Shown one piece after another: positions 1 through 64,000 of a stretch of 64,000 nucleotides of DNA. The translations under genes were made by a program, and so were the position numbers. The notes under the pieces are model-generated. The model saw only the letters and a list, made by a program, of their open reading frames with translations, did no database searches and was not told the DNA's origin. Each line of letters begins with the position of its first letter. Position 1 is the stretch's first letter. The stretch covers positions 124,001 through 188,000 of the forward strand of contig BLSF01000013.1 in the NCBI GenBank assembly GCA_012862575.1. The letters are read 5' to 3'. The DNA is from Parietichytrium sp. I65-24A. Lineage: Eukaryota; Sar; Bigyra; Thraustochytrida; Thraustochytriidae.

Positions 1-516
1 CCACGCGAGCTCTGCCAAATGAGAATGAGAATGAGAATGACACGGTTGGCTGGGTGGTGTTCGTGCGATACAGTCCCGACCGATGCCTGTTGTGGAGTAT
101 TTGGTGTAGTACTAGTACTGCACTGCATCAGAACAGTAGATTCGTGATGAGGTAAGGTTGTAGTCATTCCCACACATTCCCACTCAGTGTCACTTGTCAC
201 TTGCCACTCCTTTTTTTACACCACTGCTTGCCACTGCTTCGCTGGGAATCGCTGGGAGCAAGATTGTGTACTACTCGGGGCCCGTAACCTTGCCTACACC
301 GGCGCTCCCGCCAGACCCGCCCGCTAGGCCGAGATGGATGGAGTGGCTAGCGCCGTCTTGTGCCAAGACGTTCATGAAAAATCTCACCGTGCAACACCAC
401 GGCCATGATTGTAGGATTGGCAAAACCCGAATCGACAGAGCTGCACGTTTCTGCTCGCGCGACTCGCTCTTCCTTTCGTCTCAGTCGACCCATAAACAAT
501 CTCGTCAAAACGCACG
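1..516. other. Left-edge intergenic / 5' flank
   Basis: No gene is supported here. Positions 21-40 hold three copies of the hexamer GAGAAT. Positions 106-120 hold an AGTACT-type palindromic cluster (tagtactagtact) of a kind that recurs in other spacers of this window. The remainder should contain the promoter and 5' leader of the ATP-grasp gene starting at 517. An open frame overlapping its start (194-646) has no protein-like character. Confidence 0.6.
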
Positions 517-2016
517 ATGGACGCTGCACGTATCGAAGAGCTTCTCAAGCTCAACAAAGCCGATGAGGAGACCCAGGCGGCGCGCATGGAGAAGGTCAAG
601 GGACTCAAGGTCTTGTGGGTCACTGCGCCGTGCATTGGCGGAATGAGCCAGGGCCTTAAAGACAGTGCACGATGGGCTGTTGATAGCGGCGCCGTTATCT
701 ACGGAGCTTTTGAGTCTGAGAATGACAAGCTTTTTCAGATCATGTCAGAAGAAGGCCTCATCTCGCACGCATTCTTCTCGGACCTCAGCACCGAAAACGC
801 GGGCCAAACGTACGCCAATTACTTGAAGGAGCAGGGAGTTGAGCTTGATGGCGTCTTCTCCCCTTATGAAAATGCTCAGACTCTTGTTGGAGAGATCGCC
901 GAACTTCTCGGACTTCCAGGCAACCCAAGCAAGGCATACAAAATTGCGCGATCGAAACACTGGGCTCGCACGGTCACCGCAGCAGCTGGCCTTGCAACTC
1001 CACGCTCTGCGCAGGCATCCAGCCGTGAGGAGCTCGCGAAAGTTGTAGAGGAGGTTGGGTTCCCATGTATCGTGAAGCCATCGTCCGGGGCCGGTTCCTG
1101 CGGAGTTTTGCGCGCCAACACTGTTCAGGAGGCCCTCGAAGCTTACGACTTTATCGAGAAGGACCTCTCTGAGAACGCTATGATGGCATACAACCCGGGA
1201 TGCGAGCGCAGCGTTGTCGTGGAGCAGTTTCTTGTCGGTGACGAATTTGACGTAGACATGCTTGTGTGGAATGGCGAGCTTATGTACTCTCAGGTGGTGT
1301 TCAACTGGCCATGCATTAAGCCATACTTTCTGGAGACTGGAACCCAGATGCCAGCGCCACAGCCAAAGGACGTACAAGACGCTCTGCGCGACTACTCGTT
1401 TGCATGTGTCAAGGCCATGGGATTCACCCAAGGCTGCTTTCACGTTGAGGTCATGTACACCGCAGAGGGGCCTGTGCTTATTGAAGTGAATGCCCGCCAG
1501 GGCGGTGGCCCAAACCAGGTGTTCAATTTGGAGATGTGCAACGTCAACATGTTCGCCAACTTCTTTATGTCCATCTGCGGAATTCCTATCAACCCACCTC
1601 ACCATGCGCCAACTTTTGCCATGGCAGATTACGCAATCACCTCCCCATACACTGGAATTCTTCTGGATGACAATCACATGAACCATATCCGCGCGCACCC
1701 TAACCATGTCCGCTCCCAAAACTTCATTAAGCCAGGAAACAAGGTTCGCGGACTTGACTCTGGATTTCCAGAGTGGGTCAGCCAGTTCATTGTCCGCGGT
1801 GAATCTGCAGAGCATTGCTCTGATATTGTCAACTCTCTGCTCGAGTGCATCGAGCAAAAGATCACCGTCCTCCCACACACCGAGGCCTCGAAAGCCGAAA
1901 AGGCTGCTCAAGCTCGGGAAACACCAGAAGAGGATCTTCCTGAGGTCGCAAAGCTGACTCTCAACGCTGTAGTCGAGCAAACCGCCCAGGCCGACGCTGA
2001 GCCAAACAGCCAGTAA
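517..2016 (+). CDS. Carnosine synthase-like ATP-grasp ligase
   Basis: 499 residues in one uninterrupted exon. The protein belongs to the ATP-grasp superfamily, which joins a carboxylate to an amine through an acyl-phosphate using ATP. The central and C-terminal part resembles the ATP-grasp region of animal carnosine synthase (CARNS1). It has a nucleotide-binding strand and loop near residues 185-200 (CIVKPSSGAGSCG), a conserved acidic strand (VVVEQFLVGDEFDVD) and the metal/ATP motif IEVNARQGGG, with Glu323, Asn325 and Arg327 in the E-x-N-x-R pattern. Residues 28-130 look like a pre-ATP-grasp alpha/beta domain. There is no signal or transit peptide, so it is probably cytosolic. The exact substrates (beta-alanine plus histidine or another dipeptide) cannot be read from the sequence. 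The start is the first Met of the frame, and AATAAA lies about 175 bases after the stop. Family is confident; substrate is inferred. Confidence 0.85.
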   Translation: MDAARIEELLKLNKADEETQAARMEKVKGLKVLWVTAPCIGGMSQGLKDSARWAVDSGAVIYGAFESENDKLFQIMSEEGLISHAFFSDLSTENAGQTYANYLKEQGVELDGVFSPYENAQTLVGEIAELLGLPGNPSKAYKIARSKHWARTVTAAAGLATPRSAQASSREELAKVVEEVGFPCIVKPSSGAGSCGVLRANTVQEALEAYDFIEKDLSENAMMAYNPGCERSVVVEQFLVGDEFDVDMLVWNGELMYSQVVFNWPCIKPYFLETGTQMPAPQPKDVQDALRDYSFACVKAMGFTQGCFHVEVMYTAEGPVLIEVNARQGGGPNQVFNLEMCNVNMFANFFMSICGIPINPPHHAPTFAMADYAITSPYTGILLDDNHMNHIRAHPNHVRSQNFIKPGNKVRGLDSGFPEWVSQFIVRGESAEHCSDIVNSLLECIEQKITVLPHTEASKAEKAAQARETPEEDLPEVAKLTLNAVVEQTAQADAEPNSQ

Positions 2017-2435
2017 ACTAAACTTTTCAAACTCGCGCAAAACTCTTTGCCAATGAATAATTGGCTCGCTCGGAGTCCATTTCGCTTTTCCGAAAGTAGG
2101 AAAGAGGAGGACGCACTGTCAATTCTAAACCCCTCGTTTGGCACCACCCGTTCTGGATTTGCTAAAGTGGTTGAAGCCAATGACCTTGATAATAAAAATA
2201 AAAACCTGCTTACCGTCTCTGTTCTCTTTCCCTTGTTCAAATCATCCCTTCAAAGCTGCGTTCGATCACATCTGTCTGTCAAAAAGACCCCACGTAATGC
2301 AGTGAAACGTCGTGTCTCGGCACCAATCAAGAACGGGGAATTGCGGAATTGGCCAACAACAGAACGAGTTTAAAATGAAAATTTGAAGTTTACACTGCTC
2401 GAAATCGTCGTTTGTAAAGTCCGAGAGATGCTCGG
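2017..2435. other. Convergent spacer between ATP-grasp gene and next gene
   Basis: A tail-to-tail spacer of about 420 bases. It carries the 3' end of the ATP-grasp gene, including the run AATAAAAATAAA near 2191. Nothing else is recognised; small open frames here have no coding character. Confidence 0.55.
2191..2196 (+). terminator. Polyadenylation signal AATAAA
   Basis: A canonical AATAAA hexamer, followed at once by a second overlapping copy, about 175 bases downstream of the ATP-grasp stop codon. It fits the 3' processing signal of that gene. Confidence 0.5.
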
Positions 2436-3377
2436 TCACTTGCTCTTCTCGCGTTTAAGGCGCCGCAACTCGCTCAACAGTGGTCGCAAATCCCTCTTCG
2501 CATCTGGATCACTCTCTGTGAATGCAAGAGCTGCGTCCTCCAAATCTAAAAACGCTTCTTTATCATACTCCTCTTTCAAGAAATCGTCGCTATTGATGTC
2601 GTAAGTCTCAGTCTCGATGATCGACGACAAAGCAAGTAGCGCGTCGTAAACATATCCCTCCCCCAGCTTATCCGCATTTGTGCGCACGTGGCGGAGGAAG
2701 AGTACAAAGATCTCACTCTTCAAAATGCTGTCCATCACGCGATCCTCACCAAGAGCCTCGGAATGCCGCACAATGTGCTCTATCATTTTAAAAGCCATTG
2801 CCTCCAAGGTGCCATCCATTTCGTCCGCAAGGGATTCCGGGTGGCACAGACCGTAGGACAAGCTGTCCGCAACGACCTGGCACAGCAAATTGTTACCGAT
2901 GGTTTGGACAACTTCTGCGTGAGAGAGTCCACGTTCGAGGATTGTGCAGATCGACGACTCGTATTTCTTCGCGGTGACTTGATAGGTCTCGGATTGCAAA
3001 CGGGAGTCTTCAGCAGCATTTGCTCCACGCTGAAATGCTTTGAAATCCTCCAACATGCGAAGCAAAGTTGGCATCTTGCAGCTTTCCAGCAGATGCCGAA
3101 GCCCAGCTTCCTCCCCCTCCCATAGTGTCGCATCTTTGGACTCTTTCTCCAAGGTATCCTCCATTCTCACCACAGTGGCGATTCGCCCCAGAATCTTTGT
3201 CGCATGGAGCCATGCTTCAGACATGACTTCATACTTTTGCACAAACTTCATTTCGGACTTGAGGTCGCTCATGAGCTTTGCAGAAAGCGTTTCCATGCCC
3301 TCATCTTCTGTGCGCTTCGCGGCGTATGAGCTACCGCGACCCCCCTCGGGCTTCTTTCCTTTAAATCGCCCGAGCAT
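2436..3377 (-). CDS. Helical hypothetical protein
   Basis: 313 residues, not recognised as a known family. The N-terminus is basic and Gly/Lys-rich (MLGRFKGKKPEGGRG). The rest is almost entirely predicted helix with Leu-rich amphipathic segments, for example around TLLRMLEDFKAF, LLCQVVADSLSYG and VMDSILKSEIFVLFLRHV, suggesting an armadillo/HEAT-like solenoid or helical bundle. The C-terminus is charged (LSELRRLKREKSK). There is no signal peptide, membrane segment or catalytic motif. It reads as a soluble cytosolic scaffold, but that is inference. The frame is uninterrupted, codon use resembles the neighbouring real genes, and the opposite frames are broken, which supports a genuine gene. Confidence 0.7.
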   Translation of the reverse strand: MLGRFKGKKPEGGRGSSYAAKRTEDEGMETLSAKLMSDLKSEMKFVQKYEVMSEAWLHATKILGRIATVVRMEDTLEKESKDATLWEGEEAGLRHLLESCKMPTLLRMLEDFKAFQRGANAAEDSRLQSETYQVTAKKYESSICTILERGLSHAEVVQTIGNNLLCQVVADSLSYGLCHPESLADEMDGTLEAMAFKMIEHIVRHSEALGEDRVMDSILKSEIFVLFLRHVRTNADKLGEGYVYDALLALSSIIETETYDINSDDFLKEEYDKEAFLDLEDAALAFTESDPDAKRDLRPLLSELRRLKREKSK

Positions 3378-6113
3378 TGTACCGAGGACTGATTCGTTGC
3401 AGGGATCTGGTCTGGCGATTCCTTCCCCTTATGCCGAATGCGCAGATCGCGCCCCTTTCGCTTTCCTCGCGAGTACTCCGCGCGAAAACTCGTGTACTCT
3501 CTGCAGTGGCCACGCACACCGAGTGCACAACCTGCCTCACGACAACGGACTAGTCAATCTTGAGATTATAGTCGTATTCACAGCAGTCAACTTTCCTTTG
3601 ATTGATGATGATCATCTGGGTGTCTCGTGCAGTTAAAAACCTTTGCATGAGACTATTCCTGCTGCTTGTTCAAAGCAGACCGAAGAGCTGCATAGCAGTC
3701 AGCACCCAAAGCTTTCATCGCGTCTCAGCTCGTATTCGCTTTATTCGCAAACAAGCTTCGCCTTCTAGAGCGCAAGTTGCTTCGAATTGACGTGCGTGCT
3801 ATGGTGCTATGGCGCTTGCTGAGATTTTTTATCCTACCTACCACTAGGCAATCTCTTTCTTGATCAAGACACACAATCAAAAAAGACACAACGAAAATAT
3901 GGCCGTTGACAATCACTCACGCCTTCATGAATAGTTCATGAGCAGTTCATGAATCCCAACGAGCGCTTACTGTTCGTTTTGTTCTCCTGCTCCTCATCTC
4001 TACTAGTACTTATTTCCAGCTCATAGTCCTGTGGTACCCTTATCGAATCACAGACAGCTGGTAGTGAGGTTTTGGTCTGGCACGTGGTTGAACGCACGAG
4101 TCATTTGAGTCGAAGTAGCTACGACTTTTATCTTTGATTCTTCCTTCCCGCAGTTATGCCGCACGGCCTCAGCCCAGTGGTAGGTCACTTGGCGTCCATT
4201 TGCGTTCATGCACTCGAACTACTCTGACTACTCGAACTTGGTTTTCAGATTCGGGCAGAGAACAATACTGAACTGTTGGGACCCGATCTGCATTTCATGA
4301 AACTTTAGCCGAATTTCCGATGTTTTCACTGAAGAAAGCCTGTATCGGTACTCGTCATGATCAGTTGTATGGCATAGTCACATGTGTGCGAAGAGCCAAG
4401 TCGAAAACAGGAAATTACTGCACGTCGAACTAAATGCTCGGGAACAACGGCGTTGGTGAACCTTTTGCTGGCCAAATGCATCATTCCGACGGTTGACGAG
4501 AAGAGTCGCACGCTTGCAAGCGGGCTTCTGCCAAATGTTCAGAGAATCCATGTGCCATAGCTCGGCTCTTTGTGAACGAAGGATTAACAGTTCATACTTT
4601 CGTGCATTCGATTGAGCGCCAAGTTGAGTGATCCTCTGCGGCTTTGGCGGACTTTCTGCTACTCCTTTCAATCAATCAAGAAAATATATCAAAAGAAGCA
4701 CTAGCAGTAAGCAATTTACGGAGCATGTGGCAGCACAAGCAAAGAGGGTTCGAGACCTGGAGTGTGCAATTGTAAGTTTGATGAACCTGGATGTGGGCAT
4801 TCAGGCATGGTGCCTGGGGCGCTGTCGTGATTTGCGGTGTACTTGCAACAGATTGTGCGGCAGTGTTGGGTTTGAAGGCAAAATTTTCGCGATCGGCCAC
4901 AGATTTCATTGAGAACCAACTGTGCTCATGCTAAAGGTACTCTGCAGGATATGGCGCCCAGCGTGTGCATGAAATGTTTTGCTGGCCTCGTGCTTCGGGT
5001 ACAAACAAAGTATGCGGGTCGCTCAAATCTCACACTTACCCGCAGCATCCGCCAGCAGCCCTAGAAAAGCCTAACAGAAAACTTCCGCCATACAAAGAAA
5101 TTCTCAGTAAATGTAAGAGCAGAAGGACAGAGGAAACGAACTCTTTGAATACAAGTTGGTGACGAAAATGTGACCATGGCCCTCTGTGCATTTAGTATCC
5201 ATGTGCGTCGAGAATTCAATGTCGCACTTGAGCTAGAAGTTGGGGGTGTTTTTGCAGTATTCACAGCCTGGATTCCGCTGACGAGAGCCGTGCCACACCA
5301 CTGCTTTGGGGAAACCAGTGGCGGATGCAATGCATCGGTCCCAGGCTTTTAAAAATGGCCAAAGATATTCTAAGTAAATCAGAATTCAGGTTTTTTCGAG
5401 CTGTGGAAATGCCAAGATAGAGTCGTTGCGCAGCATGCGTGGAACATGTGTATTCTCGGCGTCAAATTCTCATTGAGGAGCATCTCCCTGGCGAGATGAC
5501 GAGAACCTGGCCCTACTCGTACCCTGAACATTATCTTCGCGAATTCCCATGGGAGAAGACCTTCTAGGCCAGATGACGAGTGGCCTGACCTCTCACGTCG
5601 TCTGAACTGAATCCTGGCAGTACTTTTCAAAACACTGAAAAAAAGTGAGAGCCGTCGTGGCCGTTTGTCTTCACTGAACATTTCTCTTTTGAACTTTCGA
5701 TTGTACGGCGAGTGGGGTGAGAAGCCACTTGGCGAAAGCCTTTTTCAAGATCTCAATGAACTGAGAAGGGCCGCCGAACCGATGAGCCCCACTTCTAAAA
5801 AGCGGGTCCGACAGGTTGGCGGGAGCCGGATCGTGACCATTTTGAGCACTCTGCGGATGCTGAAGAGCTATGTATCCTCGACTGATGCTCTGAGAAAGCT
5901 GAAACTTCCCTTGCATTCGAGAGTCCGGCTGCGATTCCGGAGCTCTGCAAAGTCATCCAGACCCAAAACAACAAGCAAGCAAGAGCAACAAGAAGAACAA
6001 GAAGGGCTGCTCTGACAAGGTCAATAGCGAAGACCAAAGCTTGGCCTCTATCGTGAGAACCAGCGCGAGTGTCTCATTTTTAGTGAGCTGTCTATCACGA
6101 ACAGAAAAACCCC
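3378..6113. other. Gene-poor spacer, 2.7 kb
   Basis: No convincing gene. Observed elements: TTCATGA three times in about 30 bases (3924-3953); a palindromic TACTAGTACT near 4001; the 15-mer CACGTGGTTGAACGC at 4081-4095, repeated exactly at 54317-54331; and two related segments containing AGATGACGAG near 5495 and 5570. A 116-residue frame at 5665-6015 has some Lys/Arg-rich protein-like character but no homology that I recognise. The right end must contain the promoter of the Ser-Gly-repeat gene. Confidence 0.5.
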
Positions 6114-8093
<1,980 letters not shown>

Positions 8094-8413
8094 CATGCAT
8101 AGCACCACACCGCCAAGCAACCTGAAATAAAACTTAGCTTTGGGCGAAATCTACTTAATGAGAATGTAGATCGAAAATAAAATCAAAATAAAAGTTACAT
8201 CAAAACCTTACTTGTTTTAATCAATAAGAGAGCGGAACTGAGGTCGTAATAAGAAAGAGAGAATTGAGAGTGATCAAAGATCCGTCCAAAGGTAATGTAT
8301 GTGCAAACTCGACGGCAGTGGCCGAGTAGGAAAAAGAAGCGCATTGCGCATGAGAGTAATAAGTATATACTTTTGCAGAACATGCTGCAGCCCTGGGCAA
8401 CGCCATGGACAAC
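8094..8413. other. Convergent spacer with polyadenylation signals
   Basis: About 320 bases between two converging stop codons. AATAAA occurs at 8126-8131 and again around 8177-8191, serving the Ser-Gly gene. No other element is seen. Confidence 0.5.
8126..8131 (+). terminator. Polyadenylation signal AATAAA
   Basis: An AATAAA hexamer about 33 bases after the stop codon of the Ser-Gly-repeat gene; further copies follow within 65 bases. Confidence 0.45.
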
Positions 8414-9601
8414 TCAATCATCGTCCCCAAATGCCTGCTGACGAATTTTGAGCCTGCTCTCCTTCTCATTCTTTGAGTACATGGACAGAATCCCTGAAGT
8501 AGCGGATTTGAAGAAGTACTCCAACGAGTTTTGCTTTGTTGCCAAGTGGGAGCGGTGCATCCGAGAGCGCTTCGGCAAGTCCACGAGCAATGCAATTACA
8601 AATATTGCGTGGATGATGGCAAATATTCCCCAAGCACCAATCTGGTATATCAAGTTGGTTCCCTTCGGGTTAATCGCTAACACGAGGCAAATGCACCCAA
8701 ACAAAAACATCCCGAGCTTGTAAAAGTCGCTCATAGTGATCCGCTTTTGCTTAGACTGGACGAAACCGAGAGACATCGCAAGCAGCAAACTGACATTGTA
8801 GGACAGGCGAGCTGTGTCCTCGTCCACATAATACAGAGAGAGAGGGCACAATGCGCCAAGTGCTCCAGGACGGATCAGCTCGTAGATAAAGAAATAGGTA
8901 AATTTGCGGGCAACAAACACAGAAACTTGTGCCTCCGAATACGTGAATCTTCCCGTAAAGCCATCCGAAGAGCCGATCTTGAGGCGAGGAATTTTGGTGA
9001 AGCTCCACATGTGGTTAAGAGCTTTGGAAATAAGTGCACTGCGAATGCGGCAGCATTTTGGGTCCACAACGCTAACATTTTTCTCGACTGCATCTTGCGC
9101 AATTGCCACATCCCATTGGCCTGACCACGGGGCAAAAAGAAACTTGGAAGTGTCCCAGTTAGACGTGATCCGGATTGGCAGCGCTTGGTAATCGAATGGA
9201 TACTGTTTGCCACTCTTCCTGTCCCCCACCGGAAAGGTTCCTTCCACCTCGTAGCAAAACACAAGACGCCCAGCCTCCTCAAAGTCGCGTGTCCAAGAGC
9301 TCACGGTTTTGATTGTCCCATCGAATTCCAACCAAGGGGTGTATTCGCCAATTTTAAGGCCATCTTTCAGAACATATGCAGTGCCTGGCTCCACTTTTCT
9401 TTCTTGTCGACCCTCGTAGAGGTTCTTCGCATGCACCCGAAGATAGACCAAGAATTTGCACGCAAAGGTGTCGTCGTCGATGCTGATTTCCCCAATCGAC
9501 TTGACATCAACCCGAATTTCTCCGATCACTGGTTGGGTCACCTTCTCCTTCCAGAACTGCACCCAGACCCCTTCGCTCTGCTTGAACACCTGCGCAGCCA
9601 T
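8414..9601 (-). CDS. Pentameric ligand-gated ion channel (Cys-loop superfamily) homologue
   Basis: 395 residues. The N-terminal 230 residues fit the beta-sandwich ligand-binding domain of pentameric ligand-gated channels. The hallmark YPFDYQALPI (134-143) matches the YPFD-x-Q core of the Cys-loop but has no flanking cysteine pair, as in prokaryotic members. Four membrane segments follow: M1 about 234-257 (YFFIYELIRPGALGAL, with the conserved Pro), M2 about 264-282 (ARLSYNVSLLLAMSLGF), M3 about 292-311 and M4 about 320-341, then a basic cytosolic tail. The M3-M4 loop is very short. An in-frame stop lies three codons upstream of the Met, so the start is well bounded unless an upstream exon exists; notably no signal peptide is seen. 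Ligand and ion selectivity cannot be inferred. Confidence 0.65.
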   Translation of the reverse strand: MAAQVFKQSEGVWVQFWKEKVTQPVIGEIRVDVKSIGEISIDDDTFACKFLVYLRVHAKNLYEGRQERKVEPGTAYVLKDGLKIGEYTPWLEFDGTIKTVSSWTRDFEEAGRLVFCYEVEGTFPVGDRKSGKQYPFDYQALPIRITSNWDTSKFLFAPWSGQWDVAIAQDAVEKNVSVVDPKCCRIRSALISKALNHMWSFTKIPRLKIGSSDGFTGRFTYSEAQVSVFVARKFTYFFIYELIRPGALGALCPLSLYYVDEDTARLSYNVSLLLAMSLGFVQSKQKRITMSDFYKLGMFLFGCICLVLAINPKGTNLIYQIGAWGIFAIIHAIFVIALLVDLPKRSRMHRSHLATKQNSLEYFFKSATSGILSMYSKNEKESRLKIRQQAFGDDD

Positions 9602-11599
9602 TTCGCCTCAACCGCTTTGCGTGCCCTCGTCCCTCGTCCCTCAGCTGGGCTGCCTGCCCTTTCCCTCTTGTCCCTCTTGCGGAGACTAACCGTGCCACGA
9701 TATTGCCTCACTCGCGCCTCCCCAAAGCTTCAACCAGGACTCACGACACTGCCACACCAAACTGCAAACTGCAAATTGGAACTGATTATGCCGTGAGCGG
9801 TGTGACCGGCAAGCATCGGCAAGCACTGACTGCGAGCATCATGATATTACGAGTACTACTTTGTCCACTCACTGTCGTCACGGTACCGTCAAACTAGTAC
9901 TTGTCCTCTTTCTTTAGCTGCTTAGCTGCCGTCTCCTTCCCAGTCACGGTAGGAGCACCTACGCACGCAGGTCTCCTCTGTCGCAAGACCAACTGCACAA
10001 CTGCACCACCTCCTTCCTCTCCCTCTCCCTCTCCCTCTCCCCTTTTCCGAAACAAATCTCCATAACATAATTCGTTGTTTTCATTCTTTCGCTGTCAATC
10101 AAATACTGTCAATCAATAAATGTTCATTTTGATTGAACAGTTACATCAAATCCCAATTGATCATGGTCACTTATCGTGGAATCCTCCCCTACAGAGACGC
10201 TATCAGGGTTATCGCGAGCTATGATATGTTATTTATGCAATGGGTGTGCACTGACTGACTTTGAGGAAATGTGAGGAAAACAACAGGCTCTGAGAGGGAA
10301 AGGGAGGGGACTTGTGCCTTGTGCCTCCAGTGCCACGTGAGAGATGAGAGGTGTGAAAGCGGCGTTTCCGTGATTTCCGATGGTCTCTGTGACGAACAGA
10401 AACACCTCCCCTTGTTGCAATTGAATTTTGATGGAGAACGAAAGCACAAATGTTTTACGAGCGCTTACTCTTTCCACACACACGCAGATGATTCATTATT
10501 CTGAACAGCCTTTCTTTTTGCACTCTCGCAAGTGTGTAGAGAAAAGGGGACCACTTGCAGAAGATTGCGACAGTCACAGTGACACTCATCTTAAGCTAAT
10601 CGTTACAAAGCCAAAAAGCCTTGAGCAAGAGCTGGAACCCGGACGGGTACCAGTTCCCATTTAGTACTTAGTACTCCACTCGCGCAATGAATGGATGCAA
10701 TGAGTCTATGCAATTGTTGGTGCTCTCGGAGCGGGACGGAAGAGAAAATACAGCGAGGTTGAGGAGAGGGTTCGGGCTTTGGGCTAGGAAAAAGGTCAGG
10801 TACTGACTGGGAGTACCCATACAGTGCTCAGGCAATCATCTAAACTCCTCCTATAAGTACTTATTTGCTTTGAGCTCAAGATTTCTGCAAGCAGAGAATA
10901 GCAGAGATGAGAAGAAGGAGGAAATAGGAAAGGCAGAGAGACTGAGGAGATGTTGATGGCGAATGGCTGGAGACGTAGGGACACTGTATCGGTCAAGTAC
11001 TGAGTACTGACTGAGACAGAGAAAGAGAAAGAGAAAGAGAGCCTCTGAGAGAGAAAAAGAGAGCGGATTCCCCTTCCTTGTCGGCCTCTCGGCTCGTTGT
11101 TGCCTTGGTATCATCCCATGGGTCTCGAATGAAATCGACTAGCCCCATATAAGCTACTGCACTAGTGCACACTTCTGCCTGTCTATTTTCCCGGCACAAA
11201 AGTTGACTACCTCTCCCCTATACGTTCATAGTAATCCAATCTTAGCTCGAACTCTCTATTTCAGACTATCCTTTGGGACTTTAGTGCCATTCTTTTAACC
11301 CTTTTTATTACCGGCAAATTGCAGGTCTCCTATCGGCGTGGGTTTTTCTTTCTCAGGTGTCGAAAAAAACTCAGAGAAAAGCTTCTCCTTTTTGGAATTT
11401 TTTGGACAACTTTTTGACAGCTCAGCAAGTCTCCAAGAGACTCACTCTTCTTGTAAACTGTTTATTGTTGAAGCCGACAAGTCGGTCAGCTTGCCCGAAC
11501 ACAGAGAGATAGAAAGATAGAAAGATAGAGAGATAGGAAGATAGAAAGATAAAGAGATAGATAGATAGAGAGAGAGGGAGCGAGGGCGACCGACTGGAG
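9602..11599. other. Gene-poor divergent spacer, 2 kb
   Basis: No supported gene. It holds a CTCTCC microsatellite (about 10015-10042), several AGTACT-type words (9853, 9894, 10662-10675, 10855, 10997-11008) and a purine-rich GAGAAAGAGAAAG tract near 11020-11065. A GATA-rich microsatellite abuts the small gene at its right end. Short frames here are composition artefacts. Confidence 0.5.
11507..11580 (+). repeat. GATA/GAAA-rich microsatellite
   Basis: Imperfect tandem GATAGAAA/GATAGAGA units ending about 20 bases before the start codon at 11600, so it lies in the presumed promoter or 5' leader of that gene. Confidence 0.75.
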
Positions 11600-11986
11600 G
11601 TGCAAGGAGAGATGCGTTTGAAGAGAGCCCTCTTCGCAGGGTGCGTTTTGCTTGGCATGGCATGGATTGGGACAGGGACAGGAATGCCGTCGGACAGCGT
11701 GCAAGAATCGTCGGCCTGCGAAGATGCAGCAGACGGTGCAGAGACGGTTTTGGCGCTCCCCAACGCGGACGAAGCGACGATGAAACTTCAAGTTGGGAAG
11801 AGGGTGTCGTTTGACTCACTTGGGCCGATCATTGTCAACAGCGACGGAACGACCCGAAGGATCACAAATTGGGATAAATTGTCTGAACGAGAAAAGGAGT
11901 GGGCGCTAAAGCGGATTGCGGAGAGAAATAAAGACCGGGCTGAGAAGCTTGCTGAACAGTCGAACGAAAAAGACGAGGTTTTGTGA
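11600..11986 (+). CDS. Small signal-peptide or membrane-anchored protein with a conserved GTxxRIxNW motif
   Basis: 128 residues. Residues 8-26 form a hydrophobic segment after a basic start (MRLKRALFAGCVLLGMAW), which is a signal peptide or N-terminal anchor; Met5 is an alternative start. A low-complexity acidic region follows. Residues 72-115 contain GPIIVNSDGTTRRITNW and then a Lys/Glu/Arg helix with RIAERNKDR. This combination recalls a short conserved segment in uncharacterised fungal and protist proteins with the pattern GT..RI.NW, then a helix ending RN..R. That comparison is from memory. The stop lies only 28 bases from the stop of the converging gene, so the 3' ends must overlap in transcripts. 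Function unknown. Confidence 0.6.
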   Translation: MQGEMRLKRALFAGCVLLGMAWIGTGTGMPSDSVQESSACEDAADGAETVLALPNADEATMKLQVGKRVSFDSLGPIIVNSDGTTRRITNWDKLSEREKEWALKRIAERNKDRAEKLAEQSNEKDEVL

Positions 11987-12014
11987 GATTTTCTAACTGT
12001 AAATACAGAGCGGG

Positions 12015-14435
12015 TTAGAATACCAGGTTCTTCTCTGCGTTGCGTTCTTCCTCCTCTTGGGCGCGACGCAGGCGATTGTTCATCTCGATATTGTCTGCGA
12101 TGATCCTCTTCTTTTTGCGCTCCCAATCCCGCAAGCTATAGTACATGGCGTTCATCTCTGCGACAGGCATGCTTGATACTTTCAAGCTGTTACGAATCCG
12201 CCCCATGCTTTCCCCGTAAAAGTATGGAAGAACTGACTGCAAGTCATCCTTAGATACCACGAGGGCATCGGTTGTTGTGGCAGCTGTAACCGAAACGTTG
12301 GAATGTACGCGCTGTGAATTTTCCAACACCGCAAACTCCCCAGCGGTCTGCCCTCCTGTTATAGTGACAAGCTGAAAGTCTTTCCACTGACCCCTCTGGC
12401 GCATCGATTGAAAATCAGCCATCGACCTCGCCTCCTCCAAAATGAACGAGTAGTCCCTTGATCGAATCGGGTGTCCTTTCTCAGTTTTGGCAGGAATTTT
12501 GGATGTGTCGATTGACTTGTGAATATGACACACTCCGGTTCGAAGTACGAAGAGATCTCGCACCAGAGAACCCTGAGTAATAAGATTCGTCCCTGGTGAA
12601 TAGTGTTGCACCATCGATAGCTTTGCAAGCTTTCGCAAACCTTCCTGCGGCCAGGACGAGAATACAGAGCATTTTTGCAGCACGCTCAGTCGGTCGGCAA
12701 TTTGCCACTCGCGATACTTGTTAAGGATCATGTTCGTGGAAGCCGATGTGCTAAAGTACAGGAAATCAGCGTCGGCTTCCACGCGAATGGATGCCTTCCG
12801 CTTCCTCGTCTGGCGAAGAGTGAGGTTTCGCCGCTTCATGTTCTTGCGCAATCCTGGACTACTAGGTTCGTCTGTTTGAGCAACTACTTCCTCGCTGTCG
12901 GAAGAAACTCGGCTATTAATTGGACTCAGCTCGTCCTGACTTTTGCGCGAATCCTCGTTCAAAATATCATCAAATCTGTGATCATTTTCTTCGTTTTCAT
13001 CAATGGCTTTGGAAGTGAGCACCATCTCCGGAGTTACTGGAATCTCTTCGTCGTCGCCGAGCTCCCCAAAACTTAGTCCGGGGCGCAGCGTTGCAACCAC
13101 TATTTCATCGCTTCGCCGGAAATCCCCGTACAGCATCTCAGAAAACTCTTTGTCAAATTCTGACTCTTGATCTGACCCTGGGCTTTTGCGGACTGTCACG
13201 TATCCGGAGAGGACCACGAACAGGTCACTCCCAACCTCGCCTTCTCTGAACACGTATTCATCCTGTTGAAAACGAATGTGACGAGCCAGACTGCTAAGTT
13301 CACGAAGGAGTGGCCGTGGCACCGAACTGAAGGCTGCGACTTCAGAAAGCAAATCACATATCTCGTCAATATTTTCGGAGGCCCGACTTTCGATCGGAAC
13401 CTTGAGAGCTCGAACAAGAGATCCCATTTGCCCTCCGCCACTATTGTTCACAAACTTATCCGTAAAGTCTGCCGTTGAGGTTGGTACAGCCTTACTCTTG
13501 GTGGTCTTTGACTGTTCTGTAAAAAGGGCTTCTGAAGTTTCATAGTCCTCCATAGCTTTCGAGAACTGGCCAATCTTGCGATAGAGCAAGGCTCGATTGT
13601 GCAAATAATCCTGTGCGTTCGACTTGTCCAACTTGATGGCTTTTGTCAGATCTGCAATGGCTTCCTCGAAGCGCATCAGCTTCGTTAAGACTTGTGCCCG
13701 GTTGAAGAGCGCGGGTCCATTCGTCGGAATGAAGCGGAGTGCATCGGTATAGTCCTCGAGGGCCTTATGATTAGAGTCCACTCTATTATAGGCAAATGCG
13801 CGAGAAAAACAGCACTTGAAAGCTTCTGCCTTACTCAGTTTGCTGGTTCCTGCAGACAGCGCGCTATTGTATTTCGTAATTTCCCTGCGAAAGAATTCCT
13901 CCGTTCGGTGCTCTACACCGCGTGCAGAGAGGTCGCGCTCCACGGAGCTATAAATTTCTTTGGGCTTCTTCTGTAGAAGCCAGCTGTAATCTTTTCGGTC
14001 GTGAACCTTGCTGCTATTCCTCGCCAAATCTGGCAAACAACCCTCCTCGTCTTCGTCCAGAGGCGACTGCTGCCTCCTTTTTGGAGAGCAGCGCTTCTTC
14101 TGTGTTGCGAGCACTGGCGCGCTCGAGCAGCTCTCCAGACGCTTCTGGTCTCCCTCGTTCTGCTCAACTCTTCGCTGTCGGGGTTTCCTTCTTAATCGAG
14201 TCTTTTCCCCATGCCCGGGAAGCTCCAGCTTGCTCGGGACCCTCGTTATTCCCGCTGCCTGCGACACCTTGAACATGAGTCGCACGGAGGACGCGTTCTG
14301 CCTCTCCATTGTGACTGCTTCGAGGACCGCACAGCGCGTTGACTTGCGTCCGCTTCGTGCCGGTCTTACGCGAAGCTCCCTTCCCAGCTGCGCCGCGCCA
14401 TTCCTTTTGTTCTTTGACTCTTTGTGAACACACAC
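12015..14435 (-). CDS. TPR protein with two cyclic nucleotide-binding domains
   Basis: 806 residues. The first 150 residues are basic and low in complexity. Residues about 185-310 form at least three tetratricopeptide repeats (KALEDYTDALRFIPTNGPAL, EEAIADLTKAIKLDKSNAQD, GQFSKAMEDYETSEAL). A first CNB domain lies at about 360-465 (FREGEVGSDLFVVLSGYVTV, then LRPGLSFGELGDD). After an acidic/basic linker a second CNB domain lies at about 580-745 (LITQGSLVRDLFVLRTG, then GQTAGEFAVLENSQRVHS). The phosphate-binding cassettes keep the FGE and AGE cores, but the Arg expected a few residues on is absent in the first and displaced in the second. Binding of cAMP/cGMP is therefore uncertain. It has no kinase or channel domain and is probably a second-messenger adaptor, possibly flagellar. 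The C-terminal helix is Arg/Glu-rich. Confidence 0.8.
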   Translation of the reverse strand: MCVHKESKNKRNGAAQLGRELRVRPARSGRKSTRCAVLEAVTMERQNASSVRLMFKVSQAAGITRVPSKLELPGHGEKTRLRRKPRQRRVEQNEGDQKRLESCSSAPVLATQKKRCSPKRRQQSPLDEDEEGCLPDLARNSSKVHDRKDYSWLLQKKPKEIYSSVERDLSARGVEHRTEEFFRREITKYNSALSAGTSKLSKAEAFKCCFSRAFAYNRVDSNHKALEDYTDALRFIPTNGPALFNRAQVLTKLMRFEEAIADLTKAIKLDKSNAQDYLHNRALLYRKIGQFSKAMEDYETSEALFTEQSKTTKSKAVPTSTADFTDKFVNNSGGGQMGSLVRALKVPIESRASENIDEICDLLSEVAAFSSVPRPLLRELSSLARHIRFQQDEYVFREGEVGSDLFVVLSGYVTVRKSPGSDQESEFDKEFSEMLYGDFRRSDEIVVATLRPGLSFGELGDDEEIPVTPEMVLTSKAIDENEENDHRFDDILNEDSRKSQDELSPINSRVSSDSEEVVAQTDEPSSPGLRKNMKRRNLTLRQTRKRKASIRVEADADFLYFSTSASTNMILNKYREWQIADRLSVLQKCSVFSSWPQEGLRKLAKLSMVQHYSPGTNLITQGSLVRDLFVLRTGVCHIHKSIDTSKIPAKTEKGHPIRSRDYSFILEEARSMADFQSMRQRGQWKDFQLVTITGGQTAGEFAVLENSQRVHSNVSVTAATTTDALVVSKDDLQSVLPYFYGESMGRIRNSLKVSSMPVAEMNAMYYSLRDWERKKKRIIADNIEMNNRLRRAQEEEERNAEKNLVF

Positions 14436-15392
14436 CTACATTATCAAGAACACGTATATCCAGATCATCAGACAGCCCAAAACGGATCGCTGTTCTCAGT
14501 GGTGTCGCTGAGACTCGGCTACTCACACACCTCCGATGGCTGGCTTTTCAAATCCTTCTTCTGTTGATGTTGAGCCGCACGTCGATTCCCGTGAGCAGTG
14601 AAGCGAAGCGAAACGAAATAAAAGCAACTGAAAAGTTTCTTTCTTTTCATGCTCATTTTCATAGACATGTCAATTTCTCTTTCAAACTTGGCTGCAATTC
14701 TGTCTCCAAAATCCCAACACAGACTGCACCTCCTGCATTCCCACTACACTGCGCAGCCAAACCAAACAAGATCGCACCTCAAACCACACACACATCCATT
14801 CTTTCTACCCTCCAATGTGCGCTCTCCACGCCGACTCTAGCACCACCCACCAATAACCCTAGTCCTTGCGCTCTTGACCGGTAACGGATCAATCGAACAA
14901 TGTAATGCAATGCAATGAATTGTAATGCAATGTAATGCAATGTGATGTAATGCATGGAGCAGTGAGCGTGAGTCACCTAAGTGAGCGAGCCTACTGATGC
15001 GCGGGTTGGAGCCTTACGAGAACGAGTAAGGGCGGCAGGCAGGAGCGAAGGGCTTAGTAAGTGGGAAACCTGCCTCATTGGAGAAAGGAGAAAGGAGAAG
15101 GTGAAGGAGCAGCGGGATGATGAATATCGAGCAGAGTGTGATAGGAATCTGAAGAGCGAAAGAAACTTTCGCCGCACTTGGTTGGAGCCAGCGCGCAGAG
15201 AGACAGCCGAGCACGGACGGGGCGGGAGAAGCGAACGAAGGACGAAGAACTAAGAAAGAGTTTCTTTCAGATTGTTAAGAGCTGCCACCGGCTTCGCAAG
15301 CGTGGAGGAATTTGGGGGGGGAAACGCAGGGGAGAACAAAGAGCTCGGGGAGTGGAGCACGCGCTGCTTGCCTGCGTTGACGGAGTGGGAGA
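14436..15392. other. Divergent promoter spacer with pentanucleotide repeat
   Basis: A shared upstream region of the two diverging genes. It includes an AATGC/AATGT repeat (about 14899-14954) and purine-rich leader sequence up to 15392. No gene is supported; open frames of 60-180 codons lack protein-like composition. Confidence 0.5.
14899..14954 (+). repeat. Imperfect (TAATGCAATG)n repeat
   Basis: About eleven degenerate units of the type AATGC/AATGT/GATGT in tandem, in the spacer between two diverging genes. Confidence 0.75.
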
Positions 15393-18113
15393 ATGGTGAC
15401 GTTGTCGCTCACCAACTTGCCCCTCGAAGGCGACGGCGTGATCGAGAACTTATTTCATTTCCTTTGGACCAAGGATGAGCTTGATACGGGGCCACAAATC
15501 AACATTCCAGACACAATCATATACAAGTTTCGGCAACCGGCGTACTGGTACTTCACTGCCAAAAATGGACAGCTAAAGAAGAAGAGCAGGTACAATTTGA
15601 GCAATATTAGAATTGAGGAAGCTTTCACTCGAAAGCAGTGCGGGTCCGACATAATCGCGTATTACCTCTCGACGAATGGCGAAGGCGTGACAACTATAGA
15701 GTACTTTGACCGGGTCGGGTTCCGGGATTTTCTATACAATCGAGAAAAGGTTGACAATGGCGTGCTGCAAATGTTTGTTGAGCCCAAGTCCACTCGAAAT
15801 GTGATGCTTCGTGCAATTTGGAGCCCCAAAATTTTGCTTGTGGAGAGACGCGAAAATATTCACAATTTGAACGACCCAAAATTCAGTTTGCACGAAAAGG
15901 CGGTGACCTACGAAGGACCAGAGCATTTAAGTCAAGCCTCACCAATTCGCGGGTCCTTGCTACCTACATCAGTCCAGACAGTCTGCAAAAGTATTGTTGA
16001 GCACGTTGCCGAAGTATCATTCCGCAAATGCAACGTTAGTCGAATGGCACTCAATTTTAAGATTGACGGCGAAGATCGGCTCTGGTTATGTTGGTGCTCT
16101 TCCCTGCGCCTTGAGCAGCATGCTTCCGTGAACGCCTCAAGTTCAGATTTGCGCAGCATGTCGAGTCTTTTGCCATACAAGTCGAAACTGCCATCCAAGG
16201 AAGGGCCCGTGAGTCTCTTGGCGCACTGCCAAGTTCCAGAGAATATCCATCGCACTCTCGTCAAGCCTGTCGGCAAACTCAAATCCGAACCTCTATCGCC
16301 TGGCGTCAATGGGCATCGCTGGAACAACACTGCATCGGAGAGCGGCCCGGTTGAGGAGTGCCGGAGTTGCTGCGCTCAGGTTCTTTCGGACAGGTTCTAT
16401 AAAATCAACTACAAAACAATTGTGGCGCACTACGATCAATTCATGAGCCTCTTGATCACGAACAATAACGGAAAAGAAAAGCTGGAGTGGCCCCCGGCTT
16501 CAAGAATAGTGAGTTAATTTGTCGCTTGTATTTGCACGGTCAACATCTTTCGGAAGAATATTCTAACTTTACCAAAAAAAATGGCGTTTCAGATCGATGC
16601 GGTCGGCAAAGTTGGCCTTGGACAACTGGAGAAGCTGAGGGAGACAATCAGAACGACGAAGGACAGGACAAAAATTATTATCACCTCTGAAGACTTGGAA
16701 GTCCCCCCCATTATTCGCCTTGCTCATCCAAGTTTGTGTGTTGAGGATTTCCGAAAGTACAAGAAGGACCCAATGTTTCTATGGAAAGTTGCTTCAGTGT
16801 GTGAAGAGTGCTACCTAGTGTTTGCGCAAGTGGCTGCGACTGGTGACGACAAGCTATCAATGAGCCTGACATCTCAGGACGACGAGAGAATCAAGCAAAA
16901 ATCTGCAAAAGCCGTGGACGATCATATCGTACGTGCATCGCACGCTCGAACGGAGCGCCGCGCACGGCGCGAAGCAGAAATGGAATTATATCGATCAGTG
17001 CAAATGGGCAAAAGCGCCTCTAAAAACGATGACGCCCGATCCAAAACAAAGATGGTGTACGATCTGAAAAAATACACGAGCCCAGATCTTCCACCTCGAA
17101 TCGACGACACCAATGTGAACACCCTATCCATCACGAAATCGGAGGCCGTTCTTGAGGTTCAGCGTGAGTACCAGCGTGAGTCCAAGAGCAGAGACAATCG
17201 TATCATGCGCTCTTTAGACGACCTTGACGAGGGATTCCGACAAGAGTTGCAGGAGAGAGAGGATGCATTCTTCCGGGATCTGTACCGCAACCCCAACTTG
17301 CAGCACGGCCACCCGTTGAGCCACATGATATCTACTCAAGCAAAGCTGTCCATGGCAGACGCGGCGGTCCAGGGCAAACACAGAGCAGCGTCACCTCAAG
17401 GTGCAAGGCCCAAGACTCCTCAGTTGACGAACCTTCGGACTGAGCCTGACTGGCAAGCTAGCCCATACGCAAAAGCTCAGGCCGTCAAGCTCCGTCCAGG
17501 TTCGGCGACCAAGCGGGTCAGGAATTCGCCTCGAATAAGGGCTGCGGATGGCGCCTCGAGTCCCCTGGGCTATGTGGGAGAGAGCATTGTAAGAGACAAA
17601 CGTCCCGGGTCGTCAGAGTCCGACAGCGCAGCAAGGCACAGAGAGTTCTTACTTGGGGCGATGCAGCGGGTGCAAGACCAACTGGACAACACTGCTCCTT
17701 TGGATCAGGCGCTCGGGCTCAGCGCAGCTGCTGACTCTATGGGCGAGAGAATACAAAGCGGGAAAAATTTGGACAAAGCTTGGGACCTCCGCGAGAAGGC
17801 ATTGCTATCTACGCCTAGCGACTTTGGGCGTGTATTGCAAAGCAAAATATTTGTTGGAGGCGAAGAATTGATGGCCGGGGTGGATGTCCAAGGTGGCGAA
17901 ATGGTCATAACCGTGTTCAACCCAAAGCTCGCGGTATCTCAACGCTTAACCGTTCCATTGGCCATCGTCATTGAGACTGCGCCGTCTTCCGCTACCACAG
18001 ACGTGGGGCTCGCTCGTTTCGTCATCGACTCGCTCGAGGAGGACACTGGTTCGGACCTTTTCCCAGACGCAACTTGTGTGAAGCTGCCGAGTAGTCTTCA
18101 AGGCTTTGAATAG
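15393..18113 (+). CDS. Hypothetical two-exon protein (about 878 residues)
   Basis: Two open frames join through one 84-base intron: exon 1 is 15393-16508 and exon 2 is 16593-18113. Both junctions are phase 0, giving ...PPASRI|IDAVGKV... The donor is GTGAGT, the acceptor TTTCAG, and a branch-like TTCTAAC lies about 25 bases before the acceptor. The N-terminal 230 residues form a compact domain rich in aromatic residues (KFRQPAYWYFTAKNG, CGSDIIAYYLSTNGEG), then NVSRMALNFKIDGEDRLWLC. The middle is charged and helical (residues about 440-620). A C-terminal segment (VGGEELMAGVDVQGGEMVI) looks like a small beta domain. I do not recognise the family. The continuing frame plus consensus splice signals make a single gene likely. 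Soluble; no targeting signal. Confidence 0.7.
16509..16592 (+). other. Spliceosomal intron, 84 nt
   Basis: GTGAGT donor directly after ATA, in-frame stop three codons in, CTAAC branch-like motif at 16563-16567 and TTTCAG acceptor. Joining the flanks keeps the frame open. Confidence 0.8.
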
Positions 18114-18588
18114 AAAGAAAAACGTTTCACTCCTTTTCATCCCTTCTGAAGGAGTCCAGCATATCCCATCGCTCCGAGTTTGCGTTGCAAAGTCGAGAGC
18201 TGAAGATGTGCTTTTGATTTGATAAAGATATTGAAAACTGCTACACTAAGAAAATTCAGAACTTTTAAAAATCGTGCCGTTTTCCTTTTTCTTTTTTTAT
18301 TATTTTAATAAATGGGAGAATAAAGGAGAGTGTTGATCGTTCTGACTCAGTGGTCCAGCCAGAGAGGAGTGGCGAAATAAAGAAAAAGTGCAAAACAACT
18401 ACTTGCTCTCGCGCTCTGTTCAGGCCGTCCCATCCGATAAAATAAGAAGCACATAGGGTTTCTTGCACCTCCTTGAGTATTAAAATTTAAAAAAAAAGAT
18501 AACAAGCAAAGAAGCCAACTCACGCAGCACTCCTTCCTCCCTTCCCGACCGGTAGACACAGCGAATACATGTTTACCCTCAAGGCCAT
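18114..18588. other. Convergent spacer
   Basis: 475 bases between converging genes, AT-rich, with poly-T/poly-A runs and AATAAA at 18307-18312. No gene is seen. Confidence 0.5.
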
Positions 18589-19419
18589 TTATTGTGCACG
18601 GCCTCTCTTCAAGTACTCGGAAAACTGTCTTTCAGCCTCCTCATAATTTCGCTTCAAGACCACCTCTCCCTTGGACAGGTTCTGCACCTCGCTGTTCAGG
18701 TCGTCCATCTCCTTCTTCAAGTCCTCCATGACTTGGGAGGAGCTACGTAGCAGAAAAGCCTTGCCCATCCTGCGGTACGTCACCAAGCTCTCGGAGGTTC
18801 CTAGCTCCTGCTCAAGCGTGCGATGTACGATCTGCTTCTCCTGCAAAGCGCGGGTCCTGGATTGCTTCTTCCCACGCATATCCTGCAGCTTGTAAAGCGT
18901 CGCGAACCGCTGCTGTCCAAGCTTTTGCGCCAATTCCGGGTCCAGCGCGCGGCTGTTGGCCCTGACGGCCTCTTCCACTGCGGCTCTCGGTGACTGCTGC
19001 GACTTTGTCTTTGCAGCATTCTCCGCCTTCAGCTCCTTCTCCAACTTCTTAAAGTCCGAAAGCCCGGTCTGCTTCGCCTTCTTCCCGCTGCTGCTCTTAA
19101 ACAGCGCCATCCCGTCGCGCACCGCCTTCAGCGCCGCGTCCTTGTTCCCCAGCGCGCGCTCCGCATTCGCTAGTCGCAGGTACGCCTTCGCGTACTCCTT
19201 GTCCAGCGCCAGGCACTTCAAAGCGTCCGCGCGGGCGTCCTCGTACTGCTTCAGCGCAAGGTGAGCGGCCGCGCGGTTCGCGTACAGGACCGCGTGAAGA
19301 TCATCGTGAGAGAGACCTTCCGAGTACAGCTCCACCGCGCGAGAGAACTCTCCGCGCTGGAACGCTGCGTTCCCGTCCTCCTTCTTCTTGTCCGCCTTCG
19401 CCTTACCGTCCGACGACAT
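18589..19419 (-). CDS. TPR domain fused to prefoldin beta-like domain
   Basis: 276 residues. Residues about 8-112 are three tetratricopeptide repeats of the chaperone-cofactor type (KKEDGNAAFQRGEFSRAVEL, then VLYANRAAAHLALKQYEDA and AYLRLANAERALGNKDAALK). The N-terminal repeat has the Lys and Asn positions typical of carboxylate-clamp TPRs that bind the EEVD tail of Hsp70/Hsp90. After a Lys/Ala-rich linker, residues about 165-272 form a helix, hairpin, helix region with TYRRMGKAFLLRSSSQVME. This matches the beta-hairpin core of prefoldin subunit 1-like proteins (Y..VG+.FLL). A co-chaperone linking Hsp70/90 to prefoldin-type client handling is a reasonable inference. High GC and strongly biased codons suggest good expression. 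The fusion lies in a single unbroken frame. Confidence 0.8.
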   Translation of the reverse strand: MSSDGKAKADKKKEDGNAAFQRGEFSRAVELYSEGLSHDDLHAVLYANRAAAHLALKQYEDARADALKCLALDKEYAKAYLRLANAERALGNKDAALKAVRDGMALFKSSSGKKAKQTGLSDFKKLEKELKAENAAKTKSQQSPRAAVEEAVRANSRALDPELAQKLGQQRFATLYKLQDMRGKKQSRTRALQEKQIVHRTLEQELGTSESLVTYRRMGKAFLLRSSSQVMEDLKKEMDDLNSEVQNLSKGEVVLKRNYEEAERQFSEYLKRGRAQ

Positions 19420-19802
19420 CTTTTTCTTTTGCTTTTTCTACGTGATACCTAGAACACTAATATTATTACTAGATAATAATGAACAATAGAAGAGGAGACT
19501 AGAGCACTCTATACGCTTACGGTACGCGCGGACACTTTGCGCCTTTTGCGGTGTTTTTGTTGTTGGTGTTGTTGTCGTGGATACTGAGGTTGGGGGGGTT
19601 AGCCGTGGAGGTAGATGGGCTTACTGGAGATGGTTATGCGGTGGTGTAAAAGCACTGGTAAGAGTGTGTGGTTAGATATTTGGGTAGCTATGGCTATAAA
19701 CCGTCTGTTCTCGCTCCTCGCTGGTGGAGAACAGAAGGAACAATCACGAATCCAACCGCTGGAGATGAGTAGGGAAATTGGTCACATTCGAGGATTTACG
19801 AT
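19420..19802. other. Spacer between two minus-strand genes
   Basis: About 380 bases, with a GTTGTTGGTGTTGTTG stretch near 19557. It must hold the promoter of the TPR-prefoldin gene and the 3' end of the DUF2779 gene. No gene is seen. Confidence 0.45.
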
Positions 19803-21635
19803 TCACCTAACTATATAATTGGACTCGTCTTCAAAGCCGCGAGCGACACTTTCCAGGTGCCTCAAAAGGTCGACGGTGACAAGTGTATCACTAGAACAGT
19901 ATCGAACCAACCTGCTCTTCGCGATCTCTTTGTCTCTGCTCGACGTGTCAGGGTCAATCACTTGGAACCACAAGGATTGTGCATCAGCGCCATTCGACAG
20001 TACCGACGCATCTCCATAGTCAACCGAGGTTGGTATGGCATTCGCAATTCGCTTGAGTCCAAAAGCTCCTCGAAGCTTGGGGGAATAGAAAGTGTTTCTT
20101 GCCAGTTGAAGAGTGTCGCTAAGTCTATCGATGAGAGCATCGATCGGCCCTTCTAAATGCGCGCAATCCGGCTTCGACGCTAAGCCTAGCAAAACGCCCC
20201 GCTCAGCAGCAATCGAGTGCACAAAGATGGGGCCAGAGTCCCCCAAGGCCTTTAGCAATGATTCAGCAAATTTGACTCGGCAGCCAGGGTCGTCAAAACT
20301 TATGAAAGACTCCGCATCTTCAACCTCCAAGGCCTGATCGAAGGAGTCCCATCTGTGTACTGACCACTGAAATGGATGAGCTTCGCGCGGGCGGGTACCG
20401 GGGATGATGGGAACACCCTGCTGCACCATTTCAAAGTCCATGAAATACCTGGGCCAGCTGAACGAGTTCAGAATCTTGCCCAGATCTTTGCTGTACCAAT
20501 TCTTGTCGAGCAGATGACATTCCCAAATGCGGCGCCCCATAACGCTTCTTATCTCGCCTCTCGGAATATCTCTGATGTCCCAAATCCCACGGCGTCTCCA
20601 TTCTTCGATTCGCTTCTGCCCTACACGCGGAATCAACTCCAATGGTGCATCTGAAATCTCCTTCTTACACAATGCTTTATATACACAAGCATAAGGCTTG
20701 TTACACTGAGGGCCAGGCATAACGTTTGGCATGGGAGCGTGCTCTGCGGCGACGGGAAGCGTCTCGACCACCAATTCCTCCACCTCTGCTTTGCTTAAGA
20801 CTTGAGGCGTCAACTCTACATATTTGAACAGCCCATCATAGGACTCCCCATCAAACACGAAGTCGTTGTTGATATGCACGATAAAGCATCTGCTGACGGG
20901 GATCCCACTGAGCTGCAATACATACCTCTGAATAGAGACATCTTTTAAGTGTGTCGATTCCTTGTACTGTGTCGCAGACTTGACCTCGAACAAATCCCAT
21001 CCAGCACCGTTTCTCCGCAACACATCCGCACGAATGTACACCTGGCCAGCCATAAAGCCGCCTTCCAGGATGTAATCCACACTACTATTCTGCACTGCTC
21101 TTTCTGTCTCCGCAAGCACTTGCTCTCTTTCATAGAGATTTGCCAGGTTTGCCACGCTCCCATCGCGCTCATCCAAGCCTAACTCGCGCAAGGCGCTCAC
21201 CTCCGGAAATTCTTCCTTCAGACACATGTGCCGGACATGCAAGGCCACCCTGTTTCCCAGGTCCTTCAAGAAAGCCAACGTATCTGGCACACTTCTCCCT
21301 TCCTCATGAGTCTGAAACCACGCCAGCTTCTTGCACCTCTGCCCGCTCATGATTATCGTTTTGGTCACATGCTGCCTCAAGCCCGACCCCTTCCCGCTCC
21401 GCCTGCGGTCATGCACCGCTCGCTCGTCTTTGCCGCCACTCTCGCGTTTAATTATGGTGTCCTCAACCTCGTCCTTACATTCCGCGCTTCTTACTCCTGC
21501 CACTGCGTGCAACTGCGCACGTGCACTCTGCCACCCTTGCCAACTATGCCAACTATGACAACTTTGCCAACTTGGTCGCGTCCACGACTGCCTCGTTCGG
21601 GCACAGCTTTGCGCTCCCCTGCGCATATCGCTCAA
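19803..21635 (-). CDS. DUF2779 family protein: Cas4-like nuclease plus DEDD-like exonuclease domain
   Basis: 610 residues. From about residue 90 the protein matches the bacterial DUF2779 family. Four cysteines (Cys101, 311, 317, 323; the last three spaced C-x5-C-x5-C) fit the Fe-S cluster of Cas4/AddB-type nucleases. Between them is a PD-(D/E)xK core: RADVL with Asp204, then LFEVKSA with Glu217 and Lys219, then QRYVLQLSG. A hairpin-like stretch (LIPRVGQKRIEEW, 334-346) precedes a DEDD/RNase H-like domain: FMDFE (Asp400, Glu402), FVHSIAAERG (471-480), SPKLRGAFGLKRI and YCSSDTLVTVDLL (Asp583). The first 89 residues are Trp/Ser/Arg-rich and unlike the family, perhaps a targeting extension or a mis-set start. 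A DNA-processing nuclease role is inferred. The gene most likely entered from bacteria. Confidence 0.85.
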   Translation of the reverse strand: MSDMRRGAQSCARTRQSWTRPSWQSCHSWHSWQGWQSARAQLHAVAGVRSAECKDEVEDTIIKRESGGKDERAVHDRRRSGKGSGLRQHVTKTIIMSGQRCKKLAWFQTHEEGRSVPDTLAFLKDLGNRVALHVRHMCLKEEFPEVSALRELGLDERDGSVANLANLYEREQVLAETERAVQNSSVDYILEGGFMAGQVYIRADVLRRNGAGWDLFEVKSATQYKESTHLKDVSIQRYVLQLSGIPVSRCFIVHINNDFVFDGESYDGLFKYVELTPQVLSKAEVEELVVETLPVAAEHAPMPNVMPGPQCNKPYACVYKALCKKEISDAPLELIPRVGQKRIEEWRRRGIWDIRDIPRGEIRSVMGRRIWECHLLDKNWYSKDLGKILNSFSWPRYFMDFEMVQQGVPIIPGTRPREAHPFQWSVHRWDSFDQALEVEDAESFISFDDPGCRVKFAESLLKALGDSGPIFVHSIAAERGVLLGLASKPDCAHLEGPIDALIDRLSDTLQLARNTFYSPKLRGAFGLKRIANAIPTSVDYGDASVLSNGADAQSLWFQVIDPDTSSRDKEIAKSRLVRYCSSDTLVTVDLLRHLESVARGFEDESNYIVR

Positions 21636-23004
21636 CTTGCCTTCCGCCTTCCGGTTTACAATTTACACTATCCCTGTGCGCGAGGACACGTCCAGAGAGG
21701 GACGTCCCGCTGCGGTGACTACCGAGTACCTCCAAATGGCGGTAGTAGTAGCAGCCCCAGCTGGAGGGGTTGATAAAGGCTAGCTGGCTAGAGTAGTGCT
21801 TGGTGTGCTTGGTGTCCGCGAAGCGTCTGACTGCGGAACGTTTACCTGACACTTTTTGTCTTTCTGTCGAAGGTGTCTAGGAGTTAGTGTAACAAGATTG
21901 GTATGACCGAGTGGAAATGCGACTGAGAAACGTAATTAGTGAGCAGCTTCCTAATTGTATAGTGACGCTAAGAAGCAGTCTTAGCTCGGTGCTTAGCAGC
22001 CACTAACAGATCTTCAAGAGCAGAGAATTCACTGCAGAGAACTCCTATCTATCAGCGGTACTACTTTAGTAAGTAAGCTCTGTCCTCACCATCTCTCGCA
22101 ACTTAACACTAACACAGAGTACTGAGTACCAGTCCTGTTAACCGAACGATATACAAAACTTTAATTAATAGCACTCACCACTCGGCCTGCTAAGATTCCC
22201 TCCACCAGATCTACTATCACCTATTACCCATACTCATTAACGAGAGTGTCAGATAGAGAGAATAAAGGAGCCTTAAACCCGCGGTAAATAAACCGTCTAC
22301 CTTTTCATAGTCTAGCCTATTAAATCGGAAGCAGTCAGTCCCTGTCCTACTAGTTGCTAGCACATTGCTGATGAAGAATTGACTAATTGACTACAGGTGA
22401 CTACAGATGACTACTACAGTGTTGCCAATGACATTGACAGTGAATACAGTGAATGGAAAGAATGGAATCTCTCTTCCTCTCACAACACTCACATCATCTC
22501 ACTCACAACATCTCACAACACTGTCTTTTGTCTGTCAATACAAATCTGTCAATCAAACAAAATGTCTCACTCACTCAGCCAAAGTGAGCGTTCACTCACT
22601 GTCAGTGTCAGTGTCAGTGTAGCGCACAGCTCACCAAGAGTGAGAAGCAAAGAAGCAAAGAAGCAAAGAAGCAAGAGCCACTCACTGCCACTCCAACACG
22701 GAACTCGCGCCGTCACTCAGCAGTCAGCAGTCAGCAGTCAGCAGTGCCCGCTGCCATTGTACCTGTGCAGGTGCATCTCATCTTCTGGAGTTGAGTTTGA
22801 GAGGGTGGCCGTGGGCTGGTGGAGGGCTCAGCGGGGACTGGTCAGTCAGCGGTGAGAGATTGGGTGTCAAATTGTGTGGGACTTCTGCTTGAGACTGGAG
22901 GTTGTAAAGAGCGAGAAACTGCGCGGTGGGAAGGCGTTAGGTCGGGGAAGGGTAGGTTGGTAGTTTTGGTTGGTAGGTAGCGAGAGGTTTCTCGAGGAGC
23001 AAGG
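21636..23004. other. Gene-poor divergent spacer with short tandem repeats
   Basis: No supported gene. It holds an AGTACTGAGTAC cluster near 22117, a GTCAGT repeat (about 22597-22620), a GAAGCAAA repeat (about 22643-22675) and a CAGTCAG repeat (about 22717-22745). All lie 250-400 bases before the PHD gene, probably in or near its promoter. Confidence 0.5.
22597..22745 (+). repeat. Cluster of three short tandem repeats
   Basis: GTCAGT times four, then AGAAGCAA times four, then CAGCAGT times four, separated by unique sequence. Confidence 0.75.
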
Positions 23005-23812
23005 ATGTACGGACAGGCTTTGCGGCATGGGTCCAGGAAAAAGTGCTTATTGCCGCGCGAGCTGGACAGATACCCTCTCCACGTGGCAGTTGACTTTCGC
23101 AACTGCTCGGCGAAAACGCTGCGAGGTTACCTCGAACGGTACAAGTTGGAGTGCGCGCCGGAAGCCACGGTAGCGGACATGGCTCGAGTAGTCGCCAAGC
23201 ATTACAACCGCACGCTGGAAGTGCAGGAGGAGGAAGTTGTGTACAACTTTGTTCAGTATTTGAACGACTACAACGCCGATCCTGGAGCCAAACGTGCGAA
23301 AACCAAAAAGCATGGCACACGGTCTGCTCGTGATGAGCAGTCCGGTGAAGAGGAAGAAGCGCAAGCGCAGCCGCAGACGCAGGCACAGCCCCTGTACTGT
23401 ATTTGCAATCGAGTTTCGTTTGGGGAAATGATAGGTTGTGACAATGACGGCTGCAAAATCGAATGGTTTCATGTCGGTTGTGTAGGAATAGAGCCCAACT
23501 CCATGAAGGGAAGAGAGTGGTTCTGCCCGGATTGCCGCGCCGAGAAAGAGAAGGAAAAAGGCAAAGACGAAGGAACAATTCGCGTGACAAGAAGCGACTC
23601 GAAACCGAAGGGCGTTCGGGAGCGCGTAAAACCAAAACCGAAGCGTAAGTTGGAAAGAGACGTGGTTTGTCGCTCGAGCGCAGCAGAGATGATTGCGTGC
23701 TGACCATTTCATGTTCCGCTTTACAGGAAAACTGCCAGAAAGCCGAGAAAATTCTGGGCCAAGCAAGCGCAGAGCCACTGCAGATGTCGAAGAATCTGAA
23801 GTTAGCTCATAA
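23005..23812 (+). CDS. SAP30-like Sin3-binding domain fused to ING-type PHD finger
   Basis: 241 residues after removing one 82-base intron: exon 1 is 23005-23644 and exon 2 is 23727-23812. Residues about 26-90 ([20 protein letters not shown], then VVYNFVQYL) match the Sin3-interaction helix bundle of SAP30. Residues about 130-182 are a PHD finger of the ING type: [15 protein letters not shown], then [12 protein letters not shown] and WFCPDCR. The Cys4-His-Cys3 ligands are complete, including the aromatic Trp expected to contact methylated H3K4. The C-terminus is basic, a likely nuclear localisation signal. This fits a reader subunit of a Sin3/histone deacetylase complex, combining roles that in animals and yeast sit on separate subunits (SAP30 and ING/Pho23). 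Without splicing, the frame reads 19 unrelated codons and stops. The spliced tail ends ...VEESEVSS. Confidence 0.8.
23645..23726 (+). other. Spliceosomal intron, 82 nt
   Basis: GTAAGT donor (phase 1), branch-like GTGCTGAC near 23696, pyrimidine-rich stretch and TTACAG acceptor. Joining restores a Lys/Arg/Ser-rich C-terminal tail that ends in TAA at 23810-23812. Confidence 0.8.
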
Positions 23813-24258
23813 CACAGAATGTACAAACTGAGTTTTTCTCCTCCTTTTCATTCGTCTTTTGCTTGAATGAGAAGGAATCAGGTGTGACGATCAGCCGCGA
23901 CATTCCCTCAGCCTCCTGGCAGGTCAAAAGCAGAGGTGCTCATCACTGTGGCGCATGCTGCTGCCAACGCAATAATCTTATGTGTCTTGTCACTCATGTA
24001 CTTTGCTGTGCTACTCGCTCCCAGGTGCTACTCGCTCCCAGGACATCCCAGTACTCCCTGGTCCGAGAGTTACGTACCGGTACTGGACTGGTGTAATCTG
24101 GAGGTCGTTTGGAAGAAACACTACAGTATCTTCTCCAACCTAGGCCTGCCTTTACCGGTGCCGGTACAGTTTACTGAAGTAGTTGAAGTTGACTGACACT
24201 GTGAGTCTGTTCGTCCGTCATCCATCGTTCTGAGCCGAACCGTGAGGTCTATCGCCAC
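23813..24258. other. Spacer between two plus-strand genes
   Basis: 446 bases with several tandem-like CTACTCGCTCCCAGG copies near 24010-24040 and ACCGGTACTGG palindromic words near 24075. No gene is seen; it should contain the promoter of the acetyltransferase gene. Confidence 0.45.
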
Positions 24259-25197
24259 GTGAAGGCTTTTGATGGTCGGTTGGCGCGGAGCCTCAGCACG
24301 GTGCGGTCTCTGGCGGGTCTGGATCGGAGAAAAGGCTGCAGGGAGTGCGTCAAAGTTGGCTTCTTTTCCCGGAAAATGCTGTCCAAAGCTGCAGTAGAGC
24401 GCCTTGTTGCGTACGGGCTCAGCGGGCTCGCGGCATACTTGGTGTTCAAGAGGATCATGAGAGCGTGGAAGGACCGTCTCGCTCTCGCGAATTTGATCGC
24501 AAGCCTCGGGAACGACGACCCGTTGTACAGAAAGGAGCTGCCCGAAGTTTTGGTGGGCGAGTTTGCCAAAATGTTTGCGAAAATATTTCATCAGAACCGA
24601 ATGTACAAGTCGCTTTATCAGGGGAAGAACGAATGGAGGAAAACGGTGCTGGAAGATCTCTTCACTGTTCACACCATTATTGCGTCAAGCCACGGCCGAG
24701 TTAGATTTATGGTGGATGAGCAGCGCCGAATGCCGGGGAGCAGGGTGCCTGTTCCAGTCTGCTTTGCTTCTCTTTACAAATCCTCCGCGCCGCAACCAGG
24801 CCTCATCGATGTCCTTACTGCTGGGGGTATCCCTGTTTTCTTGCAGCTCGGCGGAAACGCTTTCAAGCGGTCTTACACATTTGAGGACTGGCTCCTGAAG
24901 CGCAGGGCTGAATTGGCTCCTCAAAAGGAATACCTGTGCTTGGACCATCTGTTTGTGAGGGACGGGGACAGGGCACAGGGCTTGGGGTCCAAAATGTTAG
25001 AAGAAATATTGAAGGAAGCCGACGGAAAGGGTCTCCCGATGCTTGTTACAATTCCAGACCAGAACGCGGTTAGTTTCTTCGAGCGTGTTGGATTCAAACT
25101 GCTTCGAAAAGAAACCTTCAAATGTGAAGAAGCGGAGAAGCTTGACACGCAGAGCTTCGACTTGTGGCTCTTGTGGAGAAGCCCGAGTAGTTCCTGA
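24259..25197 (+). CDS. GNAT-family N-acetyltransferase with N-terminal membrane segment
   Basis: 312 residues. The C-terminal third (about 225-295) carries the GNAT acetyl-CoA-binding core. LDHLFVRDGDRAQGLGSKML contains a variant of the Q/R-x-x-G-x-G/A pyrophosphate loop. VTIPDQNAVSFFERVGFKLL is the typical strand, N-A, then YE.GF-type motif. Residues about 49-65 (LVAYGLSGLAAYLVFKR) are a single hydrophobic segment flanked by basic residues, so the enzyme may be membrane-anchored with its catalytic domain in the cytosol. An alternative start at Met40 (24376) would give a protein beginning just before this anchor and is plausible. The 70-220 region is helical and not recognised. The acceptor substrate is unknown. 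Confidence 0.75.
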   Translation: MKAFDGRLARSLSTVRSLAGLDRRKGCRECVKVGFFSRKMLSKAAVERLVAYGLSGLAAYLVFKRIMRAWKDRLALANLIASLGNDDPLYRKELPEVLVGEFAKMFAKIFHQNRMYKSLYQGKNEWRKTVLEDLFTVHTIIASSHGRVRFMVDEQRRMPGSRVPVPVCFASLYKSSAPQPGLIDVLTAGGIPVFLQLGGNAFKRSYTFEDWLLKRRAELAPQKEYLCLDHLFVRDGDRAQGLGSKMLEEILKEADGKGLPMLVTIPDQNAVSFFERVGFKLLRKETFKCEEAEKLDTQSFDLWLLWRSPSSS

Positions 25198-25542
25198 ATG
25201 AAGTGCCGAGCTCTGGTAAAAACGCGAGCGTTTTCGTTCGCTAGCTTGATCGAGCTCCTTTTAGAAACGCCACATTCGAGGCGGAGGGGAAATCTGTAAC
25301 CACCAAGCCTTGGAATTTTATTTTAACACAACACCTGTTCTTATTCCTTTTTTACATTTTGTTTTACTTGGACAACTGCAGAGTTTCGCTGTGAAGTTGG
25401 GAGTTGTTTTATATATGATATTATATTTCATTCAAGAATCAAATTACAGATCTGGAAGGCGAAACTTTAGGATGCTGCTGCATCAAGCTGCGTGACGCCA
25501 GGTATAGGAGACGTCGGTCTGGAAGAACCCCCTCTGAATAGT
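25198..25542. other. Convergent spacer
   Basis: 345 bases, AT-rich toward the right, with reverse-strand AATAAA (TTTATT on the plus strand at 25317-25322) about 220 bases past the stop of the minus-strand gene. No gene is seen. Confidence 0.45.
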
Positions 25543-26991
25543 TTAGAGATCTGGAAGACGGAACTGCTTCGACTGCTGGTTCTGGTTCTGGTTGTAAGGG
25601 CTTGCATATGGCATATTGCCGTACTGTGGGTTGCCCATTTGGGAGTTTTCGTAAGGGGAGGCGACTACAGAACCGGTACTGTTCATCTGAAACTCAGAGT
25701 TGCCGCCGCTGAGCTGCTGCTTCCTCTTCTTGTAAGCAAAACCCGCAGCGCCAAGAACAACAGCTGCTGCGCCAACTCCTGCAATAGCAAGTCCGGCAGA
25801 TCCAGAAGATTCAGAAGATTCATCACTGGAAGCATCAGCGCTAGAGTCCGTCGAGTCAGTGGATCCGGCCACCGTCGTTGGAGCAAGAGTTGGTGCCGAT
25901 GTTGGTGCGACAACCGCTTTTGGAACACTCTTGCCCGCAGGGAAGTAAGCCTCGAGTGCAGCAGCCGTTTCCGTATCGAGCTTGGCGCCCTGACCAAGAA
26001 GTGCAAGGATTTGTTCGAGGAGATCATCTGGGAGGCCGTTTGCAATTGCTTCCTTGATGTCATCCAGAAGGCCGCTCAAATCGTCGTCTTCCAACAAGCC
26101 CTTGATTGCGTCAATCGCGTCGTTGATCAGATTTTGGACATTGTCAGGCAAGTTGTTGATGAGATCCTGCAGTCCTGGGATGGTGAGGGCATCAGGGAGG
26201 GTGGCGCCGTTGAGCAAGCCAGTGAGTGCAGCAATAGCGTCAGCATCGAGGACGCCCCCGTTCTGCAGGGCTTCGATGATCTTTGTCAGCAAATCGGTAC
26301 CAGCTCCACCAGCGAGGGCATTATTAATGAGATCCAAAATGTCCTGCACGTTAGGTAGGTTGAGTTCTCCGAGCAGTTGCTCAAGGATTGTCTTCAGAGC
26401 AGCAGGGAGCTGGTCCAGAATACCTCTCAAGTTTGGGATCGTGATCGAAGCTGGAAGAACCTTGCCCTCAGACAGATATACGTTGGCCTGCTCGATAGTA
26501 GTCGCTGTCAAAACTGCGCTCTCGCTGCTTGCAGTGGTGATGATAGTGTCAAGAAGATCTTCTGGGATTGCATTGCCAGTCAGATCGTTGATGATGTCAA
26601 GAATTCCCTCCAGCAAATCAGTGTCATAGACGCCAACCATCTCCTTGATCTTGTCAAGCAGCAGATCGGAGAGGGCCTGGACGATGGTCCTCAAGACGCC
26701 GGTGATTGCTGTGCGCAGGTCATCAGGGAGGCCGCTCATCAGGCCGTCGATGAAGTTGATGAGGTCATCAATCCAGTTCTCTGCATCAATTTCGGAAAGG
26801 CTATTCACGCTGCCCTCAAGAGCGCGATGGGGGACTTTGACCTCTGCGCCGCGAAGTTCTGTGAGGTGCCTTGGAGGCACCACCAAGGCGGCGCTCAATT
26901 CGTGCGCTCCATGGGTCGAGTCCGCATTTCCCACGGTTGCGAAGACCAGCACAGCTCCTGCAAACTTTGCGAGCTTCATCTTGCTTAACAC
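25543..26991 (-). CDS. Type I membrane protein with helical repeats and PT-rich stalk
   Basis: 482 residues. A signal peptide (1-23, hydrophobic LAKFAGAVLVFATVGNA) leads into an ectodomain of about 330 residues. This is built from imperfect Leu/Asp-rich helical repeats in which phrases such as GLPDDL, NLPDNVQNLI, ILDLINNAL and IPNLRGILDQLP recur, roughly 80-100 residues apart. A short Pro/Thr/Ser stalk (APTSAPTLAPTT) and an acidic Ser-rich segment lead to one membrane span (about 398-418, LAIAGVGAAAVVLGAAGFAY) followed by KKRK. The cytosolic tail is Asn/Gln/Tyr-rich with YxxY-like repeats (NPQYGNMPYASPYNQNQNQ). This layout suggests a cell-surface adhesin or receptor; no catalytic motif is seen. 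The PT stalk is shared in style with the Ser-Gly protein of this window. Confidence 0.8.
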   Translation of the reverse strand: MLSKMKLAKFAGAVLVFATVGNADSTHGAHELSAALVVPPRHLTELRGAEVKVPHRALEGSVNSLSEIDAENWIDDLINFIDGLMSGLPDDLRTAITGVLRTIVQALSDLLLDKIKEMVGVYDTDLLEGILDIINDLTGNAIPEDLLDTIITTASSESAVLTATTIEQANVYLSEGKVLPASITIPNLRGILDQLPAALKTILEQLLGELNLPNVQDILDLINNALAGGAGTDLLTKIIEALQNGGVLDADAIAALTGLLNGATLPDALTIPGLQDLINNLPDNVQNLINDAIDAIKGLLEDDDLSGLLDDIKEAIANGLPDDLLEQILALLGQGAKLDTETAAALEAYFPAGKSVPKAVVAPTSAPTLAPTTVAGSTDSTDSSADASSDESSESSGSAGLAIAGVGAAAVVLGAAGFAYKKRKQQLSGGNSEFQMNSTGSVVASPYENSQMGNPQYGNMPYASPYNQNQNQQSKQFRLPDL

Positions 26992-29138
26992 CGCAAAAAC
27001 TTATTCCGTCTCGGTCTGAGAAATTCAATTTTGATCTTTTGGATCAAACTTGTTGTTGATTGCTGCTGCCTCGAATTCTGGGTTTGCTTCTGTCCGTGAG
27101 TTTCCGACTGTCAATGGAAAATCTTGGCCACTCCGTGTACCGCGACTCGTAGTAGATACTGCTACGAGCTACTGCATAAGGTGTTGTAGTGCACAAATGA
27201 ACAGTCCGTTTTCAAAACACTCGACTTTCGACAGCCATACTGAGCACCGCGTGCGGGTTGTCCTCTGATGAACACTCACCCGTACTAGGTAGCGCTATCA
27301 GCACTGGTACTAGTACACATCCGACAATAATTCAATGAATGGTGTGGTTTTCTCGGCACCGTACGCTATCTAGCGCTGTCAGTATCGCATTGCATCTGTG
27401 GAGTTGAGTTGTTCACCAATGCTTCATTCACCATGCTTCCTTCTTTCTTTTTCTTTCTTTCCTTCCTTCCTCCGTCCTTCTGCGGCACACATGGATGGAT
27501 ATCAATCAGCAAACCTCTCAAGACTCCCAAGAGTCCGTCTACCTCTGTTTACCGGCACGCTACGCCAGAGTCCGAAAGGCTGAACCAAATATCGACCACT
27601 TTTTTCCAATTTGGACTGCTTTGTAAGCTGTTGGCAGTGATGATCTCAAGGTTTGAGGCCAGCCTTCTACACATCCACGGAAAAGTTTACTCTACACCAA
27701 AACCACGCTGACAACGGTGACTTGGATCCGAAAAGAGTTTCACATGATCGCGATCAAGCGCTCTTCCTACTCCAATCGTGGAAACCCATGGGGCGAAACG
27801 CACTTTGCTCTTTCGCGATCATACCAACCTCTTCCGAACCCGTCTATTTCGCTGCAGTCGACTGTCTGCCCATACATAGGCCCCTTCATTCCCTCGGCAG
27901 AGCATGAGCATCACACTATCACATTGGCCATCGCTCGACGTTTGCGTACTCTCTTGAAAGCAACCAAACACGTCCCCTATCCTATACCAGGTACCCTAGA
28001 TCATCTGTCCTCCGTCTTTTCTTTTCCTTGCGACTCGAAAGTCACTTTCACAGGTCATCTGAACTGATCAACTGATCAACTGATTGCTTTTGCATTCGCT
28101 TGTCCTGCGCCACGCGCCAAGTTTCCGACCACTACGAATACCCATAGCAACTAAGCCTCGCGTGCGGTGCACACTCTCGTATCAATACAATGTAAAGTCT
28201 ACTAACGGCTGCATGGCGGTTAGCTAGCAAACAGTCTACTAGTGGAAAGCGCGTCCTCCATAGCCATGTTATGCCATGTTGCTATAATGTTGCTACAATG
28301 CGTCCCTGGGAAGAGACACCTTGCTTGCAGCTCAGAAGGTTTAAAGCCCGCGAATCAGAAATCAAGATACTGAGTACTCAGAACACCATGATCCCACTTG
28401 ACGCAGATGTGTATATGGTGGAAGCCAGCGGTCTCATAGAAGAGTAGGCCGTTCAAAGATGCGCGGCTCAAGGCGTAATCGCCATGAGGGGACTGAGAAG
28501 TGAATTTTCGAAACAGCATGCAAGTATGAGTTTGCATTCGCACCCAACCTCGCTAGTACTCGTGCTGCCATGCTTCTCACAAAATATCTTACAACTCAGC
28601 TGAACAAACCTGTTTGCCTGGCTGTAAGTAACTTCGTCTGAACGTTGCAAGCCTCTCGTTGGTTCCAAGGATGATGCGATCCATCTCTCGCGAGTTGACT
28701 GTCTCCAAGACGTACATGATGATGAGTAGCGTGTGGTTAGCGATAAGAATGCTTTCGCGAGCTGCCAATAGCTAGAGTCAGGAGTCGATGCCCTTCGAAA
28801 TCTCCACACCCTCATGCGTCCCATGCGCGTGACGCGACCCGTTGCCCTTCTCAGATTAGAAGTAGCAGAACGCACCCTCAAACATGTCAATAAACCTACC
28901 AGATGACTCTCTTGTTGATCTCTCTTGTTATCTCTTGTTCAGAACATGAAACGCCAGGAAGGGACCGCTTCTGGCGGTACTGACTGGGACTACAGGATGG
29001 TTTTGAGTGCGGCCTAGGATTGAAAGCAAAGATTGCGTTGTTGCTCGCAAAATTTCAATCTACTGCCAGCTATGAGAGCTGTTGAGCGGCAAACGAAAGT
29101 GACAAGTAAACTTTCGCACACCTCAAACGGTGCCAATA

Positions 29139-29162
29139 AGCCCGAGCTGAGCGCCTCGGGCT
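29139..29162 (+). repeat. 8-bp perfect hairpin followed by T run
   Basis: AGCCCGAG, an 8-base loop, then CTCGGGCT followed by TTT. It has the shape of a bacterial intrinsic terminator but lies in a eukaryotic spacer with no gene ending there, so its role is unclear. Confidence 0.7.
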
Positions 29163-29190
29163 TTTCGAGACTTACTCTTATCAGCGAATC

Positions 29191-29256
29191 AACTGTAGCA
29201 GTGAAGACCTCACATGAGTTCATAACTGTAACAGTAAAGACCTCACATGAGTTCAT
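29191..29256 (+). repeat. 33-bp tandem duplication
   Basis: Two adjacent 33-base copies starting AACTGTA and ending GAGTTCAT, with two mismatches between them. Confidence 0.85.
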
Positions 29257-29653
29257 GAGTTCGCACAATTTCTGTTTCTATAAAAGCGTAAAGATAAAGA
29301 CTAAGCATGGCCTGGCAAAGGAAATCGCCCAAGATGTACTGTTGAAAGAGTGAGTCGTGAAATGGCGAGTGAAATGGCGTGGCCGAGATGACACTGTATA
29401 GGGATCCGCGGCTCACACTGGAGAACGGGCGAGAATATCCTTATCCCCACCTTTTTCACGGCTGTTGCAAAGCTCGGGTGGCGGGGTGGAAGGGACAGGG
29501 TGTTAGGTAGTGGGGGGGAAATTCGCGGCAAGATAGTGCAATTTCTTGGCAAAAGAGAGGGGGAGGGGGGGGAAAGGGGGAAGTAAAAGTACACCCAACA
29601 AAGCATTGCTGTATACAGTAGTCCGAATGTAAAATTCTTGGAGCGAATCTCAG

Positions 29654-29709
29654 CTTTAAGAAATCTCATCATTTTGCGTCATTTGGCAAAATGATGAGAT
29701 TTCTTAAAG
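29654..29709. repeat. Perfect 24-bp inverted repeat with 8-base loop
   Basis: The arms 29654-29677 and 29686-29709 are exact reverse complements around the loop GTCATTTG. The core of each arm reads AAGAAATCTCATCATTTTG or its complement. Such a stem would form a stable RNA hairpin or DNA cruciform. No flanking target duplication or coding sequence is seen. Confidence 0.85.
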
Positions 29710-30292
29710 ACCAGGAAGGCAGCTCCTTGTCAATCTGTTCGTAGCAGGAGCTGGCCAGTCAACGAGCGACTCCCTGCTGAACGCAAAACGGACTGGTCCC
29801 ACAAACATTTCATGCAGATATGCAAATGGAAACATGTTACACTCTGGCTTTCAAGGTAAACCCTGAGTTTGCCTTTCACTGTCAGTCCCATCCGTGAATC
29901 CGTAAAAATGGGTCTGCAAAGATAGTGTTGAGATCAAATTGCTGAGCGAAGTCACATTGTAGGCCGCCCACGTGTCGAGGGGGGAGACGGATACGGCAGT
30001 GGGTTCGAGCGACACGTTTGCGACGGACCAGCTGCACGTAGTTTGCTCATAGTGCTTCATTTGCGTCAATGAAAATGTCTAGCTTTGCAAATCTAACCTG
30101 GAAACTCAGGCCATGGTTTGCTTGTCAATTCTTCGATTATAGAAACTCAGTTCATGGTTTAGCTTCCGTCTATGGAATCGTTAGTACATATCAGTGTCGA
30201 GAGCGCGAAGAACTCGGGCAGGCACATTAAACTCGATGTGTTCAGTATTTACACATTGTGTGCGTTTGCGCCTCGTGTCAAGCACCATCGTT

Positions 30293-31236
30293 CTATTCCT
30301 TTCGAGCTAGAATTTCACCATTCACGTAGTAAAAATTACTCCCCGCCTCTTCTGGCCAGGAAGCCCAAGTTTTCGAGATAGCCTCGAGGTCTTCGCGCGT
30401 GGCGATGCCATACTCGACCGCCTGCTTTGCAAAGTCGCTGTGGAGAGCTCGGTCTCTCCACGCATGGCCCCAATCCTCGCACTCCTCCTTTGTCACGTAA
30501 CTCACCACACTCAACCCCATCTCAAGACTCGATTGATCAAATCCGCCCTTCATCATCCAAGCCGGCAAGTAACTTCCAGCGTCAGGCTGTGCATCATTCT
30601 TGACGCATGTCGCTCGATAGATTTGCCTCCATCGCTCCAGCTCGGGAAGTGGAGGGTACACGAGCATTGAGCGATAATCCGCTTCACGAGCTGCAAGCAC
30701 ACCGCCGGTCTTTAATACGCGACGCATCTCTTTGATCGCGTTCACTGGGTCGACCAGGTGCTGAAGAACCTGATGCACGTGCACGACATCAAAGCTCTCA
30801 TCCTCGAAGGGAAGCGCGTATACGTCTGCGACTTGAATTTCAACATTGTCTCGCCCAGCCTTAGCCACACTGTCCCTGGCCTTTTCAATCACCGACCCCA
30901 CTGCATCGATACCGACAACTTTGGAGCAATACTTTGCGAGCCCAGCAGTGATGGTCCCTGGTCCGCATCCAACATCAAGCAACGTGGTGCTTTCGCGCCG
31001 TAAATTCCCACTTTTAATCAAATACGCCGCGCAACTCTCGGCAGTACGCTTGGCGTGCTGTGACACCACGCTTTCATGATGCCCCTTCGCCGGTACGGGC
31101 TGTCAGCCTCCGCCGCTGCTCTAGAATCACCCTTCCCCGATGCACTTACGTGAGTGTACACTTCCTGCACTTTTTTGCTCGCGTCTTTGGAGGTACTCAT
31201 GGCGCGACTTGCAGCCTTTCCTGCTGCCCTCAACAT
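30293..31236 (-). CDS. Class I SAM-dependent methyltransferase (UbiE/type 11-like)
   Basis: 292 residues after removing a 65-base intron: exon 1 is 31236-31150 and exon 2 is 31084-30293. The splice joins VQEVYTH to GHHESVVSQHAKR in frame; the unspliced readings miss GHHES or run into unrelated sequence. Motif I is LLDVGCGPGTITAGLA. A motif-II-like acidic strand ends (VVGIDA), and ADVYALPFEDESFDVV and LKTGGVLAAREAD follow as motifs II and III. The C-terminal half is helical with Trp-rich segments (WGHAWRDRALHSDF). Similar fungal and protist enzymes share the start YTHGHH and the motif HAKRTAE; these comparisons are from memory. A basic, Ala/Ser-rich N-terminus could be a mitochondrial presequence. 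The methyl acceptor is unknown. Confidence 0.8.
31085..31149 (-). other. Spliceosomal intron, 65 nt, in methyltransferase gene
   Basis: Donor GTAAGT after CAC (31149 downward), branch-like GGCTGAC about 20 bases before the acceptor, and acceptor GCGAAG. The AAG acceptor is weaker than the CAG used by the other two introns of the window, but it restores the expected YTHGHH protein start exactly. Confidence 0.75.
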
Positions 31237-32127
31237 CGCAGCGTTCCCTTCCTTCTTTCCGCCGCCAGCCTCCCAATAATCCCACTAATCCCACTCTTCT
31301 CTTGCTCTTCTCTTGCTCCTGCCCCTGCTTCCGCTCTCACTTCTGCTCTCACTTTTGCTCCTGAGTTGTTGTTTTTGGCAAATAAAAAAGTTATCATTCT
31401 GCTTGTATCCATTGTATCCTATTGTATCCTCTTGTTGATCAAAACACCCAAAACTGTCGACATTTTTCTGCAGTAAGTCTTTTGTAAACGCCATACTCGA
31501 AGCCGCTCTGGCGAGGAAACGAACACTCTCTTGTTCGCTGGGCCGGCCACCATGGTGCTACTATTTCTAGTAAGTGCGGATGGCAACGGACATTTTTTGG
31601 GTTCGAGATGTTTTCATTCATGAACCATTTTTTCTTTTTGTTCAATTCAATTGAACAATGTAAAACAGGAAATTGAAATACAATTATTAGAACCACAGAA
31701 AATAGTCTGATGGGCAAGAGCTTTGGCGCTCGCTGTGGTCGAGAACCTTGGCGGTCTTACTGTTCGAACGCATAATGCGGAACGCACAATACATGGGAAG
31801 TATTGGGAACCTCGCAAGATGCTGACACGGCTCTCGCTTCGCATGTGCATGTGAGTGAGCTATTAGACTTGCGGCTGTGTCCGGCTGTCGCTGCTAACGT
31901 TGGTGCTGATTGTGAGTACCGGCACTGGTTCGCGAGCAATCGGCAGATTTTTAGTTTTGTGCATCTATCAACTCCATCCAGTCTCGAGGTCTCGAGGTCT
32001 CGAGGTCTCGAGGTCTTGAGGTCACGAGCTCGAGGAGCGCGAGCACTGAGGCCTGGGCGCGGGAAAGTCAAGCTCCTTCTGTCCTGGGCGATTCATACGA
32101 GCCCACTGCGCAGCTTTGTTTTGAATA
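31237..32127. other. Divergent spacer with CTCGAGGT repeat
   Basis: The shared upstream region of the methyltransferase (-) and coiled-coil (+) genes. The notable element is a tandem CTCGAGGT repeat at 31981-32023. No gene is supported. Confidence 0.5.
31981..32023 (+). repeat. Tandem CTCGAGGT octamer
   Basis: About five copies of the 8-base unit TCGAGGTC/CTCGAGGT, the last slightly diverged. XhoI-like CTCGAG palindromes are embedded in each unit. Confidence 0.8.
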
Positions 32128-32790
32128 GTGCACGGGATGGAGGGCAGTCCGAGGTTTCAGCTGTCGCGGGAGAATTTGCTTCGACTGCAACGTCTCTCTT
32201 CGACAGAGTCTCCGCGAGCGGCCGCGGCTGCAGTGTCTGCAGGTATTCCGGGATCAGCAACATCGTCGGTGGCATGCACGCCACGCAGCTCTGGAGCGTC
32301 ACGGGCTTCTGAGATTTCCGATATATCAGAGTCTACCAAGTCCACTGCATTCCTCGAGGCAGTTCTCGCCCACCAGGCAGGGGAGGCTGATGGAGAACAA
32401 GATGAGTTGTTCGAAAGGTGCTACGTTCGCGACAGGGAAATTGCCGATGAATGGCTTCATCTAGCAGACGCGAGGCTCCTCGCTCTGGGGAAGGAGGACT
32501 TTGTCAATGGAGCTACAGAGCAGGAACTTCTCGAGATAAACAGGGCCGCAGATGCGATGTTTGCACGTGAGATGCAAAGATTAAGCGAAGCTGTTCGCGA
32601 CGCGCAAACTCCCACTTGTTTCGCTGGGATGAACGTTTCGTGGTCGAAGGAGCAAAAACGCCTAGTGTTGCGTGGGGTCGCTGGAGCAAAGCAGGAATTG
32701 GAGAATTTTGGCAGATTCATTTCATTGGATGGGGTCAAATCGGAAAATTTGGCGGAAGCGCAAACTCATCAACTTCGAGTCGAAGCTTGA
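32128..32790 (+). CDS. Coiled-coil protein, N-terminal part (frame 1 of split gene)
   Basis: 220 residues in frame. The N-terminus is Ser/Ala-rich and low in complexity (residues 1-70). From about 75 it turns into acidic/helical sequence (DELFERCYVRDREIADEWL, LLEINRAADAMFAREMQRL) that looks like coiled-coil. The frame ends at 32790, but from 32672 a second, overlapping frame opens that continues the same helical style for another 900 residues. It is therefore probably the front end of one gene interrupted by an unrecognised intron or a single-base sequence error. A possible intron (donor GTGAGA at 32567, acceptor GGCAG at 32714) would fit the frame but deletes coding-like helix, so I do not adopt it. 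Met4 (32137) is an alternative start. Function unknown. Confidence 0.55.
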   Translation: MHGMEGSPRFQLSRENLLRLQRLSSTESPRAAAAAVSAGIPGSATSSVACTPRSSGASRASEISDISESTKSTAFLEAVLAHQAGEADGEQDELFERCYVRDREIADEWLHLADARLLALGKEDFVNGATEQELLEINRAADAMFAREMQRLSEAVRDAQTPTCFAGMNVSWSKEQKRLVLRGVAGAKQELENFGRFISLDGVKSENLAEAQTHQLRVEA

Positions 32791-35551
32791 GGAACTCCGA
32801 GCCTTGGTCCAGAGCGACGAGCAAGAGATTGTCAGATTTGATGAAATTCAAAAAGCCCTGAATAATCTTCTTTGCGATCTTGAGCAAGCTGTGCAGCGCA
32901 AGTGCATCACAGCATGGAGGCCTCTACAAAAGATTCGCGCAGGAGTGATGCGCTTGGAGCATATGGTGGCGGCGGCAAGCCAGATTCCGGACGGCGCACC
33001 TCTAGAGAGTCGCGATGCCGTCCACGTCTTTGAATTCATAATGCGGGCGCAAGATAGGAGCCTTCGCGCAAGGGAAGCTGTTCGAAGAATTGAGTCTCGC
33101 CAAGCTCATATAGAGCACGAAATTGAACTCTGTAAAACGCTGCACTCGAAGCGGATAATTGAGGCCAAGGCCATGTTGCGCCAGAATCGCGACCCCGTTT
33201 ACAACGACATTGACGTTCATAGGCAGCGCGAGGCAGAGCTGAAGCGTATCCACAAGTTTCTTGAAGTCGCATTCACGTCGCGCATACAGGTCTGCGATTT
33301 GACACTGCGACCAATGTGGGAGCGCCTCGAGAAGCAAAGGCAACTACTCATAAGACGATGGCGGAGCGGGCAGCTGTGGACTGCACGAATGCAGTCCAGA
33401 TATAAGCTTGCGGAGACGTCGCAACCCCTAATGGAGTACATGGAGAAAATGCGCTACGAGGTCGACAAATTGAATTCGAAAGGGGGCCCAAAGGCTATCA
33501 AGGTTGCACCACCACTTTGCTCGCCATTTCAGCTTCCCCGTAATCCTTTTCACAGCGACGCACTTTACGAGCTTGTGTACATGCAGTGTGATGTAGAAGC
33601 AGACCCAAGTAAGTCCTTCGACGACTTGCTCGGTGCGTCTTGGCTTGAACGCAATGTGGGCAGCATCGAAAAGCTGGACGGCCAAATCAGAGAAAAGTTA
33701 CTCTCTATTGAAAATGGTTCGGAAACTACTCAGAAAATTGCGATTCTCAGCGCCCTTGAAGTGCAGCTGAGAAGGCGAGTTTCCGTTGAATTGAAAAGAC
33801 AAAAAAACGAGACTCTCTTTCAGCAGAGTGAAGAGGGAGAAAATGCAGCTCTTCAAGTTGCACTTTCCGGCTCGGAGACCGCTTTGGCAAGAGTAGACGC
33901 CGGCATCTACGAGCTAGTAAAGCACGCGCTGGACAGAGTCCTAGATTCTCACATTTACAGTGCTGATGGAAGACTCGAGCTCCGCGGACACATTGAGGGT
34001 AGTCACCAGCGGAAGGAGCTAGTTGCAGCCCTACAATTTGTGAGAAACTCTATTAGGTGGCTGATGAATATCGGTATCTTGAATGCCGATTTGTGGGAGT
34101 CCAACGTTGAGCTGAACGGCAATGGCCTTACTGATCGAGTGAAGGCATTCAAAACGCTGCTCGATATGTTTGGGAAGGAAGAGCTAACAAATCAGGAGGA
34201 GTGCGTCCCGAAAAACATGGAGTCTCAATTAAGTCTCATACAGGAGAAGCTTCGAGTGGCCAAGCTGAATCTGGTCCAGAAAGAGACTGAGTTTTGTGAG
34301 GAGCGTGACCGAATCAACGCTGAGCTATATTGGAAACCATCTCGAGAAGTAAGACGTGCTGCTGTGTCTCTCAGCGAAGCCGAAAAGAAATGCAAAGATG
34401 CGTTTGAGACCGAGATTCGTGACCTCGAGGCTTCTGCTCATCACTATGTGGTGAATTTGTCTCAATGCAGCTCGGCTCTGGCGTGGCCTCCTGCCACAGA
34501 GGCACAAACTGTTTCATTTATGGCAAACGAAGTCAGGCACGACATTTGCGAAGACTTTGTTCGCGCAATCAGGAGCCGAGCAAAGTCGAATATTCTCATG
34601 GCATCCAGCGTCTCAGCAACTGCAAATAATGCGAGCCATCGCGCGAGCAATGTCAGTTTCAGCAAAGCCGACTCAGAGACACTTTCAGTTCGTAAAGCTG
34701 CGTTGAAGCAGGCGCAGATTGAGTACATTGCTGCGCTGGAACCCGACTCCGCTGAAGCCGAAGATGAGTCAATCTGCGAGACCAATTCGCAAGAGACCTT
34801 CTCCCAGACTTCTGAATCTGCGTTCCATTCAAGCGTCTCCGGTTGCTCGTTGGAAACACAGTGCCAGAGCAACCCTACTGAAGTTGTCCTTGATACCTGC
34901 ATTGACGAGGAATTGTATAGAGTTCCTGGTGTGGAGTCCTTTTTGCAGCGCACAAAGCCATCTCGTCGCTCTTATCGGAAGGAGGAAACTCGAAGACGAA
35001 GTTTCAACGGAAAGAGAGAAAGCGCCTGGAATTCGAGTACCTGCGTTGGTAAAACAACTTCTTTGCAACTCAGTCAGCCACTTTTGGTGAGTTCTGACAG
35101 CGCTGATAATGGGCGGCTTTCCACTCAAGCGAACAGTTCATTCGAAGAAAAGAAGAGGCAGCTCCAACCTGATTCGATTGCTCAAAAGCTGGAGGCGTTA
35201 CTCGAAACTGACGGAGATAATTGGATGGCCTTTTTCCCGGAAGGCACCATCGAGCGAAGCGAAGCAACGCAAAGCGCCCAAGAGAATCTGGGAAGGACGA
35301 TGCAGATGGTATTTGAGGAGATTGAGCAGGACAAGAAGCTCGGACGCCGCAAAAACTCCTTCTTCGGCCTCTATGATCATGAAGGCAAAGTGTCCGGAAA
35401 GTCGCAAACGGCATCAAAGCGAAATGCGGAAAAAGTGAGCGCTCAGGAGAAGTTGATGGCCGGTATTTCTGCGGAGGTCTCTCAAAGACTGCGTCTGCAA
35501 CACGAGAGCCCATTACATATTGCGCAGGAGAGCAAGTTGGCGCTCGAATAA
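32672..35551 (+). CDS. Coiled-coil protein, main part (frame 2 of split gene)
   Basis: Up to 959 residues; real coding probably begins near 32760 where the helical pattern KLEELRALVQSDEQEIVRFD starts. Long heptad-like, Arg/Glu/Leu-rich segments alternate with short ordered stretches (LTLRPMWERLEKQRQLL, WLMNIGILNADLWES). The last 250 residues are Ser/Glu-rich and low in complexity, with a basic patch (RRSYRKEETRRRSFNGK). There is no motor, kinase or membrane domain. It could be a cytoskeletal or basal-body scaffold; that is a guess from composition alone. The stop at 35551 precedes a 546-base spacer. It should be read as the continuation of the upstream 220-residue frame; the first Met of this frame (32672) is unlikely to be a true start. 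Confidence 0.6.
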   Translation: MGSLEQSRNWRILADSFHWMGSNRKIWRKRKLINFESKLEELRALVQSDEQEIVRFDEIQKALNNLLCDLEQAVQRKCITAWRPLQKIRAGVMRLEHMVAAASQIPDGAPLESRDAVHVFEFIMRAQDRSLRAREAVRRIESRQAHIEHEIELCKTLHSKRIIEAKAMLRQNRDPVYNDIDVHRQREAELKRIHKFLEVAFTSRIQVCDLTLRPMWERLEKQRQLLIRRWRSGQLWTARMQSRYKLAETSQPLMEYMEKMRYEVDKLNSKGGPKAIKVAPPLCSPFQLPRNPFHSDALYELVYMQCDVEADPSKSFDDLLGASWLERNVGSIEKLDGQIREKLLSIENGSETTQKIAILSALEVQLRRRVSVELKRQKNETLFQQSEEGENAALQVALSGSETALARVDAGIYELVKHALDRVLDSHIYSADGRLELRGHIEGSHQRKELVAALQFVRNSIRWLMNIGILNADLWESNVELNGNGLTDRVKAFKTLLDMFGKEELTNQEECVPKNMESQLSLIQEKLRVAKLNLVQKETEFCEERDRINAELYWKPSREVRRAAVSLSEAEKKCKDAFETEIRDLEASAHHYVVNLSQCSSALAWPPATEAQTVSFMANEVRHDICEDFVRAIRSRAKSNILMASSVSATANNASHRASNVSFSKADSETLSVRKAALKQAQIEYIAALEPDSAEAEDESICETNSQETFSQTSESAFHSSVSGCSLETQCQSNPTEVVLDTCIDEELYRVPGVESFLQRTKPSRRSYRKEETRRRSFNGKRESAWNSSTCVGKTTSLQLSQPLLVSSDSADNGRLSTQANSSFEEKKRQLQPDSIAQKLEALLETDGDNWMAFFPEGTIERSEATQSAQENLGRTMQMVFEEIEQDKKLGRRKNSFFGLYDHEGKVSGKSQTASKRNAEKVSAQEKLMAGISAEVSQRLRLQHESPLHIAQESKLALE

Positions 35552-36097
35552 TCAGACTGCCACGACGCTACATACTACGCCGCAACAGCTGCTGGAAAAC
35601 AAAGAGCGCCTGATCAGTAAAAACCTATACGTGAATGTGGTTCCCTTTTTTTCTTACAAATTTCGATGTCCAGCTCCATTATTGCACACGAAGTGGACTC
35701 TCTATTAGGTCGTGTTGATAGATTCTCTCGTGAGGAGGACCTGATTTTGTTAGCCAAATGCGATCCCTGCTTTGACACAAGAAGCGCGAGTTGGAAAGCT
35801 ATCGGAGATGGCAACTATGAAGAAATAGCGCATTTGAGGAGGGTGGGGGCTTTGAAATCTCACCTCCGGCGACGACTTGCTTCAGGTGGGTGAGAGATGC
35901 TGTGCCCTTTTTGGGGAAAGCTAGCTTGGAATTTTATCTCATATTCTATTAGGCAACCATGAATGCTTTACTACAAGCGGAAAACAAGTAATGAGATAGT
36001 TTCGCGGCCCAGGAAAGATCTCTTCTAGCTTTCCAAGGCTCACTTAGAGAGGCCGATCACCAAGTTGAAAGCAAATGAGTGAAAGATGCTCAAAGAT
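35552..36097. other. Convergent spacer
   Basis: 546 bases. Short open frames on both strands have no protein-like character. No clear AATAAA is seen near the ends. Confidence 0.4.
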
Positions 36098-36742
36098 TCA
36101 AACAAAAGCAGAGTTCTTGACGAGCAAGGAATCGTCGCTCTTCTTATTATCAAGTGATGGGATTGCCTTCCATAAATAGTATGCCGTCGCTGCAGCAGAA
36201 ATATGCGTGCACCCAAGCAGAACCCCATACGGATCCCCGCCAAGAACAACCTCTGTGAGTCCAAATATCATCGCAGCGAAAAGAGACCCGGCCCCGAACT
36301 GAAGCGATTTCATGTCGTATTTCGAGAACATCGACTTGGGCTGCGCCAACACCCCGTAGCAGGCCAAAGCAAAGTAAACCACCACCAAAATGCTCTCCCA
36401 CAAAGCAGTTTCCCACGAATCCCGCAATTTGAACAGCCACGCTGCGGTGAACGCCACGTAGCGCAAAAAAATATTCATGTCCTCGTTCCCGTTGCCCATA
36501 CAATGCACAAGAAGGCAGCAGGCATACGTCAACGTCAGGATATCGCTGATCATGTGCCAGTCCAGCTCCCGTAGAAATATCTTCGCACCCACCGCCTGCG
36601 AGAGATTATACATAAAGCTCGACACTAGCTGAAACACGCCGACAAAGAGCTCAAAGTGCCTCCTGTGGCGTGCCACCTGGTAAAGCGCCGGCACGAACGC
36701 CAGGTCCGTGCAAGCCGACAGTAGAAACGCCATCGCGCCCAT
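36098..36742 (-). CDS. Multi-pass membrane protein, possibly TMEM8/myomaker-like (DUF3522)
   Basis: 214 residues with six or seven hydrophobic segments and only short polar loops. The first part, FLLSACTDLAFVPALYQVA then a basic RHRRHFELFVGVFQLVSSFM and later LDWHMISDILTLTYACCLL, resembles the S.x.F.P, Y/F...FS and D-x-x-x-S pattern of the TMEM8/myomaker family. The characteristic His in the second segment is not evident (MYNLSQAV instead of FYHxC). Membership is therefore tentative; it could be another small integral membrane family. The C-terminal tail is short and polar (NKKSDDSLLVKNSAFV). The N-terminal Met directly precedes the first span, with no cleaved signal. Cellular membrane and function are unknown. 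Confidence 0.6.
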   Translation of the reverse strand: MGAMAFLLSACTDLAFVPALYQVARHRRHFELFVGVFQLVSSFMYNLSQAVGAKIFLRELDWHMISDILTLTYACCLLVHCMGNGNEDMNIFLRYVAFTAAWLFKLRDSWETALWESILVVVYFALACYGVLAQPKSMFSKYDMKSLQFGAGSLFAAMIFGLTEVVLGGDPYGVLLGCTHISAAATAYYLWKAIPSLDNKKSDDSLLVKNSAFV

Positions 36743-37672
36743 CTTCCCCAGTACGCAGCGCCGCCTCTACCTCTGATTCTGCCACTGCCACTGCCACTCG
36801 GGCTCGATTAGCACCTGCCTCCCGCGCCAATGACTTCGTTGCTCGCGAGATTGCCTAACTTGCTTTTCGCCGTTGTCCAACCTGTCGGGAAGTATCTATG
36901 TGTACTACTACAAAACTACTGACTGAGTAGTAAATGTGCCAACAGTGCCCACGAGCAGAGATTGCAGAGATTGCACAAGTGAAGCCATGAAGTGAGAGCG
37001 TAAACAAACCGGTGGAGATTGCATAGATTGCAGAGATTGCAGAGATTGCAGAGATTGCACAAGTGAAGCCATGAAGTGAGAGCGTAAACAAACCGGTGGA
37101 GATTGCATAGATTGCAGAGATTGCAGAGATTGCAGAGATTGCAGAGATTGCAGAGATTGCAGAGATGGCGAGTCTAACTAATTCACGGAACGCAGAGCGC
37201 GAGATGGCAGTAAAGGAGGCACAGGATGATTGACGGTGAGCACGATACCTTGATTTAGAAACAGTGGCTATAGCTCGAAGGCAGCATGAACCAGGAGTAC
37301 GCATACACCCGACTTTGGCTGGGTCCGCACCACGTGTTCCGCACCAACCTGCAACCTGGAGGTTCATGAGCTTGGAGAGCAGCTCACGGTGCAGAATCGG
37401 GAAAATCATGTTCTCATTCGCTGTCAGTTCTGGATTTTGTAGCACAGGGCTTTCAGCGGAGAGAAGCGAGAACTAACTGGCAGTGAAAAAGAAGAAAAAG
37501 AGTCGCTAATAGCGATGCTTTGCAAGAAATGAATATTCTTAATACAGCGGCTTGCAGGTGAGAACTACAGGAGTCATACTTTGCTCCAGCACAGAAAAGT
37601 GGTGGCGTTTTGCTCGAAGAGAGAGCGCGAGAAATGCATTGAAAAACCTCTGACTGCTGGTCAAGTTGTGAA
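36743..37672. other. Spacer with 84-bp minisatellite
   Basis: 930 bases between two minus-strand genes. It contains the GATTGCAGA minisatellite and its 84-base higher-order unit (about 36955-37165). No gene is supported; frames through the repeat read Ser/Leu/Gln repeats as an artefact. Confidence 0.55.
36955..37165 (+). repeat. Minisatellite: 9-bp unit within an 84-bp higher-order repeat
   Basis: The 9-mer GATTGCAGA is reiterated in several runs. A block beginning TTGCACAAGTGAAGCC and carrying GTAAACAAACCGGTGG occurs twice, offset by exactly 84 bases (36971 and 37055), with the 9-mers between and after. This indicates duplication of a larger unit by unequal exchange. Confidence 0.85.
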
Positions 37673-40600
37673 CTACTTGCGTCGAGCTTTTTTGACCTTG
37701 GCGTCGACATTTGCCACGCGCTTGCGGAACTTTTCGGCCTCAGCAAGTTGTGCTTTCTCGTCTTCGGCGTTCCTCTTTTGCTCAAGACTGGCAGCATGAC
37801 GGTGTAACACAAGGGCTTCGATTGCCTTCTGTTTATCTAGCTTTTCTGGGCCCGTGACATGCGGGCCGTACGGAATGCCTGCTTTGGTACACTCAATGAC
37901 GAGCTCTTTCGAGTTCTCCACCCCGCGAAATTCAGCCTCGACCTTTTTGACTCGCCTCTTGAACTCTTCTGAAGTGAGCTGAGCCTGGACCTGCATGTGC
38001 ATCTCTTTGCGCATCTCACGTCTATCGTCTGCCATCTTTTGAAGCATTTTATCTTTATAAGCCTTCTTGGAAAGATCGTCACCACCTATAGCAGCCTCGA
38101 CATTGATGTCGCGCATCCCTTCCCTACGAAGCACACGTTCAAGGTAGTCCTTCTGTTCCGCATGTATTTGTTGAGCTCGAGTTTGTGGGATAGAAAATGG
38201 ATGCGAAAGGAACTGAATAGGAGCGCTCTTGAAACGCATCCATCGAGTTTGATTCGAGCGATAAAACTCGTCTTGTTCCTCGCGCTCCTGCTGCTCCTCT
38301 GCTTGCTGTCGATCATACTCGTCCTTCCAGTCTTGCAATTCCTTCCTTTCTTCCTCAAGCGCCTGGATTTTCTTCTCATTCTCGGTTCGGAGATCCAATC
38401 TTCCGTCCTTCGTCCTGCCAGCCTTTGGCGCAGCTCCTTCGACCTTTTCATTTGCTTCTTTCTCTGCCAAAGCAGCGGGCTTGATCCAGGATGTCTCTTT
38501 AGTGAAAGTATTGTAATAGTAATGCCGTTCGGTGCCCACATCATACAGCTTCTTCCAGACTAGAAACTCATTTGCTGGTGTCCAAGAGTGTTCAGCTCGC
38601 CTACCTTTGGCGTGAAAGTCGTCAAAGCAAGCGTCACAAAATATATCAACACAGTGCTTGCATTTACGTGTCGCTGCCACCATTTCACACGAAGGGCATA
38701 AATCGTCACCATATTCCAGGTGAGGCTTGACGTCAAGTCGCTCAATCGTTTTGTACGAATGACTTTTGTACGGTTCTGAGCTATGCGATGTCTCCCAACA
38801 ATTGTTGCACATAACATCTTGGCATTCTTCACAACACTTGTTTGCGAGCTGCATTTCGCAATCCGAGCAAACTCTATTATCGGTTTCGCTCAATAAAACA
38901 AGTTTGTGATTCCGAAAGACGCCTTTTGAATGCCGTCTAGCTCTGCAACGTTCGCACATCACCTCGTTGCAGTTGATACAATAGTGCGTGGCGTTGTGGT
39001 TGCAATTTGCTAATTGGGACACCCAGCGAATTTGACTCTTGCAGCGAAGCTTTTCATAACTTTTGGTGCGAGATCGATTCCACTCTTGGTTCATTCTAGT
39101 GCTCTCCCAGTCACAAGCCTCCATCATTGCAGTGTGAGCCTCTCGCGCCTCGCGAATCGGTCCAGGCTCATCCCACACGCTCATGCCAGTCAGAGAGTTG
39201 TAGTAATATACGTATTCCTCTCCATATTCTTCCATAGAAAGAGCTGACCAGTGCTTGTTGATGGTCTGAAGATTTTCGTTTCTAGCTAAAATTCGCTCAA
39301 ACGCTCCGAGATCTGGCAAATTTTTAGCCCAAATTGGCTTTTCAAACTTGATAGCTTTGTTCCTGTCTTCAGCTTGTTGGAGAATGTTTTCTTTTGCCAA
39401 GTCCCGAATCACCGTTTTGGCCGCTTGTCGATTCTTGTATACTTGCTCTTTACGTTCAAGGCGACGGCGTTCTTTCTCTGCCTTGGTCTTTCGCTCCAAA
39501 ATGTAATCCTCCTTGATGACACGATTCTTCTCTTTCTGAATCATTCGCTTGAATCGTTTCCGTCCGCAGGCCGCCCTCCACAGACGCTGCACAATTAATG
39601 TCGACGCGAGTCGCCGATCCAAATATATCCGTCGATCCTTGAAGCGTTCCAGCAAAAGTCGGTATTCGAGCACGTCACGCCGATAAAACACCTGGATGCG
39701 TTGCGCAGCTCGCTCACGCTTGGCCTCCCGAAGAACCCTCTTTGCGATCATTATTCGAACTCTGCGCTGCACTACACATGCTGCCTCATGCCTTCTCTTC
39801 ATGCGCAGCTTTTTCACAAATGCTCGAGCAGCGTGCGACCGATAAGCTCGCTGTATTCTGTGCGCTTTCTGAGTGCGTTGCAACAATGCAAGCCGAACCT
39901 GAGACACTAATTTGCTCCTTTGAAAATCGACAACCCTCCCTCGTTTGTAGCACTTTTGTCGAGCAAGAAACGGTCTCGCGACAAAGGTCTGAAAGGCCAG
40001 CATGGCATTCTCTCTACGGATGCTGTCTGCAGTAATTCTTGCGCAGTGGCCTCTGAACACTCTTTGTATGTCGATTGCTTTCGCCCGCTCTAATTGCCTG
40101 CGAGCGATAATTCGCTCATAGTCTTTTCGTAGCTCTTTCAATTCTGCCTGGGCGTGCAGACTCCGAGTCCAAGATTGAATACGAACAATCGAACGGAGAT
40201 ATCGGGAGAGCCGCTTTGCAGTCATACATCTAAACCAGCACTGAATGGTTCTGGCACAGAGTCTCCTCTTAAAATTATGCTTGGCTGCAACAGACCTGGC
40301 CCAGCACTGCAAACGCATCGCTGCTCTTTGAACCCTAAGCTCCTGCGTGCGCCGAATCGCAAAGGTTTTTCTTGTGAGACATTGAATTACAGTTGCCGCG
40401 CGATTTCTTAAGAGCTGTCTTCGTAGCCGGAGGCGGAACAAACGCCGCCGGGCGATCGCGCTCCTAAAAGCTCTTTGCAATACCCTTACAGCCTCCAACC
40501 TTTGCAACTTTCTGCGCAACCAGCACCTAGTTCTATAGCTTCGGAATACTTTCTGGATAGTGACGGCCGCTGCGAATTCCCATTCCGCCCTCCGCCGCTG

Positions 40601-42313
40601 GGCAATTGCTTTCATCGCAATTTCAAACCTCCCTTGCGTTCTCCACCAAAAAATCTGGATTTGCAATGCAGCTTTGTCCCTCTTCAAAGCAAGCATTTCG
40701 CGCTGTGCCAACTTTTCCTTTATGATATGTTTTGCCATCCAACGCCGTATCTGGGCTTGGATCCGGGTGGCAGATGCTATTCGAAGTTCCTTCAACATCA
40801 TGGCTTCATGTTCTCTCATGGCTTTCAGTTTGATACTTGAGGCATACGTCCCGTTTGCGATTCGCCACGCTCTTTGAACTCTCCTTGCGGCATTGGCGAG
40901 AACTGCACGTTCAAACCAAAGCTTTCTGCAGCGCCTCCTCCCTAACATTCCTCGGAGACGGGCTTGTATAAGCTTTGCGGCAGCATTTCTAGTTCGGAGT
41001 GCGTCTCTAAGTTTGGTCGCAACTCCGCTTCTCCGTTTAAGAATCCGTAGTCGCTTCAAACGAACGATTATTTTCCGCGACCAAGCCTGAATTTTGAGTG
41101 CTGCGAGCTCCCTTCTAATGTCGCTCGCCTTCAACGTCTTTAGAACCTCGAAATGGCATTGCGCTTTATACTTTCGAAAGCACTGCTGGATGCTTCTGGC
41201 GCACCTGTTCCGTTTCTGCTGCAAAGAACGAAATTCTTGCTTGTACCGCATAAGAACGCGTCCACGCATCTCAAGGTAGACAGCAGTACAAAGATGTTTG
41301 CTTTGCTCAATACGTTTTCGGTCAGCCTCAACTCTGCGTCTTCGCGCCAACTTTCTGCCCTTGTGACCCTGCCATACTCTCTGTATCTCCCGAGCCATGG
41401 CTTCATGTTGCTCGCGCCTCTTCCGTGCCGTCACCCGCGCCCAGTGTAGAAAGTAAACTTTTGGCTTGCCCTGGATGGCGCGCCTAGCCATTTTATCAAG
41501 GAATTTGATTGACTTTGCCATCTTGAGGCGCTGCTGCAATTTTCGCTGCTCTTCTTCCTCTTGCCGTTTTGCTCGAAGCACGAAATTGTACCACTTCCTA
41601 ATGGCTTTTCTCTTGCCTTGCCGCTGGAGTCGCGTGACTACATCGACGACGGCGCGCTTCATGCGCTCCCTGCAAGCGTGAATGTCGGTCTCGAACAACA
41701 TATGCATTGGGAGCACCTTGCGCGCATCAGCCATGTCTCGATTAATCTCCTTCCCGAGCCTGAACTCTGCAAGCACGTATTTGCGAAGCATGGCATCGTA
41801 TTTGAGCTTCTCTGCGTCCTGCATTGGATCGCTTTCGCCGACTAATCGCCGCTTTGCCTCACGAGACACGTCGATTGTTTGCTCCTCTTTTTGAGGTGCT
41901 GAGTTCCTTTCCTCCGCAATATCCCTCAATATTCCGTTGAGCACATCTTGGCTGACGGTCTTAGACTCTTTGGCTTGCCCCAAGTCTGGAGCAAGAAATA
42001 CCGAAGCGCTGCCCTGTGCGTCCTTACTCGCCCCCTTGCTCGATCCCACACCAGACCGAGGTCCTCGAGCACCTGCTGCATTTGACACCCTTCGCGCCCT
42101 GCTCTTCGACTTTGCGCCGGCCTCACCCGCCAACCCACTGGTCACATCATCATTGTCGCTGGCAGTTTTCTTTTTGCGCCTTCCGAGCCCTCCATCGCTG
42201 GCACTCACGCGAGGTTTCTGTTTGCCACCTTCGTTTCCAGCGACGCGAAGAGCTTTCGACGATGCTTGGGCGAGGCCATCTCGCGGCGCAGCGCCGCCTC
42301 TTCGCGTCGACAT
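37673..42313 (-). CDS. Large IQ-motif, WW and B-box zinc-finger protein
   Basis: 1546 residues in one frame. The N-terminus (1-110) is basic and low in complexity. Residues about 300-920 hold around 18 IQ or IQ-like motifs (AREIQRVWQGHKGRK, AVTIQKVFRSYRTRC, AIDIQRVFRGHCARI, AHRIQRAYRSHAARA and others), expected to bind calmodulin-type light chains. A WW-like motif lies near 1030-1050 (EYVYYYNSLTGMSVWDEP). Three consecutive Cys/His B-box-like fingers follow (about 1100-1240; CINCNEVMCERCRARRH, CEECQDVMCNNCWETSH, CKHCVDIFCDACFDDFH). A second WW-like motif (HYYYNTFTKETSWIKP) lies near 1265. The C-terminal 250 residues are coiled-coil. This looks like a calcium-responsive scaffold, perhaps ciliary or cytoskeletal. 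Calmodulin is encoded about 14 kb away, a possible partner by family knowledge only. Confidence 0.85.
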   Translation of the reverse strand: MSTRRGGAAPRDGLAQASSKALRVAGNEGGKQKPRVSASDGGLGRRKKKTASDNDDVTSGLAGEAGAKSKSRARRVSNAAGARGPRSGVGSSKGASKDAQGSASVFLAPDLGQAKESKTVSQDVLNGILRDIAEERNSAPQKEEQTIDVSREAKRRLVGESDPMQDAEKLKYDAMLRKYVLAEFRLGKEINRDMADARKVLPMHMLFETDIHACRERMKRAVVDVVTRLQRQGKRKAIRKWYNFVLRAKRQEEEEQRKLQQRLKMAKSIKFLDKMARRAIQGKPKVYFLHWARVTARKRREQHEAMAREIQRVWQGHKGRKLARRRRVEADRKRIEQSKHLCTAVYLEMRGRVLMRYKQEFRSLQQKRNRCARSIQQCFRKYKAQCHFEVLKTLKASDIRRELAALKIQAWSRKIIVRLKRLRILKRRSGVATKLRDALRTRNAAAKLIQARLRGMLGRRRCRKLWFERAVLANAARRVQRAWRIANGTYASSIKLKAMREHEAMMLKELRIASATRIQAQIRRWMAKHIIKEKLAQREMLALKRDKAALQIQIFWWRTQGRFEIAMKAIAQRRRAEWEFAAAVTIQKVFRSYRTRCWLRRKLQRLEAVRVLQRAFRSAIARRRLFRLRLRRQLLRNRAATVIQCLTRKTFAIRRTQELRVQRAAMRLQCWARSVAAKHNFKRRLCARTIQCWFRCMTAKRLSRYLRSIVRIQSWTRSLHAQAELKELRKDYERIIARRQLERAKAIDIQRVFRGHCARITADSIRRENAMLAFQTFVARPFLARQKCYKRGRVVDFQRSKLVSQVRLALLQRTQKAHRIQRAYRSHAARAFVKKLRMKRRHEAACVVQRRVRIMIAKRVLREAKRERAAQRIQVFYRRDVLEYRLLLERFKDRRIYLDRRLASTLIVQRLWRAACGRKRFKRMIQKEKNRVIKEDYILERKTKAEKERRRLERKEQVYKNRQAAKTVIRDLAKENILQQAEDRNKAIKFEKPIWAKNLPDLGAFERILARNENLQTINKHWSALSMEEYGEEYVYYYNSLTGMSVWDEPGPIREAREAHTAMMEACDWESTRMNQEWNRSRTKSYEKLRCKSQIRWVSQLANCNHNATHYCINCNEVMCERCRARRHSKGVFRNHKLVLLSETDNRVCSDCEMQLANKCCEECQDVMCNNCWETSHSSEPYKSHSYKTIERLDVKPHLEYGDDLCPSCEMVAATRKCKHCVDIFCDACFDDFHAKGRRAEHSWTPANEFLVWKKLYDVGTERHYYYNTFTKETSWIKPAALAEKEANEKVEGAAPKAGRTKDGRLDLRTENEKKIQALEEERKELQDWKDEYDRQQAEEQQEREEQDEFYRSNQTRWMRFKSAPIQFLSHPFSIPQTRAQQIHAEQKDYLERVLRREGMRDINVEAAIGGDDLSKKAYKDKMLQKMADDRREMRKEMHMQVQAQLTSEEFKRRVKKVEAEFRGVENSKELVIECTKAGIPYGPHVTGPEKLDKQKAIEALVLHRHAASLEQKRNAEDEKAQLAEAEKFRKRVANVDAKVKKARRK

Positions 42314-43048
42314 GGTCCACCTCTATCTCATCGTCGAACCAGGCTCCACTGGACTTGTGTTCCAAGATTGAAATTGACTGTACTGCAGCTCGAGCTGCCT
42401 TCTGGCTTCTGGCTTTTGGCTTCTGGCTTCTGGCTTCTGGCTTCTGGCTTTTGGCTTCTGGCTTCTGGCTTCTGGCTTCTGGCTTCTGGCTTCTGGCTTC
42501 TGGCTTCTGGCTTCTAACTTCGCCTTCTGCCGTAGGGTTGGTCCTGCCTCAGACTCGTCCGACCGATTCTATGAGTTGACTTCTTTGCTTCTCTAAAAGT
42601 CCACTTGTGCTTTCGATTTCAGTGGCAAACCGGTCAGCAGCGGGTACCCGAGTACCCCTTGATAGGAGAGACTCAAGGCGATCTTACTGCTCAGAGTATT
42701 GTCTGGGTTGTCCGCGCATACTCTGCGTATGAACGGCACCCTTCGTGTGAGTAGTAAAGGTTGGAGCATGGCTAGCTAGCTAGCGGAGTCCGTAGCTAAA
42801 TATGACCGTTTGCTGTAGCACACCCTGTGGGCGGTACTTCGATGTAAGAAACAGTAAGTTTTACTTGCGAAATAGAAAACGGGACACTTGCTTGCCACCG
42901 TGACTTGCTCTTCATTCCTGACTCTTGGAATGGAAAAAAAGGAAAACAAAGAGGTGGTTCCTTGACGCGAATAATTTTTTTTTCTTTTGTCCTACTGTTA
43001 ATTACAAGCTAAGCGGTGCATTGACATTGAATGTGAACTGTTTGACCT
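42314..43048. other. Spacer with CTTCTGG minisatellite
   Basis: 735 bases: the upstream region of the IQ protein and 3' region of acetyl-CoA carboxylase. It holds the TTCTGGC repeat (42398-42516) and a GCTAGCTAGCTAGCGG palindromic stretch near 42770. No gene is supported. Confidence 0.5.
42398..42516 (+). repeat. TTCTGGC heptamer minisatellite
   Basis: About 17 tandem copies of the 7-mer TTCTGGC (two variants read TTTTGGC), starting about 85 bases upstream of the IQ protein's start codon. Confidence 0.9.
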
Positions 43049-46000
43049 TTACTTTGGTGAAAGGAAGATGACTCCCTTGCGCAGGTTCTCCACGATGAAT
43101 TGCTGGTCCTCGGTACGGCCAGATTCCCGCAAGTCATTAATAAGATGCATCAGGCCGCGCAAGATTGCCTTTGGATCTTCTTTACCCATAGCAACAACGG
43201 CCTTGCTGATGTTATCCCCGCGCACGTTGCGGAGGCTTGTCTTGAGCGCATGTTTGCCCTCCTCTGACTCCAGCCACTCGTAAACATCCTGATCCTCAGT
43301 CCAGTTTGGAACCCTGGAGGTGGAAGAGTTGTAAACTCCTTCCAAAAAGTCCAAAGGCTCAAACTTGCCTTCGCAGGATTCCTTGATATTTTTGCACGCT
43401 TCGATCTCGGCCAAGCGCCTTCTCAAGCGATGGTAAAAGTATTTGCGGCTCTTCTCCCATGGAACGATTTCGCGGATGACTCCCTTTGCAAGCATACGCT
43501 CTGGTCTGTCATGAAGGTCAGCAAACTGCACAGCGATCTGGTGGAACACTGGGAGAATGAGGGCCTCGCGCTTCTTGATCTGAGCTTTGACATCAGCAGC
43601 TTTCTCGCCGGAACTGACACGAAGAGTCTCGTCGAGCTCAATGAGCTTCTCGTCAAGACGGTGTGCGGTAGCCAGCAAGTCCTTGTGGCGATATTTAATG
43701 CTAACAGCGCCCGCGGGCTCGAGGACGTTGTCGCGGCCGTCTGGGTCGCAGTACATCTCCATCATCTCGGCGTTGATGGTAGGGTCCACCACGACGTGGG
43801 ACCCACCACGCAGAGAACCAAATGGCGGAATGTAGACAAACACAGGCTGCTTGTACTCGACGAGGTTTTCCACAATCATACTGCCGTATTTCAGTACTTG
43901 GTCAAACATATCGCGCTGCCCACCAGAGAATCCTCTCCAACTGCTGAAGATGATCAATGGAAGACCTTCGCGGTTGAAGTCTGCGATTGCTTGAGCAGTC
44001 TTGTACGAGGAGTCAGGGAACCATACCTGACCTGCTTGCTGCCATACGCGCTCCTGGGAGTCAGGAGCTGCCGGATCTGCTGGCGCACGAGCCTCCACAG
44101 TGCGAATCTCGGAAGTGATGACTCCGATTGGGATCTGTCCGAGGCGAGCGCGGCCGGTGATGACGGTCTTTGCCCACCCTGCAAGGCACTCCGTAAAACT
44201 GCCCTTGTCAAAGAATCCAGCCACCCATCTCTGGTCGTCCCTCATGTACCCTTGAAGGAGTGTACGAGGATCATACTCGGTTGAAAGATCGCGGGGGTGA
44301 ACCTCTACAGGGCGGTCAGCATGGTCTCCAACCGATAGTGCGGTAAGTGGCAAGCGCGCTCCAACGCATTCCGGAACGTAGGACAACCAGGTGAGAGTCT
44401 TGGAGACTCCTTCAAGGTCGTGACGAACCGAGTGGTGTGACACACCGTTGGTGTACATGATCTTTGGGCCACCGAGCTGCAAGTTGGAAGTGTATACGTC
44501 GCGTCCCATGAGGGAATTGAGCGCCTGGTAGCCAGTCAGCAAGATTGGAGCGTCCTTACCCTTCTGAATGACACGTTGTCCTAGACGTGTGAGGTATGCA
44601 CCGATTCCGACATTGCGGCCGGACACATAGGTCAGCGTGAAGCATTCCTTGTACGCACGAGCGGTCTCACCAGCGATGGTACCACTGCCACGAAGGTTCT
44701 CCACTCCAAGGTCTGGTGCCTCTCCGATGATTGCACGGATCTTCCAGTGTTCTTGTCCTGGAACCTTTTCAGCTTGAAGCGACTTCCTGCCCTCAGGCCC
44801 AAGTTGGCTGTAGGTGTCGTCATCGACGAACAGGTACTCGTAGCCCTTGGAAGGATCCGCTTCGCTGATCCACTTGACCTTGAAGACGCTCTTCACCTCT
44901 TCAGCAAAACTCACGCGGGCACCACTATTGGCGGCGATGTAAATGCGAGGGACACCGATGCTACGAGCATAGGCAGAGGCACGCTCAAACAGAAGATCTT
45001 CGCGTGTGCCAAAGGAACCAGCCTTCACTGTGATATCATTGGCGATAAGCACGACCGGACGCCCGGCAGGATACTGAGGGGTACGCATGGTAGCCATCCA
45101 GGCTACCATGGACAATGCATTAGCGCCGGTGGGGCGAGAAGTCGTGCAGAGTCCGTGAGCGAATGGTTTGGCAGAAGGATCCATCTCGTCGTCCAATATG
45201 AGTTCCTGGAGCTCCAACATATTGCGCTTCATTGGCACCGCGAATGGAGGAGACTGTGGAGCGATACGCTCCAAGAAGGCCCTCCACTCAAACTCGAGCG
45301 ACTTGCGGAACAACTCTGGAAAATCGTAAGCAAACGTTGTACCTGCGGCTGCGGCGCGAACTCTGCGTTCGTCCAGAATGTCAGCAACGGGGTATGGAGT
45401 TGACAAAGGCTTGCCATGGAGCGCTCCGGTCCCGCTTGACTCTCCAGAGCCGGAAACCAAATCTGCTGCGCCGAGTCCCATCGCTGCGAGTGCGCTGCCG
45501 AGGCCACCATCGCCTTCAGAGATAGAATAGTAGATGGAGTCGCGCAAGTCAACAGGGTCTGTGGCCTCGACGTATGCATCGATATTGAGAGCGAAACCGG
45601 TTGGGTTCGAGGCAATCACGCGAATTGGGATACTCTCGGCGCCCTCCGCAAGCACAGCATTCACTCTGATTTCAAACTCGGTAACGTTCTGTGCTGCAAG
45701 ACGCTTTGCATAGCGTCTGTGCAAGGTGCGAATAATGCCTTCAACATACTCGGCAGAGATCTTGGCAGAGTCGCTAAGCACGTTCATGAAGATATGGTTC
45801 TTCCCGATCCTTGCCTGGTGGCCAGCTGCCGTGCTTTCTTCCTGAATCGACTCGAGGGCGCGAAGGGCTTGCACAAAGACACGCTCCGGGCCAGGGTATT
45901 CGTCAAATGCACCGACGTCAAGCTTGACTCGCTCAGTCTGGCGAACAAGAGCACGCACAAAGTGCCTGGTCATGTGTTTGCCGCCGTGCTTTGGGACGGC

Positions 46001-49000
46001 TTCATAGACGTGGACCGTCTGAGATCTGCTCATGCGCTTGCCGATCGGCACCAGCCTGATATTAAAGTTGGCTAGTCTCTGCAAGTCCAGCTGGAATGCC
46101 AGAGGAGTCTCGATGTTTCTGACAAGGCGATCTTCCTCAAACCCGCTGCTGCTTCTGAAAGTGAAGAAGTGCGCACCATGGCCGGCGACGATGGAGTGCT
46201 TCGAGCCGCTCGTTTTGTTTTCAGTCTCCTCTCCGCTCGTCTGAACGACGGCAAACGTGACGCGGCGAACCCCGTTGGCCTGGAACTCAGGCTTGTATTT
46301 GGATGCAAGCGCAGAGAGCTCGTCAGCCATGACGGTCTCGTCGGAGTTTGGCGATCCGAGGATTACATGGACAACCGCCAGAGGAACTGGCGACGCAGGA
46401 GACCCGTCCTTGGTCTTCTTGTTGTTCCGCTCGCCAAGCTGTGCAATTTTAGAGGAGAACGAGGCCTCGAGTTCCGCCTTCTCTGCAAAGAAGAGAAGTA
46501 CACCTGCGCGGTGCACGTAGGGAGGAATTTCGTTCGATTTGCCCTCGATGCTCTCCGAGCGTGCCTTTGAGTCAGAAATTTGACGGGCCATCGGTTTGCG
46601 TTTAAATTGCTGCATTCCGCGAGGTGAGTACTCGGAACCATCATAGGAGGAGTTGGACTGAAGAGGGTCCATGTTGTCGAGGTCCATGCCAACGCTGCTC
46701 TCATCAGCCTCGCTTTGGTTGTTGCCGGATTCTTCCATTGGTTGGTCTCCAAGAGCAAGGACGGAAGTGAGATCGTCAAAGGACGAGACGGTTGCCATGG
46801 ATGGAGATCCAGCGCCCATCTGCACAGAGTCTGTGGCGTCAGAATAGAAGGTGAACTCCGAGGTGAGAACCTTGCGATTGTTTTCACGCTCTTCCTCGTG
46901 GCTCTGGACGCCCACAATCGAGTAGGACGCATAGACGCGCTCGATGTACATTCGCATAGCTTCGGAGCGGATCTGCGTGTCGTAGATTGCTGGCTGAGAA
47001 ATAATGTCCATCAGATACGTGAGAATGGGAGAGGTGGATGTGACCAGCGACTGGCGAGCAGAGGAGTCTCCACCAAGATGAGCACGAAGCTTTGACACGA
47101 TAGAACTGAGCTCTTCTTCGTAAGAGTGCTCAATCTCGATCAAACTCTGGCGGGCTTCAAGGGCAACATCGGTGTTTCGCACCCCATGAAGACCAGCCAC
47201 GAGTTGGAATAGCTCGGAGCACCTCGTGCGAAGTTTCTTTTCGTTCGTGTGCTGGCGCACAACACGCTCCAAGGTGTAGAGGATCTTTTGCACCAGAGAG
47301 TCGCGGGGTTTGCGAGAGGAGTGTGCCAGAGACATGTCTCGCACCTTTGCAAGCTCTCCTTGATGTGCAGCGCGAAGCTCTTGAAGCACATCATCCTTCT
47401 CGGCGGCATCCGACATCTCAAGATCAGCAAAGCGGCTTTCAATAGCAGTGTAGTCCTCGATGAGAGAGCCAAGAATATTGACTTTCAAGAAGGCGAGGCC
47501 ATCCACGTAGCGCTGCGCAAGATTTTCCAGCGCAAGGACTGCTGGGTTAGACTTGCTGTGTTCGCTTGCAGCAGTCGCAACGCTGATGGCGAACGCTGCC
47601 GCATCGCTTCCGGAAGGCATAGGGCTCTTGGACATGTATGCCTTGCGGAGCGCCTTGCAGGCTTCATCAACGTGATCCACGAGCTGCCCTGGTAGGTTGT
47701 TCTTATTGCGAGAAATGTAGCCCTCGACCTCGAGCACCGGAAGGAGAGGGTTGGAGGTAGCGACCTCGACGTCCTGCAGAGCCTGGGAGATGACCTCCTC
47801 GGTAATTTTGTACCCGCTTATCACGTTTCCGAGCTTTGCGCGCGCGCGCTCCAGCGTCTGATGAGGCATGTTCTCCAGAGTTTGTGGCCATGGCTCTCCG
47901 AGATGAGGGAGTGACTCCTCGAAGAGATCAGCCTTGCGGACCTTAGAAGGATCGGCAAGCTCCATGGTGGCAATGACGTCGCCGGGTTCCATGACAGAGC
48001 CTTCCGGCTTGACAAGGGAGATAATTCCGTCTTCCTGAGCGGAGAGCTGCATGTTCATCTTCATGACTTCGACTTCCGCGAACGGATCACCCTTCTTGAT
48101 GCTGGAGCCATCTTCGACCAAATACCGCAGGAGCTTGCCACCCATAAGTGCGCGCATCTGAGTAGGATCATACTCGTCAGGAAAGAGGCACGTCTGGCCG
48201 TCAATAATATACCGTTGCGCCCCGACATCTTCCTTGTTGTATGCTACGTGGGATTTGCCCCCCATCAACACGAGGAATCCGCCGTCGGCCAAGGAACGGA
48301 GTTCGATATCCACAGACGAGTCGTTACACGAGACGCGGTAGGTGATCGCACCGGTTTTGGCCACAGAGATCTTGTACTTGACATTCTCGTAGATGAGATC
48401 AAAGCTGTACGATTGATCGAGCAAAGCTGAAGGAGGAAGCTGGCCGCGCTCGAGCATTGCAAGGTAATCATCAAACATGGAAGCAATGTGCTTGTGGGCA
48501 GTGCACGCCGCGCCGACAAGAACGATGGTGAGCGGATCCGCCTTGGAGATTGCCACGTTGCGCTTGATGCGAGCATCCAACCAGGTGGTGTCAAAGTTGT
48601 TTGCCTTGTAATCCTCCGACTCGATGAGATCCTTCAGGTACTCAATAGTCGTACGAATCTCACCACGGATGGAAAGATCGTTGAGTGCCATAGCCAGGTT
48701 CCGGCGAGCCTCTTCGCGGTTCTCGCCCCATGCAAAAATGTGGCCGATCTGCGAGTCGGCAAACTCGTGCACACGACCGGAGCTATCTACACTGAAGTAA
48801 CCCCATACGTTGCGAGAGCTGCGAAAGTTGACCTCTGTAATCTGTCCGGAGGTGGGCTGAAATCCGTTGAAAGGGTTCTCAGCAGTAATGCGAGCCGCAA
48901 TAGTGTGCCCGTGGGTGAGTGCCTGGCAGGTCGGTTTCTCAGCATATTGTCCATCAAAATCGATCTTCTCCGCAGAGTAGAGATCATCGCAGCCGTAAAA

Positions 49001-50146
49001 TCTGCGCACATCTGGAATTCGGTGCAGGGGAATACCCATTGCCACCTGAAGCTGGCAGCACGGGAGATTCATGCCAGTAATCATCTCGGTCACAGGGTGT
49101 TCCACCTGGAGACGCGGGTTGAGCTCCAAAAAGTAAAAATTGTCGTTTTGATCGTACAGATACTCGACGGTACCGGCGTTGACGTATCCGACTTCTTTGG
49201 CGAGGCGGACGGCGGCTTTCTCCATTTCAATCCATGCAGCTGGTTTAGCGGCAATTGGAGGGCCCTCCTCAAGGATCTTTTGGTGCCTGCGCTGAACAGA
49301 GCAGTCACGTCCGTTGAGAGCAATCGCTTGGCCATACATGTCACAAAGCAGCTGCACTTCCAGATGGCGAGACGCGCTGGAGAGCCTCATGATGAAAATT
49401 GGGCTCCCAGGAATCTCACTCTGGACTTGACGAAAAGCAGCCTCGACTTTGGCAAAGTCGTCGACAAGACGAATACCTTTGCCACCACCGCCTTCACTTG
49501 CCTTGATCATGACTGGCAGCCCGAGTTTGTCAATGATATTTCGGGCCTGTTCAACAGTCTTGACGTTCGCCTGATCGTAGATTTTGGCAGGAATGTCTTG
49601 CATTTCCTTGTAGTTTACCGAGAGGCCCTCACCATTCCATGCGATTGTAGGCACGTTGGCGCTCTGTGCAATAATGGTAGAACCGATTTTATCTCCGAGG
49701 GCGTACATTGGTCCGCCTGGTGGGCCGATGAACACGATGCCAAGCTCGTGCAGAGTGTTGGGCAGGCGCGGGTTTTCGCTTGCGTGACCCCACCCGGCCC
49801 ACACTGCGTCCACCTTGTACTGCTGTGCGATCTCCACAATGAGGTTCACGTTGGCATAGTTGTTGATGTTGGATCCTCCAGGAACGTGGCACACCTGGTC
49901 GGAGTACCGGATGTACTCTGCATTGGCCATGAGATCCTCAGGGGTGGCCATGGCCACGAACTCAATCTCCTTGTCTTTATTGAAAGTGGAGTAACTCCAG
50001 CTCCTCACAGAGCGAATGAACTTGACGGCGGCGATTCCATTGTTTGAGATCAGAATCCGCCTGATCTGTCGCGTGCCCTCCACCTCCTTGAGGTAAGTTT
50101 CCAGGTCCGGGAACGTCCTGAGGCGCTTATCCGACTCGGGCTTCAT
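43049..50146 (-). CDS. ACC1: Acetyl-CoA carboxylase, single-chain eukaryotic type
   Basis: 2365 residues, the usual length of homomeric eukaryotic ACC. It carboxylates acetyl-CoA to malonyl-CoA, the committed step of fatty-acid and polyunsaturated lipid synthesis. Residues about 25-525 are the biotin carboxylase: GGSNINNYANV, KASEGGGGKGIR, RDCSVQRRHQKILEE and ELNPRLQVEHPVTE. The biotin carrier has EVMKMNMQL with biotinyl Lys696. A long central region (about 780-1600) includes a Ser/Asp-rich insertion. The carboxyltransferase occupies about 1610-2330: GARVSFAEEVKSVF, RGSGTIAGETARAYKE, TSNLQLGGPKIMYTNGVSH, FSSWRGFSGGQRDMFDQVLK and PFGSLRGGSHVVVDPTIN. No plastid or mitochondrial presequence is apparent, so it is cytosolic. 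One exon covers the whole gene. Codon use is strongly biased, consistent with high expression. Confidence 0.97.
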   Translation of the reverse strand: MKPESDKRLRTFPDLETYLKEVEGTRQIRRILISNNGIAAVKFIRSVRSWSYSTFNKDKEIEFVAMATPEDLMANAEYIRYSDQVCHVPGGSNINNYANVNLIVEIAQQYKVDAVWAGWGHASENPRLPNTLHELGIVFIGPPGGPMYALGDKIGSTIIAQSANVPTIAWNGEGLSVNYKEMQDIPAKIYDQANVKTVEQARNIIDKLGLPVMIKASEGGGGKGIRLVDDFAKVEAAFRQVQSEIPGSPIFIMRLSSASRHLEVQLLCDMYGQAIALNGRDCSVQRRHQKILEEGPPIAAKPAAWIEMEKAAVRLAKEVGYVNAGTVEYLYDQNDNFYFLELNPRLQVEHPVTEMITGMNLPCCQLQVAMGIPLHRIPDVRRFYGCDDLYSAEKIDFDGQYAEKPTCQALTHGHTIAARITAENPFNGFQPTSGQITEVNFRSSRNVWGYFSVDSSGRVHEFADSQIGHIFAWGENREEARRNLAMALNDLSIRGEIRTTIEYLKDLIESEDYKANNFDTTWLDARIKRNVAISKADPLTIVLVGAACTAHKHIASMFDDYLAMLERGQLPPSALLDQSYSFDLIYENVKYKISVAKTGAITYRVSCNDSSVDIELRSLADGGFLVLMGGKSHVAYNKEDVGAQRYIIDGQTCLFPDEYDPTQMRALMGGKLLRYLVEDGSSIKKGDPFAEVEVMKMNMQLSAQEDGIISLVKPEGSVMEPGDVIATMELADPSKVRKADLFEESLPHLGEPWPQTLENMPHQTLERARAKLGNVISGYKITEEVISQALQDVEVATSNPLLPVLEVEGYISRNKNNLPGQLVDHVDEACKALRKAYMSKSPMPSGSDAAAFAISVATAASEHSKSNPAVLALENLAQRYVDGLAFLKVNILGSLIEDYTAIESRFADLEMSDAAEKDDVLQELRAAHQGELAKVRDMSLAHSSRKPRDSLVQKILYTLERVVRQHTNEKKLRTRCSELFQLVAGLHGVRNTDVALEARQSLIEIEHSYEEELSSIVSKLRAHLGGDSSARQSLVTSTSPILTYLMDIISQPAIYDTQIRSEAMRMYIERVYASYSIVGVQSHEEERENNRKVLTSEFTFYSDATDSVQMGAGSPSMATVSSFDDLTSVLALGDQPMEESGNNQSEADESSVGMDLDNMDPLQSNSSYDGSEYSPRGMQQFKRKPMARQISDSKARSESIEGKSNEIPPYVHRAGVLLFFAEKAELEASFSSKIAQLGERNNKKTKDGSPASPVPLAVVHVILGSPNSDETVMADELSALASKYKPEFQANGVRRVTFAVVQTSGEETENKTSGSKHSIVAGHGAHFFTFRSSSGFEEDRLVRNIETPLAFQLDLQRLANFNIRLVPIGKRMSRSQTVHVYEAVPKHGGKHMTRHFVRALVRQTERVKLDVGAFDEYPGPERVFVQALRALESIQEESTAAGHQARIGKNHIFMNVLSDSAKISAEYVEGIIRTLHRRYAKRLAAQNVTEFEIRVNAVLAEGAESIPIRVIASNPTGFALNIDAYVEATDPVDLRDSIYYSISEGDGGLGSALAAMGLGAADLVSGSGESSGTGALHGKPLSTPYPVADILDERRVRAAAAGTTFAYDFPELFRKSLEFEWRAFLERIAPQSPPFAVPMKRNMLELQELILDDEMDPSAKPFAHGLCTTSRPTGANALSMVAWMATMRTPQYPAGRPVVLIANDITVKAGSFGTREDLLFERASAYARSIGVPRIYIAANSGARVSFAEEVKSVFKVKWISEADPSKGYEYLFVDDDTYSQLGPEGRKSLQAEKVPGQEHWKIRAIIGEAPDLGVENLRGSGTIAGETARAYKECFTLTYVSGRNVGIGAYLTRLGQRVIQKGKDAPILLTGYQALNSLMGRDVYTSNLQLGGPKIMYTNGVSHHSVRHDLEGVSKTLTWLSYVPECVGARLPLTALSVGDHADRPVEVHPRDLSTEYDPRTLLQGYMRDDQRWVAGFFDKGSFTECLAGWAKTVITGRARLGQIPIGVITSEIRTVEARAPADPAAPDSQERVWQQAGQVWFPDSSYKTAQAIADFNREGLPLIIFSSWRGFSGGQRDMFDQVLKYGSMIVENLVEYKQPVFVYIPPFGSLRGGSHVVVDPTINAEMMEMYCDPDGRDNVLEPAGAVSIKYRHKDLLATAHRLDEKLIELDETLRVSSGEKAADVKAQIKKREALILPVFHQIAVQFADLHDRPERMLAKGVIREIVPWEKSRKYFYHRLRRRLAEIEACKNIKESCEGKFEPLDFLEGVYNSSTSRVPNWTEDQDVYEWLESEEGKHALKTSLRNVRGDNISKAVVAMGKEDPKAILRGLMHLINDLRESGRTEDQQFIVENLRKGVIFLSPK

Positions 50147-56389
<6,243 letters not shown>

Positions 56390-57114
56390 ATTCTCTTGCC
56401 CGTCTTGTCTTGTCGCTGAATGGTTTCATTCGGGCGTGAAGAGCTGTGTCGGTGTTGAGGTCTTCGGCCTGTTCCGTTCTTCTTGACGGCCGGGCTGCTA
56501 TTTCCTCGGGATGTTTGTGTTTACCGTGGCTTCCTCTGCCAGCTACCGCGCGCGAGTGTTATCTGAGAAAGTGTTCAAAAGCCAAAAAAAAGTACTTGAG
56601 AAAAAATGCCAGAACCGACGTTCATCGTTGTATCCTGCAAATAAAAGTTCTGAAAAAAGTTTGTAAAATCTCTTCCTCCCTATTTTCTTAGATTACCGGT
56701 ACCCTTGTGGTTTGTTTCTTTCTATTCGTCCGCTCGTTGCCTTACTGGTGACATCGTCCTCCATCCTGCCGTTGCACAGTCAGCATCAAACCTGATGCTA
56801 GCAAGACGACGAATAAGATGTCGGTTTGTCCACACCATCGAGTCATGCGAGCCGCTACCTGCTTAATAAAGATGAGAGTGTAAGTGAAGGAGAGAACGAA
56901 AGGAAAAACATCAATTCGAAGTTATAAAATTTTGCTCAAGGCCATCACATCACAAACCCATACTTAAATGCGCAGGCTGAGACCTAGATCCGTGCAAAAG
57001 CTTTGACAGAGAGGGCGCTTTGCCTGTATGTGGTTTGCTTCTCTCAAGCAAAGCCTACCGACAGTGCGCTCCAATTCGTCTCGACGTACCGGTATTCTGC
57101 CGCAACTGCTTTGC
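56390..57114. other. Convergent spacer after calmodulin
   Basis: Carries the 3' leader of calmodulin with AATAAA at 56640-56645 and the 3' end of the PP2C gene. No gene is seen. Confidence 0.5.
56640..56645 (+). terminator. Polyadenylation signal AATAAA
   Basis: A canonical hexamer in the sequence TGCAAATAAAAGTTC, about 250 bases after the calmodulin stop codon. Confidence 0.5.
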
Positions 57115-58989
57115 TCACAGCTCGCTGTCCCTCGCTGCCGAGAGTAGAGATTGAAAGAGCACCACAACCACTGTGATGTCATCGAGTTTCCGATTCCTTG
57201 AAATGGCTTGCGATAGAAGCTCTTCTGAAGCGCCTTCAGCTAGCCTTGCCAAGAGCTCTTCGCTCCGCTCCATGTCAGGCACTACAGTGTCGCGACTCAG
57301 CTTGTCGCGGCAATAGAGGCGAACAACCTCAGCCACTTCGCCTTTACCGAGATTGTCCCAGAGCCCATCAGAAGCAACGACCAGAAACATAAAGTCATTC
57401 TCATATGCAGGCTCAAAGACATTCACGTGCGGCCGAACTATTATCGGGGATTGATGCTCTATGATGCTTGAGTTATCTTCTGTGAACACTTTGTGTCCGT
57501 AATTTCCGAATGCTCGGGTCATATTCAAAGAGTGCGCGCCTTCCAACGCCACATAATTAAACCTGCTGCTCGGCCCGCGTCGAATGCCATCGTTCTTATT
57601 TGAGCGAGTCTTGGACGGCTTTCGTCTCGTCCGAGACTGTGCAATTTGCTTCACTCGCAAGTAGTCTTCGCTAGTGGGTTCCGGGATGGGGGTGTCTGCG
57701 ATTGTCATAGTTTCTACTGCCGAGTCTACGGCACCAGTTGGCCCACCTGCCTCCACCTTTCGTAACACCAACTTTAGCGCACTAATGTCTACCAGTTTTA
57801 CAGATTCGTCTTCCTCTTTGGTCAGGATATCGCCCGAGGGATTACTCGCATCACAACTTGGCTGTTGGAACGCAGATCCTTGCGAATTGTGGCTCCCAAC
57901 TCGGCTGAGACAGCCATCACCCTGTGCGCTTGTGGAACCAGGTTGTTCCTCCGACGTCTTCTGGTTCTCGCTTGGTGGTCCCCGACTTCCCTCGCTTCCC
58001 TTCGAATCAAATCGCAACAGGCCTGAACCTGAACCAGAAACAGTACCCGCAGCTGACGTTGGCGAAAAACAGGTCACCATCTTTGTCGTAGGCGCAGGGC
58101 GCATGGTGTTGACGTTTGGAGCCCCGCCGTTGGCCGTGGTGCTGCTGTCCGCACCTTCCCCTCCCTTCGCGTCATCGTCCATGCTGGCGCCTGAGTTGCC
58201 ACCGGGTTCGTCATCCGTTTCAAAAACTGTAGAGTCGAGTTTGACTTCGCTATCGTCTGTCAACGCGGCCTCAGAGGAAATTGCTGTGTCCCCACTCTCA
58301 GACTCCATCCGCGCTTGCTCGCGCTGCGTCTCTACGCCCTCCATATCATCTCCACCTGCGTTTTCCAGCGGGGCATCGGGGGGCTGCTCCGCGTCAATGA
58401 CAGACTCGCTGCTGTTCTCCACAGCGGAGCGTGACCCTAAAAAGTCGTACTCTCGGCAGCCCTCCTCACTCGTGCTCTTAACGAATCCGCTCCGCGTCAT
58501 AAGAATAGCCTCCGAGTCGCCAACGTTTGCACAGTAAAGCCTATTATGGGTGAACACGATTACCGTCGCCGTGCTGCCCTCGTGAGCGGAGCGCGGGGCC
58601 CTCAAACACCTGCACGGAGACTCGCGATAAAAATTACATTTGCACATCTCCTCGCGAAACTCTGCATATTCTTTTCCCAACGCATGCACTTCGCCGTACA
58701 ACGACTTATCCGAATACAGGAAGCTGTCGTGCAGCACCACCTCGAACCCTTTCCTGTTCGGCCCGTTCTCCACTATAAGGTGCTCCAAATGCGGCAAGAA
58801 ATTCTCTACAAGGTACGAGCTAGCGCCTGGCCCCCCGTGACCGTCAAACACGCCGATATATAAGGCATTCCCGTCATCATGCACGCGCATTTGCGAAATC
58901 TGAAATCTATCTTCATTCAACCCTCCATTCTTGAACGTAGGCGCCTTGCTGCTTCCTGTGCAGCCCGCCGCCGCGTACGCCATCTCCAC
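57115..58989 (-). CDS. PP2C-family serine/threonine phosphatase with long insertion
   Basis: 624 residues. PPM/PP2C motifs appear in order: NED (25-27), GVFDGHGG (46-53, metal-binding Asp49), HEGSTATVIVF (136-146), ANVGDSEAIL (154-163), then TRAFGNYGHK (about 490), VVASDGLWDN (about 536-545) and LDDITVVVVLF (about 602-612). The metal-coordinating Asp residues (DG, ASDG, DD) are all present, so activity with Mn/Mg is expected. Between motifs near 180 and 460 lies a low-complexity insertion rich in Ser, Glu, Asp and Gly, with no recognised domain. It replaces the usual short flap region and the LT.DH motif. It also raises length well above the typical 280-residue catalytic domain. The C-terminus follows the last strand directly. 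The protein is soluble with no targeting signal; substrates are unknown. Confidence 0.88.
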   Translation of the reverse strand: MEMAYAAAGCTGSSKAPTFKNGGLNEDRFQISQMRVHDDGNALYIGVFDGHGGPGASSYLVENFLPHLEHLIVENGPNRKGFEVVLHDSFLYSDKSLYGEVHALGKEYAEFREEMCKCNFYRESPCRCLRAPRSAHEGSTATVIVFTHNRLYCANVGDSEAILMTRSGFVKSTSEEGCREYDFLGSRSAVENSSESVIDAEQPPDAPLENAGGDDMEGVETQREQARMESESGDTAISSEAALTDDSEVKLDSTVFETDDEPGGNSGASMDDDAKGGEGADSSTTANGGAPNVNTMRPAPTTKMVTCFSPTSAAGTVSGSGSGLLRFDSKGSEGSRGPPSENQKTSEEQPGSTSAQGDGCLSRVGSHNSQGSAFQQPSCDASNPSGDILTKEEDESVKLVDISALKLVLRKVEAGGPTGAVDSAVETMTIADTPIPEPTSEDYLRVKQIAQSRTRRKPSKTRSNKNDGIRRGPSSRFNYVALEGAHSLNMTRAFGNYGHKVFTEDNSSIIEHQSPIIVRPHVNVFEPAYENDFMFLVVASDGLWDNLGKGEVAEVVRLYCRDKLSRDTVVPDMERSEELLARLAEGASEELLSQAISRNRKLDDITVVVVLFQSLLSAARDSEL

Positions 58990-60265
58990 TGCGCGACACG
59001 GTCTCTCGTTTCTACTCCCGCAATCTCACTCCACTTTTTACACCGTTTTCTCCCACTAACACAAACCCCTTCCTCGCAACTTCGCAAACGGTCCAGCTCT
59101 ACAACCGCCAGAACCAGCAACTCGCGCAGCTCTAATTAATGCACTTGCAAGCCTGCTGGTCCGCACTGGCCTCTCAGTGCGAAAAAGTTGTATGTATATT
59201 ATTAACAGTCCAAGATTTTCAGCTTGGAGTTGGTCTTCCAAGATGTCGTCGCGGGATTTGGCGATCAAGGCTTCTCTCTCCGCCGCGGACCTTCCGCCGG
59301 CACTAAGCCGGTGCTCGCGTACTTTTGTTTCTTTTGCGCGCCCCCTGCCTCGCGCTGCCACTCGTTTTTCACACGGCGCCGTCTCTCAGCACCTCTCCGC
59401 TTCGCGCGTTGTGGGAGGCCACCACGACGCGCGGCGGGACATCTCCCCAGGAATAACGTTTTACACTGCAGCTTGGCGCTAAGGCAAACGAGTAGCACCC
59501 GCGCTTGCGAAGAACCGGGATTTGCGATGCTTGGGTTGCTCTCTCCTATGCCCTCCTACCGTATACAGGCAATCAGAGTTCGGGATTTACAGAACAGCTT
59601 TTTAGAGTCCTCGAATCGGGTTCTCATACATATATTTCACTCTTCAAGTCTTCGGGTTCCGGGTTCTTCAGGAGATAGCGGCTGGTTGGCTGTTAGTATT
59701 CGTTTGCAAACCAAAACAAAACAAAACAAAACAAAACAATACAATACAAATATGAAAGTGCTGTGACCGTGGGTTCTCTGGAGGTCTGTAATATCTGAAT
59801 TCTGAATTCTGAACTCAAAGCAGAGGCACGGGACCAGAACGCCAGCGATCAACACCAAACACCAAACGTCAGACCAGAGACCACTTGCGCGGAACCCAAT
59901 CTCACGTTCAGACTGTTCAGACTCCATCTTGTTTCCATCTATTTCCATCTTGTCTCCATCTTATTCCATCCACTCCGTCCACATCTTTCTCCTTTTGAAC
60001 TTGCACTCAAGTTCACGTCACACACCAAACACAACACACAAACCCTTCATCTCTGCTCTCTGCTATCTGCTCTGCGGCTCGCAGGGTACTCGACTGCGTC
60101 TGCGACTGCGATTGCGAGTGTACTCGGGCACTGGCGATAGTACTCGGCGTGGCAGATCCCACGATCGTACTGTACGCGAGGAGTCCATCGGGTTGCGGAT
60201 CTTGCACTTTGTTCGCCTACTTTGGCAGCTGCAGTGGGCGCTCGGCGAGGCCTCGGACGCCTCCA
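58990..60265. other. Divergent promoter spacer with AAAAC repeat
   Basis: The shared upstream region of the PP2C (-) and tricorn (+) genes. It holds an (AAAAC)n repeat (59712-59750), a GAATTCT repeat near 59798 and several ATTCCATCT-like copies near 59926-59970. A 101-codon minus-strand frame at 59056-59361 is not convincing. Confidence 0.5.
59712..59750 (+). repeat. (AAAAC)n microsatellite
   Basis: About five AAAAC units passing into ATACA units. Confidence 0.85.
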
Positions 60266-63200
60266 ATGGAGAAAAAGAGCGACGAACAGCTGGACGGTCT
60301 TGGCGCAGGAGTGGCCGCGTTGAAGATTGGGGATGCGCGAAAAGTGAAAATGCGGAAAAAGGCAGATGCAGGGGAGAAGATGAGTGGGAGGAACGAAGCT
60401 GTAAATCTAAAAGGCGAGACGAAGATGAAGATCGCGGCGTATGCGCAGCAGCCGAGCATAGGCGGCGGCATTATCGCCTTCATCAGCGAAGGCGACGTCT
60501 TTGCTTGCTCGCAAAGCACATCAAGTAGTGCGTCTGGTGTGTCACTTGGCTTTGGTGACTTGGGTGACTTGGGTGAGGAGGTGGAGAAGCAGTCGCCTTG
60601 TGGACGAGCAGTTCGGCTCACGACGAGCGGGGACTGCGCATGGCCTCGCGTGGACTCGAGTGGGAAATGGGTCGCTTTCTCGAGTGCGTTGTCCGGCGTG
60701 CCTCAGGTGTTTCTCATGCGAGCCCGCGGAGGCATGCCGATTCGAGTGACGTGGTTCCCAGCAGGAGCTCAACCGGTGTGTTGGGTGGATGGAGAGAATG
60801 CAGTGATCGTGTCAACGTACCAGCATTGCGGGCATGGCGCCCCATATGAACGCGCGCAGCTCTATAAAGTATTTCTTCCTGACGTCGATCAAGATTTTGA
60901 CACATTAAAGACACAGCCCAAGACTGAGTGGATAGAGCAAGGGGACGAGCTTCTTCAGAATGACACTTATGAAATCCTTGGCCGAGGAACGTTAGATGCT
61001 CACATTGGGCAAGGGTGGATGGGTTACGGCGGTGGCGCACGAGGTCAAGTTTGGTGCAGGGTCAAATCCCAACAGCATGGCGGCTTCAAAAGACTGCTCG
61101 AGGGATTAAACGTTGGTAGTTTAATGCTCTCTACCGACTCTACACTCTTCTTTGTCGCAGATCCGGAGCGTGACAAGCCGGGGAATCTTTACTCGTTCGA
61201 CTTGAAAACCCCTGATGAAAGCCCTACCAAGCTCACTCATCACACCGATTTTTACGTGAGGAACGCTTCACTAAGCCGCGAAGCATCGACCATTGTGTAC
61301 CAATGTGGTGCGCAACTATATCTCTTGGATGTTGCTGCTCCTGGTTCCAAGCCTGTACTCATGGAAACCGAGCTGAACAGCTTTTGCCAGCCTCTGGCCA
61401 CCCGAGTTCTGGACGATCCAACAGAGTACTTGGATGATGTATGCATTTCTCCTTGTGGGCGCTTTATTGGTTGCCTCCTCAGAGGCCGTGTATTTGAGGC
61501 TGCGCTTTTTGAAGGCCCTGCTCTCGCTCATGGAGTCCACGATGGGTCTTTGCGCTACTTGTGTGCTTGTTACCTCACGGATGCTTCGCTGGCGGCTTTC
61601 TCGATAGGTGATGATCCGACCAAAATTTCTCTGCACATTTTCAACTCTGACAAGCTCTTCTCGGTCGAGAACGAATACAAGGACTATTCTGGAGAGCCGG
61701 ACGAAGTCGAGCAATCCTCTCCCTCGACGCACCACGAGCCTATTGTTTTCAGCCTGGAGGAACTTGGGCGGCCGTACGAAGCCACAGCTTCTCCGGAAGA
61801 GGAGGTTATGGCGTTGGTAAATTCTCGTGGGGAGCTCATAGTTCTCAAATACGGCGAAACATCCAAAGCCAAGATGATTCATTGCGTGGACAAATCGAGT
61901 TTTGAATTGGGCATAAACGACTTGCACTTCTCGGCATGCGGCAAGATGCTCACTTATACACGCAGAACAAGTGAGCACACGAGTTCGATATATGCCGTGG
62001 ACTTGAGCAAGAAGATACCAAAGGCGAGGCCAATCACTGCTTTGTCCGGCTTTTGCGACTCGGAGGCATGCTTGGACTCGGAGCTACGCTTTGTTTTCTT
62101 CAAGTCAAATCGAAATGCAAGATGCCTCCAGGACGAGATGTATGACAGCGTTGGATTTTCCACCTCAGAATGCCTTATGTTTGCTATTTTACAGCCTGAT
62201 GTTCAGAGTCCATTTATTAGGCCTCCGGCACCTCCCAAGGGAAAGGAAGATGACGAAGAAGAAGAAGAAGAAGAAGAGGAGGAGGAGGAGGAGGAGGATT
62301 GGGCGGGAGACGGCGGTCGTGAGACCACACGAAAATCGGAGCCGGCGAAAAAGAACGAGAAGGCAAAGTCGAAAGCCAAGGAGGAGGAATGGCCATCTTA
62401 TATTGACAAAGTCGACTTTGAAGCGGTACCGCGGAAAGTGTATGAGATCCCATTGCGGACGCGCATAGGCTATTCATATCATAATCTCATCTCTCTCGAC
62501 CATGACCGGCTCATTTTCATTCGCTCGAAAATTATGGGAAACCAAAATCCAATTCACCCAAACTACGACTCTGAAGATGATTGGGATAAGTCGCAGGCCG
62601 GCGATTTAGTTTGCTTTTATTTCTCTACTCGAAAACAAATTGTCATTCGAAGCGGGGACGTTGTGGGGGTGCAAATGTCAATGTCGGGAAATGCGTTGCT
62701 GCTTACCTGCATGGACGAAGATGAGGTGGAGTCTCTCAGGTGCTTTTCCGCTGACTTTGACAAAGAAACGGATTGTTTAGCAGATGATGACGACGACGAC
62801 GACGCCTTCGAGCAGGTGGACCCGCAGCATCTATCTGGAGACGTCGGCCCAATCAAAGGGTATGGCGAGGTCGACCTAGAGAGTAGAATAGTCTTGAGCG
62901 TCGAGCCCGCACTTGAATGGCCGCAGATGCTCGCAGAGGTATGGGCAGCGACACTTGATCAAGCATTCCAGTTGGAGCACATTCGCAAGCCGAGCGCTTT
63001 GACATTTGAGAGGTACCGCGCTAGACTCGAATCTGTGCGCTCCAGGAGCTGTTTTTACGATCTCGTAACTGAGTGTCTTGCAGAGTACGGGATTTCGCAC
63101 ATGTACATGGCTGATGGCGACTACAATGTGCTCGGTCGCGCACCCGTTTACTCTGCCGACCTCGGTCGCCTTGGCATACAAGGATCTTATTTAAAGAATG

Positions 63201-64000
63201 GCACCTTCCAGGTTGAGTACGTTGTAAAAGGGAACTCATGGTCCTTAGTGGCTGCCGGCCCAGTTTCTGCGGTTCTTCACCCTGGTGATCACATCATCTC
63301 GGTGAACAATCGATCTGTGAAATTCAACCTAGATAGCTTGCTTATTGGCTTTGTTGGCCGCCAGGTTCTTCTCGAAATCGAGCGACAAGAACTCACAAAG
63401 CCGTTGCACTACCGCGTAACGTGCGTTGGCGCTGCTCGCGAAGCCAATATGATGTACATCGACAAGGTGGAGGCCAAGCGTCGGTTTGTTCGTGAGACAT
63501 CCAATGGAAGATGCGGATACATTCACATACCGTCCATGAACACTAGAGGTTTTACATTTTTCACACAAGCGTTTTTGTATGAATCTCAGCTGGACTTTCT
63601 GATTATCGATGTCCGCGGAAATCCAGGTGGATGTCTGTCTGAGCAATTGCTTGAGAAATTGAGTAAAAAGAGGATAGCTGAGTGTCAGCCAAAGCACGGA
63701 AACTCGTATCCGTTTCCCATCATACCGATGCAAATGGTGCTCTTGGTCGACGAAGCTTCGAGCAGCGATGCTGAAATTTTCGCGTACTCGTTCCGGGAAC
63801 TGAACTTGGGCAAAGTTGTCGGAACCACGACCTGGGGAGGCGTGACCGGTATTTCAACTTCGACCTATCTCGTCGATGGCTCGTATATCACACACCCAAC
63901 CATCTCATTCACTGGGTCGGTACGGAAGAGTCAGCTCGAAAATGTTGGCTTTGTCCCTGACCACATCGTCGCTTCGCCTCCCATTGATCCTTTTAATCGC
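60266..64000 (+). CDS. Tricorn-type protease (S41 family), C-terminus beyond window
   Basis: An open frame of 1245 residues running off the right edge. Archaeal tricorn is an ATP-independent peptidase that trims oligopeptides released by the proteasome; bacterial and a few eukaryotic homologues exist. The first 750 residues show propeller blades (RLTTSGDCAWPRVDSSGKWV, FSSALSGVPQVFLMRARGG), interrupted by a run of Glu (about 665-678) and a Lys-rich stretch. The C1 region has GISHMYMADGDY with His945. A PDZ-like segment lies near 965-1015 (GPVSAVLHPGDHIISVNN). The tail-specific-protease core holds FLIIDVRGNPGG, DEASSSDAEIFAYSF with Ser1167 and GTTTWGGVTGI. His945 and Ser1167 align with the catalytic His and Ser of archaeal tricorn; the Glu of the triad lies beyond the window. 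No signal peptide, so cytosolic. Start is the first plausible Met; upstream is unclear. Confidence 0.9.
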   Translation, partial: MEKKSDEQLDGLGAGVAALKIGDARKVKMRKKADAGEKMSGRNEAVNLKGETKMKIAAYAQQPSIGGGIIAFISEGDVFACSQSTSSSASGVSLGFGDLGDLGEEVEKQSPCGRAVRLTTSGDCAWPRVDSSGKWVAFSSALSGVPQVFLMRARGGMPIRVTWFPAGAQPVCWVDGENAVIVSTYQHCGHGAPYERAQLYKVFLPDVDQDFDTLKTQPKTEWIEQGDELLQNDTYEILGRGTLDAHIGQGWMGYGGGARGQVWCRVKSQQHGGFKRLLEGLNVGSLMLSTDSTLFFVADPERDKPGNLYSFDLKTPDESPTKLTHHTDFYVRNASLSREASTIVYQCGAQLYLLDVAAPGSKPVLMETELNSFCQPLATRVLDDPTEYLDDVCISPCGRFIGCLLRGRVFEAALFEGPALAHGVHDGSLRYLCACYLTDASLAAFSIGDDPTKISLHIFNSDKLFSVENEYKDYSGEPDEVEQSSPSTHHEPIVFSLEELGRPYEATASPEEEVMALVNSRGELIVLKYGETSKAKMIHCVDKSSFELGINDLHFSACGKMLTYTRRTSEHTSSIYAVDLSKKIPKARPITALSGFCDSEACLDSELRFVFFKSNRNARCLQDEMYDSVGFSTSECLMFAILQPDVQSPFIRPPAPPKGKEDDEEEEEEEEEEEEEEDWAGDGGRETTRKSEPAKKNEKAKSKAKEEEWPSYIDKVDFEAVPRKVYEIPLRTRIGYSYHNLISLDHDRLIFIRSKIMGNQNPIHPNYDSEDDWDKSQAGDLVCFYFSTRKQIVIRSGDVVGVQMSMSGNALLLTCMDEDEVESLRCFSADFDKETDCLADDDDDDDAFEQVDPQHLSGDVGPIKGYGEVDLESRIVLSVEPALEWPQMLAEVWAATLDQAFQLEHIRKPSALTFERYRARLESVRSRSCFYDLVTECLAEYGISHMYMADGDYNVLGRAPVYSADLGRLGIQGSYLKNGTFQVEYVVKGNSWSLVAAGPVSAVLHPGDHIISVNNRSVKFNLDSLLIGFVGRQVLLEIERQELTKPLHYRVTCVGAAREANMMYIDKVEAKRRFVRETSNGRCGYIHIPSMNTRGFTFFTQAFLYESQLDFLIIDVRGNPGGCLSEQLLEKLSKKRIAECQPKHGNSYPFPIIPMQMVLLVDEASSSDAEIFAYSFRELNLGKVVGTTTWGGVTGISTSTYLVDGSYITHPTISFTGSVRKSQLENVGFVPDHIVASPPIDPFNR

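Follow-up and report, generated by a model that had tools for sequence, protein, structure and literature searches.

The window analysed here, a 64,000-nucleotide stretch of DNA from the heterotrophic protist Parietichytrium sp. I65-24A, carries a gene that is a new member of DUF2779, a family that is already known but uncharacterised. We consider it likely that this is a nuclear gene that entered the protist lineage long ago, from a bacterium akin to the one that supplied the DUF2779 copies of SAR11, and that it has been kept as a two-site DNA nuclease. The features on which the analysis relies are given below in window positions.

19803..21626, minus strand: DUF2779 gene, encoding 607 aa if read from the first ATG, with 610 codons when counted from the TTG at 21635
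20652..21380, minus strand: Cas4-like PD-(D/E)XK domain with four Cys (C101, C311, C317, C323), D204 and E217-x-K219
19815..20459, minus strand: DEDD-type exonuclease domain (D400, E402, E478, Y579-x3-D583) with a family B polymerase exonuclease fold, holding most of the PF11074 match
21369..21626, minus strand: N-terminal extension of 86 residues with no counterpart in most aligned family members (alignment, codon bias, charge and moment)
21525..21573, minus strand: 9-bp tandem repeat, 5.4 copies, 77% matches, encoding a Ser-Trp-x stretch
18589..19419, minus strand: flanking TPR gene (Pfam)
23005..23703, plus strand: flanking gene with a SAP30 Sin3-binding region and a PHD finger, a eukaryotic chromatin gene (Pfam)
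43049..50146, minus strand: single-chain acetyl-CoA carboxylase with the ACC central region, 2365 aa, marking a eukaryotic contig

The protein and its predicted nuclease sites

The minus-strand frame at 19803-21635 runs uninterrupted for 610 codons from a TTG, an unusual start in eukaryotes, and its first ATG is codon 4 (21626); the residue numbers of the active-site set are counted from the TTG. Membership in DUF2779, as proposed in an earlier note on this DNA, is firm on profile evidence: the Pfam profile search places PF11074 on residues 397-524 at 65.6 bits, where the cut-off is 23.3. This is the single PF11074 match in a six-frame search of the whole 42.5 Mb genome. In the other Pfam comparisons Cas_Cas4 (PF01930) stayed below threshold (12.7 bits, cut-off 22.7) and Exo5 (PF09810) was absent from the matches of the protein at E <= 1; the protist genome likewise has no Exo5 match at E <= 0.001. 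NCBIfam returned 0 families at E <= 10, so the TM0106-type RecB-like nuclease profile is unmatched, and PADLOC-DB, which covers known anti-phage proteins, returned 0 families at E <= 1. PHROGs gave only a weak match (E 0.36), and nothing credible emerged from the PDB sequence searches, whose best E values were 1.4 and 0.46.

The residues expected of two nuclease sites are in place. Residues D204, C311, C317, C323, D400, E402, E478, D507, Y579 and D583 are invariant in an 80-row alignment and C101, E217 and K219 are conserved in at least 90% of its rows; PF11074 matches 80 of the 80 rows of alignment A2 at E <= 0.01. The numbering of the ten residues singled out in the earlier note (C101, C311, C317, C323, D204, E217, K219, D400, E402 and D583) was checked, and all are present and conserved. 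The four Cys lie in the Cas4-like domain and are, by sequence, putative 4Fe-4S ligands. That note had also described a DEDD-like set of D400, E402 and D583, which holds; at the Exo II position the protein has a Glu (E478) where the classical DEDD residue is Asp. DxE and Y-x3-D are the named motifs of family B polymerase exonuclease domains; the DxE, Exo II Glu and Y-x3-D of DUF2779 are all kept in the protist protein (D400, E402, E478, Y579, D583), with the Cas4/DUF83-like N-terminal domain in the same chain.

The AlphaFold (AF2) model (mean pLDDT 91.5, pTM 0.88) shows that the protein has two predicted nuclease folds. In the structure search residues 1-243 of the model match Cas4 and residues 308-522 match polymerase exonuclease domains, and the DEDD domain is closest to family B DNA polymerases among the matches listed. 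Both the Cas4-like and the DEDD fold are formed in the predicted structure, as had been anticipated. The top exonuclease-fold match is DNA polymerase alpha, whose domain is not known to be an active exonuclease in eukaryotes, so the fold alone is no proof of activity.

Family homology begins at about V90-T91. The preceding residues had been described as an 89-residue extension foreign to the family; they are mostly without a family counterpart, but the extension measures 86 residues from the ATG, and one other row among the 13 aligned (L010) is likewise extended, so N-terminal extra residues are not unique to the protist protein. There, upstream of the internal Met 96, the protein has a Lys that 90% or more of the rows share, and the start therefore probably lies above this Met. 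Splice-like sites occur at the 5' end of the gene without deciding the start, which could be the first ATG, an upstream spliced exon or a non-ATG codon. Residues 1-48 carry a net charge of +7 with zero Asp or Glu, a pattern that fits a mitochondrial presequence, and the helical moment of residues 1-50 is 0.557 against a shuffle mean of 0.412, with 7.75% of 2000 shuffles as high. Codon log-odds are -0.26 for residues 1-41 and +0.23 for residues 42-82, both weak measures over 41 codons each. The first 41 codons show no coding bias, and a targeting-peptide role of the extension is putative. The region above the gene (21498-22745) is rich in short tandem repeats, some overlapping; 11 of the 13 repeat rows for 21000-23000, obtained with the score limit lowered to 30, lie above the 9-bp repeat.

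Relatives and their gene neighbourhoods

When contigs of bacteria and archaea were scanned with a profile, at least 565 relatives turned up among 584 stretches, and the best 80 of these were kept. Four of the best 80 (L065, L067, L084, L086) lie on contigs titled DPANN archaea (Woesearchaeota, Nanoarchaeota). With tblastn, 29 of 72,556 plasmid records contained relatives (best E 4e-44), and in 20 of these 29 the match spanned 80% or more of the query; no relative appeared among 50,697 phage records or in single-sequence scans of viral and bacterial contigs. Of 397 genomes sampled from the SAR11 order, 6 have a DUF2779 match; one of these matches is weak and partial, the other five are strong. 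The counts are 12 of 385 for the class containing SAR11 and 22 of 398 for the phylum, each sample including the centre genome G001. No relative closer than the SAR11 set was found in the sampled order, class and phylum; beyond the phylum, coverage was through the plasmids and the best 80 of the at least 565 scan relatives.

The SAR11 set consists of L028, L014 and the copies in genomes G304, G193 and G200. Compared by phmmer with the core of the protist protein, these five reach 262-318 bits and any other row at most 233; they are 34-39% identical to the protist protein in whole-genome searches. The L028 contig carries EF-Tu-like and NusG-like frames (read by eye), and L028 is therefore taken to belong to SAR11 itself rather than to stem from protist contamination.

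Two of the SAR11-order loci lie beside recognised defence genes. In genome G193 (L151:1-7616) DUF2779 opens an operon and overlaps a homologue of MzaB, which is followed by homologues of MzaC, MzaD and MzaE; in the available text on the published MzaABCDE system a sigma factor takes the first position (PMC9523054). L014 has a type II restriction-modification pair within 3 kb, made up of a C5 methyltransferase and an endonuclease of SinI type. No defence protein was recognised among the 5 neighbouring frames scanned at L028 or the 5 at L152. The sole PADLOC match among the 4 frames scanned at L150 is MzaA, a sigma-factor model, and we take the matching frame to be the housekeeping RpoD.

A bacterial gene order of tandem AAA, DUF2779 and WYL on one strand recurs in 12 of 92 loci (L005, L006, L025, L027, L029, L034, L040, L047, L051, L052, L070, L076), and the tandem AAA of L005 is IetA/TRIP13-like in PADLOC. 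This order may represent an undescribed defence module. Bacterial DUF2779 proteins would most likely serve in anti-phage or restriction islands, a reading by guilt by association that does not correct for neighbours present by chance. A transposon mutant of Mbov_0804, a bacterial DUF2779 gene of Mycoplasma bovis, grows alone and grows poorly with host cells (PMC7373297).

Origin and possible role of the protist gene

The protist protein is sister to the same five SAR11 proteins in all three trees. Support for this grouping is 99 (SH-aLRT) in a quick tree of 122 rows and 100/100 in each of two careful trees of 57 and 65 rows. Two tested placements of the protist gene inside SAR11 are rejected. 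The AU test rejected a grouping with L028 alone (p 0.0023), with L099 alone (p 0.013) and with the L115 group (p 2e-6), the tested groups having been chosen after the tree was viewed. The branch of the protist protein is 1.44 and the stem uniting it with SAR11 is 1.12, and the composition of the SAR11 proteins was flagged as odd; long-branch attraction is therefore possible. The trees and scores support a bacterial identity for the nearest relatives of the protist protein among the sequences compared.

It is unlikely that the gene is instead an old eukaryotic one that kinetoplastids and a small number of further lineages have kept, and that SAR11 took its copies from protists or shares an old common source with them. 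A 2025 proteomics study places LINF_110008700 of Leishmania infantum, a putative DUF2779 protein, in the cytoplasm, so far as its available text goes (PMC12464055), and DUF2779 in a eukaryote is thus already on record before the protist gene. This annotation, together with the four archaeal loci among the best 80, makes the earlier description of the family as essentially bacterial too strong. The rarity of DUF2779 in SAR11 (6/397) and the single clade formed by the five strong SAR11 copies beside the eukaryotic gene also agree with an old eukaryotic gene. Against it, DUF2779 occurs, deeply branched, in numerous phyla of bacteria and in some archaea, so that a bacterial root is simpler, and two SAR11 copies sit with bacterial defence genes.

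Delivery by a giant virus or another large DNA virus of protists is highly unlikely. Among viral proteins the top structural match, found by Foldseek with E 6.9e-11, TMq 0.62 and rmsd 7.5 over 645 columns, is to a protein of 846 aa from Faunusvirus sp. (Mimiviridae; BFVD A0A3G4ZWN9); given its length, the match must cover both domains, yet its identity is just 13%. From its predicted structure, this giant virus seems to encode a Cas4-like and exonuclease protein. Of the 15 viral-contig relatives found, 14 were long enough for the tree and none joins the protist protein; the other viral scans and the phage searches found no relative, and the flanking genes are cellular.

A decayed or non-expressed insertion, or contamination, is scarcely credible: the single genome match, the long branch and the partly repetitive 5' end would allow it, but the 607-codon frame is intact with its active-site residues kept, and the neighbours on the same contig are eukaryotic with similar GC. 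Contamination was rejected on these neighbours and on GC and GC3 values within their range. The DUF2779 core has a GC of 0.51 and a GC3 of 0.58, and the nine neighbours span 0.50-0.59 and 0.53-0.79, respectively; with its eukaryotic neighbours and matching GC and GC3, the gene therefore belongs to the eukaryotic contig. The five SAR11 loci have a GC of 0.27-0.29 against 0.51 in the protist core. The gene falls beside the SAR11 clade, not within it, and is flanked by eukaryotic genes, the opposite of a gene nested in one bacterial genus among bacterial flanks, and it stands as the complete, uninterrupted copy between nuclear genes that had been claimed. The in-frame log-odds of the core is 0.09 against -0.36 and -0.30 in the other two frames of the strand. 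Its synonymous-codon score (-0.025) is just under the lowest of the nine neighbours (-0.009), and its codon use is weakly biased rather than typical. The DUF2779 gene looks long settled in the eukaryotic contig. Elsewhere in the genome (G000:C66:8562-22499) a 5583-aa open frame with several ketosynthase matches is probably a large type I polyketide synthase. The genome shows no light-harvesting match and no PfaA match above the cut-off; one frame of 577 aa contains, by eye, both DHFR and thymidylate synthase, and in the two TIM frames (450 and 256 aa) no GAPDH is visible by eye.

Under an old acquisition from a bacterium, the Cas4-like N-terminal domain would hold a 4Fe-4S cluster and cut DNA ends, the C-terminal DEDD domain would trim 3' ends with metal ions, and both domains would jointly process or destroy DNA ends. 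No WYL match occurs in the protist genome at E <= 0.001 in the profile search, so a frequent bacterial neighbour of DUF2779 is missing; homologues of MzaB-E are not beside the gene, and none of the recurrent bacterial neighbours was recognised there. The protist protein would most likely dispense with these partners and work in DNA repair, in the turnover of organelle DNA or in clearing foreign DNA. Its gene possibly derives from a defence-associated one. A more specific and rather unlikely extension is that the protist domesticated the nuclease of a SAR11-type anti-phage module, which would now destroy foreign or damaged DNA, possibly in the mitochondrion, in parallel with the origin proposed for the eukaryotic MORC ATPases. 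In the available text of their paper, Iyer, Abhiman and Aravind proposed that eukaryotic MORC came from bacterial restriction-modification systems by a single lateral transfer (PMC2292703); if the extension is true, eukaryotes would hold, besides MORC, a second component of this kind, a nuclease whose source is a related system.

In keeping with the earlier note, no function is assigned to the family in the available text of PMC3597751, PMC8442362 and PMC6690266. A survey of the RNase H-like superfamily lists DUF2779 as family F.17 and, in the text available, predicts nuclease activity (PMC3985635). Within the accessible literature on gene transfer in thraustochytrids, on eukaryotic Cas4 and on defence in protists, nothing was found on DUF2779. 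DUF2779 combines two nuclease folds in one chain without an assigned function. The SAR11 MzaB-E operon and the recurring AAA-DUF2779-WYL order connect it with anti-phage defence in a way that can be tested, and from the protist copy it is seen that a DUF2779 gene is able to persist outside such an operon.

Comparison with known systems

Exo5/DEM1 (PF09810) is a eukaryotic Cas4-like nuclease that is mitochondrial in yeast. The protist protein is likewise a predicted Cas4-like nuclease in a eukaryote, and it differs in having no PF09810 match at E <= 1. The Cas4 nucleases (7mi4, 8d3q) share the PD-(D/E)XK fold and the four Cys, whereas the protist protein has an extra exonuclease domain and matches PF01930 below the cut-off. 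With the exonuclease domain of family B DNA polymerases the protist protein shares the fold, DxE and Y-x3-D, but it has a Glu for the Exo II Asp and no polymerase domain. LINF_110008700 of Leishmania infantum has the family name in common in a eukaryote, a likeness by annotation. The SAR11 DUF2779 proteins form the sister group; those read to their full start, which leaves aside L150, lack the extension, and their genomes are AT-rich. Compared with the DUF2779 family as a whole, the protist protein has no recognised recurrent bacterial neighbours, sits in a eukaryotic genome and adds the 86-residue N-terminal extension, and it is alike in domain order, in active-site residues and in a profile match over the cut-off (PF11074; PMC3985635, so far as its available text describes the family).
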